NCBI GenBank assembly: GCA_012719355.1
Contig: JAAYAM010000023.1
Coordinates: 1-62,583, forward strand
Direction of reading: 5' to 3'
Source of the DNA: Acidobacteriota bacterium
GTDB taxonomy: Bacteria > Acidobacteriota > UBA6911
Length of the DNA stretch: 62,583 bases
A program made the translations under genes and the position numbers. Position 1 is the first letter of the stretch; each line of letters begins with the position of its first letter. The notes beneath the pieces were generated by a model that saw only the letters and a list, made by a program, of their open reading frames with translations, did no database searches and was not told the origin of the DNA. Below, one piece after another: positions 1 through 62,583 of the stretch.

Positions 1-133
1 CAAGGCGCCCGTTGCTATCAAGTGTCGCAAGTATCTCTTCTTTGCTTCGGACCTCAACGAAGTCACCCACACGAAGTCGTCGCAAAGCATTCCTCCATGA
101 TTGGTATGATTCACAATCCCGGCATCGCCGCAA
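1..133 (-). CDS. 5' part of an uncharacterised conserved protein, cut by the window edge
   Basis: Reading the minus strand into base 1 gives an open frame containing VGDFVEVRSKEEILATLD followed by SNGRL. I recognise this string as the conserved N-terminal motif of a widespread small family of unknown function. The frame is open from a TAA just above base 133. It has no ATG before the motif, so the start may be the TTG at 133-131 or the GTG inside the motif; an ATG nearby is in another frame. The rest of the gene lies left of the window. I assign no function. Confidence 0.5.
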   Translation of the reverse strand, partial: MRRCRDCESYQSWRNALRRLRVGDFVEVRSKEEILATLDSNGRL

Positions 134-198
134 GAGAGCTTACGGCGTTGGCCGGGTCTTCAATGTATGGGGGAAACGGGGATACGAGTCGTCAATGA

Positions 199-215
199 CC
201 GGCCGGGGAGGCCGG
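199..215. terminator. GC-rich hairpin between two minus-strand genes
   Basis: CCGGCC and GGCCGG flank a five-base loop downstream of the oxidoreductase gene ending at 272. There is no T tract on either strand, so it could be a weak or Rho-assisted terminator or only a chance stem. Confidence 0.3.
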
Positions 216-271
216 CCGACGGTTCGCGGTTAACGATACACTGCAGGTTTTGATCGCCGCAATTCGTGAAA

Positions 272-1792
272 TTACTTAGAACTTCCAGGGGTTCGAATTC
301 CGACGCTCGTACGCTCGATCTGTCTGATCAGGTCGCGGAAGATGAATATATGGAAAGGAAGGAAGACATACCAGTAGAACCTTCCCCATAGTCCCTTCGT
401 CTGATAATAGGCAGTCACCGACAGTGAATTTCTGCCGTTCAGCTGATCAATCCTGAACTCAAGCCATGCTCTGCCCGGCAATTTCATCTCAGCGCGCAAC
501 AGCAGCCTTTCGTTCACCCGGTAATCTTCGACACGCCAGAAGTCGATCACGTCGCCTGCTTCAAGGCTGGTCGCGCTCTTTCTTCCCCGCGAAGTTCCAA
601 CCCCCAGGAGCATCCGATCGAAGGCGCCTCTGATCCTCCACAGCCAGTTGCTGTTGAACCATCCCTCTCGTCCGCCGATTCTGCAGATTGAGCGGAACAG
701 GGCCGAGGCGTCTTTGTCAGTCACAAGCGAATATGAACTTTGATATGTCGGAAGTCCATCGAGTTCGTGGAGCTTCATCGCCAGGTCATAGTCCGGGGGA
801 TATGCGTCCGACCATCTCGTGTAGACCCTGTCCTGTTCTTCGCGCGAGAGAGCTCTCACCAGCGCCTCCCGGTATCCCAGCAGCCTGAAAGGAACGATCC
901 TTCTGATTTCCTGGTCGCGGCACAGAAGATCGCCATGCCAGTATTCGAGCAGGCAGCGGCATATCTGCATGGGAACCGGGGTAAGGAGACTGGCAAGATA
1001 TGCATACATCCCGGCGTGCTCGATCGGCGCACGCAGCAGCAGCTTCTTTCGACAGAGGACTTGTGCCGTGATCGTCAACATTTCTCTGAGCGACAGGACA
1101 TCTGCTCCTCCAATCTCAAATGTCCTGCCGGACACTCCCGGCGTTTCCAGAAGTCCGACGAGATACTTGATGACGTCGCGCACCGCGACCGGCTGGCATC
1201 TGGATTCGGCCCACGAAGGAATCAGCAGCACGGGACAGCTGCGGACCAGGTGCTCGATCAGTTCATATGACGCGCTTCCGGAACCTATGATGGCGGCAGA
1301 GAAGAGAGCCGTCACGGGAATTCCGCTTCTTCTCAGCTCCTCAGGGACTTGTGCTCTTTGGCGCAGCAGCACTGACGGCGAAGTACGGGAATCACCCAAA
1401 GCGCCGAGGTATATTACATGGCTGATCCCCTTTTCTTCTGCCGTCTTTCTGAAATTCGCCGCAGCCTGGACGGTGGCGGATTCAGCCATCTCATTGGCCA
1501 GCAGCAATGGGTGGATCAAGTAGAAAGCGGTATGGATACCTTCCAGTGCCGGTCCGAGGCTCTCCGGCTGCAAAGCATCGGCCTTCACCACCTCGGCACC
1601 CGGCCACCGCTCTCGATGCTCCGGGGACAACTCCCTCGACATAACCCTGACATGGTACCCTCTGTGAAGCAGTTCGGGGACAAGACGTCCCCCGATGTAG
1701 CCGGTCGCTCCCGTAACCAGTATGGCACCGGTCCCGGGGCATGGACTGGTCGGCAGATCCCCGCAAAACAGATCGTCAGGATTCGATCGCAT
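272..1792 (-). CDS. NmrA/SDR-type NAD(P)-binding oxidoreductase with C-terminal DUF2867
   Basis: The 506-residue protein has an N-terminal Rossmann fold of the atypical SDR/NmrA type, with TGATGYIGG at about residues 27-35. After residue 340 it carries a DUF2867 region that ends in aromatic, membrane-leaning segments. This matches YbjT-like NAD(P)H-binding proteins with DUF2867. The substrate is unknown; family members are called epimerases, quinone oxidoreductases or redox sensors. A short stretch of about 20 residues precedes the Rossmann fold, so a later start cannot be excluded, though none fits better. It is divergent from the flavoprotein at 1982 and shares with it the region containing a TTGAT-N4-GTCAA box. 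Confidence 0.85.
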   Translation of the reverse strand: MRSNPDDLFCGDLPTSPCPGTGAILVTGATGYIGGRLVPELLHRGYHVRVMSRELSPEHRERWPGAEVVKADALQPESLGPALEGIHTAFYLIHPLLLANEMAESATVQAAANFRKTAEEKGISHVIYLGALGDSRTSPSVLLRQRAQVPEELRRSGIPVTALFSAAIIGSGSASYELIEHLVRSCPVLLIPSWAESRCQPVAVRDVIKYLVGLLETPGVSGRTFEIGGADVLSLREMLTITAQVLCRKKLLLRAPIEHAGMYAYLASLLTPVPMQICRCLLEYWHGDLLCRDQEIRRIVPFRLLGYREALVRALSREEQDRVYTRWSDAYPPDYDLAMKLHELDGLPTYQSSYSLVTDKDASALFRSICRIGGREGWFNSNWLWRIRGAFDRMLLGVGTSRGRKSATSLEAGDVIDFWRVEDYRVNERLLLRAEMKLPGRAWLEFRIDQLNGRNSLSVTAYYQTKGLWGRFYWYVFLPFHIFIFRDLIRQIERTSVGIRTPGSSK

Positions 1793-1884
1793 AAGACAGA
1801 AGAGGCTCCGATGCGTTGTCGCTCCTCATAGTAACGTTTTGTACGCTTGAGCCTCAATGAGTTCGCTCAAAAAAACCGTCGCTC

Positions 1885-1898
1885 TTGATTTCGGTCAA
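1885..1898. promoter_or_regulatory. FNR/DNR-type binding site (TTGATTTCGGTCAA)
   Basis: A 14-bp near-palindrome with half-sites TTGAT and GTCAA lies between the divergent oxidoreductase (starts 1792) and flavoprotein (starts 1982). Two more copies with the same half-sites stand at 6275 and 8888. For the plus-strand gene a possible -10 (GATAAA, 1924-1929) would put the box centre about 44 bp before the transcription start, close to the -41.5 of class II FNR sites. The regulator is not in the window. Confidence 0.65.
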
Positions 1899-1981
1899 GG
1901 AACTAAACTATTAATAGAGCCAAGATAAACCGCCCGGGTGTCGACCGTCCTTTACCATATCACCGGTCCGGATGTACTGAC

Positions 1982-4591
1982 ATGAATCGGAATAGCTACA
2001 GACTGAAGAACGGCGCAAGAGTCGCAGTAGTCGGCGGCGGACCGGCGGGCTGCTTTTTCGCACTCTACCTGATGCAGTACGGCCGCGAACGCCATATTCT
2101 GCCCGATGTCACGATCTTCGAGGCAAGGAATGTTTTCGGGCCCGGCCCGAAAGCCTGCAAAGGTTGCGCCGGTATTCTCTCGACCTCGCTGCTCAGAAGC
2201 CTGGGTGAACTCGGGCTGGCAGTGCCGGAGGAAATCATCCAGCGGAGAATCGACGGCTACACAATCCAGAGCCCGTACACCTCGATAACCATGAGGAACC
2301 CTGAACAAGGGGCCGAGGTGATCAGCGTATTTCGGGGCTGCGGCCCGAGGTTGTGCGATTCCCAGAGACCTGTCGGTTTCGACGGGTGGCTCCTGATGGA
2401 GACGCAGAAAAGGGGTGCCCGCATCGAATACGGCACAGTGTCTGCTGTCCGGACGGGTCGAAACCCGCAAGTGGAAACGGCAGGTGAACTGAAGGAATTC
2501 GATCTGATCGTTCTTGCCACGGGCGTCAACGGCAGCCCCTTTGCCGTAGAGGGCGTGCAGTACATTCCGCCGAAGACCCGTACCATGGCCCAGGATGAGT
2601 TGCGCATCGATGCTGCTGCAACCGTCGATACCGCGCACGCACTGCTCATCCCCGGTTCCGGTCTGATTGCCGGCTGCTTTGTCCCGAAAGGCGAGTTTCT
2701 CAATGTCTCGATCCTCAATAAGAGCGACCAGCCGATGTCAGTCGCCGAATTCCTGCAGAACGATATCGTACGTACGCTCCTGCCGGATTCATACCAGCGC
2801 ATGTGCGGCTGCCTTCCCCGGGTTCCTGTCAGCCCCGCGCAGAATTACTATGCGGACGGATTCGTGGCAGTAGGGGACGCCGCGGTCTCAAGGCTTTACA
2901 AGGACGGCATCGGCTCGGCTTTGCGTACCGCTCGCGAAGCGGCGCGTACAGCGATGGAGCAGGGGATTTCCAAGAGGAGCTTCCGCCGTCATTACCGTCC
3001 TTTTTGCCGGAGCGTCGATCGTGACAACCGTTGGGGGAAGTTCCTGTTCTGGCTCAACGACCGGGTCAAGGAATCCCGTACATTCCTTCTGGCCCAGCAT
3101 CGGCTGATTGGAGATGAACAGACTTCAGCAAGGGAACTGAAACCATTTACGATCGCGGTCTGGGGGATATTCACCGGCAGTTGTTCATACAGAAGCATCG
3201 CTCGAATGACTCTGGCGCCGGCATCTCTGTACCGGCTCGGTCTTGCGTTTCTCCGTGAGAGTTCCCGCGAGATCTTTAACCGGAATTCAAGTCATAGGAA
3301 ATTGCTGATCCGTGCCCGGAAAGTCCTGATACTAGGGAGTGGGTTCGGCGGCACGTACGTGCTGCGAAACCTTGTTCCCGCGCTGAACCGCAATGAGAAC
3401 GTCGAAACAACCATGGTGAGCGACGAAAACTTCTTTCTTTTTTCGCCCCTGCTTCACGAAGCGGCTCTCGGCCGGATCGAGACCAGGCACATTGCTTACC
3501 CCGTGAGACGGCTCCACTGGAGGGATCGCTTCAGATTTGTCCACAGCACCGTACATAGAATTGATCTGGCCGGGCGCACGGTAACGACCGGGTCCGGAAA
3601 GTTCGAATTCGATTACCTTGTGCTCGCGTTGGGGAGTGTCACTCAGCTGGTGGAGGCCGCGCACGAGAACAGGAATATGTTCACGCTGAAAAGCCTTCAT
3701 GACTCTATGTTGATCAGAAATCATATCATTCAGCGGTTTGAGCATGCCCTAGTGGAAACTGATCCATTGCGGAGAAGAGAACTACTCACGTTTGTTGTTG
3801 CCGGAGGCGGATACAAAGGAATTCAGCTCATCACGGAATTGACGGATTTCATAGAAGACACGCTGTTGAGACTCTATCGACCCATAGTTCGCGACGATGT
3901 CCGAGTCATTCTCGTAGAAGCGGAAGCGAGAATTGTTGCCGATCTCCACGCGAGCTTCGGCGCTTACATCATGAGGCGGCTCAAGGCGATGAAGATCGAA
4001 GTCAGGTCTGGGTCGCGTATCACAAGCGTCGGAGAAAACTACGTTGAGATCAACGGCGCCGAAAAGGTACCTGCAGGAACCGTCATCTGGGTTGCCGGTG
4101 TGGTTGCCAATCCGCGTATTAGCGAACTCGAAGTTGAGAAAGACAGTATAGGACGGGTCATCGTTGACGAAAGGTTGACTGTTCCCGGATATCGAGGAGT
4201 CTACGCCGTAGGAGATTGCGCGCATTTCAAGGATCCGGGATCGGGCAAGCCCATACCCGCGCGTGCGCACATAGCGGTGCGTCAGGCCAGGGCAGTCGCC
4301 CGTAACATCCTCGCAGACATACGTGGGGGTGAAGGGAAGCCCTACCGGTACCACCGGATTCCGCAGATGGTTTCGCTCGGCTCGTTCCGCGCGGTGGTCA
4401 AATGGCGCCGCCTGCGCCTCTACGGTCTTCCTGCCCGGATCGCCTGGATGGCCGCCTACCTCTTCCTGATCACCGGGACTTACAATCGTATCAGGATAAC
4501 AATGGACTGGCTGCTTTCGTTTGTTTTCGGGCGCGACACGACACACCTTGATCTCGCCGACCTACAGAGACGGGAACGTCCTTTTCGCTGA
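1982..4591 (+). CDS. Double flavoprotein: reductase-like domain fused to NDH-2-like NADH dehydrogenase
   Basis: The 869-residue protein holds two complete FAD-binding Rossmann modules. The first (about 1-430, VVGGGPAGC near 17-24) resembles geranylgeranyl-reductase/halogenase-type FAD enzymes, with a cysteine-rich KACKGCAGI segment after the second strand and a GDAAV motif. The second (about 445-869, LILGSGFGGTYVL near 450) resembles type II NADH dehydrogenases: a VVAGGG NADH-binding motif, AVGDCAHF for FAD, and a hydrophobic C-terminal segment of the kind that anchors NDH-2 in the membrane. The likely role is NAD(P)H oxidation feeding quinone or an isoprenoid substrate. There is no internal stop and no ribosome binding site at the junction, so it reads as a true fusion. 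No clear Shine-Dalgarno sequence precedes the ATG. The gene converges with the polyferredoxin gene, two bases away. Confidence 0.8.
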   Translation: MNRNSYRLKNGARVAVVGGGPAGCFFALYLMQYGRERHILPDVTIFEARNVFGPGPKACKGCAGILSTSLLRSLGELGLAVPEEIIQRRIDGYTIQSPYTSITMRNPEQGAEVISVFRGCGPRLCDSQRPVGFDGWLLMETQKRGARIEYGTVSAVRTGRNPQVETAGELKEFDLIVLATGVNGSPFAVEGVQYIPPKTRTMAQDELRIDAAATVDTAHALLIPGSGLIAGCFVPKGEFLNVSILNKSDQPMSVAEFLQNDIVRTLLPDSYQRMCGCLPRVPVSPAQNYYADGFVAVGDAAVSRLYKDGIGSALRTAREAARTAMEQGISKRSFRRHYRPFCRSVDRDNRWGKFLFWLNDRVKESRTFLLAQHRLIGDEQTSARELKPFTIAVWGIFTGSCSYRSIARMTLAPASLYRLGLAFLRESSREIFNRNSSHRKLLIRARKVLILGSGFGGTYVLRNLVPALNRNENVETTMVSDENFFLFSPLLHEAALGRIETRHIAYPVRRLHWRDRFRFVHSTVHRIDLAGRTVTTGSGKFEFDYLVLALGSVTQLVEAAHENRNMFTLKSLHDSMLIRNHIIQRFEHALVETDPLRRRELLTFVVAGGGYKGIQLITELTDFIEDTLLRLYRPIVRDDVRVILVEAEARIVADLHASFGAYIMRRLKAMKIEVRSGSRITSVGENYVEINGAEKVPAGTVIWVAGVVANPRISELEVEKDSIGRVIVDERLTVPGYRGVYAVGDCAHFKDPGSGKPIPARAHIAVRQARAVARNILADIRGGEGKPYRYHRIPQMVSLGSFRAVVKWRRLRLYGLPARIAWMAAYLFLITGTYNRIRITMDWLLSFVFGRDTTHLDLADLQRRERPFR

Positions 4592-4593
4592 AA

Positions 4594-5679
4594 TCAAGGG
4601 TGCGAGAGCCTGTCGAGCTGCGGTATCAGGCGCTCATACATTACGTCGGGAATATGGCTGTCCCACGATCCCGTAAGCACCGCGTATCCGATAATTCCAA
4701 AGAACAGCACTGCCAGGCCGGCTGTGAGCGCGGCAGCTGAAACGGGTCGCCTTCGCAAAACCGAAATCTGCAGCGCTCCTTCGGCGGGGCAGGCCGCCAC
4801 GCATTCCATACAACTGGTGCATTCGGCGGAGCTCACGGTAACCAGTTGATCTACCTTCAGGAGCGAGGGGCATGCTCTGGTGCACTTGCCGCAGTCAATG
4901 CATCTGTCTTTGTCCCTGGTTATCTTCGCGGGGCTGAAGAGCGCGACTAACCCCATCAGGGCGCCATAGGGACAAAGATACCGGCACCAGAAATTCTGCA
5001 GGAATACCGAGAGGATCAGCAGAATGGACAGCGTCACCGCCGCTGTCGTGCTCAGGTTCAGGAAGAAATGGAGCATTTTGATGTCGGCGACAAGCCCATA
5101 GGGGCTCATGGTAAACGCTTCTATCGCCGCGGCTGTCATTCCGCCGATTGCATAGAGAAAGAACCCCAGCAGCAGGTATTTCAAAGATCGCAAGGGCAGA
5201 TCGACAAAACGCGGGAGACTCCAGTTCTTTTTGAAGAGCTTGTGGCCGAATTTCCACAGCGCTTCCGATAACGTGCCGACAGGACAAAGCCAACTGCAGA
5301 AGGCCTTGTGAAACACCAGCGACATAAGCAGAAAAGAGAGAAGCAGATACATCGCTGCGGGGTGGACTGAAGAAACATTTCCCGTCACCAGGAGGTACTT
5401 GAGATTCATCAGCCCCGCAATCGGAAGCCACCCTTCGACTCCGGGAGGACGAGATACGTGGGCGCTCTGTCCCCCCGTCTCGAAAAAGCGGACGAAAAGC
5501 ACGAATTGAAGTCCGATGAATATGTTCAGGAGCAGGAAAGCTCCCTGGGCCATCATCCGCAAGTTCTGGGAATAGTCCCGGCTTTTCTTGCGTACCAGTT
5601 GCTTCCGCTGCCGGGTTTCCTCCGTTGCAATTGCATTCTGTACCGGGTTACTTGTTTGATTCAGGGAAGATGTCGCCAT
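4594..5679 (-). CDS. Membrane polyferredoxin, NapH/NosR/CcoG-like 4Fe-4S protein
   Basis: The 361-residue protein has about five membrane segments (roughly 47-65, 107-125, 167-185, 212-230, 315-336). It carries the two CxxxCP motifs typical of NapH and NosR C-terminal domains (C128-C132 and C232-C236). A double 4Fe-4S ferredoxin module follows (C260, C263, C266, C270 and C287, C290, C293, C297). Such proteins pass electrons between quinol and periplasmic or cytoplasmic partners. No nap or nos structural gene lies nearby. Its start overlaps the end of the hemerythrin gene by 32 bases, so the two are probably cotranscribed from the promoter with the FNR-type box at 6275. That links this electron-transfer protein to oxygen, NO or anaerobic responses. 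Confidence 0.87.
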   Translation of the reverse strand: MATSSLNQTSNPVQNAIATEETRQRKQLVRKKSRDYSQNLRMMAQGAFLLLNIFIGLQFVLFVRFFETGGQSAHVSRPPGVEGWLPIAGLMNLKYLLVTGNVSSVHPAAMYLLLSFLLMSLVFHKAFCSWLCPVGTLSEALWKFGHKLFKKNWSLPRFVDLPLRSLKYLLLGFFLYAIGGMTAAAIEAFTMSPYGLVADIKMLHFFLNLSTTAAVTLSILLILSVFLQNFWCRYLCPYGALMGLVALFSPAKITRDKDRCIDCGKCTRACPSLLKVDQLVTVSSAECTSCMECVAACPAEGALQISVLRRRPVSAAALTAGLAVLFFGIIGYAVLTGSWDSHIPDVMYERLIPQLDRLSHP

Positions 5680-6223
5680 ACAGTTTTTCCATCAGGCCGT
5701 GCAGGCGTTCATGCGTGCCGGCTCCCATCCTCTCGTTCTCGATCTTTTCGAAAGTGTCGAGCAGGCTCGCATGTTCGGATTCTGAAAGCAGCCGCTCAGC
5801 CATGACGAAGAGGATATTGTTTTCCTTGTCAATATGGGCGCGCAGCAGAGCAGCGTAATCGGCAGCCGCCCGGGCCCACTGAGACGCACTTTCGCTGCGA
5901 CCGGAATTGACCCCCTCGGAGGCTTCCGCCATCGTACGGATAAGACCTCTCCCGAGATCGTGCTCATGCAGCATGACCCCGACGGGGCCTCCTTCGCGTG
6001 GAATCCCTCTCCGCTCCAGCAGCGGAAACAGGGAGTCTTCTTCCTTACCGTGGTGGCAACGATCGGCAAAGAGCCGGAAAAACTCGAGTAGTCCCGACAT
6101 TACTTCCGGCGAAACGGCGATCCCGCTGTTGATCCTCCTTGCAGCTTCTTCGGCCACTTCCAGCATCTTGAGAATAGCATCGTGTTCATTCCGCAGTAGA
6201 TTCGTTGCACTAGCACTAGCCAT
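5648..6223 (-). CDS. Hemerythrin domain protein
   Basis: The 191-residue four-helix protein has the HHE-type iron ligands in order: H14 (NEHD), H57/H58 with E62 (HHGKEED), H86/H88 (HEHD), and H130 with E134 (HIDKEN). Bacterial hemerythrin-like proteins bind a di-iron centre and handle oxygen, NO or iron-sulfur repair (as in the YtfE/RIC family), though this one lacks the RIC N-terminal region. A strong ribosome binding site (AGGAGGGGG) precedes the ATG. The gene leads a two-gene unit with the polyferredoxin. Its upstream region holds an FNR-type box centred 41.5 bp before the predicted transcription start. Confidence 0.9.
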   Translation of the reverse strand: MASASATNLLRNEHDAILKMLEVAEEAARRINSGIAVSPEVMSGLLEFFRLFADRCHHGKEEDSLFPLLERRGIPREGGPVGVMLHEHDLGRGLIRTMAEASEGVNSGRSESASQWARAAADYAALLRAHIDKENNILFVMAERLLSESEHASLLDTFEKIENERMGAGTHERLHGLMEKLYGDIFPESNK

Positions 6224-6246
6224 GATCGTTTCCCCCTCCTGGGCAT

Positions 6247-6252
6247 ATTATT
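6247..6252 (-). promoter_or_regulatory. Predicted -10 element of the hemerythrin-polyferredoxin unit
   Basis: On the minus strand this reads AATAAT, one mismatch from TATAAT. It predicts a transcription start near 6240, so the FNR-type box at 6275-6288 is centred at about -41.5. No good -35 is present, as expected when an activator replaces it. Confidence 0.5.
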
Positions 6253-6274
6253 GATCCTGTCCGGTCGTAAATCC

Positions 6275-6288
6275 TTGATCGAAGTCAA
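6275..6288. promoter_or_regulatory. FNR/DNR-type binding site (TTGATCGAAGTCAA)
   Basis: This is the second of three TTGAT-N4-GTCAA boxes. It lies 52 bp before the hemerythrin ATG in the gap shared with the divergent receiver gene. On the plus strand TATAAG (6306-6311) would place the box near -36 for the receiver, a poorer geometry, so the hemerythrin side is the more likely target. Confidence 0.7.
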
Positions 6289-6487
6289 GAAACCGTTTTT
6301 CACAGTATAAGCCCTTAAACCGGCGGGAGTAAGGAGCCGCAGTTCTATGTAGGGAGGAATGAGTGTTTTTACGAATAGAGCCGTAGTAGGAAATGGACTA
6401 CTCTGTTGATGCTTTGAACCTTCTCCCCTTGGCCTTGAGCGCCGAGGCGGAGCGACTTTGGCAAGAGAAGAAAGGTTGCCGCGATCG

Positions 6488-6883
6488 ATGAACAAATTTC
6501 GGATCCTGATTGCCGATGATAACCAACTGATTAGGACGCTGCTGGTTCGGCTCCTCGAGGAATCAGGGAACCTGGAAGTTGTGGGAGAGGCGGCCGACGG
6601 GTGCGCAGCAGTCGAAATGACCAGGGCGTTGCTCCCTGACGCCGTCTTGATGGATGTGAACATGCCCAAGATGGATGGTGTTGAAGCGAGCCGAACTATC
6701 CATGATCTCTTCCCCGGTGTTCAGGTGATTGGACTATCCATGTTCGAGAAGTCGGACATGGGTGACAGGATGCTGGATGCAGGTGCGGTGACTTATTTCT
6801 CGAAAAGCGATCCGCTGAACCAGATCATCGCAGGTATTCACCAGGTCCTGTCGGCGGAAAACGCGGCCAGTCTTATCGCCTAG
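6488..6883 (+). CDS. Single-domain response regulator (CheY-like receiver)
   Basis: The 131-residue protein is a receiver domain with no output domain. It has the acidic pair D10-D11 (IADDNQ), phospho-acceptor D56 (LMDVNMP), a switch serine in GLSMFEK and the conserved lysine in YFSKSDP. The sequence resembles receivers of NarL/FixJ regulators, but translation stops where the HTH would begin. I chose the ATG at 6488 because the receiver fold begins there and AGAAGAAAGG lies upstream; an in-frame ATG at 6458 would add ten unconserved residues. No kinase is adjacent. A degenerate relative is encoded at 54096. Confidence 0.85.
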   Translation: MNKFRILIADDNQLIRTLLVRLLEESGNLEVVGEAADGCAAVEMTRALLPDAVLMDVNMPKMDGVEASRTIHDLFPGVQVIGLSMFEKSDMGDRMLDAGAVTYFSKSDPLNQIIAGIHQVLSAENAASLIA

Positions 6884-7029
6884 CGTATGATCGTGCCGCT
6901 TGCGCGCCGGTCAGGACGGTATTGACAAGCCCTGATAATCCCGAAGCTGAATCGTCCTATAGCCCCAAACCCCGGGTCAGGTGCAGGAGCGCGCCCGACC
7001 CAGGGCATTCACGCACGACGGTAACCCCG

Positions 7030-8802
7030 CTAAACCAGAATGGATTTCAGGTCCTGGTCCGGTGTCGAAATCGGCATGATGTTGTAATTCTTCACCAGTA
7101 CGTTCAAAACATTCGGAGTGATGAACGCCGGCAGCGATGGGCCCAGCCGTATGTTCTTGATGTCGAGCGCAAGCAGCGTCAGCAGGATGGCGACCGCTTT
7201 CTGCTCATACCACGACAGGACGAGCGACAGCGGCAGGTCGTTGACCCCGCAATCGAACGCCTTTGCGAGCGCCACTGCAATCTGAATCGCTGAGTAGGCA
7301 TCGTTGCACTGTCCCACATCCAGAAGCCGCGGGATTCCGCCGATGTCACCCAGGTCCTTATCGAAGAAGCGGAATTTTCCGCAGGCAAGCGTGAGCACGA
7401 GGCAGTCTTTCGGTACCCTATCGACGAATTCCGGATAGTAGCTTCTTTGGGCTTTCACTCCGTCGCATCCCGCAACGAGGAAGATGTGCCTGATCGATTT
7501 ATTCTTCACTCCGGCAATCACCTTGTCCGCCACGCTCATTACGGTATTTCTTGCGAAGCCGACATTGACGGTCTTGCCCGGTGTGTCCGCACCGTAACCG
7601 GGCAGCTCCAGCGCCTTCTTTATGACAGCGGAATAGTCGCTGTTGGAGACGTGCGGAATTCCCGGCCAGCCGACGAGCCCGGTCGTGAATATGTTGTTCT
7701 GGTAGGCCGGACGCGGGCGCTGGATGCAGTTGGTGGTCATGAGTATCGCGCCTGGGAAGCGCTGGAATTCCTCCGTCTGGTTGTTCCAGGCGGTTCCGAA
7801 GTGACCGTAGAAATGAGGATACTTCTCCTTCAGTTTCGGATATCCATGAGTCGGCAGCATTTCGCCGTGCGTATATACGTTGATCCCTTTACCGGCGCTT
7901 TGAATGAGCAGCTGTTCGAGGTCCATAAGGTCATGACCCGACACCAGGATCGCTTTTCCTTTCTTCGCTCCCAGAGGCACTTTGGTCGGGACCGGATGAC
8001 CATACCGCTCCGTATTGCCGACATCGAGGAGTTCCATCGCGCGCAGGTTCATTTTGCCGCACTTCAACACCATGTCCAGCATCGGTTCCAGCGCGAGCTT
8101 CTTGTCCATGACGGCAACCAAACCTTCCTGGAGGAACCTGTACAGCTGCGGGTCTTCGTGTCCCAGAAGCTGCGCATGATGCGTATATGCCGAGACTCCT
8201 TTCAGTCCGAACAACAGAATGTGCTTGAGCGAAAGCACATCGGGTTCGATGCTCGGCTCCGACTTGAGTCCAACCTGTGATCCCTGCTTGACCAGGCCGC
8301 TTACTCCTGAAGCCGGTTTGAAGGTGAGGGCTGCTCCGGTGACTGAAAGATTCGCAGGCGTCAGGCCCGCTTGCCGGCGGATCTTCTCCCTCAGTTCCAC
8401 TGTCTTTTTGATAAGTGAGGCAAAGCGCTCCGGATCAAAGTCCACGTTGGTCAAAGTTGAGAACAGCGCCGAGGGAACGAAGCGGTTGACTTCGGCATCT
8501 TCCACTCCCTTTTCTCTCGCGGCCCCCGCATAAGCCGACAATCCTTTCAGCGCATGAACAAGCAGATCATGCAAAGCTGCGACTTCGGGGTCTTTGCCGC
8601 ACACGCCGATTTTCGTGCATCCGGTGCCGTTTGCGGTCTGCTCGCACTGATAGCAGAACATGCCCAGCTGGTCCTGGTCGGCGGCGGCGCCGAAGGCCTT
8701 CGTGATGTTGAACAGGGCGGGTGCGCCGATGCTCGTTGCAGCAAGTCCGAGTGTGCTGCTCTTGATCAGATCCCTCCTGGTGATCCCAGGTTTACGCGAC
8801 AT
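7030..8802 (-). CDS. hcp: Hybrid cluster protein (Hcp) with a Tat signal peptide
   Basis: The 590-residue protein matches the hybrid cluster protein family, once called hydroxylamine reductase and now linked to NO reduction and S-nitrosylation. The N-terminal cluster motif is C50-x2-C53-x8-C62-x5-C68, the class I spacing of anaerobes. Downstream blocks include GHDLMDLEQLL, THGEMLPTHGYP and GCDGVK. The first 40 residues are unusual: TRRDLIK followed by a hydrophobic stretch ending near AFGAAAD is a convincing twin-arginine signal, suggesting export of the folded metalloprotein. The start at 8802 is set by CAAGGAGGCACT just before the ATG; an ATG at 8832 lacks a ribosome site. An FNR-type box lies 86 bp upstream. 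Confidence 0.92.
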   Translation of the reverse strand: MSRKPGITRRDLIKSSTLGLAATSIGAPALFNITKAFGAAADQDQLGMFCYQCEQTANGTGCTKIGVCGKDPEVAALHDLLVHALKGLSAYAGAAREKGVEDAEVNRFVPSALFSTLTNVDFDPERFASLIKKTVELREKIRRQAGLTPANLSVTGAALTFKPASGVSGLVKQGSQVGLKSEPSIEPDVLSLKHILLFGLKGVSAYTHHAQLLGHEDPQLYRFLQEGLVAVMDKKLALEPMLDMVLKCGKMNLRAMELLDVGNTERYGHPVPTKVPLGAKKGKAILVSGHDLMDLEQLLIQSAGKGINVYTHGEMLPTHGYPKLKEKYPHFYGHFGTAWNNQTEEFQRFPGAILMTTNCIQRPRPAYQNNIFTTGLVGWPGIPHVSNSDYSAVIKKALELPGYGADTPGKTVNVGFARNTVMSVADKVIAGVKNKSIRHIFLVAGCDGVKAQRSYYPEFVDRVPKDCLVLTLACGKFRFFDKDLGDIGGIPRLLDVGQCNDAYSAIQIAVALAKAFDCGVNDLPLSLVLSWYEQKAVAILLTLLALDIKNIRLGPSLPAFITPNVLNVLVKNYNIMPISTPDQDLKSILV

Positions 8803-8858
8803 AGTGCCTCCTTGACAGAATGACAAATTCAATATGTTCCAATTGACTTCGTGCGCAT

Positions 8859-8864
8859 ATTCTT
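8859..8864 (-). promoter_or_regulatory. Predicted -10 element of hcp
   Basis: AAGAAT on the minus strand (four of six matches to TATAAT) predicts a start near 8852. This places the FNR-type box centre at about -42. It is weak on its own and supported mainly by that spacing. Confidence 0.4.
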
Positions 8865-8887
8865 AAGTCATGCCTGTCGCCACGGAC

Positions 8888-8901
8888 TTGATCTGCGTCA
8901 A
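8888..8901. promoter_or_regulatory. FNR/DNR-type binding site (TTGATCTGCGTCAA)
   Basis: This is the third TTGAT-N4-GTCAA box, between the end of the helicase gene and hcp. Bacterial hcp genes are commonly controlled by FNR, DNR, HcpR or NsrR. The site fits the CRP/FNR superfamily and not the NsrR consensus as I know it. Confidence 0.7.
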
Positions 8902-8969
8902 GAAAAGAACAATTAGTTTTCCGGATGTATGGCTTGATCCCATCAGTGAAGAGACTCGTCTGACGGCAG

Positions 8970-11900
8970 TCAGACTACTTCCCGCCATGCGTTCAGAAGC
9001 GGAAAGTAGAGTGCGGTCCGGACGGGACGGTCTTCCAATGCAGTGAAAAGAGTGTGATACCGGAGCATCTGTTCTCGATAGCGTTCGCGCTCGTTGTCCA
9101 AAAAATCGTCGATTCCTGCTCCCTCGTGTGAGCTTGATTTATAGTCGATCACCCAGCGGGTTCCTTCGCGGTCGATGAAGGTACGGTCTATTCTGGCGGT
9201 GACGATTCTGCCTTCCACCACTCCCGAAATCGAATACTCGCAGGCAGCGCCCTGATGATCGCCCAGCAGCCATTTCCCTCGTTCATCTGAAACCGCGCGC
9301 ACCAGCGCGCGCTCAACCTTGTCTGCCGATTCGGCCAGCTCGGCGGAAGGGACGCCGAGTGCGGCCAGTCCGGAGAGGTACGCAGTCCGGTGATTGCGCA
9401 GCCGTTCCTCATTCCATCGGGACAGTCCGTCATTTGCAATACGCCTGAGCATTTCGTGAACGACTGTTCCGATATGCCGCAGCGTATCTCCCACCCAGCG
9501 GAAGCTGATGCGTGCTTCATCGCTCTCAATCCTGACTTGTCTTCCTCCGGATTGCACTCCCGGCGGGAGTACGGGAAGCCTCCAGTCCGACACTAGGCGT
9601 TCGATGGTTTGAGGTGTTCTCTCCGGGCGTGATGTCTGACTGCCTGTCGTCGTAAAGTGTTGAAACGCTTCCCGGAAAACGGGCTCTGCAACTCCCCACA
9701 TGCGCTTCAGGAGCGAAGCCGATACAGGCTCTTTCAGCTGCGGGACGTCATTCTTGAGCGAATATTCCGTATGACCGATAAGGTGGAGTTCCCGCCTGGC
9801 ACGCGTGGCAGCCACATAAAGGAGCCTGCCGCACTCGTGCTCAGATTTGATGTCATTCACGCGTTTCAGATAATCGTATATCTTGTCCTTCTCTGCGCCG
9901 GCTGCATGTATCGGCGCCAGAAGCAGGTCGGGCGTCTTTCCCAGACGAGGCCTTTCCAGCCATAACATGAGGCGTGAATCGTCAGAGACAGGCTTTCGCC
10001 CCATCCCCGGAACGATCACGACGTCGAATTCAAGGCCCTTGGCTTTGTGTATCGACATGATCTGCAGGGATTCGTCAGCGTCGGGGTCAGGATCGGCGTA
10101 AAGCTGCGCAATGCGCTCTTCGAATGCCGCAATGTCGAGTGAGCCTCCTTCATCCATCTGTTCGAGAAGGTCGAAGAATGTTGATGCATCCTCGTTCTCA
10201 GAACGTGAACAGCAGGCCGGCCCACCGAGTCCGAGCCACACGCCCTCGACCCATGTCCGCAACGAACGCGGCCGTTCTTCAAGCGCTTCCCGGAGCACGG
10301 AACGTATCCGGAGCAGTCTCCTGCTTGCTTCCGGGCCGAGACTGGAGATCTGCGATTCATCGTTCATCAAATCCCATATCACGCGTTTCAGATCCGCGCC
10401 GGCAAGGGTGTGCAACTCTTCCAGCGTCATTCCGCACCATGGGGCTCTCAGGAGCGCAAGCCATGCGACCCGGTCGGCACGGTGCATCAGCGCGCGGGTG
10501 AGTGCGGTCAGGTCGCGTATCGCCGGAAGTTCCGCCAGCGGGTCGATCTCAACGGCACGGAAGCGCAGATTTGCCGCGCGCAATGCAGGAACAATACGGG
10601 TCAGGTGATTCCGGGCCCGGACCAGAATGGCCGTTTTACCTCTCCCTGCCGCCTTTGCCGCGCGGATGATGTCCACTACCTGCGCAGCCTCGGCGTCATC
10701 ATTGCGGCCGAAGAAAGGATGGATCAAAACTGCCGGATCAAGTCCGATGCCATGGACTGCTTCGGAGCGGCAGAACTGTATCGCCCCTGTGGTGATGTCG
10801 TCTTCCGCGGCCAGGATCCCGCCGAATGAGTCGTTCACCCAATCGACTATTCCCCGCTCCGACCGGAAATTGGCAGAGAGCCTGAGGAGTTCAAGACGCA
10901 GGCCGGCTATTCCTTCGCGTGAGGTCTTGAGAAAAAGCCCCACTTCAGCTTCGCGGAATCTGTAGATCGACTGCATGGGATCGCCGACGGCGAATATGGT
11001 GCGTCCGTCGGCGGGTTGCCAGTCTGCAATCAGCGCCTCCAGTAAGGAGAACTGACTGACCGATGTGTCCTGAAATTCGTCGATCAGGATATGCCTGATG
11101 CGGCCTGCAAATTCGCCGGAATTTCCAGATGCGGCGAGCGAGCGGCGTGCTGCCATCGACATCTCTACGAAATCGCAGACGCCACGGTTCCGAAACTGAC
11201 GCTTCAACTGCTCCGCCGCCGTCGGGAGGAGCTTAACCAGCGCGGCAAGCACCTGCCACTGTGATGTGGAAAACCCGGGATCAGGGAGATGACGCAGTTC
11301 ATCGAGTGAGAGCCGGAATGCTTCCGCATCGACAAGAGCCGAAATAAGCTGGATGGCGCGCTGCTTGAAAGGCTTGTCTGATGAAGGAAAGCCATTGCGG
11401 ACCGTTACGGTCTTTCGCCACTCCCCCTTCATCGTCAGTAGAGTGTCGGCAATCCCCAGCCAGGCGTTAAGATCATCCGGTCCCGGCAGCCCCACCATAT
11501 CGGCGCAGGCGACGGCAGGGGCATCGTGTCCCTCCGCCCGGAGATTGTTTCCGGCTTTTGCCGAGATTTCGACGATATGGCCGGATAATCCTTCAGGAAC
11601 TGACGCGCGCGCTTTATTGACTGCATCAACAATGACGTTGCGCAGTGCAAGTTCGAGCGCTTCCCGGTTGCCTTCCTGATCTCCTGTCGACGCGATATGG
11701 CGCAGCCATTGATCCCGCCTTTCCAGCATTCCGGCCAGCAGATTCTCTAGGGTCCGGAAGTCGTTATCCACGTGCGCAAGCAGGATCCCGGTTTCAGTAG
11801 ACCATCTGTCGTCCTCGAGGAGTTCCACGGTTGCACGCGCGGCCTCGAGATACAGCTCCTTGGCGTTCTCCATGATGGCGGGGGCTCCGCCCAGCCGCGA

Positions 11901-12296
11901 AAGCCAGGGCATCTGTCTTGTTATAGATGCGCATAGAGAATCAATGGTCTGGATCCTGAGGCGGCCGGGATTTTCCAGCAGCCGCCAGTTGAGCCCTTCG
12001 CTTCTCTCCCGGGCCCGGCGCGCCAGATTCCAGGTCAATGCCCTGTGAGGCTCCTTGGGCCGGGGATTTGAAGAATCGAGCAGGGCGTTCATTATGCGCC
12101 GGCGCATTTCCCCCGCGGCCTTGCGAGTGAATGTGATGGCTGTTATCTCTTCCGGCTGCGTTGCGGTGCCGAGAAGCGTCAGGTATCTCTGGATAAGGAG
12201 CTCCGTCTTGCCGGAACCTGCGGGAGACTGGACGATGAAAGAATGTTCCGGATCGAGCGCCCGCCTTCTCTGGTCAGTGTCAGAAAGCGGCATCAT
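8970..12296 (-). CDS. AddA-like UvrD-family helicase/nuclease
   Basis: The 1108-residue protein begins with a superfamily 1 helicase: Walker A SPAGSGKT at about 24-31, ITFTRKAAGEM, LIDEFQDTS, VGDPMQSIYRFR, SIHKAKGLEFD and VAATRARREL. It ends with a PD-(D/E)XK nuclease whose WVIDYKSS core lies near residue 1048. This is the architecture of AddA, which with AddB processes double-strand breaks for recombination. The start at 12296 forms an ATGA overlap with the upstream gene stop, with GGAGGAG just ahead. The tight coupling supports a two-subunit complex. No recC or recD is seen. Confidence 0.9.
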   Translation of the reverse strand: MMPLSDTDQRRRALDPEHSFIVQSPAGSGKTELLIQRYLTLLGTATQPEEITAITFTRKAAGEMRRRIMNALLDSSNPRPKEPHRALTWNLARRARERSEGLNWRLLENPGRLRIQTIDSLCASITRQMPWLSRLGGAPAIMENAKELYLEAARATVELLEDDRWSTETGILLAHVDNDFRTLENLLAGMLERRDQWLRHIASTGDQEGNREALELALRNVIVDAVNKARASVPEGLSGHIVEISAKAGNNLRAEGHDAPAVACADMVGLPGPDDLNAWLGIADTLLTMKGEWRKTVTVRNGFPSSDKPFKQRAIQLISALVDAEAFRLSLDELRHLPDPGFSTSQWQVLAALVKLLPTAAEQLKRQFRNRGVCDFVEMSMAARRSLAASGNSGEFAGRIRHILIDEFQDTSVSQFSLLEALIADWQPADGRTIFAVGDPMQSIYRFREAEVGLFLKTSREGIAGLRLELLRLSANFRSERGIVDWVNDSFGGILAAEDDITTGAIQFCRSEAVHGIGLDPAVLIHPFFGRNDDAEAAQVVDIIRAAKAAGRGKTAILVRARNHLTRIVPALRAANLRFRAVEIDPLAELPAIRDLTALTRALMHRADRVAWLALLRAPWCGMTLEELHTLAGADLKRVIWDLMNDESQISSLGPEASRRLLRIRSVLREALEERPRSLRTWVEGVWLGLGGPACCSRSENEDASTFFDLLEQMDEGGSLDIAAFEERIAQLYADPDPDADESLQIMSIHKAKGLEFDVVIVPGMGRKPVSDDSRLMLWLERPRLGKTPDLLLAPIHAAGAEKDKIYDYLKRVNDIKSEHECGRLLYVAATRARRELHLIGHTEYSLKNDVPQLKEPVSASLLKRMWGVAEPVFREAFQHFTTTGSQTSRPERTPQTIERLVSDWRLPVLPPGVQSGGRQVRIESDEARISFRWVGDTLRHIGTVVHEMLRRIANDGLSRWNEERLRNHRTAYLSGLAALGVPSAELAESADKVERALVRAVSDERGKWLLGDHQGAACEYSISGVVEGRIVTARIDRTFIDREGTRWVIDYKSSSHEGAGIDDFLDNERERYREQMLRYHTLFTALEDRPVRTALYFPLLNAWREVV

Positions 12297-14926
12297 TCCA
12301 TCTCCTCCTGTTCGACCAGCCGGTCGGCCTCGGAAATGCGGCAAAGGTATGCGAGGCCGCAGTATCTGCAGGTGTCGGCCTTCTTCGGGTCTGCCTCCGC
12401 ACGTCCCGCGCGGAAATCCGAGCCGAGTTTTTCCAGAACTGCGCGCCAGCCTCTGATTGATTCCGCAAGATCGACAGCTTTGCAGTGCATCATCTCAACC
12501 CCGTCATCCACCAGCCCGATGAACCGCAGTTCACCAATCCTGATTTTGGCGAACAGTACGCCTGCAAGCGGACTCTCATGGATGGTGCTGTAGAGTGGCA
12601 ACTGAGGTTCTTCAGGCCGGTCCGTCTCCCAGTAACGGAGCGTTGGCTTGCCGGTCTTGTAATCTATGATGATGTCGCGTCCGTCGGGGAGGCGGTCTAT
12701 GCGGTCGATCTTGACTTTGAATCGAATGCCGCTCAGTTCGGCAAATCTTTCGCCCTCGGGCTGTACAACTTCAAACGAAGCGCGGCGCTTTTCGAACTCA
12801 AGCCATCCGCCGATGAGGCGGACGAGCCTGCCGCGTTCAAGGGCGGCGAAGCGTCTTGGAAGCTTGATTCCACGCTGTTCTTCCAGACGCACTATCGCCG
12901 TCTCGACAGAGTCTTGGATGATGTCAGGCAGACCGCTTGTGGAGCAGAGTGCTTCGTGCGTCCTGAGCTGTTTCCATATCTCCTCGAGAACGGAATGAAC
13001 GAGAATCCCGCGCTGTCTCGCATCGAGTCCCGGAACAGGATCTTCCATTGGTTCCGCGCCGAGCCTGAGTTCAGCGAAAGCGCGAAAAGGACAGAGTGAC
13101 TGGTACTGGAAGACCTTGCTTCCGCCCCGCTGCCAGGCGCTCTCTGCGAGCGGCGGACCGTTCTCATCCACCAGCATTTCGACTTCCCGTGAATCACGGA
13201 TTGCGTCTGCGGCCGCAGGGCCGTTCCAAACGTTCAGGTCACCGGTCGCAGCCTCGGGAAGCCAGGCGATAAGAGGGCTTGGGGCAACTTCACGATCCTG
13301 TATCCGAACCGGGCAGCTCAATACGATATTTGATCCGCTGGTGAGCAGACGACGCGTGATCCGGGTTGAAAACTCGAGCTCCCTTTCAGGCGAGCAGCGG
13401 GGTACTCCCTTTTCACGCTGCAGCTGGATCGGGAGAAATGGATTCGGATTCGCCGCTCCCGGCCAGACCTCATCATGAAGGCCGGCGACCCAGAGATGAG
13501 TGAATCTTATCCCTGAAGCCTCGAGCGTTCCGAGGATCTGGACCGGCACATCTCCGGTTTCGGGCTGAAACATCGTTTCTCCGGCGATCCGTCTCAAAAC
13601 GGATACGGCCTCGCTGCGGGTGAGTGTCCCTTGCGTCATGCCCGTGGAGGCGAAGGTCGACAGCAGATCAGACCACGCCTGCATCGTCTGAAACTCGGGA
13701 CTGCTCGGCGTGAGGTCGCCGGGCCAGTTGAAGGCTTCCAGCATCAACGAAAACGTGCGGCTCCATTCTCCCGCAGTCTGGGCCTTCACCGATCCGGCGC
13801 GGCGGAACCACGCCGTGAGACCCTTTTCAAACAAAGGACACGGTGCGTCATGGCTGCGGCACAGGCGGCGCAGGTGGTCGGATGAGACGCGGTTGCCGCA
13901 CTGCTGTCTCATGCGCGCATCCAGCAGCGCCCTGTTTGTTCCCTCCGATTCGGCGCCCTGAATATACCGGTTCCGGAGCATATCGCTAAGCAGGTTCCAC
14001 TCATTCTCCTCGGGCGAAAGGCTGAGTATGGCGAATGCGCTTCTTATCATTGGGTGTCCGGAGAGCGAAGTGCCCGCCGAGAGATTGACAAGCGGCGCCG
14101 ACTGACCATTTCCCTGCAATTGTGCAGCCGGATCAAGGATCCCGGTGAAGATCCGTTCGATCATGTTGCGTCGCGACGTGAGGTCGGTGACGACTATTCC
14201 GATCCCACCTGTGACTCCCGATTCGAGCAGTGCCCGGGTCCATCGAGCCGCCGTTTCAATTTCAGCTTCAGGGCTTGAGAACGAAATTCGGACTGTGCGG
14301 GCGCCGGTCTCCAATTCGGCTGAATCAAGGTTCTCAACGCTGCATCCGGCGGCAGCTGCTGCGACGAAGAATTCGCGCTGTTGCGGCGTCAGATCATCAA
14401 ACCCGGCAAGAAGCACGCCCGGAGGGAGATTCAGCCTCCGCATATCGGCCTTCAGCACGTCGGGAATTATAGTCTTTTCGATCCACCGGTTCCGGCCGCA
14501 GATCTCCTGGAAACGCCGCACCCAGCGTGTGAATGCCCGGCTCTCTTCATTGCCGACCTTCTCGATCTCAGCCGGGTCGAGCCGGTATTCGCATGCAAGG
14601 CGCCATGCCTGCTGTGCTGTCGAAGCCGTGACGTGGAGTTGAAGGAGTTCTCCGGCCTCAGGCGCTTCCCTTATGATCTGTTCCCAGACCATCAGTTCCT
14701 GCCACCGGCTCATCAGGATCCGCGGTACGTCGAAGCTGTAGAGGAAATCCTGCCAGAGAGATTCAACCCAGCCGCCCCAGGTCATTATTGCGGGCGACTC
14801 CCAGGCCTTCAGTCCGGCCGACTGTTGCGATTGGTTGTATTCCAGCTGCAGGCAACGAGCCAGACGACGGGTCGCCGTAAGTATCAGCTTTCCCTGCTGT
14901 AGTGCGCGTAGAACCTGTACCTGCAT
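12293..14926 (-). CDS. AddB-like PD-(D/E)XK nuclease, partner of the AddA-like protein
   Basis: The 877-residue protein has a degenerate helicase-like N-terminal part and a RecB-type nuclease near residue 755 (IIIDYKTGKP). A cysteine at about 612 (SLCPFRAF) and a cluster near 850 (CRYCGLAYLC) bracket the nuclease, as in AddB-type iron-staple nucleases with a 4Fe-4S cluster. It resembles the group annotated as probable DNA repair protein next to AddA-like helicases (TIGR03623 type, from memory). It is the first gene of the pair and overlaps the next by ATGA. It has no intact Walker A that I can see, so motor activity would come from the partner. Confidence 0.82.
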   Translation of the reverse strand: MQVQVLRALQQGKLILTATRRLARCLQLEYNQSQQSAGLKAWESPAIMTWGGWVESLWQDFLYSFDVPRILMSRWQELMVWEQIIREAPEAGELLQLHVTASTAQQAWRLACEYRLDPAEIEKVGNEESRAFTRWVRRFQEICGRNRWIEKTIIPDVLKADMRRLNLPPGVLLAGFDDLTPQQREFFVAAAAAGCSVENLDSAELETGARTVRISFSSPEAEIETAARWTRALLESGVTGGIGIVVTDLTSRRNMIERIFTGILDPAAQLQGNGQSAPLVNLSAGTSLSGHPMIRSAFAILSLSPEENEWNLLSDMLRNRYIQGAESEGTNRALLDARMRQQCGNRVSSDHLRRLCRSHDAPCPLFEKGLTAWFRRAGSVKAQTAGEWSRTFSLMLEAFNWPGDLTPSSPEFQTMQAWSDLLSTFASTGMTQGTLTRSEAVSVLRRIAGETMFQPETGDVPVQILGTLEASGIRFTHLWVAGLHDEVWPGAANPNPFLPIQLQREKGVPRCSPERELEFSTRITRRLLTSGSNIVLSCPVRIQDREVAPSPLIAWLPEAATGDLNVWNGPAAADAIRDSREVEMLVDENGPPLAESAWQRGGSKVFQYQSLCPFRAFAELRLGAEPMEDPVPGLDARQRGILVHSVLEEIWKQLRTHEALCSTSGLPDIIQDSVETAIVRLEEQRGIKLPRRFAALERGRLVRLIGGWLEFEKRRASFEVVQPEGERFAELSGIRFKVKIDRIDRLPDGRDIIIDYKTGKPTLRYWETDRPEEPQLPLYSTIHESPLAGVLFAKIRIGELRFIGLVDDGVEMMHCKAVDLAESIRGWRAVLEKLGSDFRAGRAEADPKKADTCRYCGLAYLCRISEADRLVEQEEME

Positions 14927-15045
14927 TCCGCCTCCCGGCTTACGGGCGACATTCTAACCGCAGATTGCGATCGATTACAAACACCGCCGGAGGCGCGAAT
15001 TCAAGTAAGGCACTCAGCCCGTTGAAACTGGCAGTGAAGCTGAAG

Positions 15046-15333
15046 TCACGGAAGTGATTCCGGGAGTTTATCCGGACGTTCCTTGATGAAGCGTTCCCGG
15101 GCTTTCTTCACGAATCCTGTGAGGCAGATTGCAGACCAGGCACAGGCCGCCTCGCACATGCCGCATCCTGTGCATTGATCGACCTGATCAAGCCACGGAA
15201 CCATGGCACCCGGCTTCGATGTTTCGATCATGGAAAGGATGCCCTGAGGACACGCATCGGCACAGCATCCACAACCTTCGCAGTGTTCAGGAATAACCCA
15301 GGGAAGCGCACTATACCTTCTTGCCATATCCAT
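15046..15333 (-). CDS. Small 2x[4Fe-4S] ferredoxin-type protein
   Basis: The 95-residue protein has two ferredoxin motifs, CEGCGCCADACPQG and CTGCGMCEAACAWS. The second lacks the usual proline after the fourth cysteine, replaced by AW. A charged tail of about 25 residues follows. It probably carries electrons for an unlinked oxidoreductase, since no partner enzyme is adjacent. The gene stands alone, with 328 bases upstream free of genes. Confidence 0.85.
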   Translation of the reverse strand: MDMARRYSALPWVIPEHCEGCGCCADACPQGILSMIETSKPGAMVPWLDQVDQCTGCGMCEAACAWSAICLTGFVKKARERFIKERPDKLPESLP

Positions 15334-15661
15334 ATCCTCTTGGTTGAGGCGACTGATGTAGTTGTTACGCGATCGAGTCGACCCGTGATCTCACGCCTAA
15401 ATCCATAGAATCCTGCATCGCCGTTGGATCAATTGAAAACTGCGAAGAGGTTGATTGTCCGGCGTAATTCGCCGGACCGTTACCAGGAGTGCCGACCAGT
15501 GGTTGGCTGCCGTCCGCAGACTACACTGTCGGCCTTGTACAACAACACTGCGGCGTCATCCTGCCACTGTAACCACGCGGTAAATCCATGGACCTAGTTT
15601 TATCAACGGCTTTCCTCAATGTCAAACACATATTCGTTGTGCTGCGAGGAAGATCGCGACT
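15334..15661. other. 328-bp intergenic region with a perfect inverted repeat
   Basis: I find no convincing gene. The notable structure is GTCCGGCG-TAATT-CGCCGGAC at 15457-15477, a perfect 8-bp stem. It has no T tract and could be an operator or a terminator stem for the phosphoesterase transcript. No FNR-type box is present upstream of the ferredoxin. Confidence 0.5.
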
Positions 15662-16528
15662 TCATTTTTCACGCAATTCCCTGGTCGCGTGATCGAGATC
15701 GCACGGGTCAAACCTCACGAGCGCAAGGCCGGGCCCGTCGTGTGCTCCGGAGATTGCCAGAGTGCTGCCGATATACTCTTTCCAGATTCCGGTGATCCGT
15801 GCCGATTCGTGGACGTGGCCGTGCAGAGTCAGGAAGGGCCGCCGTGCCTCAATGAAGCGGCGCACTGCGATGCTGCCGATATGGACGTCCAGCTGGACGT
15901 GATCGACCATCTTGCCGTCCAGTGCCGCCCTGTCCAGCCCGCAGCCGTAAGGAGGCGCATGGAACAGTATTATGGCGCGGGAAAGATCTCTGTCCGCAGT
16001 CAGCTTCTCGAGGTCGTTGAGGATAGTTTCGTGTCTCAGGATTCCTTTCTGCACCTCGACAGAGAAGCAGCCCTCCTCGGGCGCAATGCAGAGCGGGTCC
16101 AGATAAGCTGATACATCGTAGCGTTCCCAGTCCTTCAGGAGGAAAGGGGTCGGAGGCACACAGGAGTAGCCGTATACATGGTAGCCTCCCCACTGCAGGC
16201 TGCGGTTATGCACATAGTTCCAGAGCGATTCCCGTTCGTATGCCCGCACCCGTTCCTCTTCGATTCGCACATCGTCGTTACCCAGTATCAGGAAGACCGC
16301 GGGATAATTCTTGCTCAGTTTCCTGCGTAGTCTTCTGAATCCCGGTGCCATGAAACCGTCGAGGAAATCTGCGTAGTCGTTCACCCCCAGGATGCCGCCC
16401 AAGCCTGAGGGGAAGAGATCACCGCCCATGAAGACAGCGGCGGGCTTTTCCTTCTCAATGCCGTCAAACAGCATGTCGTAGCGCTGTCGATTTCCGTGCA
16501 GATCGGAGACAAAAAAACAGACGGACAT
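15662..16528 (-). CDS. Cytoplasmic metallophosphoesterase
   Basis: The 288-residue protein has the calcineurin-like metal-binding motifs in order: SDLHGN (about 7-12), GGDLF, GNDD and, near the C-terminus, LHGHVHES. There is no signal peptide. The substrate is unknown; relatives hydrolyse phosphodiesters or phosphomonoesters. The start at 16528 (MSVCFF) is preferred over the ATG two codons earlier, because GAGG lies seven bases before it and almost touches the first. The gene follows the PEP-binding/nucleotidyltransferase gene by about 70 bases, so cotranscription is possible. Confidence 0.82.
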   Translation of the reverse strand: MSVCFFVSDLHGNRQRYDMLFDGIEKEKPAAVFMGGDLFPSGLGGILGVNDYADFLDGFMAPGFRRLRRKLSKNYPAVFLILGNDDVRIEEERVRAYERESLWNYVHNRSLQWGGYHVYGYSCVPPTPFLLKDWERYDVSAYLDPLCIAPEEGCFSVEVQKGILRHETILNDLEKLTADRDLSRAIILFHAPPYGCGLDRAALDGKMVDHVQLDVHIGSIAVRRFIEARRPFLTLHGHVHESARITGIWKEYIGSTLAISGAHDGPGLALVRFDPCDLDHATRELREK

Positions 16529-16597
16529 CACCATACCTCACAGATAATCCTACTATAGGACGGGAGGTTGCCGGATTCTCCGTCAGAAAAAGCCACT

Positions 16598-19500
16598 CTA
16601 TGTTTTGATTTTTCTGCCGAGAGGGATCGGGCGTGCGGGGTCGGTAATCGCCCCGATTTTCACGGCATAGCTGGTGCGGTTGCGGATGTCCTGGTCCGTA
16701 ACAAGGTGGACGTTGAGCAGGCCTTCTGTCTTATGCCCTGTCCTCAGGTAATTCATGTGGCTGAGGCAAAGGCTCCACCCTTCCAGCCATGTAAGGAGAT
16801 CGTGCTTCTGCACCTTCGTTCCTGCAAAATGGATCAGGAGGTCGACGTCGCTCTGAGGTCCGGCGGTTGCATTCTTGGTGCTGCCGAACAGGTACATCGC
16901 CTTTACTCCGAACCGGGCCGGGTCCATATGGTCGGCGATCTCTTCGACGCTGTGAAGCCGCCAGCGCCAGTGTTCATCAACCGTTTGCTCACTGTCACGC
17001 ATCCTGCGCCCGCCGCGGACAGGTCTTTCTTCAGGCTCCGTCTGCTGTGGAGTTAGGATGGCGACTGCTTCATCGAGTTCCCCATTCATCAGCACCTTGA
17101 GCATCATTCCCGGAGCCGTTCCCGGCAAATCGATCACCCGGACAGTCTCGGCCAGATGCGCGAATTCCGGGAGCAGTTCCGGCAGCCAGTTAGGCGATTC
17201 CTGAAGGATAGACTCGTTGAGGAACGTGCCCCAGCTTTCCGGGTAAAGGGGCAGATAACGGATTGAAGCCTCGACGAGATCCTGAAAGAAGTGCGTGCCG
17301 AAGGAGAGCTCGGGAACGTACTCTTTATGCTTCTGCGCAATCTCGATCAACATCGCCGTGTTGTTGATGTCCGAATACGATACGCTTACTCCCAGCCGTA
17401 TATCCCCGCGGCTCCCCCAGCGTCCCGGCCCCATCAGGATGAACTGACGCTTGGGCAGCAGCTGATTCAGGCGTCCGATGGCCTGGCCAACCGAAATCAG
17501 ATCGGAATGCTCCGGCAGCCGGGAGTATTCCTGCGGATCCACATAAACAATGTGGGTGATGCCCTGCACGGTGCCGTTGGTTACGTAACGGTTTGCGGAA
17601 AACACTATCCTGTCTTTCGGCACGTCCCGTGGGATAATCGCAGGCTGAGAGAGTGCCCCATAGCTTTGCGGCCGGCACTGAAGCAGGTAAAGGTGCTTTC
17701 CGTCATGCGCGAACTCGATATCTATAGGAGTTCCGTATTCCGATTCGAGGACCTTCAGCATTGTCGAGACCTGTTCCACAAACTGCGTTCGGCTGAGAAG
17801 CCCGTCGAAGGTCACGACCAGGTGGTCACGGTACTGATCTATTCCGATTCCCCATGGCTGCACCAGCCTCTCTTCCTGCAGAATCGAAACGAGCTGGTGC
17901 ACGTCAGGATACTCGTAGCCGAATTCCTGCATCAGCTTTCCTACCTCCACCGTTTCGAAAGAGCCGGTCTCGAGATCGATAACGTCGAGCTGTCTGGGAG
18001 AATACCGCACCTTTTCGTCGACGGTGACGTTGGTCCGCAGTGTGGGTTGTCCGGGGGAGACGAGAATCGGGTAATCGTCAAGGAGACGGTCGACCGCGCG
18101 CGTTCCGAGCCCTGGCACCATCCGGAGAAGCCCGTCTTCCCTGCGGATTCTGCGCGACCACTGGAATTCATTCCTGCTGAAGCCGACGCCGGCAAATGTG
18201 GGCATGTAGTAGCGGCCGATGCGAGTCCCGACCACTTCCTGTATCAGGATCCCCATTTCCTCATGAAGATCGATCAACCCACGTTCCTTCCGGTAGCCGA
18301 TCGGGTCGGGGCCGAAAGTCGATGCATACACTTCGGCGATCGCGTCCATCAGGGCAAGCAGGCGCTGGTGCTTGGTTCCCTGGTTGGCGATGAACAGGCT
18401 CTTGTATTTCCCCGCGAATGAAGTCCCCCAGCTGTCCTCCAGAAGGCTCGAACTGCGTACGATCAGCGGCACTTCCGCGAAATCGTCGAGGGCCATTGAG
18501 AGTCCGTTGACCATCTCGGGAGGGAAGGAGGCGTTCTTGAATACCTGGACTATCGATGGATACTCCTGTCGCACCTGGCCGATGTCCTTGTATTTATGCT
18601 CGACAATCTCCTCGAGGTCGTTATAGTTGATGAAGCTGAGGAGCCCGTCCGAGGTGATGTGCCAGGTCTTGGGGATTCTGACGTCTTTCAGGATCTCGTG
18701 GCCTTCCGAGTGTTTCTTCAGGATCTGCGATGCGACAAAGAGCCCCGCGCCTTTTCCCCCGAGCCTGCCATGGCTTCCCGCCGGGTAGATGATCCGAATC
18801 AGGAGATCACTGAAATCGTTAAGGCTGATAAACTGCCTGGCCACCTGAACAAACTGGGGATCGTCATTCAGCAACCGCTGTATCAGGGAAACCTGGAAGG
18901 TACGCTCTCTGGTAGGCGAGAGTTCTATTCCCTGGGGAAGGAGGTGTCGGAATCTTTCAATAGCCGCCGCAATCTCAGCCAGCGAAGAATTGGGATTCTC
19001 CAGGGTCTTTATCAGGAATCCTGAACGGTCTTCTTTGATGCACTTCTGGATGAAGTTCAGTATGTCCGCTTCAGGAAGATGCTCTCCGGCTATTTCGAAG
19101 ACTTCCCGGGCGACCGACAGCAGTTCCTGGCTTGCCGAGACTCTGGATGGACGGTTCTCATCCTGGATCTCTCCGGCGCCGTTGCGGGCCGGAGGCGGAC
19201 TGACGCGTTCGAGAATCCGGTGCGCCTCTTCCAATCCTCTCCACGTCAGCTGGTTCAGCATTTTTCTCGCAATGCGCGTGAGAAGCTTCGGATCGGTGCG
19301 TTTCAGCAGGTCAAGGATGATTGCCCATCCTTCGGAGGATTCGCCGTGCCGCTTTTCTCTGTCAAAAACCGCCTTGAGATTCTCGTGGAGTATCCGGTGT
19401 TTAAGACGGTCGGCTATCGTGTCTATCAGCTTGCGCTCTTCTTTCAGGAACGGGCCTTCGTCTGACTGAGGACGTTCTTCCGTGTAACAGACACTGATTC

Positions 19501-19780
19501 TGCCGACCTTCTGATCCTGGACAACGATATCCGCGTGCTGCTCCCAGGCTGTTGAGCGGTATGACTCGGTCTGAACTTCGATTTTTCCGTAGGCTATTTT
19601 GGCTTCGCAGACGTCCGGATACTGCCATCCGGAGGGGATTGTGTTCACAATGCGGGTAAACAGTTCTGTCGAAGAGAGGCCGGGTTCGCTCATTATCCCT
19701 TCGACCTGGTAGAGGCAGTTGAGTTCCTTTGCCCTTTCCTTAAGATCGATGAGAAGTTTGTCGACAGGTTTTTCATTCAT
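16598..19780 (-). CDS. PEP/pyruvate-binding (PPDK N-terminal) protein fused to a nucleotidyltransferase
   Basis: The 1060-residue protein has three parts. Residues 1-130 look like a GAF-type sensor domain. About 330-760 is the ATP-grasp module of pyruvate phosphate dikinase and PEP synthase (GRLGGKGAGLFVA near 337; RSSSLLEDSWGTSFAGKY; a QCRPQ end). Near 965 is a small nucleotidyltransferase (LFGSTKNATAGPQSDVDLLI, the GS...DxD signature). The phosphohistidine and PEP-binding domains of true dikinases are missing, so classical PEP synthesis is not expected. It may phosphorylate or nucleotidylate a partner, but this is inference. I recall related fusions among Deltaproteobacteria and Acidobacteria without known function. 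Confidence 0.8.
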   Translation of the reverse strand: MNEKPVDKLLIDLKERAKELNCLYQVEGIMSEPGLSSTELFTRIVNTIPSGWQYPDVCEAKIAYGKIEVQTESYRSTAWEQHADIVVQDQKVGRISVCYTEERPQSDEGPFLKEERKLIDTIADRLKHRILHENLKAVFDREKRHGESSEGWAIILDLLKRTDPKLLTRIARKMLNQLTWRGLEEAHRILERVSPPPARNGAGEIQDENRPSRVSASQELLSVAREVFEIAGEHLPEADILNFIQKCIKEDRSGFLIKTLENPNSSLAEIAAAIERFRHLLPQGIELSPTRERTFQVSLIQRLLNDDPQFVQVARQFISLNDFSDLLIRIIYPAGSHGRLGGKGAGLFVASQILKKHSEGHEILKDVRIPKTWHITSDGLLSFINYNDLEEIVEHKYKDIGQVRQEYPSIVQVFKNASFPPEMVNGLSMALDDFAEVPLIVRSSSLLEDSWGTSFAGKYKSLFIANQGTKHQRLLALMDAIAEVYASTFGPDPIGYRKERGLIDLHEEMGILIQEVVGTRIGRYYMPTFAGVGFSRNEFQWSRRIRREDGLLRMVPGLGTRAVDRLLDDYPILVSPGQPTLRTNVTVDEKVRYSPRQLDVIDLETGSFETVEVGKLMQEFGYEYPDVHQLVSILQEERLVQPWGIGIDQYRDHLVVTFDGLLSRTQFVEQVSTMLKVLESEYGTPIDIEFAHDGKHLYLLQCRPQSYGALSQPAIIPRDVPKDRIVFSANRYVTNGTVQGITHIVYVDPQEYSRLPEHSDLISVGQAIGRLNQLLPKRQFILMGPGRWGSRGDIRLGVSVSYSDINNTAMLIEIAQKHKEYVPELSFGTHFFQDLVEASIRYLPLYPESWGTFLNESILQESPNWLPELLPEFAHLAETVRVIDLPGTAPGMMLKVLMNGELDEAVAILTPQQTEPEERPVRGGRRMRDSEQTVDEHWRWRLHSVEEIADHMDPARFGVKAMYLFGSTKNATAGPQSDVDLLIHFAGTKVQKHDLLTWLEGWSLCLSHMNYLRTGHKTEGLLNVHLVTDQDIRNRTSYAVKIGAITDPARPIPLGRKIKT

Positions 19781-19801
19781 CGGGACAGATTTATTGTGCC
19801 A

Positions 19802-19841
19802 CAGATTCCACGGATGACCATGGTGTCACCCGTGGAATCTG
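19802..19841. terminator. Long perfect stem-loop downstream of glutamate dehydrogenase
   Basis: CAGATTCCACGG (19802-19813) pairs exactly with CCGTGGAATCTG (19830-19841). A further TGAC/GTCA stem lies inside the loop. It sits in the 70-bp gap between two minus-strand genes, just below the gdh stop. No T run follows, so it may be a Rho-assisted terminator, an mRNA-stabilising end or a dispersed repeat unit. Confidence 0.5.
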
Positions 19842-19850
19842 CAGAGGATC

Positions 19851-21188
19851 TCAGCACCAGCCCCGGTCCTTGCATGCCCTGGCAACCCGGTCGATGGCGA
19901 GAAGGTATGCTGCATCCCTCATTCCTACTTTGCGCTTCACCGACACTTCTCTGACTGCGTGAAATGCCGCGGTCATCTTGGAGTCGAGTTTGTCGAATAC
20001 TTCCTTTTCTTCCCAGTAGTAGTTCATGTTTCCCTGCACCTGTTCGAAGTAGCTGCAGGTGACTCCTCCCGCATTGCAGAGAATGTCGGGTACAAGGAAG
20101 ATGCCTCGCTGCTCGAGGAGCAAATCGGCTTCCGGCGTAGTCGGTCCATTCGCCCCTTCCGCAATCAACTTCACCCTACGGTTAATCTTAGGCGTGGTTT
20201 CGACCGTAATCTGGTTTTCGACAGCGGCAGGTATGAGAATGTCGACATCCTGTTCCAGCCAGGCTTCACCCGGGAGGATTTCGTACCCGAGTTCCTGCGC
20301 CTTCTTCCGGTCGATCGTTCCCCACGGATCGGTGATTGAGAAGATTTCATCGAAAATGATCCCGGATCGCTTCCTGCAGCAGAAAGTCTTGTTATCTGCC
20401 GGATCCCAGCTCGAAACGCAGACAACGGTCCCGCCGATTTTATGATAGAGCTCGAGGGCATGCTGAGCGACGTTTCCAAATCCCTGGATGCTGGCGGTGG
20501 TGTTTTCGGGCTTGATGTTCAGCTCCTTGAGGGCTTCGCGAACGGTAAGAATCACCATGTAACCTGTGGCTTCCTTCCGCCCCCGGGACCCTCCAATGGT
20601 GGTGGGCTTGCCGGTGATGAATCCCGGGTACCTGCCTCCATGTATCTTCTCGAATTCGTCCAGCATCCAGAGCATGTCCTGGGGATTTGTCATCACGTCC
20701 GGAGCCGGCACGTCGACGAAAGGCCCCACATCCCTCGCAATCTGCCTCACCCATCCACGGCAGAGCTGTTCGATTTCGTGCACGCTCAGATTGTGTGGAT
20801 CGCAGATGATTCCGCCTTTGGCCCCGCCGAGCGGAATATCGACCACCGAGCATTTCCATGTCATCCACATTGCAAGTGCGCGTATGGTGTCGATGGTCTC
20901 CAGCGGGTGAAACCGCACTCCACCCTTGCAGGGTCCGCGTGCATCATTATGCTGCACCCTGAACCCGCGAAAAATCTGCATGCCACTGTTGTCCATCCGT
21001 ACCGGAATGCTGAAGTGGTATTCCCGTATCGGATTGCGCAGCAGTTCGCGAGTCGGTTCGTCCAGGCCCAGAAGACTGGCTATCCTGTCGAACTGCTTCT
21101 GAGCTGTGTCGAATGGATTGTAGGAAGCCACAGCTGTGGCCGCGGTCTTCTTGACCGCCACTGTCGTTGTTGTTTTTCGCAAAGCCAT
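19851..21188 (-). CDS. gdhA: Glu/Leu/Phe/Val-type glutamate dehydrogenase
   Basis: The 445-residue protein carries the family landmarks GPCKGGVRFHP (K88), the PLGGAKGG active-site lysine (K124), PAPDVMT, and the nucleotide-binding loop IQGFGNVAQHA. It converts glutamate to 2-oxoglutarate and ammonium, or the reverse. Coenzyme preference cannot be told safely. The N-terminus has about 25 extra lysine- and threonine-rich residues. The gene has its own promoter candidate with a 14-bp palindrome over the -35. It ends at a long stem-loop. Confidence 0.9.
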   Translation of the reverse strand: MALRKTTTTVAVKKTAATAVASYNPFDTAQKQFDRIASLLGLDEPTRELLRNPIREYHFSIPVRMDNSGMQIFRGFRVQHNDARGPCKGGVRFHPLETIDTIRALAMWMTWKCSVVDIPLGGAKGGIICDPHNLSVHEIEQLCRGWVRQIARDVGPFVDVPAPDVMTNPQDMLWMLDEFEKIHGGRYPGFITGKPTTIGGSRGRKEATGYMVILTVREALKELNIKPENTTASIQGFGNVAQHALELYHKIGGTVVCVSSWDPADNKTFCCRKRSGIIFDEIFSITDPWGTIDRKKAQELGYEILPGEAWLEQDVDILIPAAVENQITVETTPKINRRVKLIAEGANGPTTPEADLLLEQRGIFLVPDILCNAGGVTCSYFEQVQGNMNYYWEEKEVFDKLDSKMTAAFHAVREVSVKRKVGMRDAAYLLAIDRVARACKDRGWC

Positions 21189-21298
21189 GTTTGTGCCCTT
21201 TGAATAAGTTCCTGTAGTTTACAACTGTCACTGATGATAGTTGCCCTGTGGAGAGCCGGCCCGGCTCCGGCTTCCGTGGGCAGCGCTGAACACAGACC

Positions 21299-21334
21299 GT
21301 TATTCTGCGCAGACCCTGAATGTCAATATTGACA
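21299..21334 (-). promoter_or_regulatory. Predicted gdh promoter with palindromic operator
   Basis: On the minus strand a perfect -35 TTGACA (21326-21321) is followed after 16 bp by AATAAC (21304-21299). The -35 is the inner half of a perfect 14-bp palindrome TGTCAATATTGACA (21321-21334), so a bound dimer would block RNA polymerase. This is the best regulatory signal in the 268-bp gap between gdh and clpB. Confidence 0.5.
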
Positions 21335-21411
21335 AGGGCGTAATTGTATCTACTGGACAGGGACGAACGCAAACAAAAACCGGACACCCATCAGACAGGA
21401 ACGTCTCGAAG

Positions 21412-21445
21412 ATGGCCGCTCCAATGCGCGTTTGGGTGCGGCCAT
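21412..21445 (-). terminator. Stem-loop just after clpB
   Basis: ATGGCCGC and GCGGCCAT form an 8-bp stem with an 18-base loop, starting 11 bases past the clpB stop. There is no T tract on the minus strand. It probably ends the chaperone operon. Confidence 0.45.
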
Positions 21446-21456
21446 TTCAGTCTTTT

Positions 21457-24096
21457 TCACGCGGCCGGTTTGTCTCTGCGAGGTTCCGGTTGGGGAATGA
21501 ACACCAAGTCTTGTTTCGGCCTGTCGTAATCGACCAGCACATGCTGTCCGTCGGTTACTTCGCCTTTGAGAATCATCCGGCCAAGGGCGGTTTCAATATG
21601 TTTCTGTATGTATCGCTTCAGGGGTCTGGCTCCGTAGTTCGGGTCATAAACCGCGCGGACGAGATGAAGTCGCGCCTCGTCGGTCAATAGCAGTTCGATG
21701 TGCCGTTCGGCGAGACGTTCCCGGAGCCTTGCCAGCTGAATGTCAACAATCTGCATCAGTTGTTCTTCCGACAGTGCGTGGAACACGATGATGTCGTCCA
21801 CGCGGTTGAGAAATTCGGGCCTGAAGAAACGATGCAGATCCTGCAGCACCGCGTCCTTCATGCGTTCGTACTCCGCTCCGGAAGTGGCGCCGCGGTATTC
21901 GAGAATCCGCAGACTCCCGATGTTCGAGGTCATGATCACGATGGTGTTCTTGAAACTTACCACGCGCCCCTGTCCGTCGGTAAGCCGGCCGTCATCTAAT
22001 ATCTGCAGCATGAGATTGAAAACGTCCTGATGAGCCTTCTCGACTTCGTCAAAGAGCAGGACGGAATAGGGACGGCGCCGGACCGCTTCCGTCAGCTGTC
22101 CCCCCTCTTCGTATCCCACGTATCCCGGCGGTGCACCAATGAGCCTCGCGACGGTGTGCTTTTCCTGGTATTCCGACATGTCGATCCTGATCATCGCGTG
22201 TTCGTCATTGAAAAGGAATTCAGCGAGCGCGCGGGCGAGTTCCGTCTTGCCGACGCCGGTGGGACCGAGAAAAATGAAACTTCCTATGGGACGGTTCGGA
22301 TCCTGCAAACCGGAACGAGAGCGGATGATCGCTTCCGAGACTGCAGTGACCGCCTCATCCTGGCCGATGACCCGCTTGTGGAGTTCCTCCTCGAGATGCA
22401 AGAGCTTCTGGACCTCGCCTTCGAGCAGCCGCGAAACCGGGATGCCGGTCCAGCGGCTCACCACCTGTGCAATGTCCTGTTCATCGACCTCCTCTTTCAG
22501 CAGCCTCGTCGTCCCCTGCCTTTTTGTCAGCATCTCGTCTTCGATCTGCAGCCTGCGCTCGAGATCCGCCAGATTCCCGTACTTCAACGCCGCCGCCCGG
22601 TTCAGGTCATACTCGCGTTCGGCCTGTTCGATCTCAATCTTCGTCTGCTCGATCTGTTCCCTCAGGGCCCGCAGCTTGTGAACACCCTGCCTCTCAGCTT
22701 CCCACTGCGCTTTCAGCGCATCTGTTCCGGATCTGAGATCAGCAAGTTCCTTCTCGATTTTTGCGAGCCGGTCTTTCGATGCAAAATCGGTTTCCTTCTT
22801 CAGCGCCTCGCGTTCGATTTCAAGCTGCATGATCCGCCGAAGCATTTCATCCAGTTCCGAGGGAAGGGAATCGATTTCGGTACGAAGCTTCGCTGCAGCC
22901 TCGTCCACAAGATCTATCGCCTTGTCGGGGAGAAAGCGGTCCGATATGTAGCGGTTGGAGAGGACCGATGCGGACACTAGAGCGGAGTCCTTTATCCTGA
23001 CTCCATGATGCACTTCATAGCGTTCCTTCAGTCCTCGCAGAATAGATATGGTGTCTTCCACCGACGGCTCGTCGATGAGAATCGGCTGGAATCTGCGTTC
23101 GAGCGCAGCGTCCTTTTCGATGTGCTTGCGGTATTCATCAATTGTGGTCGCTCCGATACAGTGCAGCTCGCCTCTTGCGAGCATGGGCTTCAGAAGGTTT
23201 CCCGCGTCCATAGCCCCTTCAGCTCTTCCGGCTCCCACCACTGTGTGCAGTTCGTCAATGAAAAGGATAATCTCCCCCTGAGATTCCTGAACCTCCTTTA
23301 GGACGGCTTTGAGCCTTTCCTCGAATTCGCCGCGGTATTTGGCCCCGGCGACGAGCGCGCCCATGTCGAGCGAAATGATCCGTTTTTCCTTCAGCCCCTC
23401 GGGGACATCTCCACGCACGATGCGCTGTGCGAGTCCCTCGACAATCGCCGTCTTCCCCACCCCGGGATCGCCGATCAGGACAGGATTGTTCTTCGTGCGC
23501 CTTGAAAGGACCTGCACCACCCGGCGGATTTCATCGTCGCGGCCGATCACCGGATCAAGCTTTCCCTGCCGTGCAATGGTGGTGAGATCGCGGCCATACC
23601 GTACCAGGGCTTCGTAGGTGGCTTCCGGATCGGGCGACGTGACGCGCTGGCTCCCTCTGATCTGTCTCAGGGCCTGCATCAGCCGGTCTCGTGTTGCGCC
23701 GGCACTACTCAACAGCCTGCCCGCCGCTCCGGTATCTTCAGTCGAGGCAAGCAGCAGGTGCTCAATGGAGATGTATTCGTCGCGCAGGTTCTTTGCTTCA
23801 TCCTCGGCACCGGCCAGCACGCGATTGAGCCGCTCAGTGATGTAGACTTGGTTCAGTCCTCCCGTTGGACCCGATACCCTTGGCATGCGGGCAAGTTCCT
23901 GCTCGAGGTTTTTCTTCAACTGCTCGATATCGATTCCGGCCCGGGCGAGAATCGATTCGGCGAGCCCGTTTTCCTGCTCGATCATCGACACGAGCAGGTG
24001 CTCCAAGTCTACCTGCTGATGGCTGTGGCGGATTGCGATGGACTGGGCGTAGGCCAGGGCTTCCTGTGCTTTCTGGGTGAATCTGTTGATGTCCAT
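21457..24096 (-). CDS. clpB: ClpB disaggregase
   Basis: The 879-residue protein has the full ClpB layout: N-terminal Clp repeats, AAA1 with Walker A GDPGVGKT near 205, a long coiled-coil middle domain (about 410-530, rich in E, K, L and R), and AAA2 with GPTGVGKT near 605. The coiled coil separates ClpB from ClpA/ClpC, and no ClpP-binding loop is apparent. It rescues aggregated proteins together with DnaK, whose gene leads the same operon. It is the last gene, 25 bases after cbpM. Confidence 0.96.
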
Positions 24097-24121
24097 GGTG
24101 AATCTGTCTCCCGTTCAGGTC

Positions 24122-24412
24122 TCAGTCCGAAACATTTCGAAGTTCCCGAATGATCTCCAGCAGCTGCAGGATTACCGCAATACCCGGAAGATTTATGCCC
24201 AGGTCGGCGCGGAGGCGTTCTATCTTTCTTACCCGGGGTACGGCAGAAGCATCGAAAAGGAATTCAGGCTCTGATTCCGCCGGCTCAATCAAGCCGTACT
24301 CGATATAGCAATGTATCCGGTCAGGGTGAACTCCGCAGCATGTCGCAACTGCATCGACTGAAAGATACCCGTGGATCTGCCTCGCGGGGATTATCTGGTA
24401 TTCGCAGCTCAT
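24122..24412 (-). CDS. cbpM: CbpM/HspR-like MerR-family chaperone modulator
   Basis: The 96-residue protein has a MerR-type winged helix ([20 protein letters not shown]) and a C-terminal helix [19 protein letters not shown], the CbpM/HspR signature. CbpM inhibits the J-protein CbpA, while HspR represses the dnaK operon. The neighbour is a CbpA-type protein, but the gene order dnaK-grpE-dnaJ-hspR-clpB is the actinobacterial HspR order, so either role is possible. I saw no HAIR operator in front of dnaK, which favours the modulator role. The ATG overlaps the dnaJ stop as ATGA. Confidence 0.82.
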
Positions 24413-25434
24413 GATCTTCCGGAACCTCTCATGAGTTCTCTCGGATTAAAGCGTGATTCGGCAGCCAGCTTCTGGAACAGATCCCTTTCTGCCCCGCTGA
24501 TCTGCGGCGGGTTCACGATCTTCAGCCGGACGTACTGGTCGCCGCGTCCGCCGTCTCTGCGCTTGAGTCCCTGTCCTCTCATCCGGAGCTGCTGCCCGCT
24601 TTGAGTCCCGGCCGGTATGGTCATGTCGACCGGCCCTTCAATCGTAGGAACCGTTACCCTCGCTCCCAGCGCGGCTTCCCACGGCGCCAGCGGCAGTTCC
24701 ATGTGAAGGTCATCTTCCTTGGGTGTAAACAGCGGATGCGGCTTGAGGCGTATTCGCAGATAGAGATCTCCAGGCGGCATCCCGTCGCCTCCGGGATCTC
24801 CCTGTCCCGCGAGCCGAACCACGGATCCGTCACGCACCCCGGCAGGGATGTTGACCTGAAGTGATTTCGGCCGGCGGATTAAGCCGGTTCCACGACAGGT
24901 CGGACAACGCTGTCTGTCTTTGATCCCCGCTCCTCTGCAATCGGGACATGTTTCGGTTGCCGTCAGGTTTATGACCTTGCGTGTGCCACGGTACGCATCT
25001 TCCAGTGCGAGCTCTATCTCGGCTTCAGCGTCGCGGCCGCGTGCTCGAGATCCGGCTGTCCGCCCACCTCTCCCTCCGAAAAGCGTCGCAAAGAAATCGC
25101 TGAAATCTCCGAATCCTCCCTCCACGCCTCCGAAGATGTCTCCCAGATCCCCCTGTTCAAAACGAATGCCTTCCCATCCGGGAGGTGGAGTGAAATCAGC
25201 GCCTCCTTTCCAGTTTTCTCCGAGCATGTCATAGCGTTTTCGTTTCTCCGGATCCGAAAGCACTTCGTACGCTTCGTTGACCTGCTTGAATTTCTCTTCC
25301 GCCGTTTTGTCGTTGGGGTTGACGTCAGGATGGTATTGCCGGGCAAGTTTCCGGAATGCGCGGCGGATTTCGTCTTCGCCGGCATTGCGCGGTACCCCTA
25401 GTATCTGGTAGTAGTGCTGAAATTTTACGGCCAT
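24409..25434 (-). CDS. DnaJ/CbpA-type co-chaperone with a reduced zinc finger
   Basis: The 341-residue protein has a J domain with HPD at 35-37, a Gly/Phe-rich linker (about 75-130) and a C-terminal substrate-binding domain. Between them is a short cysteine region with only two CxxCxGxG motifs (CPDCRGAG and CPTCRGTG, about 160-180). Canonical DnaJ has four and CbpA none, so this is an intermediate form. It stimulates DnaK ATPase. It lies between grpE and cbpM in the operon. Confidence 0.88.
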
Positions 25435-25469
25435 CGCTTAAAGCGTCTCAGTCTACAGGCTACATGCCT

Positions 25470-25955
25470 CTATCGAGCGACTATGACTCGCGCCGGGCGC
25501 AGCAGCTCAGTTCCCCATCTGTACCCGCTGCGCACTTCTTCCACTACTGAACCGGGGGGATGCTCCCCTGCCGCCACGGTCCCTGCCGCTTCGTGCAACC
25601 TGGGGTCGAACGTTTCTCCTTTACTCTGGAACCGAATCACACCCTCAGCCAGGATTCTCTTTTGAAGGAGCCGATGGATAATCTCGAATCCTTCCAGAAG
25701 CGATGAGTGATCACCCTGAGCAAGATCCAGAGCGCGGTCGAATTCGTCGGCGATTTCCACGAACGCCAGGAGGAGATCCTTTCTTCCGTCCCGGATCGCC
25801 TTTGCCTGCTCGCGCTCTACTCGCTTACGGTAATTCTCGCAATCGGCCAGGGCGCGCAAATACATCGAATGCTCTTTGTTGAGCTGTTCCTTGAGGTGCT
25901 CGATTTCGGCACGTTCATCCCGGGTTTCCTCGGGCTCAGGATTCATCTCTCTCAT
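25470..25955 (-). CDS. grpE: GrpE nucleotide exchange factor
   Basis: The 161-residue protein has a charged N-terminal coiled coil, the core [18 protein letters not shown], and a C-terminal beta domain containing [10 protein letters not shown] and the ending RPARVIVAR. It releases ADP from DnaK. It overlaps dnaK by 20 bases, so translation is probably coupled. Its length is on the short side of normal for the family. Confidence 0.93.
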
Positions 25956-27825
25956 TTTGGTCTCTCGGGGTGAATTCGGCGTCGATCACGCCATCAGTTC
26001 CCGTCGCCCGTCCTTCGCCGGGTCGGGAATAATTACCGGATGAAAGCGCATACGAAATCTGCTGCAGGTCGCCGGCGAGCTGTCGCAGGTGTCCAGTGTC
26101 GCCGGACTGGTTCTTCACAAGTGTCCGGACTTCCGAAATCATCTGATCCGCCCGTGCCCGCACATTGACAGGCACCTGCTCTCCAAGCTCCCTGATCTGG
26201 CGCTCGACCTGGTAGGCCATCGAGTCGGCGGTATTCCTTGCTTCCACTTCTTCGCGCCTCCTCCGGTCCTCGTCGGAATGCGCCTTGGCATCAGCGACCA
26301 TGCGGTCGATCTCTTCTTTTGAGAGCTGGGTGGATCCTGAAATCGTGATCTTCTGTTCCATGCCGGTAGTCTTGTCACGGGCGGACACGGTCAGAATCCC
26401 GCTGGCGTCAATATCGAACGTGACTTCGATCTGCGGCTGCCCACGTGGAGCCGGGCGTATGCCCTCGAGACGGAAATGCCCCAGTGTGCGGTTGTCGCGC
26501 GCCAGCTCGCGCTCCCCCTGCAAGACATGAATGTCGACCGCGGTCTGGTTGTCTTCGGCGGTGGAAAAGATCTCCGACTTACGGGCAGGAATGGTGGTAT
26601 TGCGTTCAAGGAGCTTCGTCATCACCCCCCCGAGCGTCTCGAGCCCGAGCGACAGCGGCGTGACGTCGAGCAGAACGACTCCTTTCACCTCGCCGCTGAG
26701 AATGCCTGCCTGAATCGCGGCTCCGATTGCCACCACTTCGTCGGGATTAACCGACTGGTTCGGTTCCCTGCCGCCCGTCAGCCTTCGAACAAGAGCCTGT
26801 ACGGCAGGCATACGGGTTGCTCCTCCTACCAGGATGATTTCCTGTATGTCCCGTTCGGTCAGCTTTGCATCCGCAAGCGCCTGCCTGACAGGCCCGACAC
26901 AGCGCTCGACCAGATCCGCTGTCAGCTGGTCGAATCTGGATCTCGTGAGACGGGTTTCAAGATGTTTCGGGCCAGACGCGTCCGCGGTGATGAAGGGAAG
27001 GCTGATCGTGGTTTCGAGCGTAGAGGAAAGCTCGATTTTGGCTTTTTCGGCCGCTTCGGTAAGGCGCTGCAGAGCCTGCCGGTCTTTCCTGAGATCTATG
27101 CCCTGGTCGCGAAGGAAATCCTCCGCTATCCAGTCAACTATGCGCTTGTCGAAGTCGTCCCCGCCGAGATGCGTGTCTCCTGAGGTTGACCTGACCTCGA
27201 AGACTCCCTCTCCGACGTCGAGGATGGACACGTCAAATGTACCTCCTCCAAAGTCGAAGACCATAATGGTCTCGTTCTGTTTTTTATCGAGTCCATAGGC
27301 GAGCGATGCGGCGGTGGGCTCGTTGATTATCCTGAGTACGTTCAGTCCCGCGATTCTTCCTGCATCCTTCGTAGCCGTCCGTTGTGCGTCATTAAAATAC
27401 GCGGGAACGGTAATAACCGCATCGGTGACCTTTTCCCCAAGATATCTCGAAGCATCGTCTGCAAGCTTTCTGAGGACCGCGGCCGATATTTCCTCGGGGG
27501 CGACCAGCTTCCCAGCCACCTCGAAGCGCACGGCCTCGTTTTCCCCCGGCTTTACCCGGAAGGGCACACTCTTGATTTCGGATTGGACTTCGAAGAAGCG
27601 GCGGCCTATGAACCGCTTGGCCGAATAGATTGTGTTCTCCGGATTGAGAACCGCCTGACGCTTTGCCAGCTGGCCGACAAGACGTTCTCCGGTCTTTGTG
27701 TAAGCGACAACCGAGGGAGTCACACGGCTTCCCTCGGCGTTTACTATCACTGTCGGTTTCCCAGCCTCCATGACAGCAACCACCGAATTCGTCGTTCCCA
27801 GATCGATCCCTATCGCTTTTGCCAT
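25936..27825 (-). CDS. dnaK: DnaK (Hsp70) chaperone
   Basis: The 629-residue protein starts with [19 protein letters not shown]. It carries the Hsp70 ATPase signatures ([27 protein letters not shown]), the linker and the substrate domain ([13 protein letters not shown]). The start at 27825 is set by GGAGGAATACC before the ATG. It is the first gene of a five-gene chaperone operon. No CIRCE or HAIR element is visible in the 89 bases upstream. The hydrogenase operon ends immediately ahead on the same strand, so read-through is possible. Confidence 0.96.
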
Positions 27826-27914
27826 GGTATTCCTCCACGTGGAATTGCCTTGCAAGAAGCGCGCCCTTCCGAACATGGACGACGGAGATACTTGTCGGCG
27901 GGCCCCTGATCCGG

Positions 27915-28067
27915 CTACATGAAGAAGGTGATCTTGATATAGCGCTTTATGCTTTTCATGTTGACCGCGACCCCGGCGACGACTGCTGCGGCCGCCACGG
28001 CCCCGGCGACCGTCCATACCTGCTTCGCAGCCGTCCTCCGCCCGCAGATCATAGTTCGTATATCCAT
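27915..28067 (-). CDS. 50-aa membrane-anchored DUF6893-like protein of the hydrogenase operon
   Basis: An ATG preceded by TAAGGAG at the right spacing opens a 50-residue frame. It encodes a basic start, one membrane helix ([16 protein letters not shown], about 20-36 with neighbours) and a basic tail, [14 protein letters not shown]. Hydrogenase operons of the group 1h type commonly end with a small protein of this shape (DUF6893: one helix, then RYLKI-like basic residues). The function is unknown; a membrane tether for the soluble hydrogenase is a fair guess. It lies 10 bases after the maturation protease and is easily missed by gene callers because of its size. Confidence 0.75.
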
Positions 28068-28077
28068 AGCAGACTCC

Positions 28078-28548
28078 TTACTCGAGGTAATCTCTGATCA
28101 GCCTTTGAACCATCTCGATTGCACCGTCCAGGGATGCCTCGACAACCTTGCTCAATCCCTGTCTTTCCAATTCGTACGGCTCGCATCCAACGAGATAGAG
28201 ATGGCCGGGTTCCCATCCAAGCCTGCGAGCGAACCGAAGCACCAGCTCCGGATCCATTGAGTGAGCGTCCGGCAATCCGGCCGGCTCCATGGCTTCCGGA
28301 TCGGGTTCGATCAGGTAAAGTGTGCCGGGTGCACCGCCCCGCTTTGTGGCATCGAGCAGGATGACCAGCTCATAACCGTCCGCAAGAGCGTACGCAAGAT
28401 CGATACCGCGTATTCCGAAATCGGCGACATACACTTCGTCCGGCAGATCATACCCGATCAGCCTCCGCGCGGCATGAACGCCGAAGGCGTCGTCTCCCAG
28501 AAAGATATTTCCTATACCTGCGACCAGTATCGGTTTGACCGGAATCAT
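28078..28548 (-). CDS. [NiFe] hydrogenase maturation endopeptidase
   Basis: The 156-residue protein belongs to the HycI/HybD peptidase family, with GIGNIFLGDDAFGVH at the start. Likely nickel ligands are D20, D66 (LLDAT) and H96 (DAHSMDP), corresponding to E16, D62 and H93 of HybD. It trims the C-terminal tail of the large subunit after nickel insertion; the large subunit here keeps such a tail of 22 residues. It is encoded near the end of the hydrogenase operon. No hypA-F gene is in the window. Confidence 0.9.
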   Translation of the reverse strand: MIPVKPILVAGIGNIFLGDDAFGVHAARRLIGYDLPDEVYVADFGIRGIDLAYALADGYELVILLDATKRGGAPGTLYLIEPDPEAMEPAGLPDAHSMDPELVLRFARRLGWEPGHLYLVGCEPYELERQGLSKVVEASLDGAIEMVQRLIRDYLE

Positions 28549-28554
28549 GCGGCA

Positions 28555-28854
28555 TCACTCCCTGAGCGGTTCCACCTCGTCGGGCGTGAAGAAAAAGCGG
28601 TGCCCGGGCTGCCGCAGGAATCCCATGTCTCTCCCGGGATCATCGTCGAGCACCACCGCGAGATACACAGCGTCTTCATAGTCCTGCTCGATCGACTCGA
28701 TCACCGCGACCTGTCCAGCAAGTGCGGTGTCAATGATGTCGCCACCCTTCCGGGGATGAAGGCGGACGCGGCTGCCCGGCCGTATTTCGACGCCGCGTAT
28801 CCGAACGGAAGCCGGCCTCGGCCTGCCTTCGAGATACTCCCAATCATGATTCAC
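28555..28854 (-). CDS. Conserved hypothetical protein of group 1h hydrogenase operons
   Basis: The 99-residue soluble protein is beta-rich by eye, with a region like an SH3 or KOW-type barrel (VEIRPGSRVRLHPRKGGD; GQVAVIESIEQDYEDAVY). It has no cysteine and no signal. It overlaps the preceding gene by ATGA and is followed after six bases by the maturation protease, so it is part of the operon. I recall similar short proteins beside this hydrogenase type, without assigned function. Confidence 0.75.
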   Translation of the reverse strand: MNHDWEYLEGRPRPASVRIRGVEIRPGSRVRLHPRKGGDIIDTALAGQVAVIESIEQDYEDAVYLAVVLDDDPGRDMGFLRQPGHRFFFTPDEVEPLRE

Positions 28855-29894
28855 CGCGGATTGTCCTCCCGTTCCGCCGGACGAACGATACCGTGCAGTC
28901 TGAGCAATTCTTCTTCTGAGAGGCTTGCAGTCCGTTCGAGAATACGGCGTGTGAATTCGTCGGCACGCGCCATCCGTACTTTTTCCTCGTCCGTGAGAGT
29001 CAGGATGCGCAATGCAAGCAATTCATCTATTTCAGCTCCGTCAAAGAACGGCGTGACGCTTTCGGGCGCAACTCTGGGATAGTCGTACAGGATGATCGGC
29101 GATGCCAGCATGCAGTCGGCCGTACCCTCTTCACCTGCCAGCACCGGCCATAAGCCGTCATTACCGCATGTGGCAGCGGCTGCCTGATACTCTTCAGGCG
29201 GGTCGAGCAGTGAGATGAATCGTCCCCCGGCGAGCTCCATAACCAGGTGAGCCGAAAGTAGTGAACGCATCAGTATGTTGTCGCGGCTTTGCACGGAGGC
29301 CGCCTTGTCGAAGCGCATCAGGTTGTTTACCGACACCGAGAACTTGAACAGGTCGTCTGCGACCTGTGCTGCGCTCACCTGGATGGATGCTCTTATGACA
29401 TCCGTGCTTCGGGAGAGGGCTGCCGCGATAGTCCCGTCTTGCTCCGGGAGAGGCTCAAGAATACTCTCAGGACCGAATGTCACTTCGGCATTGACTGCGC
29501 TTGCGGAAAGCTGCTTTGCATTAAGTGCGTGAACCGGCGAAGTGCGCTCCACCGCTTCCTCCCACGTCTCGTAGGACGTGCCGGCGGCTTCTACCGTGTC
29601 GACCGGTTGAAGGAGGTCAGGGGTGATCTCCCGCTGATCGCGCACAGGTCGTGCAAGCTTGCAGGCCTGCCGCTTCTGTAACTGCAGAAAGCGGAGATCG
29701 ACATTAAGAACGGCGTCTTTACACAGCGCGATGCATTCAGTCTGAATGCGGGAGCGCTCGTTGCAGCCTTCGGGATGCACGATACCGAAATTCCAGCGCT
29801 GCCTGTTCTTCAGTGCATCGGAGCGGTACGGATAGAGAACATAACCCTCGTACAGCAGTGCTTCGAGAATACGATTGATTGAATCCGTGCTCAT
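28851..29894 (-). CDS. Hydrogenase-operon protein of unknown function
   Basis: The 347-residue soluble protein opens with EALLYEGYVLYPYRSDALKN, a motif I associate with uncharacterised proteins encoded next to group 1h hydrogenases. The rest is mixed alpha/beta, with a glutamate-rich helical end (TDEEKVRMARADEFTRRILE). It has only a few scattered cysteines and no recognisable metal site. It lies 14 bases after the DUF5947-like gene and overlaps the next gene by ATGA. An assembly or stability role for the hydrogenase is inferred only from context. Confidence 0.78.
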   Translation of the reverse strand: MSTDSINRILEALLYEGYVLYPYRSDALKNRQRWNFGIVHPEGCNERSRIQTECIALCKDAVLNVDLRFLQLQKRQACKLARPVRDQREITPDLLQPVDTVEAAGTSYETWEEAVERTSPVHALNAKQLSASAVNAEVTFGPESILEPLPEQDGTIAAALSRSTDVIRASIQVSAAQVADDLFKFSVSVNNLMRFDKAASVQSRDNILMRSLLSAHLVMELAGGRFISLLDPPEEYQAAAATCGNDGLWPVLAGEEGTADCMLASPIILYDYPRVAPESVTPFFDGAEIDELLALRILTLTDEEKVRMARADEFTRRILERTASLSEEELLRLHGIVRPAEREDNPR

Positions 29895-29908
29895 CTTGCC
29901 GCCCTCCC

Positions 29909-30553
29909 TCAGGTGCGGGTCTTCTTGGTCGCAGTTCCGGCCCTTTCGGCGAGACCTGCAAAGAAGGCTTCAATCTCATGGCGCACCTTGCCGCCGCCCG
30001 ACAGTCCCTGCCAGTGTTTGCGGATCAGTCCTGCAAGTCTGTAGCATTCGTCGATCGGGCTCAGAAAATAGCTATGCGGCGTGGAGAGCCTGTTGATGAG
30101 GAGTGCTTCGATATCCGGAAGCATTTCGCCAAGGGACGGATTGGCTGACACGACTTCATCCCAGGCGTCAGGATCGAGTGGTGATTCGACCGGCCCCGCA
30201 GGACTGGGGTAAAATGCCTGGGCCGTGTTCTCCAGGCTGCTGTTGAAGACGAAAGCAAGGCTGACCGGAATCCCAAATCTCTCCCATTGCGCGTCGGTCA
30301 AGCGCAGGCTGTCAAGCCGTCGTACACTGCGTCCGATTCTGCGGAAGATCGTTTTTCCTCCGCTGCTGAAAAGAACGGCGCAGGCCCCGCAGACACAGCT
30401 GATCTGCCGTGCCGCGGGTTCTATCAAATGGTCGTGCCGCGGCGGAAGGGGAGAGTTGCACAATTCGCACTCTCCGGATCCTGTTCCCTGCAGCAACTGC
30501 CGCATAGCGTTGAATGAACCGCGTGCAATCATGAAATCCTCTGGCCTCCTCAT
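29909..30553 (-). CDS. DUF5947-like cysteine-rich hydrogenase accessory protein
   Basis: The 214-residue protein has a CxxC pair (C29, C32 in CELC) and a second cluster (C53, C55, C58 in CVCGAC), suggesting a zinc or Fe-S site. The line CELCNSPLPPRHDHL matches the DUF5947 family of group 1h hydrogenase operons. A partial paralogy to rubredoxin-like accessory proteins is possible but not shown. Its ATG overlaps the stop of the 61-residue gene upstream, supporting stoichiometric expression. Confidence 0.8.
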   Translation of the reverse strand: MRRPEDFMIARGSFNAMRQLLQGTGSGECELCNSPLPPRHDHLIEPAARQISCVCGACAVLFSSGGKTIFRRIGRSVRRLDSLRLTDAQWERFGIPVSLAFVFNSSLENTAQAFYPSPAGPVESPLDPDAWDEVVSANPSLGEMLPDIEALLINRLSTPHSYFLSPIDECYRLAGLIRKHWQGLSGGGKVRHEIEAFFAGLAERAGTATKKTRT

Positions 30554-30735
30554 GGAGGAGGTATGTAGATGCTGCCAGGATGTATCGCCTTCATGTGATC
30601 CGGGTTTACGCCCGTCACATCAATCGGATTGCGGTGGGCCTCTCTTCCCTTGGCCGGATGCGGATAGCGTCCGGCAGGCTTTACCACCGGTTTGATATCA
30701 CGACGGATGGTCTTCTGTTGTTGTGAACCGTTCAT
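30550..30735 (-). CDS. 61-aa proline-rich hydrogenase-operon protein
   Basis: A 61-residue polar protein rich in Pro, Lys and His, ending in PGSIYIPPP. It has no cysteine, membrane helix or known domain. Its reality is supported by ATGA overlaps at both ends: its start with the NifU-like stop and its stop with the next ATG. The function is unknown; a flexible adaptor is possible. Confidence 0.7.
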   Translation of the reverse strand: MNGSQQQKTIRRDIKPVVKPAGRYPHPAKGREAHRNPIDVTGVNPDHMKAIHPGSIYIPPP

Positions 30736-31298
30736 AAGCCGTCTCTCCCAACGCGTGTCAGCGGGAATCCGTCTCCGGGCTCGAGCTGCACCAGGTTTTC
30801 GTCGGCCGGTGCCGTTCGCGGCGCGATGCCTTCGATTTCGACTCCAGCGGCGTCAGGTGCTTTGCCGTAGATCGCGTTTTCAATGACTTCCCGTGCCGTT
30901 ATTGCTGATCCCGGGCAGTTCCGGCAGCTCCCCTGAAACCGCAGCCGCACCGTTCCTTCTTGGATCCCGAGGAATTCGAGATCGCCTCCATGCGACCTGA
31001 GATAGGGAAGGACGCTGTCGAGCGCCTGCGTGACCCTCGTTTCGAGATTGTCGGGATGAAGATCATGGAGCACGAGAAGACTTGATATGAGGTCTGACCG
31101 CACCAGGCTGTCGATGGTCGAGCTGCCGCCCTCGGACAGAATTTCGATGATTTTGGCCAGCCCGGCGCCGTGCAGTTCCATGACGGCCCGGGCGAGCTCG
31201 AGCGCGGCGGCGCGGCTGTCCGGATCGGGGATGGATTCAGCTTTCCGCACGAGTTCTTCTATATCACCCATGCGTTTTGAGTATTCACCGGTCTGCAT
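30732..31298 (-). CDS. NifU C-terminal domain protein of the hydrogenase operon
   Basis: The 188-residue protein has a helical N-terminal half and a NifU-type C-terminal domain (about 88-150) with the CxxC pair C125-C128 in FQGSCRNCPGSA. NifU C-terminal domains bind a labile Fe-S cluster for transfer. Next to a hydrogenase whose small subunit carries several clusters, it may load them. It starts seven bases after the large subunit stop. Confidence 0.87.
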   Translation of the reverse strand: MQTGEYSKRMGDIEELVRKAESIPDPDSRAAALELARAVMELHGAGLAKIIEILSEGGSSTIDSLVRSDLISSLLVLHDLHPDNLETRVTQALDSVLPYLRSHGGDLEFLGIQEGTVRLRFQGSCRNCPGSAITAREVIENAIYGKAPDAAGVEIEGIAPRTAPADENLVQLEPGDGFPLTRVGRDGL

Positions 31299-31304
31299 TT
31301 TCAG

Positions 31305-33104
31305 TCACTTTCCCGAGAGCCCGAACATCGGTGAATGATGGGTCTCGAGGGTTCGACCCCGGCCCAGGTACATGTGAACGCCGCAGGGGAGGCACGGATC
31401 GAAGCTGCGGACGGTTCTCATAATGTCGATCCCCTTGAAGTTGTCCGGCCCGTTCTCTTCGAATATGGGGGTGTTCTGCACAGCATCCTCGTAGGGTCCC
31501 GGTGTGCCTAATGTATCCCGCGGGCTCGCGTTCCAGGGTGTGGGCGGATACGGATGGTAGTTCGCGATTTTTCCGTCGCGTATCACCATGTGATGCGAAA
31601 GCACTCCCCTGACTGCTTCGTGAAATCCGCAGCCGATCGCCTCGTCCGGGACCTTGAAATCGGTCCATGTCCGTGTCCGTCCGGCGCGGACCTCATTAAG
31701 TGCTCTCTCTGCGAAATAGACGGCGAGCGCTGCGGAGTATGCCTGGAAATAGCTCCTGGCGCGGTTCCGCTCCAGGGCGTTGCTCCATTGGGGCACCTTC
31801 CACTCGAATTCGACTGCGGGGCGCAGGGCCGTCTTCGGGAGGTTGATCTTCACGCTGTTTCCGGTCGCCTTGACGTAGTCGTTGTTGACGAGCCCGTTCA
31901 GCGCCGTGGCCCAGAGTCTTGCGATCGGTCCGCCTCCGGTATCGAGAGCGAGGTAGTCTCCTGTCCTTTCATCGTACCAGCGGGGCGACATGACCCAGGT
32001 GTAGTTTCCGGTGAAGTCCCTCTTTTGCGGCCGCGGAATCGTCGTCTGATTCCACGGATGGCGTTTGTCGACAGGATTTCCCAGCGGGTCACGAGGTACA
32101 AAGGTCTCAGAATCCTGCCAGTCATCGTAATAGGAACTGCCGAGCAGAATGCGGATGCCGAGGTTGATCTTAATCAGCTCGTTTGTGACGACTTTGCCGT
32201 CTACGATGACGCTGGGGGTGACGTACATCGCCTTTCCCCAATTGTTCATGTTCGCGTACTTGTAATCGCAGACATAGGGATCGTTGAATGCGCCCCAGCA
32301 GCCAAGCAGGATTCTGCGCTGTCCGACTTTCTCGTACCCGGGAAGCGCGTCGTAGAAGAAGTCAAACAGGTCGTCGTGCAGCGGCACCACCTTCTTCATG
32401 AACTCAACATACTTCATGAGCCGCACCAGATAATCGGTGAATACCTGCACGGTTCCTGCAGTTCCGACTCCACCCGGATAGAGGGTCGAAGGATGGACAT
32501 GCCGACCTTCCATCAGGCAGAACATCTCGCGCGTCAACCGGCTCATCTGCAGTGCTTCACGGTAGAACTCGCCGGTAAACGGATTGAGAGAGCGCATGAT
32601 GTCGGCGATGGTCCTGTATCCATGGGCGTCGGCACCCGGAGAAAGCGTCTTCTCGGCCTTCTCGAGTACCCCGGGATTGGTCTGCTTCACCATCTGTTCG
32701 CAGAAGTCGACGCCGACGAGATTCTCCTGGAAGATGTTGTGGTCGAACATGTACTCCGCGGCTTCTCCGAGATTGATGATCCATTCCCCGAGAGGCGGGG
32801 TCTGAATTCCGAAGGCCATATTCTGGGTGTACACGGAGCATGTCGCGTGATTATCGCCGCAGATGCCGCATATCCTGCTCGTGATGAAATGCGCATCTCT
32901 GGGATCCTTGTTCTGCATAAATATGCTGTAGCCGCGGAAGATCGAAGAGGTGCTGTAGCACTCGGCGACCTCCCGGTTGCTGAAGTCTATCTTGGTATAG
33001 ATCCCCAGGCTGCCGACGATTCTGGTAATCGGATCCCAGTTCATCTCGACGGTGTTGGGCGACTTGGGGAGTACTTCACGCTTGGTTTTGATAATAGTGC
33101 TCAT
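31305..33104 (-). CDS. [NiFe] hydrogenase large subunit, group 1h type
   Basis: The 599-residue catalytic subunit has both nickel-binding motifs: R77-I-C79-G-I-C82 (L1) and D569-P-C571-L-P-C574-G-V-H577 (L2). A 22-residue tail after H577 is the peptide cleaved on maturation. Sequence and operon partners fit the high-affinity hydrogenases (group 1h, earlier group 5) that let aerobic soil bacteria live on trace H2. The assignment to 1h is by recognition, not by a tree. It follows the small subunit gene by 19 bases. Confidence 0.93.
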   Translation of the reverse strand: MSTIIKTKREVLPKSPNTVEMNWDPITRIVGSLGIYTKIDFSNREVAECYSTSSIFRGYSIFMQNKDPRDAHFITSRICGICGDNHATCSVYTQNMAFGIQTPPLGEWIINLGEAAEYMFDHNIFQENLVGVDFCEQMVKQTNPGVLEKAEKTLSPGADAHGYRTIADIMRSLNPFTGEFYREALQMSRLTREMFCLMEGRHVHPSTLYPGGVGTAGTVQVFTDYLVRLMKYVEFMKKVVPLHDDLFDFFYDALPGYEKVGQRRILLGCWGAFNDPYVCDYKYANMNNWGKAMYVTPSVIVDGKVVTNELIKINLGIRILLGSSYYDDWQDSETFVPRDPLGNPVDKRHPWNQTTIPRPQKRDFTGNYTWVMSPRWYDERTGDYLALDTGGGPIARLWATALNGLVNNDYVKATGNSVKINLPKTALRPAVEFEWKVPQWSNALERNRARSYFQAYSAALAVYFAERALNEVRAGRTRTWTDFKVPDEAIGCGFHEAVRGVLSHHMVIRDGKIANYHPYPPTPWNASPRDTLGTPGPYEDAVQNTPIFEENGPDNFKGIDIMRTVRSFDPCLPCGVHMYLGRGRTLETHHSPMFGLSGK

Positions 33105-33123
33105 TCGACAGCCTACCCTCCGT

Positions 33124-34185
33124 TCAGTAGCTCCGCGGCTTATAGCCGGTCGTGAGCCGGGTTCCCCGATGACGCCACTTCGGTTCTTTGTTCACTGTGG
33201 AATGGGTGATGCCGCGAAGAGCGCGGATCATCCCTCCGTAGCTCATGCTGATTGCGCCTGAGGAGAATCGCGCTCCTAGGGGTTCTTCCATGAAGGGCAT
33301 GAATTTGTCCGGGAAACCGGGCATGGTGCAGGCGATGCATATTCCCCCGACATTGGGACATCCACCGATTCCGCGCATCCAGCCCCGCTTCGGTACGTTG
33401 CAGTTCACGACCGGACCCCAGCAGCCGATCCGGACAAGGCAACGTGGTGAGCCGTATTCATGCGTGAATTGTCCCTGTTCATAGTAGCCGGCGCGATCAC
33501 ACCCTTCGTGCACCGTCTTACCGAACAGCCACGTAGGCCGGAGCATGTCATCCAAAGGAATCATGGGTGATTGTCCGGCCGCCTGATATAGAAGATAGAG
33601 AAGCGTCTCCATGAAATTGTCCGGCTGAACAGGACACCCGGGAACATTCACAATGGGAATTCCGGCCTTTGATTGCCAGCCCCAGCCTAGGTAGTCAGCC
33701 AGACCCATGCATCCGGTGGGGTTACCCTCCATGGCGTGAATGCCGCCGTAGGTGGCACATGTCCCTGCGGCGACGACCGCCCAGGCCTTTGGCGCGAGGC
33801 GGTCGATCCACTCGCAGGTCGGAATCGGTTGTCCTGTGTCCGGATCCTGTCCTTGTGCAGCCCAGCATCCTTCGGTCTTTATGCTTTCATTCGGGATCGA
33901 CCCTTCCACTACGAGCACGAAAGGATCGAGAAGGCCCATCTCGGCCTTGTAAAAGTATTCGATGAATTCGTCCCCTACCTCGACGGCAAGTACGGGATTG
34001 TGCAAGTGCACTTTGGGGAGTCCGGGAATCGCGCCCAGCAGCACATCTTCTATGCTGGGCTGTTCGGCGGCGGTAACCGATACGGTATCGCCGTCGCAGC
34101 TGAGCCCGGCGGTAAGCCAGATTATGTGCACGTCAGTGACTGCCGGAGGCTGATCGCTCGGAGGTGGAACGTTGCGCTCTTGCAT
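33124..34185 (-). CDS. [NiFe] hydrogenase small subunit, group 1h type, no Tat signal
   Basis: The 353-residue electron-transfer subunit has cysteine motifs for three Fe-S clusters (GLSCDGD; TCATYGG; GCPVQP; GCDRAGYYEQGQ; GCWGPVVNCN; GGCPNVGGICIACTMPGF). There is no twin-arginine leader, so the enzyme is cytoplasmic, as in group 1h. In the proximal-cluster motif the usual CxxC reads C30-D-G-D33. D33 thus stands in place of a cysteine, matching the three-cysteine, one-aspartate cluster described for the Ralstonia group 1h enzyme. It is the first gene of the operon; GAGGGGGT lies five bases before the ATG. Confidence 0.93.
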   Translation of the reverse strand: MQERNVPPPSDQPPAVTDVHIIWLTAGLSCDGDTVSVTAAEQPSIEDVLLGAIPGLPKVHLHNPVLAVEVGDEFIEYFYKAEMGLLDPFVLVVEGSIPNESIKTEGCWAAQGQDPDTGQPIPTCEWIDRLAPKAWAVVAAGTCATYGGIHAMEGNPTGCMGLADYLGWGWQSKAGIPIVNVPGCPVQPDNFMETLLYLLYQAAGQSPMIPLDDMLRPTWLFGKTVHEGCDRAGYYEQGQFTHEYGSPRCLVRIGCWGPVVNCNVPKRGWMRGIGGCPNVGGICIACTMPGFPDKFMPFMEEPLGARFSSGAISMSYGGMIRALRGITHSTVNKEPKWRHRGTRLTTGYKPRSY

Positions 34186-34427
34186 TCGGTACCCCCTCTA
34201 CCAGGGGGAAATGACAAGGGGGTAAGGTTTCGCGGGGGGGTGCAGGAATTTCCTACAGGTTACCTGACGACAGGATTCGTTACAAGTGCGCTGCTGACCC
34301 ACAGTCATTCCTTCGCTCCTTCTCCATCTTGGGAAGCCGTGCCGCCCGGTGTGGGCACGCCGCAACTCCCGTTGGATGCGGCCATCTACATTTACGAAGA
34401 TCTCTCTCAACAGGAAGGAGTCCCCCG

Positions 34428-34778
34428 ATGGGTAATAAAGGAAGAATTCTCGCTGCCGGTCTGTCGCTGGCGGTGCTTGCGGCGGCGGTCCCGTTATATT
34501 CGCAGCCATACTGGGGATGGGGCCCTTACTGGGGTTATAACCCGTACTACTACCCGTACTACTACTATGATCCAAGGGGCACGATTGACCTTGAGTCTAC
34601 AAACGAGACAGACCAGGTCTACATCAATGGCGCATACGCCGGGACAGTCGATGATCTCGATACCATCTGGCTCAATCCCGGCAAGTATAATGTTAAGATC
34701 GTGCGCGGGAACCGGATCCTGGTACAACGCGACGTTTATGTTGTCAGCGGCGAAGAGGTGGACATAGACGTCAGATAG
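34428..34778 (+). CDS. Secreted PEGA-domain protein with Tyr-rich segment
   Basis: The 116-residue protein has a signal peptide (about 1-25), then a tyrosine- and tryptophan-rich linker (YWGYNPYYYPYYYYDPRG, about 30-48). A PEGA domain follows (about 50-116: VYINGAYAGTVDD...LNPGKYNVKIV). PEGA domains are surface or periplasmic beta modules that bind cell-wall or protein partners. AGGAAGGAG sets the start at 34428; upstream in-frame codons are not conserved protein. It is divergent from the hydrogenase operon and converges with the M16 gene. Confidence 0.82.
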   Translation: MGNKGRILAAGLSLAVLAAAVPLYSQPYWGWGPYWGYNPYYYPYYYYDPRGTIDLESTNETDQVYINGAYAGTVDDLDTIWLNPGKYNVKIVRGNRILVQRDVYVVSGEEVDIDVR

Positions 34779-34790
34779 GAGCCTCGGCGA

Positions 34791-36245
34791 CTACTGCTTC
34801 GGCGCCGGTATCGTGGTGTCGATAGTCCGAACCTGTCCCAGAGTTGAAAGCGGCTTGTCGAATTCGTCTGGATTCCCCACAACCAGGATCTGCAGTTTAT
34901 CCGGATGAATGTGCGTCCGGGCCGCGCGCAGAATATCTTTGGCTGTCACCTTGTCGATCTGGTCACGCATCTTCATCAGAAAGTCGGCAGGATATCCGTA
35001 ATACTCGTAAGTCAGGATACGTGAGACTATTTCCCCTTCCGTGTCGAAGTTGAATACGAATGAGTTCATGAAGCTCTCTTTGGCCAGTTTCAACTCCTCC
35101 TGGGTGACTTCAGATTCCCTGATCTTCTTGAGTTCCGCAATCATTGCCGAAATTGCCTGGAGAGTGCTTTCGGATTTCGTCTGGCAGCCGACCGTAAACA
35201 TGCCGGGATATACGTAATTGGTTCCGTAGCTGCCGAATACCGAGTACGCCAGACCTTCACGGGAACGCACGTTCTTGAACAATCGTCCGGTGAATCCCCC
35301 ACCGAGGATCTGGTTCATGACCACTAGGGCAGGATAATCGGGATCCTTCGCCAGTCCTCCGATGTGGCCCATCACGACATTCGACTGGTTCAGGTCGGGG
35401 CGCGGCACCATATTCACGGTGTTGACGAAGCGGTAATCCACCTTGGGCGGTGGAGTAGCGGCCGAGTCGCTGACTTTTTTCCATCCTTTGAACGCAGACT
35501 CGATCACCTTAACCATTTCGTCGGTTTGGAAGTCTCCCCATACCGCGGCAATTACCGCGTTTGGTCCGTAGAATTTCCGGTGGAAAGCGACGAGATCGTC
35601 GCGGGTGATCGCATTCACGGTAGCGTATTCCGGATGTCTCGCGTAGACGCTCTCTTCGCCGTAAATGAGCTTGGAGAACTCGCGCCCTGCAATCTGGTCG
35701 GGTTCGTCATTTCGGCGGGCAATCGCACTGCGCATCTGGATCTTGGCAAGCTCGATTTTGTCCTGAGGAAATGCCGGATTCATCAGGATATCCGCCAATA
35801 TCGACAGGGTCCTGGAAATGTCCTGTTTAAGTACCGAAAGAGAGGCAAATCCGTAGTCCGCTCCCATCCCCGTCTCAACGGAAGCCGCCATCGATTCCAG
35901 CAGCTCGTCGATTTCGTCCCCGCTCATCGTGGGGGTGCCGCCGGTCCGCATTACCTCGCCCGTTATGTCAGCCAATCCTATCCTGTCAACGGGATCATAT
36001 ATAGAGCCTGTCCGGATACGAGCCGTCAGCCGGATCAGCGGCAACTCATGATCCTCCAGCAGCAGCAGTTGCATTCCGTTTGAAAGAGTGACGCGCGACA
36101 CTTCAGGGATCTTGATCTCCCGCAGCGGAGGGTACTCCAGGTTCCTGTAGTCAGTCGTCGTCTGCTGGGCAGCAGAGGCCACAGTTCCGAACGCCAGCAG
36201 GACAAGCAGACCCGCCTTTACCACAGATGAATTTACGGTCTTCAT
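34791..36245 (-). CDS. M16 family peptidase-like subunit lacking the zinc site
   Basis: The 484-residue secreted protein (signal peptide about 1-25) has the M16 fold, with the second-half motif ILGGGFTGRLFKNVRSREGLAYS. The HxxEH zinc motif is replaced by GLADITGEVMRTGG, so it should be catalytically inactive and act as the partner subunit. It overlaps the active subunit gene upstream by ATGA. The pair would form a periplasmic or surface heterodimer like mitochondrial processing peptidase or bacterial two-gene M16B systems. Confidence 0.9.
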   Translation of the reverse strand: MKTVNSSVVKAGLLVLLAFGTVASAAQQTTTDYRNLEYPPLREIKIPEVSRVTLSNGMQLLLLEDHELPLIRLTARIRTGSIYDPVDRIGLADITGEVMRTGGTPTMSGDEIDELLESMAASVETGMGADYGFASLSVLKQDISRTLSILADILMNPAFPQDKIELAKIQMRSAIARRNDEPDQIAGREFSKLIYGEESVYARHPEYATVNAITRDDLVAFHRKFYGPNAVIAAVWGDFQTDEMVKVIESAFKGWKKVSDSAATPPPKVDYRFVNTVNMVPRPDLNQSNVVMGHIGGLAKDPDYPALVVMNQILGGGFTGRLFKNVRSREGLAYSVFGSYGTNYVYPGMFTVGCQTKSESTLQAISAMIAELKKIRESEVTQEELKLAKESFMNSFVFNFDTEGEIVSRILTYEYYGYPADFLMKMRDQIDKVTAKDILRAARTHIHPDKLQILVVGNPDEFDKPLSTLGQVRTIDTTIPAPKQ

Positions 36246-37756
36246 CGTTCCACCCCCGCTCTGGATTTCTGATCTGTTGCTGCGGTTTCTATAAATCCCA
36301 CTGTCCGGTTGTCGGGCCTGAAGTATGTTTGGGCGACGCGCTGGATGTCCTGTGCCGTCACCTTCTCGATTCTCTCGAGCTGCCTGAAGAGATTGCGCCA
36401 GTCGCCGGTTATGGTCTCGAAAAACGCCAGCTGCTGCGCCAGTCCCTGGTTTGAATCGAGCTGCCGAATCAGACTGGCCCTTGCTCTGGTCTTGGCCTTT
36501 TCGAGTTCCTCGGCGGTTACCTGCTCATTTTTCAACCTGTCTATCTCTTCATAGATCGCTTTCAGATTCTCCTCGTTCGTGTGGCCCCGCGCGGGCACGG
36601 AATAAAAGAGGAAGAGGCCGGGATACTTCACCCCGGGCATTCCCTGAAACCCCGAGGCTTCGACGGAAATCCGTTTTTCCTTCACCAGGCTCTTGTACAA
36701 CCGTGAGGTGCGGCCTGTGCCCATTATGTCGGTGATGGCATCAAATACTGCGTCGTCTTCATGATTAATGCCCGGTTTGTGATAGCCGACCAGTACGAAA
36801 GGCTGGGCGGGATCGCTTATCACAACGCGTCGTTCTCCAATCTGCCTTGGTTCGACGGTCTCGACCGCCTCCGGTTCGGGCTTGCCGGGAATGCGGCCAA
36901 AATACCTCGCGGCCAGTTCCTTGACCCGTGCCGGCTGCACGTCTCCGACGATGGCGACGATCATGTTGCTCGGGACGTAATACTTTCTGAAGAATTCCTC
37001 CGCCTCCTCGCGGGTTACTGTCTGCAGATCACTCATGTGACCGATGACCGGCTCTCCGTAGGGATGTGCCTTATACGCAACGGCGAGGAACTCTTCGAGC
37101 AGCCTTCCCACCGGCTGCGTTTCGGTCCGCAGCCTGCGTTCCTCCATCACCACATCCCGTTCCTTGTAGAACTCACGCAGCACAGGATCCAGGAACCGCT
37201 CCGATTCCATCAACATCCACAACTCCAGCTTATTCGAGGGGAGATTCACCATGTAGACCGTATAGTCGTAGCTGGTTCCGGCGTTCAGTCCGGTGGCTCC
37301 CTCCCGCTTCAGCGCTTCCTCGAATTCATCATGAACGAGGTACTGCTGCGCTTCCTGCTGCTCCTTGGCAAGTTGCCGCCGCAGTTCCTCGACCCGCTTC
37401 GGATCTGATCGCTTCCCCTTTTGAAGCTCTTCCTTCAGCGCCTTGAAGGCCGCATCAATCCGCTCCAGCGCCTTGGCTTCCGCCTGGTAATCCTTCGTCC
37501 CTATGGTCGATGTCCCCTTGAACGCCATGTGCTCGAAGATGTGGGCCAGTCCCGTGATTCCCTTGACCTCGTCGACCGCGCCGACATCGACATGCGTGTA
37601 GCACGAAACCACCGGAGCATCATGCCGCTCGAGCACAATGAACTTGAGCCCGTTGTCGAGCGTAAACTCCGTCACGTCCTTTTCAAAATCGGCGAGATTC
37701 TGGGCCGCAGCCGCCGGCAGCAACAGAACAACGAGAAGAAGCGATGCATATCGCAT
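36242..37756 (-). CDS. M16 family zinc peptidase, active subunit
   Basis: The 504-residue protein has a signal peptide (about 1-18) and the inverted zinc motif H72-I-F-E75-H76 in GLAHIFEHMAFKGT. A charged helical insertion (about 85-150, rich in E, K, Q and R) separates it from the rest of the active domain. The C-terminal half has the substrate-binding partner fold. It probably degrades peptides in the periplasm together with the inactive subunit encoded immediately downstream. Confidence 0.93.
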   Translation of the reverse strand: MRYASLLLVVLLLPAAAAQNLADFEKDVTEFTLDNGLKFIVLERHDAPVVSCYTHVDVGAVDEVKGITGLAHIFEHMAFKGTSTIGTKDYQAEAKALERIDAAFKALKEELQKGKRSDPKRVEELRRQLAKEQQEAQQYLVHDEFEEALKREGATGLNAGTSYDYTVYMVNLPSNKLELWMLMESERFLDPVLREFYKERDVVMEERRLRTETQPVGRLLEEFLAVAYKAHPYGEPVIGHMSDLQTVTREEAEEFFRKYYVPSNMIVAIVGDVQPARVKELAARYFGRIPGKPEPEAVETVEPRQIGERRVVISDPAQPFVLVGYHKPGINHEDDAVFDAITDIMGTGRTSRLYKSLVKEKRISVEASGFQGMPGVKYPGLFLFYSVPARGHTNEENLKAIYEEIDRLKNEQVTAEELEKAKTRARASLIRQLDSNQGLAQQLAFFETITGDWRNLFRQLERIEKVTAQDIQRVAQTYFRPDNRTVGFIETAATDQKSRAGVER

Positions 37757-37904
37757 GCGTAACCTCCGCGAATTACGAAAGAAGTGATACTTCCCGCCTC
37801 GATAGGAAATAGACAGGCATCACCTGTCGGTAAGTATACCGCATTGCATCGATATGTGTCGGATCTGACTTTGCTGCGTCTGCACCCCGGGGGCCGGATC
37901 CGGT

Positions 37905-38465
37905 TTAGAGATGATGCCGGGCATAAAGCGGAAAGATGCCGCTGCTGACATGCCTGACATCTTCGATTGTGTAGAAGGCGTTCGGATTGAACTTCATGAT
38001 CTCTTCCGCGATGTTCCTGACGTCGAGACGGCGGATAACTGTCATCAGAATACTGACTTTGCCGCGTCCCCCCTGGCCGGTGATGTTGGTGACGCCGTAA
38101 TTCTTCTTCCGCAGATGCTCCAGGAGCGACGAAGGGTCTTCCTGTGTGATCACCCTCAGAAGAACGATCCCGACTGCCAGTTTTTCCTCGATGATCAGGC
38201 CCACATAGTTTCCCATGGCAAAACCGCCGCCGTAGGCCAGATAGCAGGGGATGTTTGTCAGGTTCCTCATCACCTGTCCTATTGCCAGCAGCCAGATAAG
38301 GACTTCAAAGAACCCGACAATCGGAGCAAGCAGTTTCTTTCCTTTCGAGATGAAGATAATCCGAAGTGTCTGCAGGCTCACGTCGATAACTCTCGCCAGG
38401 AATATCAGCAGCGGCAGAACCACCCACGTGAAAATCTCCGAATCGAACAAAGAGGCCAGTACCAT
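37905..38465 (-). CDS. UPF0316/DUF2179 membrane protein
   Basis: The 186-residue protein has about three membrane helices in its first 90 residues. A cytoplasmic DUF2179 domain follows (about 100-180: GIVLLRVITQEDPSSLLEHL; ILMTVIRRLDVRNIAEEI), similar to YebE/UPF0316 proteins. The function is unknown; DUF2179 domains are thought to bind a small ligand and appear next to transport-like membrane parts. It is the last gene of the opine-dehydrogenase operon, 23 bases after the AsnB-like gene, so it may sense or move the product. Confidence 0.87.
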   Translation of the reverse strand: MVLASLFDSEIFTWVVLPLLIFLARVIDVSLQTLRIIFISKGKKLLAPIVGFFEVLIWLLAIGQVMRNLTNIPCYLAYGGGFAMGNYVGLIIEEKLAVGIVLLRVITQEDPSSLLEHLRKKNYGVTNITGQGGRGKVSILMTVIRRLDVRNIAEEIMKFNPNAFYTIEDVRHVSSGIFPLYARHHL

Positions 38466-38488
38466 CTCGATCTCCTGATGCTGGGCAG

Positions 38489-39799
38489 CTAGGAATCGCT
38501 GCCCGCGCCTTTGGTTCTCCCCATCCAGTCGAGGTTCCCCATCTCACCGAAATGATCGCGGAAAACCCGGTAATACATTAGTTCTTCCTTGGAGTTCAGC
38601 ACCCAACCGTTTTTGAGTTTCCTCTCGCTTGCAAATTCCGCATCTGTGATGCTGCGCTCCGCGTGTCCGGCGATCACGTCGCCGACCCCGGCGCCTTCCC
38701 AGAACTTTGCCTTTGGGCGCGCGACGATCTCCTGCGGGAGGCTTCCGTCAATAGCCTGCCGCAGTATCCATTTCTCCATGCTCCCCTTCAGCTTGTACTG
38801 TGTTGGGATGGTCAGTGCCAGTTCGACCAACTCAGGATCAAGGAAGCAGACGCAGGGAGTCAGCCCGTGAGCCGACGCGCACCGGTCAACCCGTTGCAAG
38901 GCGGTGTTGTGCAGGCGGTTTGTGATATCGATCAGTTCTTCGGCCAGTTTGGTGCCGGGAAGCGATTTCAGGTACGCGTATCCGCCAAAGAGTTCATCTC
39001 CCCCTTCGCCCGAGAAGACTTCCGATACGTAATCGGCAGCAGCCTGGCCTGCGAGAAAATTGGTCAGACTTGAGCGCACCAGGAGCGCGTCGAACGATTC
39101 CAGGTGATAGATAACGTCGGGAAGTGCGTTCAGCAGATCCTGAGGAGTGACTACAATCTCGTGGTGTGTCGACTTCACGAAATCGGCCACCATTCTGGCT
39201 GCCGGCAGGTCAGGGGCGCCGGCAAGTCCCGCGGCAAATGTGTGGAGCTGCTTCACGCGTGGACGCGCAAGTGCAACGATAGTGCTTGAATCGAGCCCGC
39301 CCGAAAGCCAGGATCCCATGACATCGCCTGAGGCGTACTTCTCGACTGCTTCGGTCAGCTTCCGCCGCAATTCGGCCGTGAGAATTTCGGCCGGTTCGGT
39401 GCGTGGAGGCCGTAGCTCGAGTCGGTAGTACTTAGTACTTGTCGTGCCGTCGAAAAGGGTTCCCGGCTCAACCTCGTGGACCTTGCGGGTTGCCTTCAGC
39501 AGCGCCTTTACCTCTGAAGCGAAACACAGGTTGCCTTCTGCGTCGAATCCATAGTAGAGGGGACTGATGCCCAGCGGATCGCGCCGCAGGATGAGCTTGC
39601 CGTCCGACACGTATACGCGCGTCGATAGATCCTGGTCCGAGACATCCCTGTGGTTGCGGGAAAGCGCAAGGGTGCAGATTTCATCCTCCACTATTTCCAA
39701 CGGGTCTCGTGTCCTGTGTTTTAGCGCGCCGGCCATCTCCCGCACAAGATCCCTGTGCCCTCTGCCTGCAATTCCTGCTATCGTGATCGTTTTGTACAT
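38489..39799 (-). CDS. Asparagine-synthetase-like ATP-dependent amidase/cyclase without the glutaminase cysteine
   Basis: The 436-residue protein is an AsnB homologue. The ATP pyrophosphatase half is intact: SGGLDSS at 166-172 and GEGGDELFGGY near 261-271. The N-terminal glutaminase-like half is short (about 120 residues against roughly 200). It starts MYKTITIAGIAG, lacking the obligatory Cys2 nucleophile of MCGI. HRTRD replaces HRGPD. It should therefore adenylate a carboxylate and use ammonia or an amine of the substrate itself. Known AsnB relatives with a lost cysteine include beta-lactam synthetases and carbapenam synthetase. It sits between the B12-binding protein and a DUF2179 protein in one operon. 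Confidence 0.82.
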   Translation of the reverse strand: MYKTITIAGIAGRGHRDLVREMAGALKHRTRDPLEIVEDEICTLALSRNHRDVSDQDLSTRVYVSDGKLILRRDPLGISPLYYGFDAEGNLCFASEVKALLKATRKVHEVEPGTLFDGTTSTKYYRLELRPPRTEPAEILTAELRRKLTEAVEKYASGDVMGSWLSGGLDSSTIVALARPRVKQLHTFAAGLAGAPDLPAARMVADFVKSTHHEIVVTPQDLLNALPDVIYHLESFDALLVRSSLTNFLAGQAAADYVSEVFSGEGGDELFGGYAYLKSLPGTKLAEELIDITNRLHNTALQRVDRCASAHGLTPCVCFLDPELVELALTIPTQYKLKGSMEKWILRQAIDGSLPQEIVARPKAKFWEGAGVGDVIAGHAERSITDAEFASERKLKNGWVLNSKEELMYYRVFRDHFGEMGNLDWMGRTKGAGSDS

Positions 39800-39817
39800 C
39801 CATAGTCCCTTTCGTCA

Positions 39818-41674
39818 TCAATTCCGGGCGAGGCGCTGCATCCGTTCGCCTGCGCTCACCGGTATTCCATCCTTGTCAACAATCCTCACGCCTCCTTGTA
39901 TCATCCGGGTTTGCCACAGTGTAGCTTTTCGAAACTCTTCCTTGCATTCCCAAAGATATGGGACCGGCAGATACCCTTCGGAAAAGATCCTGTACAGGCC
40001 GTCGACCGAGTAGGGTTCCGGGACCGTCGTTTCGATGGTCTGCAAGACCGTGCGGGCTTCGGAAATCAGGGCATTGGTCCGCTGGAGTACGTCCCTGTCC
40101 TGCGACATGTCGTCGATCAATCCACGGCGCCGCAGTTTCCGGTATTCCTCAAGAGCGTGTCGTGTGATCTGAATGCTTTCGTTTACGACCGCGGGATCCG
40201 CAAGATGCGATGCTTCGGAATAGCTGACGACGTGGATTATGGGCGGGCTTGCCGGAGAGTGGGGCTCAATATCGTCCATCAGTGCCGTGACTGCAGCAAG
40301 CTGCGCCTTCGCCTTCTCTATATCGGGGGAGAAATAATCGAGTCCGCCGCGCGGCTGCAGAAAAACTGAAAACCGCTGGTCCTGCAGTTCACGCACCAGG
40401 GTCAGCATTGCCCGTGACTTGGCCAGATCCTGCACTCCCCAGGTGTACTTGGGGGTATTGAGCATATTCTGCAGCACCAGATGGCGCACTCCCATGTGTT
40501 TGGCGAGTCTTGCGGCCAGAACAGCCGAAACGACATACGTCACGTCGTCGGCGCCGCGGAAAGCGAAGTGATGCGGCACATTGGGCTCAAAAGGCTTTCC
40601 GGAGGACGCTATGTACTTCAATGTGTCCAGATGCTCGCCCAGATTGTCGTAGACTGTGTTTGGTCCTCTGCCGTCAATCCGGCAGAACCACCACAGAGAC
40701 AGGGCGTGCCAGGCTATGTTGATCGTCTCTTCGTACATGCGCGCAAGTGCGGCCAGATTCCTCGTCCCCGCATAGCAGCGGACCAGCAGCGGCCTTGCAG
40801 TCTGCCACACGAGCGCAAATTCCTCCCTGGTGTTCAGCGGGACGCCGCCGCCGTCGGGTGAATCGCCCCAGTCTTCACCGAATCTGGATTGCGATAACTG
40901 CGAGGTTCCTATCGACAGAACATCAAGAAAGCCCGTTTCGGCAAGCGTCCTCGTCCATTCGAGAAACGTACGCACGGCTTCCGTCCGGTCGGGGCTGTAG
41001 GGTCCGACATGGGCCCGCATCAACGGAGAGAGGCCGCGTTCCAGGTGGTATCGTACCCGTGCCACAAGCGTGTCGTTCCCTGTCCCGAACGCCTGGTATT
41101 CTCTTTTCGGTGTCGGCATCACTTTGAAATAATCTGCCCGGCGGACGATGTCCCGCCCGAAAGCAAGGCGGTCCTCGTCATAGCTCACTCCCGCTATTGA
41201 AGAAGGGAGCAGGCTGGAACTGATTCCGAAACGCGCGAGTGTTTCTGCCGCGGTTTCATCGCCGCGGAATACGGCGGTCACTTCGGGATGTTTGGCCGAG
41301 ACTATGTCACAGGCCCGGGGAAGCCCCGCAAAATAGATCGCCCGGATCGGTCCTCCCTGTGGAGCGAGAAGCCGGAGCCGTTTTAGAAGCGCCAGCAGCT
41401 CTGCGAAAACGGCTGCGCCGTCCACCGGATCGAGCCTGTAGCTGAAGCCCAGTACAGTGATCTTATTGGCAGCGATCCATTGTCGTATGCTCCCTGTATT
41501 TGCCGGATCAGCCGGATCGCCGAATGCGGCACACGCGGACGCGTCGGCTGTCACCGATTTGAACCCGCATTCTGAAAGGAGCTGCTCCAGCGCATTGATT
41601 CCGAGGACATGGACGTCCACCATGGGATGTACGAGTCCGAAGCAGTCATCACGACTTAGAGTGTAGAGAGACAT
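39818..41674 (-). CDS. B12-binding, mutase-like TIM-barrel protein
   Basis: The 618-residue protein begins with a cobalamin-binding domain: D20-x-H22-x-x-G25 (VDVHVLG) is the base-off, His-on signature, and S78 in GFSYRL fits the next conserved serine. From about 190 on, a large catalytic domain (PDGGGVPLNTREEF; WWFCRIDGRGPNT; HHFAFRGADD) resembles in outline the TIM barrel of methylaspartate (glutamate) mutase. The resemblance is partial and the substrate unknown. The lone polypeptide combines what MutS and MutE do as separate subunits. It is placed four bases after the opine dehydrogenase gene and 18 before the AsnB-like gene. I would call it a cobalamin-dependent enzyme of unknown reaction. 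Confidence 0.7.
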   Translation of the reverse strand: MSLYTLSRDDCFGLVHPMVDVHVLGINALEQLLSECGFKSVTADASACAAFGDPADPANTGSIRQWIAANKITVLGFSYRLDPVDGAAVFAELLALLKRLRLLAPQGGPIRAIYFAGLPRACDIVSAKHPEVTAVFRGDETAAETLARFGISSSLLPSSIAGVSYDEDRLAFGRDIVRRADYFKVMPTPKREYQAFGTGNDTLVARVRYHLERGLSPLMRAHVGPYSPDRTEAVRTFLEWTRTLAETGFLDVLSIGTSQLSQSRFGEDWGDSPDGGGVPLNTREEFALVWQTARPLLVRCYAGTRNLAALARMYEETINIAWHALSLWWFCRIDGRGPNTVYDNLGEHLDTLKYIASSGKPFEPNVPHHFAFRGADDVTYVVSAVLAARLAKHMGVRHLVLQNMLNTPKYTWGVQDLAKSRAMLTLVRELQDQRFSVFLQPRGGLDYFSPDIEKAKAQLAAVTALMDDIEPHSPASPPIIHVVSYSEASHLADPAVVNESIQITRHALEEYRKLRRRGLIDDMSQDRDVLQRTNALISEARTVLQTIETTVPEPYSVDGLYRIFSEGYLPVPYLWECKEEFRKATLWQTRMIQGGVRIVDKDGIPVSAGERMQRLARN

Positions 41675-41678
41675 TCTT

Positions 41679-43298
41679 TCAATCCTCTGTCTGAGATATG
41701 GAGGAAGACGGCGGTGACGAAGATCCGGAATCTGCGCCGGCTACGAGAAACCTTATTTCCTTAACCGACATATTGGCGATTCCCAGGCGGTCCACCGTTC
41801 GTCCCTCGGCCCAGTAATCGACGCCATGCATCGCCGAAGCAAGGAAAATCATCGATCGCATTGCCGGCGTGGCCACTCCCAGCATTTCGCCGATCGAGAC
41901 AATAGGCACGAGGCTCGTAGGCACATCCTCGGAGATGTAGCGGTGATCTATTATCGGAGGGGCTTTGATGCCGTTATAGCCGATGTTTGCACGCATAGCT
42001 TCGAACAGGGTTCTGCCGGCCGCATCATAGGCCAGATAGAGCCATTCCCGGGCAGTCGTTGCGCGGATCCCGAGCGCGTTTGCAACCTCGACGCGCTCGC
42101 GGTCGATAGCCTCGAGGACTGCGGCTATGGCCGGCGTGACTCCTTCGACATAGTACTCGAAATCTCCGTGAGTGTCCTCAATGCGCCCCGCATTCAGAAT
42201 CGTTATGGCCGGATGGAAGACCGCACCGATATTGTCGAGACTCGTTTTCAGAATGTTATCGCCGGGCACGAACTGCGGCAGCGCCTTACGAATCATCGGG
42301 AGTACGTCAATGATGTGATAGGCGGGGAGCGTTGCCAGAGGCACCGAATTCTTGATGCCGAAAATCTGAACCTGTCCCGGATTAGTTACTCGTGCCGCGT
42401 AAAGCAGTGTCTGTGCTTCCGCTATGAACGGACGCACACGCGGATTGTGCCGTCGTATGACCTGAGCAACTTCCAGCGCCCCTCCGGTGCGTCCCGGATT
42501 CAGTACGAGCACTTGGCCGTCTTTTATGTGCGGCGCGATTAATTCAGCGATTTCGGCATGCCCTATCGCGGGCACAACCACCATGAGAATATCCATTCCG
42601 AAAATCGCCTCTGCCGGATCGGATGTAACCTTTTTCAGCGGCGCAAATCCGCTGACCACGCCGCGGACATCGATTCCGCCCAGTTCTTTAACCGGGAGAA
42701 TCCGCGCTTTGGTCCGGTTGAAAAGATTGACCTTACATCCAAGCATCGAGAGGTGCCCTGCCATGGCAGTCCCGCCGTGTCCGGCTCCCAGCACACAAAA
42801 GGACGGCATTCCGTCATCCGTGACAATCTCGCCGAGGGAGGCTTCGCCTTCCGAGACTCTCGCGATCAACTCGCCAACCGAATTGGCCTGTGTCAGAGCA
42901 TCGATCATTTTGTCCGCTTCACAAAGGTGACCGATCCGACTTAAGGCCTTCAGATAGAGGCCGTGGGCCTGCGGGGGGGCGATAAGGACGAACACGACTT
43001 TGAGACGCGGTCCATCGGATCTGTTCCAGGAGATGCCGTCAGGAATGACGGCGATGGCGAGAAGCACCTGCTTGCATGCGGCCGTAACCGCGTGTGCTAC
43101 TGCAACGCCGTTGCGCTCGCCCGAGAAAACCGTTGTTCCTTTTCGTTCCCGGCTGGTGATGTCTTTGATGGCCAGCGGCACGTCGACTCCTCTTGTTTGT
43201 GCGAGGCTTTCGATCAGAAGTCGGATGACTTCTTCCTTCTGCCTCGCTGAGACCCTCAAGAGAGATGACTCCGCCACCAGAAGAGATGCAAGATGCAT
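41679..43298 (-). CDS. PTS EIIA-like domain fused to an octopine/nopaline-type dehydrogenase
   Basis: The 539-residue protein has an N-terminal EIIA domain of the Ntr/fructose type (about 1-145), whose GVAVAHA places H69 at the phosphorylated histidine. An NAD(P)-binding Rossmann fold (FCVLGAGHGGTAMAGHLS, about 167-184) and an opine dehydrogenase C-terminal domain follow; FHPAITILNAGRIED contains the expected catalytic histidine. Opine dehydrogenases reductively join an amino acid to a keto acid. The fused EIIA may let sugar or nitrogen status gate the activity by phosphorylation, which is inference. It is the first gene of the operon and has a good -10 upstream. Confidence 0.85.
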   Translation of the reverse strand: MHLASLLVAESSLLRVSARQKEEVIRLLIESLAQTRGVDVPLAIKDITSRERKGTTVFSGERNGVAVAHAVTAACKQVLLAIAVIPDGISWNRSDGPRLKVVFVLIAPPQAHGLYLKALSRIGHLCEADKMIDALTQANSVGELIARVSEGEASLGEIVTDDGMPSFCVLGAGHGGTAMAGHLSMLGCKVNLFNRTKARILPVKELGGIDVRGVVSGFAPLKKVTSDPAEAIFGMDILMVVVPAIGHAEIAELIAPHIKDGQVLVLNPGRTGGALEVAQVIRRHNPRVRPFIAEAQTLLYAARVTNPGQVQIFGIKNSVPLATLPAYHIIDVLPMIRKALPQFVPGDNILKTSLDNIGAVFHPAITILNAGRIEDTHGDFEYYVEGVTPAIAAVLEAIDRERVEVANALGIRATTAREWLYLAYDAAGRTLFEAMRANIGYNGIKAPPIIDHRYISEDVPTSLVPIVSIGEMLGVATPAMRSMIFLASAMHGVDYWAEGRTVDRLGIANMSVKEIRFLVAGADSGSSSPPSSSISQTED

Positions 43299-43383
43299 TC
43301 TAATCTCCTTTTCCTGAACTTTCCCTTTGATCTTTTCTGAAAGACCGCCGTTCGGCTCAATCGTGGTTTATCGTCCGTTAACC

Positions 43384-43411
43384 ATTATAGGGTAGAGACA
43401 GATGAGGGCAA
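43384..43411 (-). promoter_or_regulatory. Predicted promoter of the opine-dehydrogenase operon
   Basis: On the minus strand TTGCCC (43411-43406) and a perfect TATAAT (43389-43384) are 16 bp apart, giving a start near 43377 and a leader of about 80 bases. The leader is too short for a cobalamin riboswitch, and none is apparent. Confidence 0.55.
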
Positions 43412-43460
43412 AAAAGAAAAGCCCTGAACAGCGGCTGCACCGGAAGCCAGGAATCGCTGC

Positions 43461-44591
43461 TCAAGGAAGAGGTTCTTCCGCCGTTCGGGTGAACTTGATT
43501 CTGAGCGAGAGGATTTCTGAATCGCCCGCGGTCTTCACCGGCGGACCCCATGCCTGGACGCCGCTGCTGACGACAAATATGGTATCGCCCTTCCTCATCT
43601 TTCCCCACGCGAGCTCATATTCGAACGGCATGACGATCCAGTTTACCGGGAACAACTGGCCATTGTGCGTATGTCCGGAGAGCTGCAGATCAACCCTGCT
43701 TCTGCTTACATTGGTGATGTCGCTCGGACTGTGATCCAGGAGAATCACCGGCAGGTTCCGCGGGGCATCCTGCAGCAGATCATTTATGGATTTCCTTTTG
43801 AACCGATGAGTATCACGTACCGCAAGATAGAAGAGATCATCGATCAGTTCAACTCTGTCTCTCAGGAGCTTCATGCCTGACCGCGCGAAAAACGCTGCGG
43901 CGTCCGTGCGACGCCTCTCGTGGTTGCCCAGTGCGGCGTATACACCATACCTGGATCGCATCCGACGGAATTGTTCTTCGAAAAGTGGCAGGTTCTCACC
44001 CCGGTCTCCTTCCAGGACGTCTCCACCTATCAGGATGAGATCGGGATTCAACCCGTTGACCTTGGTGACGAATCGTTCGACAAGATTCTCGTCCGTAATC
44101 CATGTGAGGTGAAAATCCGAGGCGAAGACAACATGCAGCCGCTCAATTGAGGACGATCGCTGAGGCAGCTCAACGAGGATTTCTTTTATCTCCAGCCTGT
44201 CGTTATGCCATGCTCCAAAAGCCACTATCAGGGCGGGTATCAGAAGGTAGTAGGCAAGTCGGCCTGAGCGGAACCGGGTTGACCGGACAGCCTCGTAATT
44301 CAGGAGGTTGAACGTGCGCGCCAGTAATATGCCGATGTCCAGGGTGACCACACAAAGCGTTATATACAGCAGGTAGGGAAGGCAGTAGTAGCCGGTGATC
44401 ATGAGCGGATGGGTCCACTCGGAGGGCTGTCGGCGGGACAGCGTTTCGGCAAACGGGTAGCCGAGGAATAGAACAAGGTAGAGCAGGACGCTCGAATGCT
44501 TGAGGAGACGACCCGGAACGAGGTTTCTGATCCTGAGGCAAGAATACGCAATAAAGGGAATAGACAGGATCAGTTCACTCAGCAGAAACAT
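43461..44591 (-). CDS. Membrane-anchored metallophosphoesterase (YkuE-like)
   Basis: The 376-residue protein has about four membrane helices in the first 140 residues. A calcineurin-like phosphoesterase follows with ASDFHL, GGDVLEGD, GNHERR, LDHSP and SGHTHNGQ in order. YkuE-type enzymes act outside the membrane on lipid or sugar phosphates; the substrate here is unknown. The ATG at 44591 is preceded by GGAGG. Longer in-frame extensions read through the LysR gene and are not credible. It overlaps the LysR stop by 17 bases. Confidence 0.85.
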   Translation of the reverse strand: MFLLSELILSIPFIAYSCLRIRNLVPGRLLKHSSVLLYLVLFLGYPFAETLSRRQPSEWTHPLMITGYYCLPYLLYITLCVVTLDIGILLARTFNLLNYEAVRSTRFRSGRLAYYLLIPALIVAFGAWHNDRLEIKEILVELPQRSSSIERLHVVFASDFHLTWITDENLVERFVTKVNGLNPDLILIGGDVLEGDRGENLPLFEEQFRRMRSRYGVYAALGNHERRRTDAAAFFARSGMKLLRDRVELIDDLFYLAVRDTHRFKRKSINDLLQDAPRNLPVILLDHSPSDITNVSRSRVDLQLSGHTHNGQLFPVNWIVMPFEYELAWGKMRKGDTIFVVSSGVQAWGPPVKTAGDSEILSLRIKFTRTAEEPLP

Positions 44592-45516
44592 CCGGCTTTC
44601 CTCCATCGACCGCCTGGGCAGAGGCAAACCACCTTTCAGCCGCGTCACAGATGACGGCCACCGCCGGGTGCTTGATCCTGCGCTCGACCGTGACCCCGTA
44701 GAGCGACTCCCGGATCCCGGAAGCGGTGCCGATGGATCGCACCCTGTAATGAGCCTCCACTTCTCTGGCAATCGCCTTTGCAGCGGGAAACACTCCCGCT
44801 CCGCGAAACCCGAAGACGGAAAGAAGCGCACTGTCCTCGAACTCTCCCACAACCGCCGGGCTGATTTCATGCGATTCGAACCACTGATCGAGAGACCTGC
44901 GCATTACCGTGTTTTCGATCGGCAGCAACATTGGCGCGCCATCGAGCGACTTTGGGAAATTATGCCGGTATTTCGATGAAAGGTCGGGGCTGGCGAAGAA
45001 AGCGATTTCCGACCCGCCGAGCAAATGGTTGAATGCGCGAACCTTCGAGTACGGGCTCACCGGCGCATCGGTCAGGACCAGATCGAGTTCGTGCAGGGCA
45101 AGCTCGGCAAGCAGACGCTCGGGTTTGCCTTCTCTGCATACCAGCCGGATGGCTCCCGGAAGTCTCAGCGCCGGCGAGAGCACGTGTTCAGCGACCAGTT
45201 TGGGTACCACGTCGGCGACTCCAACGGTGATTCTCAGCGGCTTTCCGACCGGACGATCCATAAGAGTGTCCAGCATTTCTCTTCCGAGGCTGAAGATCTC
45301 GTCCGCATACCGGTAGACGACCCGACCGCTCTCGGTCAAGGTGAGGCGCCGGCCATTTTTCACGAAGAGTGTGTGCCCAAGCATGGTCTCCAACTGGTGA
45401 ATCTGCTTGCTCACAGTTGACTGCGCGAGCCGCAGTTCGGCACTCGCGCGAGCAAGACTTCCTTCGCGCGACACCAGCCAGAAATACAGTAGATGATGAT
45501 AGTTGATCCATTCCAT
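44575..45516 (-). CDS. NhaR-like LysR-family transcriptional regulator
   Basis: The 313-residue protein starts with MEWINYHHLLYFWLVSREGS, close to NhaR. An HTH follows (SLARASAELRLAQSTVSKQIHQLE), then a LysR co-inducer domain. NhaR responds to sodium and high pH. Here the divergent neighbours are the TerC and MntP exporters, so control of cation efflux is the likely job. I chose 45516 as the start because conservation begins there; an upstream in-frame start would run across the shared promoter region. Confidence 0.87.
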   Translation of the reverse strand: MEWINYHHLLYFWLVSREGSLARASAELRLAQSTVSKQIHQLETMLGHTLFVKNGRRLTLTESGRVVYRYADEIFSLGREMLDTLMDRPVGKPLRITVGVADVVPKLVAEHVLSPALRLPGAIRLVCREGKPERLLAELALHELDLVLTDAPVSPYSKVRAFNHLLGGSEIAFFASPDLSSKYRHNFPKSLDGAPMLLPIENTVMRRSLDQWFESHEISPAVVGEFEDSALLSVFGFRGAGVFPAAKAIAREVEAHYRVRSIGTASGIRESLYGVTVERRIKHPAVAVICDAAERWFASAQAVDGGKPDVSAE

Positions 45517-45614
45517 ACCTGATACTTTGACGCAATCTAACAATAAAGTCCATTTTATCTGTTTGTCGAAGTATTCTGTGACGGGTATTGTATACCATCG
45601 TTTTGGTTCCGGCA

Positions 45615-45642
45615 GGCTGCGTTGGTCTGCATTGTTGCAGCC
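45615..45642 (+). promoter_or_regulatory. Hairpin in the terC leader
   Basis: GGCTGC and GCAGCC form a stem 30 bases ahead of the terC start. TerC and MntP genes often follow yybP-ykoY manganese riboswitches, but I cannot fit the conserved internal loops, so this is only a leader hairpin. Confidence 0.25.
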
Positions 45643-45671
45643 GGACCCGACACACACCGGCAGGAGTGGAA

Positions 45672-46661
45672 ATGGAAGCTTTGACAATAGGAACGCCCGC
45701 TTTGTGGGTTGGATTCATAGCGTTCGTTCTCGCGATGCTCGCGCTCGATCTGGGGGTGTTCCACCGCAAGGCGCACGCGATCAGCATGCGTGAAGCGTTC
45801 GTTTGGACTGTAGTGTGGATCAGTCTTGCCTTGATATTCAATCTGGGGGTCTACATCTGGTTTGGGCAGCAACACGGCCTGGAGTTCTTAACCGGATATC
45901 TCATCGAGAAGGCACTTTCCGTCGACAACCTGTTCGTCTTTCTGGTCCTCTTTGCGTATTTCTCAGTCCCTCCTGCGCTTCAGCACAGGGTTCTGTTCTG
46001 GGGAATAGTGGGGGCGCTGGTGCTGCGTGCGCTGTTCATACTTGCGGGAACGGCACTCATCGTGAAGTTTCACTGGATCATATACGTGTTCGGGGCGTTC
46101 CTGGTGTTTACCGGATTCAAACTTCTGGCTGCGCAGGAAAACGAAATTCATCCCGAGCGCAACCTGATGCTGCGGATGTTCCGGCGGGTTGTGCGCCGCT
46201 GTGTGCCCGACTACCGCGGGGCGAGGTTTTCCGTCAAAGTTGACGGGAAGCGGTACGCCACGCCGCTCCTGATGGTGCTCATCGTAATAGAGGGGACCGA
46301 TATAGTATTTGCCGTCGATTCGATTCCCGCGATCTTTGCGATCACCACCGATCCCTTCATAGTGTTCACCTCCAATATCTTCGCCATCTTGGGACTGCGG
46401 GCTCTCTATTTCCTGCTGGCGGGTATGATGGGCAAATTCCGGTTTCTCAAGTTCGGGCTCGGGCTTGTGCTCGCCTTTGTCGGCGCCAAAATGCTGATCA
46501 GCGACATCGTACACGTGCCGATCGGCGTTTCGCTGGGGGTGGTTGCCGGGCTGCTCGCGTGTTCAATAGGGGCTTCGCTGCTGTTTCCGGAAAAGGGGCC
46601 CGGCACGGAGGATGCCCCGAAGACGGCGACTTCGCAACCGACTGGGTCGGAAGTGCTGTAA
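45672..46661 (+). CDS. TerC/Alx-family integral membrane metal exporter
   Basis: The 329-residue protein has about eight membrane helices and the TerC signatures SVDNLFVFLVLFAYF and EGTDIVFAVDSIPAIFAIT, whose acidic residues line the metal path. TerC/Alx proteins export manganese and support metalation of secreted proteins. CAGGAG precedes the ATG at 45672. The next gene is the manganese exporter mntP, 28 bases on, so the unit looks like a manganese efflux operon under the divergent LysR regulator. Confidence 0.92.
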   Translation: MEALTIGTPALWVGFIAFVLAMLALDLGVFHRKAHAISMREAFVWTVVWISLALIFNLGVYIWFGQQHGLEFLTGYLIEKALSVDNLFVFLVLFAYFSVPPALQHRVLFWGIVGALVLRALFILAGTALIVKFHWIIYVFGAFLVFTGFKLLAAQENEIHPERNLMLRMFRRVVRRCVPDYRGARFSVKVDGKRYATPLLMVLIVIEGTDIVFAVDSIPAIFAITTDPFIVFTSNIFAILGLRALYFLLAGMMGKFRFLKFGLGLVLAFVGAKMLISDIVHVPIGVSLGVVAGLLACSIGASLLFPEKGPGTEDAPKTATSQPTGSEVL

Positions 46662-46689
46662 GACGGCAATAACGGGGGTTCCGGAGAGG

Positions 46690-47256
46690 ATGGATTATCT
46701 GAGCCTTTTCGTGTTGGCATGCGCGCTCGCGATGGACACCTTTGCCGTCGCTTTGGCCACAGGTTTCACGATCAATCGTCCAGCGGGCAGGCAGGTTTTC
46801 CGGATGGCGTTCCATTTCGGCCTGTTCCAGGCACTGATGCCCACGATCGGCTGGTTAGCCGGCAGTGCTTTGCACTGGATCATCTACGCCGTAGATCACT
46901 GGGTGGCGTTTGCCCTTCTTGCATTCGTAGGGGGCAAGATGATCTGGGTGGCTATCCGGAAGGACAAGGATGAAAAGCCGCAGAATGATCCTACCTCAGG
47001 CTGGGAGCTTGTAGTGCTGTCGGTGGCGACCAGTATCGACGCCCTTGCCGTCGGGATCTCGCTCGCGATGGTCGATGGGCAAATACTTCTTCCCGCGCTG
47101 ATCATAGGCTTGGTCACAGCCGCATTCACCGCGGCCGGCATGCTGCTCGGCGGACGCGTCGGCATCATGTGGGGCCGACGCGTCGAGGCGCTGGGCGGAA
47201 TTGTTCTGGTGGCAATCGGAACCCGAATAGTGATGGAGCATACGCTTGGATGGTAG
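46690..47256 (+). CDS. mntP: MntP manganese efflux pump
   Basis: The 188-residue protein has six membrane helices and the two internally repeated MntP motifs ALAMDTFAVALATG (about 12-25) and VATSIDALAVGISLA (about 118-132), with the transport aspartates. It follows terC closely; the two may back each other up against manganese stress. The ribosome site GGAGAGG is very close to the ATG, so the start could be slightly off. Confidence 0.93.
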   Translation: MDYLSLFVLACALAMDTFAVALATGFTINRPAGRQVFRMAFHFGLFQALMPTIGWLAGSALHWIIYAVDHWVAFALLAFVGGKMIWVAIRKDKDEKPQNDPTSGWELVVLSVATSIDALAVGISLAMVDGQILLPALIIGLVTAAFTAAGMLLGGRVGIMWGRRVEALGGIVLVAIGTRIVMEHTLGW

Positions 47257-47275
47257 AGGACCGTAAGCGTTCCGT

Positions 47276-48424
47276 TTATGGCTCGTTCATCCTGCGCTTG
47301 AGCCAGGCGGCGTATCGACGGAACGTAAGCGCGATTCCCGTCCATACCAGGATGACCGCTCCAGCGGATACGATGCCGGCGACAGTCTGTCCAGCCAGTC
47401 CGTAGTACTCCCCTGTGTGAGCGAAACGCATCCACATGCGCGCCTTCATGCCCGGGTCCATCTTACCGAAATCTTCAACCCGCACGATTTCTGCCGTAGT
47501 CCTGTCCAAGGTGAGGGTGGCCCTGTGCTGCGGCTGGCCGCCATAGCCCCTTTCGACGGCGAATGACACCGTCTTGCCATTCAGGGCAGACGGCTGGAAA
47601 GTGATTGTCTTCCAGTTGTTGCTGTATTGCTGTGCCTTGCTCAGGAGCCTGTCCACGCCTTCAATCTGCAGGGGAGCTTCGATACGTGCCATTGGAGGGC
47701 CGCCGCGTCTTCCTCCGGGACCCATGCGCGGAGGCGCGTCGCTGCCGGCCAGCCGGAAGACAAGGTTGCTTGCCCAGGGATAAGAAATGACGACGCCGCT
47801 GGCTATAATCACGACCAGGGGAATGACGCACCAGACGCCGAATACGTTGTGCCAGTTCGAATCGCGCATCTTGCCTTTTGCCCCGGACCGGAACCACGCC
47901 ATAGCCCGTAGGCTGGAGAAGCTCCATCTTTTCGGCAACCAGAGGTAAAGCCCCGTGAGTGAGATTATCAGGAATACCAGATTGCCGGCTCCCGTCACGG
48001 CTCGCCCTATGCTTCGGCTTTCACCCGAAAGCGCGAGCCAGCGGTGCCAGTCGGTCATCAGGCGAAAAAAGACCCGGATCGCCTGAGATCCTGTCCCCAA
48101 AATCTCTCCCGTGTACTGGTTCACGAATATGGTCTGGTTGGGACCGGTCGTCACCGACGCAGGCATTTCAGGATCTGAAGAAAGCGTCACGCTTGCAGGA
48201 ATCACTGACGGCCGCGCTTCTTCGAGCTTCCTGAGCAGCAGCTCGGCCGAAAGCGGGGCCTGGTCTGCGGGCGGCTCTACTCTGTGTATACGCTTGTCGG
48301 CCCATGTGGTCATCTGTTTCTGATACGTAAGCGCGACACCCGTCAGCGACATGATCAGCACCAGTATCCCGGCGGCAATGCCGCCGGTCAGGTGAAGCCA
48401 GAAGATTACCTTGCGAACGTTCAC
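47276..48424 (-). CDS. PepSY-associated transmembrane protein
   Basis: The 382-residue protein begins with a helix (FWLHLTGGIAAGILVLIMSLTGVALTY), followed by a PepSY-like extracytoplasmic region. More helices lie near 145-165, 190-215 and 345-365. The family (PepSY_TM, PiuB/DUF4405-like) often accompanies siderophore uptake or ferric and flavin reductases. No receptor gene is adjacent, so the iron link is only suggestive. It converges with mntP and is separate from the two-component operon upstream. Confidence 0.85.
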   Translation of the reverse strand: MNVRKVIFWLHLTGGIAAGILVLIMSLTGVALTYQKQMTTWADKRIHRVEPPADQAPLSAELLLRKLEEARPSVIPASVTLSSDPEMPASVTTGPNQTIFVNQYTGEILGTGSQAIRVFFRLMTDWHRWLALSGESRSIGRAVTGAGNLVFLIISLTGLYLWLPKRWSFSSLRAMAWFRSGAKGKMRDSNWHNVFGVWCVIPLVVIIASGVVISYPWASNLVFRLAGSDAPPRMGPGGRRGGPPMARIEAPLQIEGVDRLLSKAQQYSNNWKTITFQPSALNGKTVSFAVERGYGGQPQHRATLTLDRTTAEIVRVEDFGKMDPGMKARMWMRFAHTGEYYGLAGQTVAGIVSAGAVILVWTGIALTFRRYAAWLKRRMNEP

Positions 48425-48523
48425 GAAATCCCTCCATGTGCAGGAAGTTTGACGCTATGATCTTAGATTACGCAGACGCTTACCAACTGTTGCACTAATT
48501 GATGCGGGAGCCGGGCGATCGTT

Positions 48524-49873
48524 CTATGTGCCGGGGTCGCGACCCGCGACTCCGTATTCTTTCAGGCGGTATTGCAGCGTACGCAGACTGATGCCCAGTT
48601 CTTCCGATGTCGCGCGCCGGTCTCCCCTGTTGCGGGCAAGCGCACCAAGAATCGTGGTCTTCTCCACCTGCGCAAGCAGGCCATGACGCGCCGGGCCGAA
48701 ATGTTCCGGCTCGCGTTTCATGGGCAGGTCGTCCGGTTCAATCGTGCCGGACTGAGAAACGATCAGTGCCCGCTCGATTGCGTTGGCGAGTTCCCGCACG
48801 TTCCCTGGCCAGTTGTGCTTGAGCAGAAGTTCTCCGGCTTCCCGGCTCATGGAGGGAACGGGTTTGCCGATGCGGGCGGAGATCTTTCTGGTGAACGACT
48901 CGGCGAGGGGCAGAATATCCTCCGGCCTTTCCCGCAAGGGCGGAATATGGATCGGGAAGACGCTGAGCCGGTAGAACAAGTCCTCTCTGAACGAGCCTTC
49001 CGCCATGCTTTGGCTCAGGTCTTTATTGGTTGCCGCGATGACTCGGACATCTACTGAAATGGTCCGGTCGCCGCCGACCCGTTCGAACTGCTGTTCCTGG
49101 AGAACACGTAGGAACTTGGCCTGCAGGCGCACACCCATCTCGGCCACTTCATCAAGGAAGAGCGTACCCCCATCTGCCATCTCGAATCGGCCGCGCCGCG
49201 TCTGGGTCGCTCCTGTAAAGGCGCCCTTTTCATGTCCGAGAAGCTCGGATTCCAGGAGCGTCTCTGTGATGGCAGCGCAATTGACCGCAACGAATGCATG
49301 GTCGCACCGCTGGCTGCGCCGGTGAATGAATCGTGCAACCACCTCCTTGCCGGTTCCGGACTCGCCCGTCAGCAGCACCGTGGTCGGTTGAGGCGCGACC
49401 TGGTCGGCGAGGCGGAAAACCTGTTTCATGGTTGCGCTTTCCGCGACAACATCCGCCGGAAGCGCGGCATTTGTCTCCTCCTGGTGCAGTTGCGTCCGGT
49501 CTCTCATGGCCCGGCTGCGCAAGACCTTCTCGACTATCAGTCGCAGTTCTTCCGGGCTTTTCAGCGGTTTGGTCAGGTATTCCTCGGCGCCCAGCTTGAT
49601 GGCCTCTACTGCCGTCGCCACCGATCCGTAGGCGGTCAAAACCACGACCGGCGTTTCCGGGGCGTTCTCGCGTATCCAGCGCAGGAGTTCGATTCCGCCC
49701 ATGTCCGGCATCCGTTCATCGGTTATGACCAGGCTGAAACTGCGATGTGAAAGTAGCTGGGACGCCTCGAGTCCGCTTGCAGCAGTTGTGACTTCGTACT
49801 CTCTCGCAAGCGAGCCGCTGATGAACTGGCGCTGTCCTGGTTCATCGTCCACAACCAGAATGGAAACCTTCAT
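48524..49873 (-). CDS. NtrC-family sigma-54-dependent response regulator
   Basis: The 449-residue protein has a receiver with the phospho-acceptor in LVITDERMP (about 53), and an AAA+ domain with Walker A GESGTGKE (about 168-175), the sigma-54 contact loop GAFTGA and the R-finger region. A Fis-type HTH closes it (ATSEELGISLRTLQYRLKEYG). It overlaps the kinase gene upstream by ATGA. It should activate a sigma-54 promoter; a candidate is found ahead of the first gene of its own operon. Confidence 0.94.
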   Translation of the reverse strand: MKVSILVVDDEPGQRQFISGSLAREYEVTTAASGLEASQLLSHRSFSLVITDERMPDMGGIELLRWIRENAPETPVVVLTAYGSVATAVEAIKLGAEEYLTKPLKSPEELRLIVEKVLRSRAMRDRTQLHQEETNAALPADVVAESATMKQVFRLADQVAPQPTTVLLTGESGTGKEVVARFIHRRSQRCDHAFVAVNCAAITETLLESELLGHEKGAFTGATQTRRGRFEMADGGTLFLDEVAEMGVRLQAKFLRVLQEQQFERVGGDRTISVDVRVIAATNKDLSQSMAEGSFREDLFYRLSVFPIHIPPLRERPEDILPLAESFTRKISARIGKPVPSMSREAGELLLKHNWPGNVRELANAIERALIVSQSGTIEPDDLPMKREPEHFGPARHGLLAQVEKTTILGALARNRGDRRATSEELGISLRTLQYRLKEYGVAGRDPGT

Positions 49874-51138
49874 TTGTCTGCCCCTGATGGCAGTCTGGGA
49901 AGCCGGATCGAACAGCGTGCCCCGCCCTGCGGCAGATTCTCCAGTTCCAGACTTCCGTGCAGTCTGTCCACAATCTGTTTTGACACTGCAAGTCCGAGTC
50001 CGGTCCCGCGTGCCTTTTTCGTCGTGAACGGCTCGAAAAGCTCTCTTGGGCTGCTCTCTCCCAGACCTTCGCCCGAATCGTCGATCTGAACGACGAGATC
50101 ATCGTTGTTCCCGTCAAACGCCTTCAGCACGACAGTTCCACCGGGCGGAGTCGCTTCGATTGCATTCACAATCGTATTCAGCAGGACCTGCTTGAGCCCG
50201 TCGGGATCGGACCTGATGGGACTATCGTAAGCTGCAGATACACGAAGTGCAACGTTGGAGGCTTCCAGCCGGGGTTGTACCATCGTGGTTATTCCGGCTA
50301 TCACGTCAGACAGCCGGAATTCCCTTATCTGCGGCTCCCTGGCGTGGGCGAAATCGAGCAGGTCGGTGACCAGTTTCTCCAGGCGTTCGGCTTCGCTCAC
50401 CACGGTCTTTAACTGCGGTTGAGCCGAGTGGGTCGGTGGCAGATCTTCCTGGGCGAGTTGCGTCAGCCCCTTCATTGCTCCAAGGGGGTTGCGGATTTCG
50501 TGAGCCAGTGAAGCTGCCATCATACCAAGCGATTTGAGTTGTTTTTCTTCTCCTTCGCGCATCTTCAATTCAAGGAAACGGCTCAGCATGCGCAGGAGAT
50601 TCATCGAGAGAGCAAACAGCGCCACGACGGCAAGGCCGGATACTACAAGCTGTAGAGTAGCCTGACGCTTGATGAAGTCGGTCTCCGAAAGCTGAAGCCC
50701 GACCCTGATTCTCCAGCCGGCAACGGTTGGTCTCGCCTCGCCGTGCGGGCTCCGCGGCTGCGGAAGCGGCTCTTCGAAGATGTAGAGGTCCCCGTGATCT
50801 CGAAGCGTGTCACCGGCTGAGGCTAGCACGTTCCCCGTATGGTCGACGAGTGCCAGCAATGCCACCGATCCGGAGTATGTTTCATAAGCCGATTCCAGTA
50901 GCGTCTGCCAGAACGCAGGATTATTTCGCCTTCCTGGACCTCTCGCCTGCGCTTCAATGGTGGCTGAGATTTCGCGGCCGCGGTTGGCAAGGTAGGAACT
51001 TCTCAGTCGGAGGAAGGTTGCGTAGGTAAAGACGGCGCTCGCGAGAATGGCGACGCAGAGAGCTATCACTACGGCCACAGCCAGGCGGGTGGGCAACCGG
51101 TCATTGCGGTTTGTGCGTTTCGGGGATAGTCTCATCAT
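49870..51138 (-). CDS. Membrane sensor histidine kinase
   Basis: The 422-residue kinase has two helices (about 15-40 and 165-185) around a periplasmic sensor domain of about 120 residues. A HisKA domain with the phospho-site in SLAHEIRNPLGAMKG and an HATPase with GEGLGESSPRELFEPF and GTGLGLAVSKQ follow. The layout resembles ZraS/AtoS-type partners of NtrC-family regulators. The signal is unknown. The upstream DUF2202 gene, a periplasmic ferritin-like protein, may be related to it. The start at 51138 is chosen near the first helix; an earlier ATG adds a short unconserved tail. Confidence 0.9.
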   Translation of the reverse strand: MMRLSPKRTNRNDRLPTRLAVAVVIALCVAILASAVFTYATFLRLRSSYLANRGREISATIEAQARGPGRRNNPAFWQTLLESAYETYSGSVALLALVDHTGNVLASAGDTLRDHGDLYIFEEPLPQPRSPHGEARPTVAGWRIRVGLQLSETDFIKRQATLQLVVSGLAVVALFALSMNLLRMLSRFLELKMREGEEKQLKSLGMMAASLAHEIRNPLGAMKGLTQLAQEDLPPTHSAQPQLKTVVSEAERLEKLVTDLLDFAHAREPQIREFRLSDVIAGITTMVQPRLEASNVALRVSAAYDSPIRSDPDGLKQVLLNTIVNAIEATPPGGTVVLKAFDGNNDDLVVQIDDSGEGLGESSPRELFEPFTTKKARGTGLGLAVSKQIVDRLHGSLELENLPQGGARCSIRLPRLPSGADK

Positions 51139-51222
51139 GCTCACGGGAACGATGACAGGCCTTGGCTTCCAGTACATGGCAGCCTGTCACCATTCCCGCA
51201 TAACGTCAAGATGGATTCAGGG

Positions 51223-51942
51223 TCAGAAACGGGAGTTGCCCCAGGCGCCGCCTCTGCCCCGGCCCCCGCCGCGGCCGGATCCGTACCCCGCTCCGGTCCC
51301 CCTTCCCCGGGGACCACGTGCATCGTTCACAATCTCGGAAAAGACTGCCGGCGAGACATACTGCGGAGAGTATGACTGTCCTGTTCTCTGCAGCTGCCTG
51401 ACGAGGGCCCGCATGTGGTTCGTCGAGCCGGTTCTCAAATTCCCGTAGATCATCTTAAGATCGCTTTTATCAGTTGCCGCAATCGCCTTATCAAGGTTGT
51501 GAATAGTGAAGTCTTCGATCGTGGCTGCAGCGCGCAGGGCGGATTCAAGCGACTGTTCGCCCTGGTTCATCAGGTCCCCGTACATCGTCTGCAATCCCGG
51601 GTCGCTGAATGTTCCCGCCGGCCTTTCCTGCACCGGGTCGGGCAGGTTGTAGCGGTCCAGAAGCAGCTTCATCGCTGCGAAATGCCGTTTTTCGCTCAGG
51701 CTGATGTTGTCGAACACCCGCAGGCCCCATTTTGCCTGCATGGCCGCATTGAAATCCATGGCGAGTTTTTCCTCTTCACGGATGTAAGCGAGCTCCCTCG
51801 CCTCAGCCGGTTCCAGAGCCTGTGCGGGTTCCGTGGCGAGCAGGCACATCCCCTGTCTTGGGCCGCCTTGCGCCCACAACGGCACAGTTGTCAGTGCGAG
51901 AACACAGCAGACCAGCGCACCCTTAAACATTTGCTTTCTCAT
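51223..51942 (-). CDS. Exported DUF2202 ferritin-like protein
   Basis: The 239-residue protein has a signal peptide (about 1-24). The DUF2202 helical domain (about 45-200) has REEEKLAMDF, SEKRHF and HNLDKAI, the E and H pattern of a ferritin-like bundle that could bind metal. A glycine- and arginine-rich tail ends it. It is the first gene of the operon with the kinase and regulator, preceded by AAGGAG. Function unknown; a metal or stress binding role in the periplasm is plausible. Confidence 0.85.
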   Translation of the reverse strand: MRKQMFKGALVCCVLALTTVPLWAQGGPRQGMCLLATEPAQALEPAEARELAYIREEEKLAMDFNAAMQAKWGLRVFDNISLSEKRHFAAMKLLLDRYNLPDPVQERPAGTFSDPGLQTMYGDLMNQGEQSLESALRAAATIEDFTIHNLDKAIAATDKSDLKMIYGNLRTGSTNHMRALVRQLQRTGQSYSPQYVSPAVFSEIVNDARGPRGRGTGAGYGSGRGGGRGRGGAWGNSRF

Positions 51943-51976
51943 TTTGTTACTCCTTGTTTGTTACGATGTATCATTA

Positions 51977-51992
51977 CGCACGTGGTATGCCT
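51977..51992 (-). promoter_or_regulatory. Candidate sigma-54 (-24/-12) promoter of the DUF2202 operon
   Basis: On the minus strand AGGCATACCACGTGCG has the invariant GG and GC ten bases apart and matches GGCA...TGC of the sigma-54 consensus, with a few mismatches. It predicts a start near 51966 and a 24-base leader with AAGGAG. The operon encodes a sigma-54 activator, so autoregulation would fit. Confidence 0.4.
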
Positions 51993-52158
51993 GCGTGGCG
52001 GCCGCTCGCGCAATCCAGAGCTACATGACTACAGATAAAGGAGTTATAAAGCCGGACTTACCTGGGGTGCAGCATTGCTGGGCACAATTGAGTGCAGAAT
52101 TTGCATCTCCGAATGCAATCTCTGCCGAGATGAAAAGGGCCGGAAAATAGGAAGAGCC

Positions 52159-52187
52159 AAAAAAAGCAGGGGGCGTCAGCCCCCTGC
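52159..52187 (-). terminator. Rho-independent terminator for the rtcB transcript
   Basis: GCAGGGGGC (52166-52174), loop GTCA and GCCCCCTGC (52179-52187) form a perfect 9-bp GC-rich stem. On the minus strand seven T follow (A run 52159-52165 on the plus strand). It ends minus-strand transcription from rtcB, about 185 bases below its stop. Confidence 0.9.
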
Positions 52188-52329
52188 TGAAACTGGTGCC
52201 GCTTACAGGGCAGGTCGCTTGCCCCGGCGGATTACCATCCCAGCGGCTATGCCGGCCAGTCCCAGCTTCTTCCTGCGTCGACGCTACTAATTGGCATCAT
52301 TACACATCAGAAGCCGGGATTTTGAAATC

Positions 52330-52367
52330 CGTAGTCTTACGCGTTCCTGCATGCGTAGTCCTACGCA
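52330..52367. repeat. Two palindromic elements CGTAGTCYTACG, 24 bp apart
   Basis: TGCGTAG-TC-CTACGCA (52352-52367) is a perfect inverted repeat with 7-bp arms. CGTAGTCTTACG (52330-52341) repeats its core with one change, centre to centre 24 bp. They lie just after the rtcB stop, before the terminator. They could be protein binding sites or a transcript structure. Confidence 0.6.
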
Positions 52368-52371
52368 CAGA

Positions 52372-53829
52372 TCATCCTTTGACATTGCCTATCGGGATGA
52401 ATCTGGCCACAGGGTGACTGATGCCGGCCAGGTGCGTTGCGGCGACGACTTCGTCGATGTCCTTGTAGGCGGGCCCGGCTTCCTCGGCGAGTCCTGAATA
52501 GGTGGCGCTCCGGACATAGATGCCGCGCGCCTCCATGGTTTCTCTCAGTTCGTGTCCCCTGAAGCGCTTCTTAGCCGCTGCACGGCTCATCGTTCTGCCG
52601 CTTCCATGCGCTGTGGTGAAAAATGTCTCGCTCCCCCCTTCCATGCCGACGAGAAGATAGGAGCCCGTCTCCATGCTGCCGCCGATTATCACCGGCTGTC
52701 CGGTTTTCTGGTACTGCGGGGGAAGGCCCGGCATCCCGGGGCCGAATGCCCGTGTCGCTCCCTTGCGATGCACCAGCAGTTGCCTCCGCACGCCGTCAAC
52801 CATGTGGTATTCGAGTTTGGCGGTATTGTGAGCGACATCGTACACCTGATGCAGCCCGATGCTCTCGGCCGGCTTCCTGAATACCTCAGAGAAGACTTCA
52901 CGAATGCGGTGCGCGATTACCTGTCTGTTTGCGAAAGACATATTGATGGCGCACTTCATCGCGGCAAAGTAGTCCTGACCTTCGGGCGACTGAAATGGCG
53001 CGCATGCCAGTTCCCGGTCGATGATCTTCATGCCGTAGGTGCGTTGCATCACTTTGAGGAACGACTGCAGGTAGTCGGTGGCGACCTGATGGCCGAATCC
53101 ACGGCTGCCGCAGTGGAACATAACCACCACCTGGTCAGGCAGGTCGATCCCGAAAGCCTCCGCCATGCGTTGATCGTAGACGTTCTCCGGCTTTACCACC
53201 TGAATTTCGAGATAGTGGTTTCCCGAGCCAAGCGTACCGATCTGCTTATACCCTCGTTCGACCGCCCGGTCACTGATCTTGGCAGCATCCGCCCCTTCGA
53301 TGCATCCGTATTCTTCGGTGCGCTCGAGATCCTCCTGCCAGCCCATGCCGCGCTTGACGCACCAGCGGGCGCCCTGCTCGACCACATCCCGAAACTCGTC
53401 TCTGGAGAGTCGGACGAAGCCGGACACCCCGACGCCTGCGGGCACGCGGACGAAGAGCCGGTCTACAAGCTCCTGAAGATGCGGTTTCACCTCATCATAG
53501 GTCAGACGGGTGACCAGAAGGCGCATCCCGCAGTTGACGTCAAACCCGATGCCGCCCGGCGAAATCACCCCCTCTTCAGGATCCATCGCGGCAAGCCCGC
53601 CGATCGGAAAGCCGTATCCCCAGTGTCCGTCAGGCATGCAGAAGGCGTATTTGACGATGCCCGGCAGTGTCGAGACATTTGTCACCTGCTCGATAACTCC
53701 CTCGTCCAGGTCTCGTGCGAGTTTCTCCGTGGCATAGATGCGCGCCGGCACACGCATGCCGGGTTTGTACGACCGCGGGATCTCCCAGATCGTGTCGGAG
53801 ATCCTGATTGTTTCTTTCGGCAGTGCCAT
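52372..53829 (-). CDS. rtcB: RtcB RNA ligase
   Basis: The 485-residue protein has the RtcB landmarks in order: GGIGFDVNCGMRL (metal-binding Asp and Cys), FHCGSRGFGHQVATDYL, YDVAHNTAKLE, HRKGATRAFGPG (GMP-binding region) and HGSGRTMSR. RtcB joins 2',3'-cyclic phosphate or 3'-phosphate ends to 5'-OH ends, in RNA repair or tRNA restoration, using GTP and Mn2+. There is no archease or RtcA gene nearby and no RtcR. The start at 53829 follows TGGAGTTACC. It has a clear sigma-70 promoter and upstream repeats, and a strong terminator. Two manganese exporters in this window share only the metal. Confidence 0.95.
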   Translation of the reverse strand: MALPKETIRISDTIWEIPRSYKPGMRVPARIYATEKLARDLDEGVIEQVTNVSTLPGIVKYAFCMPDGHWGYGFPIGGLAAMDPEEGVISPGGIGFDVNCGMRLLVTRLTYDEVKPHLQELVDRLFVRVPAGVGVSGFVRLSRDEFRDVVEQGARWCVKRGMGWQEDLERTEEYGCIEGADAAKISDRAVERGYKQIGTLGSGNHYLEIQVVKPENVYDQRMAEAFGIDLPDQVVVMFHCGSRGFGHQVATDYLQSFLKVMQRTYGMKIIDRELACAPFQSPEGQDYFAAMKCAINMSFANRQVIAHRIREVFSEVFRKPAESIGLHQVYDVAHNTAKLEYHMVDGVRRQLLVHRKGATRAFGPGMPGLPPQYQKTGQPVIIGGSMETGSYLLVGMEGGSETFFTTAHGSGRTMSRAAAKKRFRGHELRETMEARGIYVRSATYSGLAEEAGPAYKDIDEVVAATHLAGISHPVARFIPIGNVKG

Positions 53830-53860
53830 GGTAACTCCAGCATATAAAGGTCTCTTCACC

Positions 53861-53888
53861 ATTATATGTCGTGCTGTTATCCGGACAA
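53861..53888 (-). promoter_or_regulatory. rtcB promoter
   Basis: On the minus strand TTGTCC (53888-53883), 16 bp, then a perfect TATAAT (53866-53861). This predicts a start near 53854, 25 bases before the ATG. Confidence 0.7.
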
Positions 53889-53896
53889 CCCCTGCT

Positions 53897-53933
53897 CGAA
53901 TTGAGCAACTCTGGGTAGTTTTACGAATTGAGC
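53897..53933. repeat. Direct repeats CGAATTGAGC upstream of rtcB (putative operators)
   Basis: CGAATTGAGC occurs at 53897-53906 and 53924-53933, each followed by a base and ACT, spaced 27 bp. The first is inside the palindrome GCTC-GAATT-GAGC. Relative to the rtcB start they are centred near -48 and -75, activator positions on one face of the helix to within about a half base pair per turn. They may also serve the divergent receiver-like gene at 54096. Confidence 0.5.
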
Positions 53934-54095
53934 GACTAACACGTTCGAGATACTTTTTGAATAGTAATTCTGGTTGGACAGCGGCAGTGATTTCCCGCTC
54001 AGGTTTCCAGCCCTGTTGCAGTATACCGGTCAGCACGCTTCACCTGAATTCTCAATAAACAAAACTATGTGTGGATCAAAGGAGGATTTTGGTCA

Positions 54096-54452
54096 ATGGG
54101 AAGACTCCGCCTGTTGATAATCGATCGAAACGAACTGACTCGCGCACTCCTGAAACATGTGCTGAACGAATCGTCAGTAGTTGAGATTGTCGGCGAAGCA
54201 GGAGACTACAGGTCCTCTGTCGGGATCATCAGCGAACTAATGCCGGACGCGGTAGTTATCGGCGAAGATCGCCAATCGGAAGACTTCAATCTGCATGCCG
54301 TGATCCGTTCCGATTTCCCCATGGTGCGGGTCATCGAGTTGTCGGCTCTCGACAAGGCCGTGCTGAGCAAGATGATCGGGCTTCCCCCGGAACATCCGGG
54401 TAGAAGCGCCTTCGATGCGGCTATCATGAGTTTCTCTCCCGGTTCTTCGTAG
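54096..54452 (+). CDS. Degenerate receiver-like protein lacking the phospho-acceptor Asp
   Basis: The 118-residue protein aligns without gaps over its first 100 residues with the receiver at 6488 (IIDRNELTRALL against IADDNQLIRTLL; PDAVVIGEDRQ against PDAVLMDVNMP). The phospho-acceptor position 56 is Gly, one of the two N-terminal acidic residues is Arg, and the C-terminal lysine region is lost. It cannot be phosphorylated in the usual way and may act as a fixed adaptor. GGAGG ten bases before the ATG at 54096 sets the start. It is divergent from rtcB. Confidence 0.75.
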   Translation: MGRLRLLIIDRNELTRALLKHVLNESSVVEIVGEAGDYRSSVGIISELMPDAVVIGEDRQSEDFNLHAVIRSDFPMVRVIELSALDKAVLSKMIGLPPEHPGRSAFDAAIMSFSPGSS

Positions 54453-54533
54453 TCCCTGGACGATTATCCCCCATTCGGCGGGCACGCCAATTGCACAGAA
54501 TCAGACAGAAGCGATATGAGGAGGAAGAGTATC

Positions 54534-55076
54534 GTGAAATCCGGTCCTGTGAATTTTGAGACGGAACTCAAGGGTATGTCGGTCCTTGATATCGCCACCG
54601 GCGAAAAGATCGGCAGCGTGTCAGACATCATCATCAATCCCACAGAAGGGAAAGTTCTGGGCCTTGCGATCATAAGATCGGACAAGGAGGTGAGAGCCGT
54701 TTCGGCCGATCAGGTTCAGATAGGGGCCGATGCGGTCATGATGGCCGACCGGGCCATGGAAGCGCTTGACTACTCTGGCCGCTTTGCTCAGGCTGTGCCG
54801 GCCAGGGACCTGCTCGGATCCAATGTAGTGACGCAGGACGGCCGCCTCGTCGGCTCAATCCGTTCGATCCATCTTGCACCCGTGGAGCTGAATCTCTACT
54901 ACCGTGTTGCCGCTTCGACACTTCAGAGCGTCTTCGGAAGGGGCTTCTATATATCCGGAGATCTTCCGACCGCGTTTTCGCGCGATGGGAAGAGAATGAT
55001 CGTTCCACCGGATGTTGAAACCACACATGCAAGGAAATCTCTGTCGGAATTCACCGATTCCGGGGGAGTGAAGTAG
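54534..55076 (+). CDS. Two-domain PRC-barrel protein
   Basis: The 180-residue protein has two PRC-barrel repeats (about 8-75: GMSVLDIATGEKIGSVSDIIINPTEG-like; and 85-150: DLLGSNVVTQDGRLVGSIRSI). PRC barrels occur in photosynthetic reaction centre H subunits, RimM and many stress or envelope proteins of unknown role. I choose GTG at 54534: AGGAGG at 54519-54524 is nine bases ahead of it, and the in-frame ATG at 54516 lies before this ribosome site and has none of its own. It follows the receiver-like gene by about 80 bases. Confidence 0.8.
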   Translation: MKSGPVNFETELKGMSVLDIATGEKIGSVSDIIINPTEGKVLGLAIIRSDKEVRAVSADQVQIGADAVMMADRAMEALDYSGRFAQAVPARDLLGSNVVTQDGRLVGSIRSIHLAPVELNLYYRVAASTLQSVFGRGFYISGDLPTAFSRDGKRMIVPPDVETTHARKSLSEFTDSGGVK

Positions 55077-55294
55077 CAGTCTGCAGGCGGGTTGATGGAG
55101 AAGGCTTCAGGAAATAAGCTGTTGCTAATCTGTATCAATATAAGTTCCAATACCCTTGAAGAGCTGAACATTTGTGCCGGTCGGAAGCTGCGGGCCGGCT
55201 AAATCCAGATTCAACAAGCCAGGTTAATTTTCCAGATCCCTGGTGAATCTCGGCCAGGAAGCTGGTGTGAGCACTCAAACAACAGGGGGTGGTA
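55077..55294. other. 218-bp gap before the M1 peptidase
   Basis: No clear gene is present. A 35-codon frame (55095-55202, plus) lacks a ribosome site and known motifs. No convincing promoter or terminator is seen. Confidence 0.4.
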
Positions 55295-57691
55295 ATGTAC
55301 AGACGAAGCTTTCGAATCCGTCTTTGTCTGCTCTGCGCGTTTTCTGTACTACTGGTCTCGCAAAGCTTCGCCCAGCAGGCAGGCCGGCTTGAAGGGCGGA
55401 CACTCTACGATGCACTCAGGAAATTCGAACTGAAAGGAAAGGCCTCGGTCACAGGCCTGGCACTCAAACGCGACCGAGCCGAGATGGTCTTTAACGGCGA
55501 CTTCTACTTTGCGGCACCGGTGAACGGTCAGGTTACCGGCGCGGTGTTTCTGGGAAACGGGACTTTCCGCGCCCCAGCGCCGGGAATTCAGTATGAGAAA
55601 GAAGTAATGATGAGGTTCATCAACGCCGAAGTTGCCGAATCAAATTTTCAGTCAGCCGTACTGCGCTTCAGTGACGACACGTTCGATCTGATCGGCAAGA
55701 ACGCGGATATGGAAGCGGCGCCTGCTGCTGCAGCGCAGACCCTTGCCGCGGAACTGCAAGGACGGCTGTTGAAGGAAACCGGAGCGAACATCTCTTCGAG
55801 ACTCCTGATCTCGCTTGCCAACGGGGAATCGCCCGGTTTTTTCCTGGCCCAGTTTGACAAAGGGCAGCGCGGGCGCTTTACCTTCATGCTGGATCCCCAG
55901 GCCCGCATTCCCGTGGCGGTCTTCCGCATCAATGCCGGCGAAAAAGTCATGCTGTTCAGCTACGCTCCCTACTCGTACACAAACGATGTGTGGATTGCCA
56001 CATATTCCGAGGAGGATTTCAAGAAGGGCCGCGCGAGTTTCTCGGACCAGTACGATCTGGTAGCGCCGATAAACTACAACATAGAAGTCGATCTGCGCGA
56101 TCCGCGCGACAAGATACGGACTCGGGTCCGTATCGATATGGAATCTGCGATCGATAACCTGCGCGTTATCCCGATGGTGATTAACGAGGGCCTGACGGGG
56201 TACGACAATTTCCGGATGAAACATTCCATGCGGATACTGTCGGCGAAGTTCGAAGGGCAGGATCTGCCGTTTGTGCAGGAAGAATGGGAAACCGGCATCA
56301 CCCTCGTGCTTCCGAAAGCCATGCAGAAGGGGGCGAAGTTCACGGTCGATCTCGATCTGGAGGGGGATTTCATCGACAACCAGCGTGTGATCGAAAGCGG
56401 TTACTACCCGCTGAGTAACTCAAGCTGGTATCCGCGCCACGGGTACCTGAAACGGTCGACTTTCACCCTGACGTTCCGGCATCGCAAGAACGATAGCGTA
56501 TCCAGCGTTGGGACACTGGTCCGGGAAGAGGAATGGCCGGATGACCAAAACACCCGCCTTACCGAATTCAGGATGGATCACCCGATTGCGTTTGCCACCT
56601 TCGCTGCCGGGATGCTCGAACGCCATACGGAAAAGCGGAACCTGATTTTTGGCGAGATGCCGCTTGAGTTCTATTCGGTCCCATCTTCAGTCGGCCGCAT
56701 CAAGGAAAGCTTTATCCTCACCGAAATGGGGAATGCCCTCAACTTTTTCAGTGACCTTTTCGGAGCATATCCTTACAAGAATTTCCGCGCGACCTTCCAT
56801 CCCTTCAATTTTGGACAGGGATTCCCGACGCTGCTGTTAATCCCGCGGGCAGACGAGGCAAATCGCAATGTATTCGACTTCATCGCGCATGAAACCTCCC
56901 ATCAGTGGTGGGGAAACATCGTGGCATGGCGTTCCTATCGCGACCAGTGGCTGAGCGAAGGTTTCGCGAAATACAGCGGAATGCTGTATACAGCACGGCG
57001 GGAAAGCGACAAGGCGGCGCGCGACCTGATCAAGACTTCACGGTTCAAACTCCAGCTTCCTCCAACGACGGACACCGGCATCGGCAAAAGGAAGATGGCC
57101 GAAATGGGTCCACTGATTCTTGGGAACCGGCTCAGCACCAGGATGTCACAGGGCGCTTACCAGACTCTGATCTACGATAAAGGGGCTCTGGTCTTGCGCA
57201 TGCTCCACTTCCTGTTCAGCGATCCCAATACAGGCGACGGAAAAGCGTTCTTTCAGATGATGACCGATTTTGCCAAGCGCTTCGAAAACAAGGCTGCAAG
57301 CACGGAAGAGTTTGCAGTGGTCGCCGGGGCTCATTTTGCCAACACGCCGATCGCAAAGGCTTTTGGGCTGAAAGACCTGAACTGGTTCTTCCAGCAGTGG
57401 GTCTTCGAAGCTAAGCTCCCCAGCTACCGGATGGAGTACAAGGTCGAAACCGATGAAGGAAACGAGGCGGTTCTGACCGGGACCGTGATACAGGAGAACG
57501 CCGGCGCCAACTGGTTCATGCCGCTTCCTGTTGTCTGCAAATTCGGCAGCAAAGGAGAAGGGAGATCCCTGGTCTATGCCAACGGGCCGCAGACGCCGTT
57601 CAAAGTCGTTCTGCCGATGAAACCTTCTTCTGTTGAGCTTGATCCCGAACTCTGGATCCTGTCTGAAAAAACCACCACGAAAAAGCAATAG
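55295..57691 (+). CDS. Secreted M1 family (gluzincin) aminopeptidase-like protein
   Basis: The 798-residue protein has a signal peptide (about 1-27) and a long beta-rich N-terminal region (about 30-440). The M1 catalytic domain has HETSHQWWGN (HExxH) with the third ligand in WLSEGFAKYSG, 18 residues on. The aminopeptidase GxMEN motif is not evident, so it may not be a classical aminopeptidase. A C-terminal domain ends in a lysine-rich tail. It probably digests peptides outside the cytoplasm. The ATG at 55295 follows CAGGGGGT; a GTG two codons earlier overlaps this ribosome site. Confidence 0.88.
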   Translation: MYRRSFRIRLCLLCAFSVLLVSQSFAQQAGRLEGRTLYDALRKFELKGKASVTGLALKRDRAEMVFNGDFYFAAPVNGQVTGAVFLGNGTFRAPAPGIQYEKEVMMRFINAEVAESNFQSAVLRFSDDTFDLIGKNADMEAAPAAAAQTLAAELQGRLLKETGANISSRLLISLANGESPGFFLAQFDKGQRGRFTFMLDPQARIPVAVFRINAGEKVMLFSYAPYSYTNDVWIATYSEEDFKKGRASFSDQYDLVAPINYNIEVDLRDPRDKIRTRVRIDMESAIDNLRVIPMVINEGLTGYDNFRMKHSMRILSAKFEGQDLPFVQEEWETGITLVLPKAMQKGAKFTVDLDLEGDFIDNQRVIESGYYPLSNSSWYPRHGYLKRSTFTLTFRHRKNDSVSSVGTLVREEEWPDDQNTRLTEFRMDHPIAFATFAAGMLERHTEKRNLIFGEMPLEFYSVPSSVGRIKESFILTEMGNALNFFSDLFGAYPYKNFRATFHPFNFGQGFPTLLLIPRADEANRNVFDFIAHETSHQWWGNIVAWRSYRDQWLSEGFAKYSGMLYTARRESDKAARDLIKTSRFKLQLPPTTDTGIGKRKMAEMGPLILGNRLSTRMSQGAYQTLIYDKGALVLRMLHFLFSDPNTGDGKAFFQMMTDFAKRFENKAASTEEFAVVAGAHFANTPIAKAFGLKDLNWFFQQWVFEAKLPSYRMEYKVETDEGNEAVLTGTVIQENAGANWFMPLPVVCKFGSKGEGRSLVYANGPQTPFKVVLPMKPSSVELDPELWILSEKTTTKKQ

Positions 57692-57715
57692 CCGCGAGGT
57701 TGGACTGCAAACGAA

Positions 57716-57752
57716 GCAGGGTTGGGGACGCGTCTTCTGCGTCCCCCCACCC
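57716..57752. terminator. Bidirectional-type hairpin between convergent genes
   Basis: GGGGACGC (57724-57731) and GCGTCCCC (57739-57746) form an 8-bp stem with a seven-base loop, extended outside by CAGGGT/ACCCTG around short bulges. There is no T run, but the position between the M1 and ABC genes suits a terminator for both. Confidence 0.6.
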
Positions 57753-57799
57753 TGTGCGGCGGGGTATTGAATCGTTCAAGATACGGGGTTGGGTGGAAG

Positions 57800-58564
57800 T
57801 CAGCAGAGGACTTCCAGTTTCTTGCCGAGTGACGGTTCGAGAATCTCACCGTACTTTGTGTACACTTCATCCGGTGTGCCGTCGGCAACCAGATTACCCT
57901 CATTCAGAAGAATCGCCCTCGTGCAAAGCTGCTTTACGCTCTCCATGGAGTGGGAAACGAAAACGATCGTCTTGCCGCGCTTGAGGAACTCCTGGATTCG
58001 CTGGTGGCATTTCTCCTGAAACGCCTCGTCGCCGACCGCGAGTATTTCATCAATAAGCAGGATGTCGGGATCCACCTCTGTCGCTATGCTGAAACCGAGG
58101 CGCATGAACATCCCTGAAGAGTACTGCTTGACCGGTGTGTCGATGAAATCTCCCAGCTCGGCGAACTCAATGATGCGCTCTTCGCACTCTTTGATCTGGC
58201 GCCTGGTCAGTCCCAGGATAAGTCCATTGATAACGATGTTCTCTCTGCCGGTAAGATCCCCATGGAATCCGGCACCGAGCTCGATAAGGGCGGCGACTCT
58301 TCCATTGACTGTGACTTTGCCGGCGGTCGGACGATAGACGCCGGCGATGATCTTGAGAGTCGTGCTCTTGCCCGATCCGTTTCGTCCGATAATGCCCAGC
58401 ACTTCGCCATTTTCGATGCTGAACGAAATCCCTTTGAGAGCTTCAAACAGATGATAGTTCTTCTGGTGCTGGAAGATACGTACGAATACCTCACGCAGGG
58501 TATCCGGCCGCTCCCGGATCACACGAAAACGCTGGTGCACATTCTCAAACCGGATTTGCGACAC
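57800..58564 (-). CDS. ABC exporter ATPase, Wzt/TagH-like
   Basis: The 254-residue ATPase has Walker A GRNGSGKST (about 60-68), the signature YSSGM with MRLGFSIA, and Walker B DILLIDEILAVGD. This pattern is typical of polysaccharide and teichoic-acid exporters (Wzt, TagH, KpsT). It lacks the C-terminal carbohydrate-binding domain of O-antigen Wzt. It follows the permease gene by 18 bases. No glycosyltransferase gene is in the window, so the exported glycan is unknown. Confidence 0.92.
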   Translation of the reverse strand: MSQIRFENVHQRFRVIRERPDTLREVFVRIFQHQKNYHLFEALKGISFSIENGEVLGIIGRNGSGKSTTLKIIAGVYRPTAGKVTVNGRVAALIELGAGFHGDLTGRENIVINGLILGLTRRQIKECEERIIEFAELGDFIDTPVKQYSSGMFMRLGFSIATEVDPDILLIDEILAVGDEAFQEKCHQRIQEFLKRGKTIVFVSHSMESVKQLCTRAILLNEGNLVADGTPDEVYTKYGEILEPSLGKKLEVLC

Positions 58565-58582
58565 AGCTCCTCACACTCGTTC

Positions 58583-59359
58583 CTAGAGATAATAGACGAA
58601 AGAATCCTCGTACTTGCGAAAGATGGCGTAGCCGATGGCGAAGCAGATGAAGCCGCACCCGAGCGACATTGCAGCCGACTGGATCGTCGGGAGACCGCCG
58701 TGGTAGATCGCCATCCGAAAGCCGTTCAGAATGTACACAAGTGGATTCAGACGGAAAAATATATAGAACCGCTCCGGAATGAAATCCAGTGAATAGATGA
58801 TGGGAGAAAAGTAGAACCATGCTGAAAGCACAATCTGGATGATGTGAGCCACATCTCTGAAAAACACGTTTGCCGCCGAACAGAAGAAGCAGAAACCGAG
58901 CGTGAAGGCTATCAGACCAATCGTCGGCACCGGCAGGTATATCCATGTCCAGTGGAGCGGGAACCTCATGACTACGAGCAGTAGCAGCAGGGGAATCAGC
59001 GAGAGGACGAAATTGATGAAGTTAGCGAGAACCGCAGATACGGGAAAGACCGACTTTGCGATGTAGAGCTTCTTCAGCAGCTCGCCGTTGCTTACTATCG
59101 ATTCCGCCGAGTATGACAGAGACTGCGAAAAGAACGTCCATGGCAGCAGGGCCACGACCAGGAAAACGGCATAGTTATCGATGTTGAACCGCATGACGGT
59201 CGAGAAGACGATGGTGAGGATTACCATCATCAGCAGCGGATGAAGAAGAGCCCAGAAGAAGCCCAGGGCGGAGCGCTTGTACCTGACGCGCAGGTCCTTC
59301 AGCGCGAGTGCCCAGATAAGTTCCCGGTAGCGTACGGTCTCTCGAAAAAACTGCAGCAT
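58583..59359 (-). CDS. ABC-2 type polysaccharide export permease, Wzm/TagG-like
   Basis: The 258-residue protein has six membrane helices and the N-terminal motif RELIWALALKDLRVRYKRSALGFFWALLHP typical of Wzm and TagG permeases (given here in part). With the ATPase it would move a lipid-linked glycan across the inner membrane. It is the first gene of the pair and about 100 bases after the HAD gene, which may belong to the same transcript. Confidence 0.92.
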   Translation of the reverse strand: MLQFFRETVRYRELIWALALKDLRVRYKRSALGFFWALLHPLLMMVILTIVFSTVMRFNIDNYAVFLVVALLPWTFFSQSLSYSAESIVSNGELLKKLYIAKSVFPVSAVLANFINFVLSLIPLLLLLVVMRFPLHWTWIYLPVPTIGLIAFTLGFCFFCSAANVFFRDVAHIIQIVLSAWFYFSPIIYSLDFIPERFYIFFRLNPLVYILNGFRMAIYHGGLPTIQSAAMSLGCGFICFAIGYAIFRKYEDSFVYYL

Positions 59360-59462
59360 CGAGGCAACTCCTGATACCGGGCGTCGCGTGGATGCGGGCT
59401 CGGTGGAAGCGCTTACTCTACCATAATTTCTGCAGAATCCAGAAAGGCTTGCGAGAACAAAT

Positions 59463-60257
59463 TCAACTGCACGCTTCCAGAATCGGCCAGAGCTCGTCGA
59501 GCCCGCCGATCTCCCATTCCGGCCGGATGCCGTTGGTGCGCGGAATGCCCGGGCGGTTGAGCCATACCGCTCTCAGCCCGGCCTGCTGAGCTCCGGCCAC
59601 GTCCGAAATCAGGTTGTTGCCGACCATGAGGGCGACCTGATTCGTGACATTCATCCGTTGCAGCAGTGTCTCAAAAGCGAGCCTGTCGGGTTTTCCGATC
59701 CCTATTTCACCCGAGATCAAGATCTGATCGAAGTATCCCGCCAGGTATGACCCTTCCAGTTTCCTACGCTGCACATCAAGAGCCCCATTGGTGAGCAGGC
59801 CCAGCCGATACCGGCCACACAGCCTGTCCAGCGTGACGGTGACATCGTCGTAGACGAAATGCTTCTGTCTCCTGAGCACAGGGAAGGTCTCGGCCAGTTC
59901 CGCCGCAAGATCCATATCTTCGATCCCGTGCTTCTGCAGGGCGGTGCGCCATGATTCCAGCCGGTACGACGGAGCCCAATCCCGCAGCGGGATCAGTCTT
60001 GGATCCGGCCCGGTAAACTCCGCCCACAGCCCCTCCCAGGAACTGATGCCGATGCGCTTGCAGTACGGGTGTGAAGGGAAAGCATGCCAGATCTCACGGC
60101 AACATTTCCTGAGGGTGGCGTGCAGCAGGCGAGGATCGACTCCATAGCGTCGCTGCGCCAGTTCTCCTGTTTCTATGAAAGCCGCTTCCGCCGATGCCTC
60201 TTCAACGACGAGAGTGTCGTCAAGATCAAAAATCAAAGTGTTGATTCCAAGAGCCAT
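59463..60257 (-). CDS. HAD-superfamily phosphatase
   Basis: The 264-residue protein has the HAD motifs: I FDLDDTL (D11 nucleophile, D13 acid/base), II LLTNGA, III GKPDRLAF and IV GNNLISDVAGAQQAG. The alpha-helical cap between motifs I and II resembles YjjG and N-acetylneuraminate-9-phosphatase types (subfamily I). The substrate, probably a sugar or nucleotide phosphate, cannot be told. It lies upstream of the glycan exporter on the same strand. Confidence 0.88.
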   Translation of the reverse strand: MALGINTLIFDLDDTLVVEEASAEAAFIETGELAQRRYGVDPRLLHATLRKCCREIWHAFPSHPYCKRIGISSWEGLWAEFTGPDPRLIPLRDWAPSYRLESWRTALQKHGIEDMDLAAELAETFPVLRRQKHFVYDDVTVTLDRLCGRYRLGLLTNGALDVQRRKLEGSYLAGYFDQILISGEIGIGKPDRLAFETLLQRMNVTNQVALMVGNNLISDVAGAQQAGLRAVWLNRPGIPRTNGIRPEWEIGGLDELWPILEACS

Positions 60258-60327
60258 AAGGGCCTGAGTATATCATGCGGCCATGGGGGGACCTGCAGGG
60301 CTTGCACCTGCCGCACCGTCTCCGAGG

Positions 60328-60355
60328 TTGCAAATTGAGACAGAGAACGTATAAT
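60328..60355 (+). promoter_or_regulatory. Promoter of tRNA-Ser
   Basis: TTGCAA (60328-60333), 16 bp, then a perfect TATAAT (60350-60355). The predicted start is near 60362, 14 bases before the mature tRNA. Confidence 0.75.
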
Positions 60356-60375
60356 TTCCACCTGCTCAGGACTGC

Positions 60376-60465
60376 GGAGGAATGGCCGAGTGGTTGAAGG
60401 CGGCGGTCTTGAAAACCGTTAGGGGGGCAACCCCCTCGTGGGTTCGAATCCTACTTCCTCCGCCA
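60376..60465 (+). tRNA. tRNA-Ser (anticodon UGA), CCA encoded
   Basis: The acceptor stem GGAGGAA/TTCCTCC pairs perfectly, followed by discriminator G and encoded CCA. The anticodon loop CTTGAAA gives UGA, reading UCA and UCG codons. The variable arm is long, with a stem of G/C runs (class II tRNA, as serine requires), and the T arm has GGTTCGAATCC. No integrase or repeated 3' end is visible around it, so it does not mark an island here. Confidence 0.97.
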
Positions 60466-60703
60466 CAAATACGAGAGTACGGAACGGTCTCTATTCTCAA
60501 TTGGAAACACGGCATAGGATGGACGCAGCTATCGATATCAGGAAAGGGAGTTCATCGTGTCGTGAGATTTCAGCCGGGTTGGTGTGCCCAAGGGGTACAA
60601 AGTAAGAATTAGGGGAATCGCAAGGCGAGGCATAGATCGTGCGAGCGGGATCGTTTGTTTTCGCTGCTACCTGATAACACCCTGAACCCAACGACCCCCT
60701 AGT
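60466..60703. other. Gap between tRNA-Ser and the serine hydrolase
   Basis: I see no gene, repeat or clear terminator in these 238 bases. Confidence 0.5.
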
Positions 60704-62167
60704 TTATTTGATCGCATCAGCGATGTCTGCCAACTTACTTATCCAGTGCTGTGATCCATCCGGATCAACAATAACCGCAGAGAAGAAAGTGGCCGGGCCT
60801 GTTCTGATGCCGCTTTTCGATGTACCGACCGCAAGCGAGATGTAGAGCTTCTGGAGGCCTTGCACGGTATCTCTTGACCTGTTGCCAGCGTTCAGGAGAT
60901 CCTGTACCTCGATTACTGCTTCCTGAGAATGTGCCGTGGCTGATTCTTCGTGAGACGAGGATGCACGGATCGGTTGGCAATGTGACTGACTCACCGAAAA
61001 GACTCTTTTTCCTCTTATGGCTGATGTGATGATGCCCGCGCCGATCACTAAAGTAAGGGTTATTCCGGCCCAGGGCGGAAACTGCTCTGGGTCTTCGCCC
61101 AGAAGACGAAGACCCAGAGTATCCACATTCCCTTTCAATCCTTCCAGATTGGCAAGCACCACGACCCCTGATCTTGCCGCCGGATCGAAGCCGACGAAGG
61201 CACTGTAGCCTCCTGTTCCGCCGCCATGCCAAATGATCTCTGAGACCTTTCCTGGTCTTTTCATCCAGCCGAGTCCTATACTCGTTCCCGATAAGGCAGG
61301 CCGCCAGGTGGACCGCGTCTGAGTGATCGCGGCGCTCAGATCGGAGGTTGTGTAGCCGAGCTGAGCGGCCAGAAATGTGAGGAGGTCGTTTGCGGTCGAA
61401 CGCAATGCCCCCGCTCCGGCGAATGCTTCCGTGAAATTCCAGTTGACCGTCTCGTCGAACAGGGTATCGTGTCCGAGTGCAAGATGGGATTGCATCGCGG
61501 GTGACAAGGTGATCCCGGTACTGCTCATCTCGAGTGGCTCGATGACTCGCTTCAGGAGAAGCGCCTCATAGTCCTGTTCCGCCGCGCGTGCAGGAGCATG
61601 TCCAAGCAGTCCGGCTCCCAGATTCGAGTATTCATACTCTGTGCCGATGTCGCGCGGAAGCGGATACCAGGCAAGAAAGCGGTAGAGATCTTTCGTCGAA
61701 TAGGCACGGTAAGGATCCGTCTGATTCGGGGTGAAAAAATTCATGGGCATCCGCGGCAGCCCTGATCGGTGAGTGGCAAGATCTTCGAGCGTGATTGAGC
61801 GGCCGCCGCGTTCCGGGATCCGTACTCCGGCAGGCATATACCTTGATACCGGATCGCTCAACCTGACTTCGCCGCGCGTCACCATGTCTGCGAGGAGGAG
61901 CGACGTGAAAACCTTCGTTGCCGAGCCGATCTCAAAGACTGTATTTGCGTCAGCGGCACGTCGTCCATCCAGCCTTCCGTAACTGATAACTCTTTTGCCC
62001 TGAGGCTCCAATACTCCCACGACAATACTGAGCTCAGGCTGCCTTCGTTCCACCCATTCGGAGACAAGTCTCCTGGTCTCCTCATCTGGCGGGACGAGCG
62101 GCGGCGTATCTCCACTGCAGGATTCGATGGAGAACAAAATTCCAATCAGGAACAAGACTGTCTTCAT
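60704..62167 (-). CDS. Exported beta-lactamase-fold serine hydrolase (class C/PBP4-like)
   Basis: The 487-residue protein has an N-terminal signal with a possible lipoprotein cysteine (C17, weak lipobox), then the serine hydrolase motifs S82-x-x-K85 (SATK), Y180-S-N182 and HGGG near 315. These are the class C beta-lactamase/DD-peptidase/esterase set. A predicted helix (about 370-390) and a C-terminal domain of about 90 residues follow, with no close match that I know. Substrates of this large family range from beta-lactams to D-peptides and esters, so resistance should not be assumed. Confidence 0.87.
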   Translation of the reverse strand: MKTVLFLIGILFSIESCSGDTPPLVPPDEETRRLVSEWVERRQPELSIVVGVLEPQGKRVISYGRLDGRRAADANTVFEIGSATKVFTSLLLADMVTRGEVRLSDPVSRYMPAGVRIPERGGRSITLEDLATHRSGLPRMPMNFFTPNQTDPYRAYSTKDLYRFLAWYPLPRDIGTEYEYSNLGAGLLGHAPARAAEQDYEALLLKRVIEPLEMSSTGITLSPAMQSHLALGHDTLFDETVNWNFTEAFAGAGALRSTANDLLTFLAAQLGYTTSDLSAAITQTRSTWRPALSGTSIGLGWMKRPGKVSEIIWHGGGTGGYSAFVGFDPAARSGVVVLANLEGLKGNVDTLGLRLLGEDPEQFPPWAGITLTLVIGAGIITSAIRGKRVFSVSQSHCQPIRASSSHEESATAHSQEAVIEVQDLLNAGNRSRDTVQGLQKLYISLAVGTSKSGIRTGPATFFSAVIVDPDGSQHWISKLADIADAIK

Positions 62168-62573
62168 ACTTGTGCCTTTTACATTAACGGACCCTTTCCT
62201 AAGTCATAAAGTTCCAGATTTTTCAAAAGCGCTATGCCCGGAGCGTGGGCGTCCATGGTCCCTCACCCCTGCAAAAGCCAAGTGCCGGGATAGGAAGAAC
62301 AAGCGAAGGGAGTCCGTCCCTCTCCATCCTTCTGTGAACCCTCTGATCCCTTCCGATAAGATTCTCTGGGTTGATGCCGGCGCCGCTCGGGCTATCCATC
62401 AAAGAGTTGAGCGCTCGCACAACCTTTCTTGTAAAAGAAATACTCTTTTCGCTCGTTTTTGCTTACAGTTATTCAACTGGAACATAGGTTCGATGAGGCG
62501 GTTTCTGCCGAAGCGATCGGTCCATGGACCGCATTCGATGGATATGCCGCAATTTATTGAGGGAGAACTGATT
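62168..62573. other. Right-end intergenic region
   Basis: About 400 bases with no gene I can support. A 62-codon minus-strand frame (62232-62420) has no motif or ribosome site. An AT-rich stretch around 62430-62480 may hold the promoter of the next plus-strand gene. Confidence 0.45.
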
Positions 62574-62583
62574 ATGCTTACGA
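62574..62583 (+). CDS. Possible start of a gene running off the right edge
   Basis: ATG preceded by GAGGGAG at suitable spacing. Only three codons are visible, so nothing can be said of the product. Confidence 0.3.

Follow-up and report, generated by a model that had tools for sequence, protein, structure and literature searches.

A four-gene operon in an Acidobacteriota genome as a variant of a predicted B12-dependent module with a putative mutase, an EIIA-fused opine dehydrogenase and an AsnB-like ligase

What might a cell make with a B12 mutase-like protein, an opine dehydrogenase, an amide ligase and a membrane protein that are encoded side by side? The question is raised by four genes in a 62,583-nucleotide stretch of DNA (the window, which is one contig of a 4.57-Mb Acidobacteriota genome). 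All four lie on the minus strand: gene A (positions 41679-43298; 539 amino acids) encodes a PTS EIIA domain of the PtsN/fructose type joined to an opine dehydrogenase, gene B (39818-41674; 618 amino acids) a predicted fused adenosylcobalamin (AdoCbl)-type mutase, gene C (38489-39799; 436 amino acids) a predicted asparagine-synthetase-type amide ligase, and gene D (37905-38465; 186 amino acids) a DUF5698-DUF2179 membrane protein. The intergenic gaps are 4, 18 and 23 bases, exactly as given in an earlier sequence-only reading, which took the genes for one transcript with a single promoter candidate. We retain the single transcript on the grounds of this spacing and of the conserved linkage in other genomes (see below). 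The promoter part of the claim fared less well, because neither the site ahead of A that resembles a promoter (TTGCCC-16-TATAAT, 10/12; 43384-43411, minus strand) nor the weak terminator-like hairpin downstream of D (37812-37828, minus strand) belongs to a class whose count exceeds that in shuffled sequence. The operon does not form a compositional island; its GC content (0.54-0.60) is similar to that of its flanks.

The module itself is not a new discovery. A "novel B12-dependent protein family" was predicted by Zhang, Rodionov, Gelfand and Gladyshev in 2009 (PMC2667541), and the passages of that paper on the family describe a B12-binding N-terminus, an adjoining PF02317 octopine/nopaline dehydrogenase and, not far away, a D-Ala-D-Ala ligase or an AsnB, in 11 genomes from four taxa, with neither a fold family for the barrel nor a reaction. 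We place B in this family by that description (B12 domain and neighbours) rather than by a direct sequence match: the N-terminus is of the B12-binding type, and a PF02317 dehydrogenase is its neighbor in the window and in 73 of the 89 loci considered below. The window operon is a variant of this rare module known as a prediction, which reduces its novelty; the earlier statement that no pathway with this gene set had been described stands insofar as a function has never been demonstrated, and falls insofar as the association of B with octopine dehydrogenase and AsnB or D-Ala ligase was predicted in 2009. A literature search of open-licence papers found no later paper on the family. Our additions are the mutase fold, the exchange of one ligase type for another, nine EIIA fusions with their phospho-histidine, an AsnB glutaminase that has been lost repeatedly, and the membrane partner.

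To assess the linkage of the genes we scanned 84,980 species genomes once and obtained 482 candidates with a relative of B; the best 80 of the 482 were fetched and, together with relatives from the phylum search and minus two duplicates, make up the 89 loci. With A counted by dehydrogenase-only queries and called linked when on B's strand and within 4 kb, A accompanies B in 73 of the 89 loci, from many phyla, and a ligase is nearby in 46 (AsnB in 21 and ATP-grasp in 26, with both in one locus). The linkage of A and B is far beyond chance and that of C is clear. The sequence-only reading had named such neighborhoods as its check, and the absence of neighbors in relatives as its refutation; with the genes found next to each other in distant genomes, it passed its own test. 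The order EIIA-A/B/C/D of the window is repeated in a deltaproteobacterial metagenome-assembled genome (MAG; locus L029), as MscS/A(EIIA)/B/C/D, and typical orders elsewhere are ATP-grasp/B/A/PF05552 (Spirochaetota), A/PF05552/B/AsnB (Verrucomicrobiota and WOR-3) and A/B/AsnB/MarC/DUF389 (relatives in the window's phylum). Loci with the same type of ligase group together on the B tree (a value as low was reached in 0 of 500 shuffles), on which only three changes between AsnB and ATP-grasp are required. At least 18 phylum-level groups contain the module. B is patchy, occurring in 11 of 297 genomes of the window's phylum, in 2 of 395 and 3 of 294 genomes of two other phyla, and in none of the sampled congeners; several Clostridia carry B with no A nearby. 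This patchy distribution fits horizontal spread. A search of the congeners for an empty site found no syntenic flank (relatives of the flanking phosphoesterase reach only 32-35% there), no plasmid match was found for B, and PADLOC returned no anti-phage system.

What reaction B carries out has to be approached through its fold. No Pfam family matches B itself; its relatives match B12-binding (PF02310) at up to 1.7e-14 and MutE (PF06368) at 2.4e-5, just below the Pfam cut-off, and a direct alignment of B with two MutE sequences in hhalign was not significant. An N-terminal B12-binding domain (motifs D20-V-H22-V-L-G25, S78-Y-R-L and F115-A-G117-L-P) is followed by a glutamate-mutase-epsilon-like barrel (residues ~200-618), and the AF2 model (mean pLDDT 89.9) has as its top Foldseek match glutamate mutase epsilon (1cb7_B; E 6.2e-11, TM (target) 0.64) and as its second Lys-5,6-aminomutase (8e-8). 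The B12 histidine is present in 45 of 45 B-family sequences and the full D/E-x-H-x-x-G motif in 40 of the 45, and barrel residues R220, H222, Q262, R299, R336 and E487 are invariant in 46 of 46 sequences. By its modeled fold, then, B appears to be an AdoCbl carbon-skeleton mutase of the glutamate mutase type. Two other assignments were rejected: corrinoid methyltransferase (the N-domain of a few relatives matches NCBIfam corrinoid proteins, but the barrel matches mutases) and PLP aminomutase (Lys-5,6-aminomutase is structurally a weaker match than glutamate mutase). Glutamate mutase binds its substrate through the conserved residues Arg66, Arg100, Arg149 and Glu171; when the predicted strands of B are lined up with a MutE sequence (C. 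cochlearium numbering; sequence and predicted strands, not coordinates), Arg149 and Glu330 appear to map to the invariant R299 and E487, Arg100 to the invariant Q262, and Glu171 to a Ser/Pro position. Because Arg100 and Glu171 are apparently replaced, the substrate of B is probably not glutamate itself. A MutE/MutS pair is encoded separately in the window genome, and the cob(I)alamin adenosyltransferase encoded there makes a supply of AdoCbl plausible. Neither the surroundings of 16 A-B loci nor the region of the window yielded a cobalamin riboswitch, and a match to NrsZ, at 18 bits, was far under the cut-off and was discarded.

The Pfam matches of A are PTS_EIIA_2 (8e-20; residues 1 to ~158, with phospho-histidine H69) and Octopine_DH (4e-49; residues ~165-517, with catalytic-type histidine H362). 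Among solved structures, A is closest to N-(1-D-carboxyethyl)-L-norvaline dehydrogenase (CENDH; 1bg6, 1.8e-73). With a Rossmann domain, an Octopine_DH domain carrying the catalytic histidine of the NxxAVxHP motif, and the RY..ED motif, A belongs with the opine dehydrogenases (PF02317). The EIIA fusion occurs in nine loci (the window, L024, L029, L031, L034, L035, L038, L040 and L048), and the phospho-histidine is retained in all nine. The window genome has a single A, and encodes HPr next to genes that read as HPr kinase (a recognizable HprK) and EIIA-Man, so that phosphorylation of the EIIA domain is plausible.

For C, the sequence-only reading went beyond a cysteine-less AsnB-like enzyme to an opine-derived amide or lactam, in the latter case with C cyclizing an opine-derived amino acid intramolecularly. 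Opine-type N-carboxyalkyl amino acids are indeed the kind of substrate on which beta-lactam and carbapenam synthetases act, and C resembles these enzymes in having no cysteine at the Ntn position (MYKTITIAGIAG, versus MCGIA in relatives); its N-domain is shortened, with GATase_7 merely a remnant, and is followed by an Asn_synthase domain (5e-60) with the ATP motif S166-GGLDS. Within that domain the likeness is to asparagine synthetase B (AS-B), the closest solved relative (4e-52, versus 7e-18 for beta-lactam synthetase): AS-B Glu348 and Lys449 are retained as E265 and K363, and the dyad of beta-lactam synthetase is absent, with E265 in place of Tyr348 and Q302 in place of Glu382. The Thr322/Thr323 pair of the AS-B aspartate site is replaced by Leu/Leu or Pro/Leu. 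Among the 21 linked AsnB proteins (one of which is a fragmentary match) the glutaminase cysteine is lost in 13, namely the window and 12 relatives, and kept in eight, which points to glutamine-dependent amide formation as the ancestral reaction. Taken together, the active-site residues favor amide formation by C over lactam closure, which we regard as highly improbable; the domain, fold and motif data bear out the families proposed earlier for A, B and C. The window genome encodes further AsnB-type proteins besides C.

The membrane protein was also rightly counted with the gene set, since a protein of this kind is a recurrent partner of the module, even though its family varies. D consists of DUF5698 and DUF2179; its AF2 model has three long helices at the N-terminus plus a cytosolic domain that is PII-like, and its closest solved folds are the c-di-AMP receptor PstA and the DUF2179 structure 3hlu. 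D is rarely linked to the module in the 89 loci; it adjoins it in the window and in three fetched loci (L029 on the same strand, L018 and L038 on the opposite strand). A PF05552 or MscS protein, of the mechanosensitive-channel family whose domains are absent from D, is found near B in 27 of the 89 loci, with Pfam confirming the family assignments. The MscS/PF05552 proteins that a profile search of the gene calls detected are all on B's strand and within 2.7 kb of it; as the loci reach up to 10 kb each way, this confinement is a built-in control against chance. Other loci have MarC plus DUF389, or TauE. In other bacteria, MscS-type channels are described as exporters of amino acids (PMC6110860, PMC12541555).

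Reading the reactions, substrate, product and physiological role from the gene set, folds, motifs, linkage and ligase exchange, we propose a biosynthetic module for an amidated opine-like amino-acid derivative, exported or serving as an osmotic solute, and we put the probability of this proposal as a whole at about one half. B would isomerize an acidic amino acid or a compound derived from one, and A, using NAD(P)H, would form an N-(carboxyalkyl) amino acid by coupling an amine reductively with an alpha-keto acid, with these two steps in either order. C would then adenylate a carboxylate and form an amide, for which the nucleophile, given that the glutaminase of C is dead, would be free ammonia or another amine; in other lineages the amide step would fall to a glutamine-dependent AsnB or to an ATP-grasp ligase. 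The membrane protein (D here; MscS/PF05552, MarC plus DUF389, or TauE elsewhere) would release, retain or sense the product, probably a small amino-acid-like compound, and the regulatory PTS would switch A by phosphorylating the fused EIIA. In the window's lineage the product would most likely be an osmotic or secreted solute. A mutase combined with a capping step leads to an osmolyte in the case of N-acetyl-beta-lysine, and the osmolyte N-acetylglutaminylglutamine amide is the product of an AsnB-type amidotransferase. What counts against an osmotic role is that the linked MAGs do not obviously come from halophiles.

The A-B pair of Bacteroides, Polaribacter and Alkaliphilus lies inside polysaccharide clusters, which suggests another use of the product there: A and B would make an unusual N-carboxyalkyl or branched amino acid, which a ligase would couple through an amide linkage to an amino sugar carried by a surface polysaccharide or flagellin. 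An ATP-grasp gene stands just upstream of A-B in Bacteroides pyogenes, Polaribacter and Alkaliphilus, in clusters with glycosyltransferases and DegT-type aminotransferases (a methyltransferase gene intervenes in Polaribacter), and flagellin genes lie near A-B in Azoarcus. The product may therefore be a glycan substituent in Bacteroidota and Alkaliphilus; as an explanation of the pair, however, a glycan building block seems unlikely to us, because the window operon and the examined spirochaete, Verrucomicrobia and Syntrophaceae loci have membrane-channel genes instead of glycan genes. The ligase also bears on a catabolic use, in which anaerobic amino-acid fermenters would import an amino acid or opine and break it down with B and with A acting as an opine oxidase. 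Clostridia and Tissierellia make up many of the carriers, glutamate mutase is itself catabolic, and amino-acid-type ABC importer genes stand beside B in two loci; those two loci, however, have no A nearby, and an ATP-consuming ligase in 46 of the 89 loci points to biosynthesis, so that we hold degradation to be quite improbable.

On the preferred biosynthetic reading, a B12-dependent pathway that was predicted 17 years ago and still has no reaction assigned to it looks complete, and the mutase fold, the interchangeable ligase and the membrane partner would restrict the candidates for the product to small N-carboxyalkyl amino acids that are amidated. The fullest version of the proposal, a new class of B12-dependent metabolite (an isomerized amino acid turned into an opine, given an amide cap and then stored as an osmolyte or released through an MscS-type or PII-domain membrane protein, with the dehydrogenase gated by PTS phosphorylation), is one that we advance tentatively and with some doubt. 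The product question can now be put to the test with a few purified enzymes and by comparing metabolites.

Among known systems, pyrrolysine synthesis offers an analogy only: PylBCD (a mutase, an ATP-grasp ligase and a dehydrogenase) likewise combines a carbon-skeleton mutase, an amide ligase and an NAD(P) dehydrogenase, but PylB is a radical-SAM enzyme and PylD is not known to be related to opine dehydrogenases. We found no homology of the module to PylB or PylD, and a weak PylC-like_N match in the Bacteroides pyogenes ATP-grasp. B shares with glutamate mutase (MutS plus MutE; 1cb7/1ccw) the fold, the B12 DxHxxG motif and probable counterparts of Arg149 (R299) and Glu330 (E487), and differs in being a single fused chain with the B12 domain first, at 14-15% identity and below the MutE cut-off, in the apparent replacement of Arg100 and Glu171, and in its partner genes. 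A is like 1bg6 and other opine dehydrogenases in its full-length Octopine_DH architecture, catalytic-type histidine and RY..ED motif, and unlike them in its N-terminal EIIA phosphocarrier domain. C has the synthetase domain and SGGxDS loop of AS-B (1ct9) with a shortened N-domain and without the cysteine nucleophile or Thr322/Thr323; it has the SGGxDS synthetase domain of the beta-lactam and carbapenam synthetases (1jgt, 1q15) and, as in beta-lactam synthetase, no glutaminase cysteine, but not the Tyr/Glu dyad of 1jgt. A further parallel is the family of 2009, with the same B12-binding N-terminus, PF02317 dehydrogenase next to it and AsnB or D-Ala ligase nearby, to which the EIIA fusion, the glutaminase loss and the membrane partner found here are additions relative to the passages of that account on the family (PMC2667541).

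Two M16 peptidase genes lie in succession directly downstream of the operon (window 34791-37756, minus strand), and two genes that we read from the sequence as putative [NiFe] hydrogenase subunits are found at 31305-34185 on the same strand. The genome also carries another DUF5698-DUF2179 gene, away from the operon (locus L002, G000:C301:6039-6302), whose product is about 48% identical to the operon's membrane protein; there is no operon at L002.

In two related loci, the pair formed by the opine dehydrogenase (A) and the B12-binding, glutamate-mutase-type barrel protein (B) has a third partner of a different type, a PF04199 'putative cyclase' gene that comes after A-B (L030:5329-5964 and L033:11790-12425, the latter confirmed with Pfam). 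B is also found without A: in some Clostridia/Tissierellia it adjoins amino-acid-type ABC importer genes (L045:884-5690 and L052:9920-14795), and in two relatives belonging to the window's phylum (L016:8579-11283 and L017) it is flanked by a TauE-type permease (Pfam) and a putative alanine:cation symporter (by reading). In an archaeal MAG (Aenigmatarchaeota; L094:9950-11842), two ORFs of 762 and 1032 bases make up a split B gene.

The window's genome encodes, in addition, a homologue of the glutamate mutase subunit MutE (L105, G000:C227:2761-4089), accompanied by a MutS-like gene and a CoA-transferase-like neighbor. This homologue retains Arg66, Arg100 and Arg149 (MutE numbering); because its Glu171 region is altered, it may be a mutase acting on a substrate other than glutamate.
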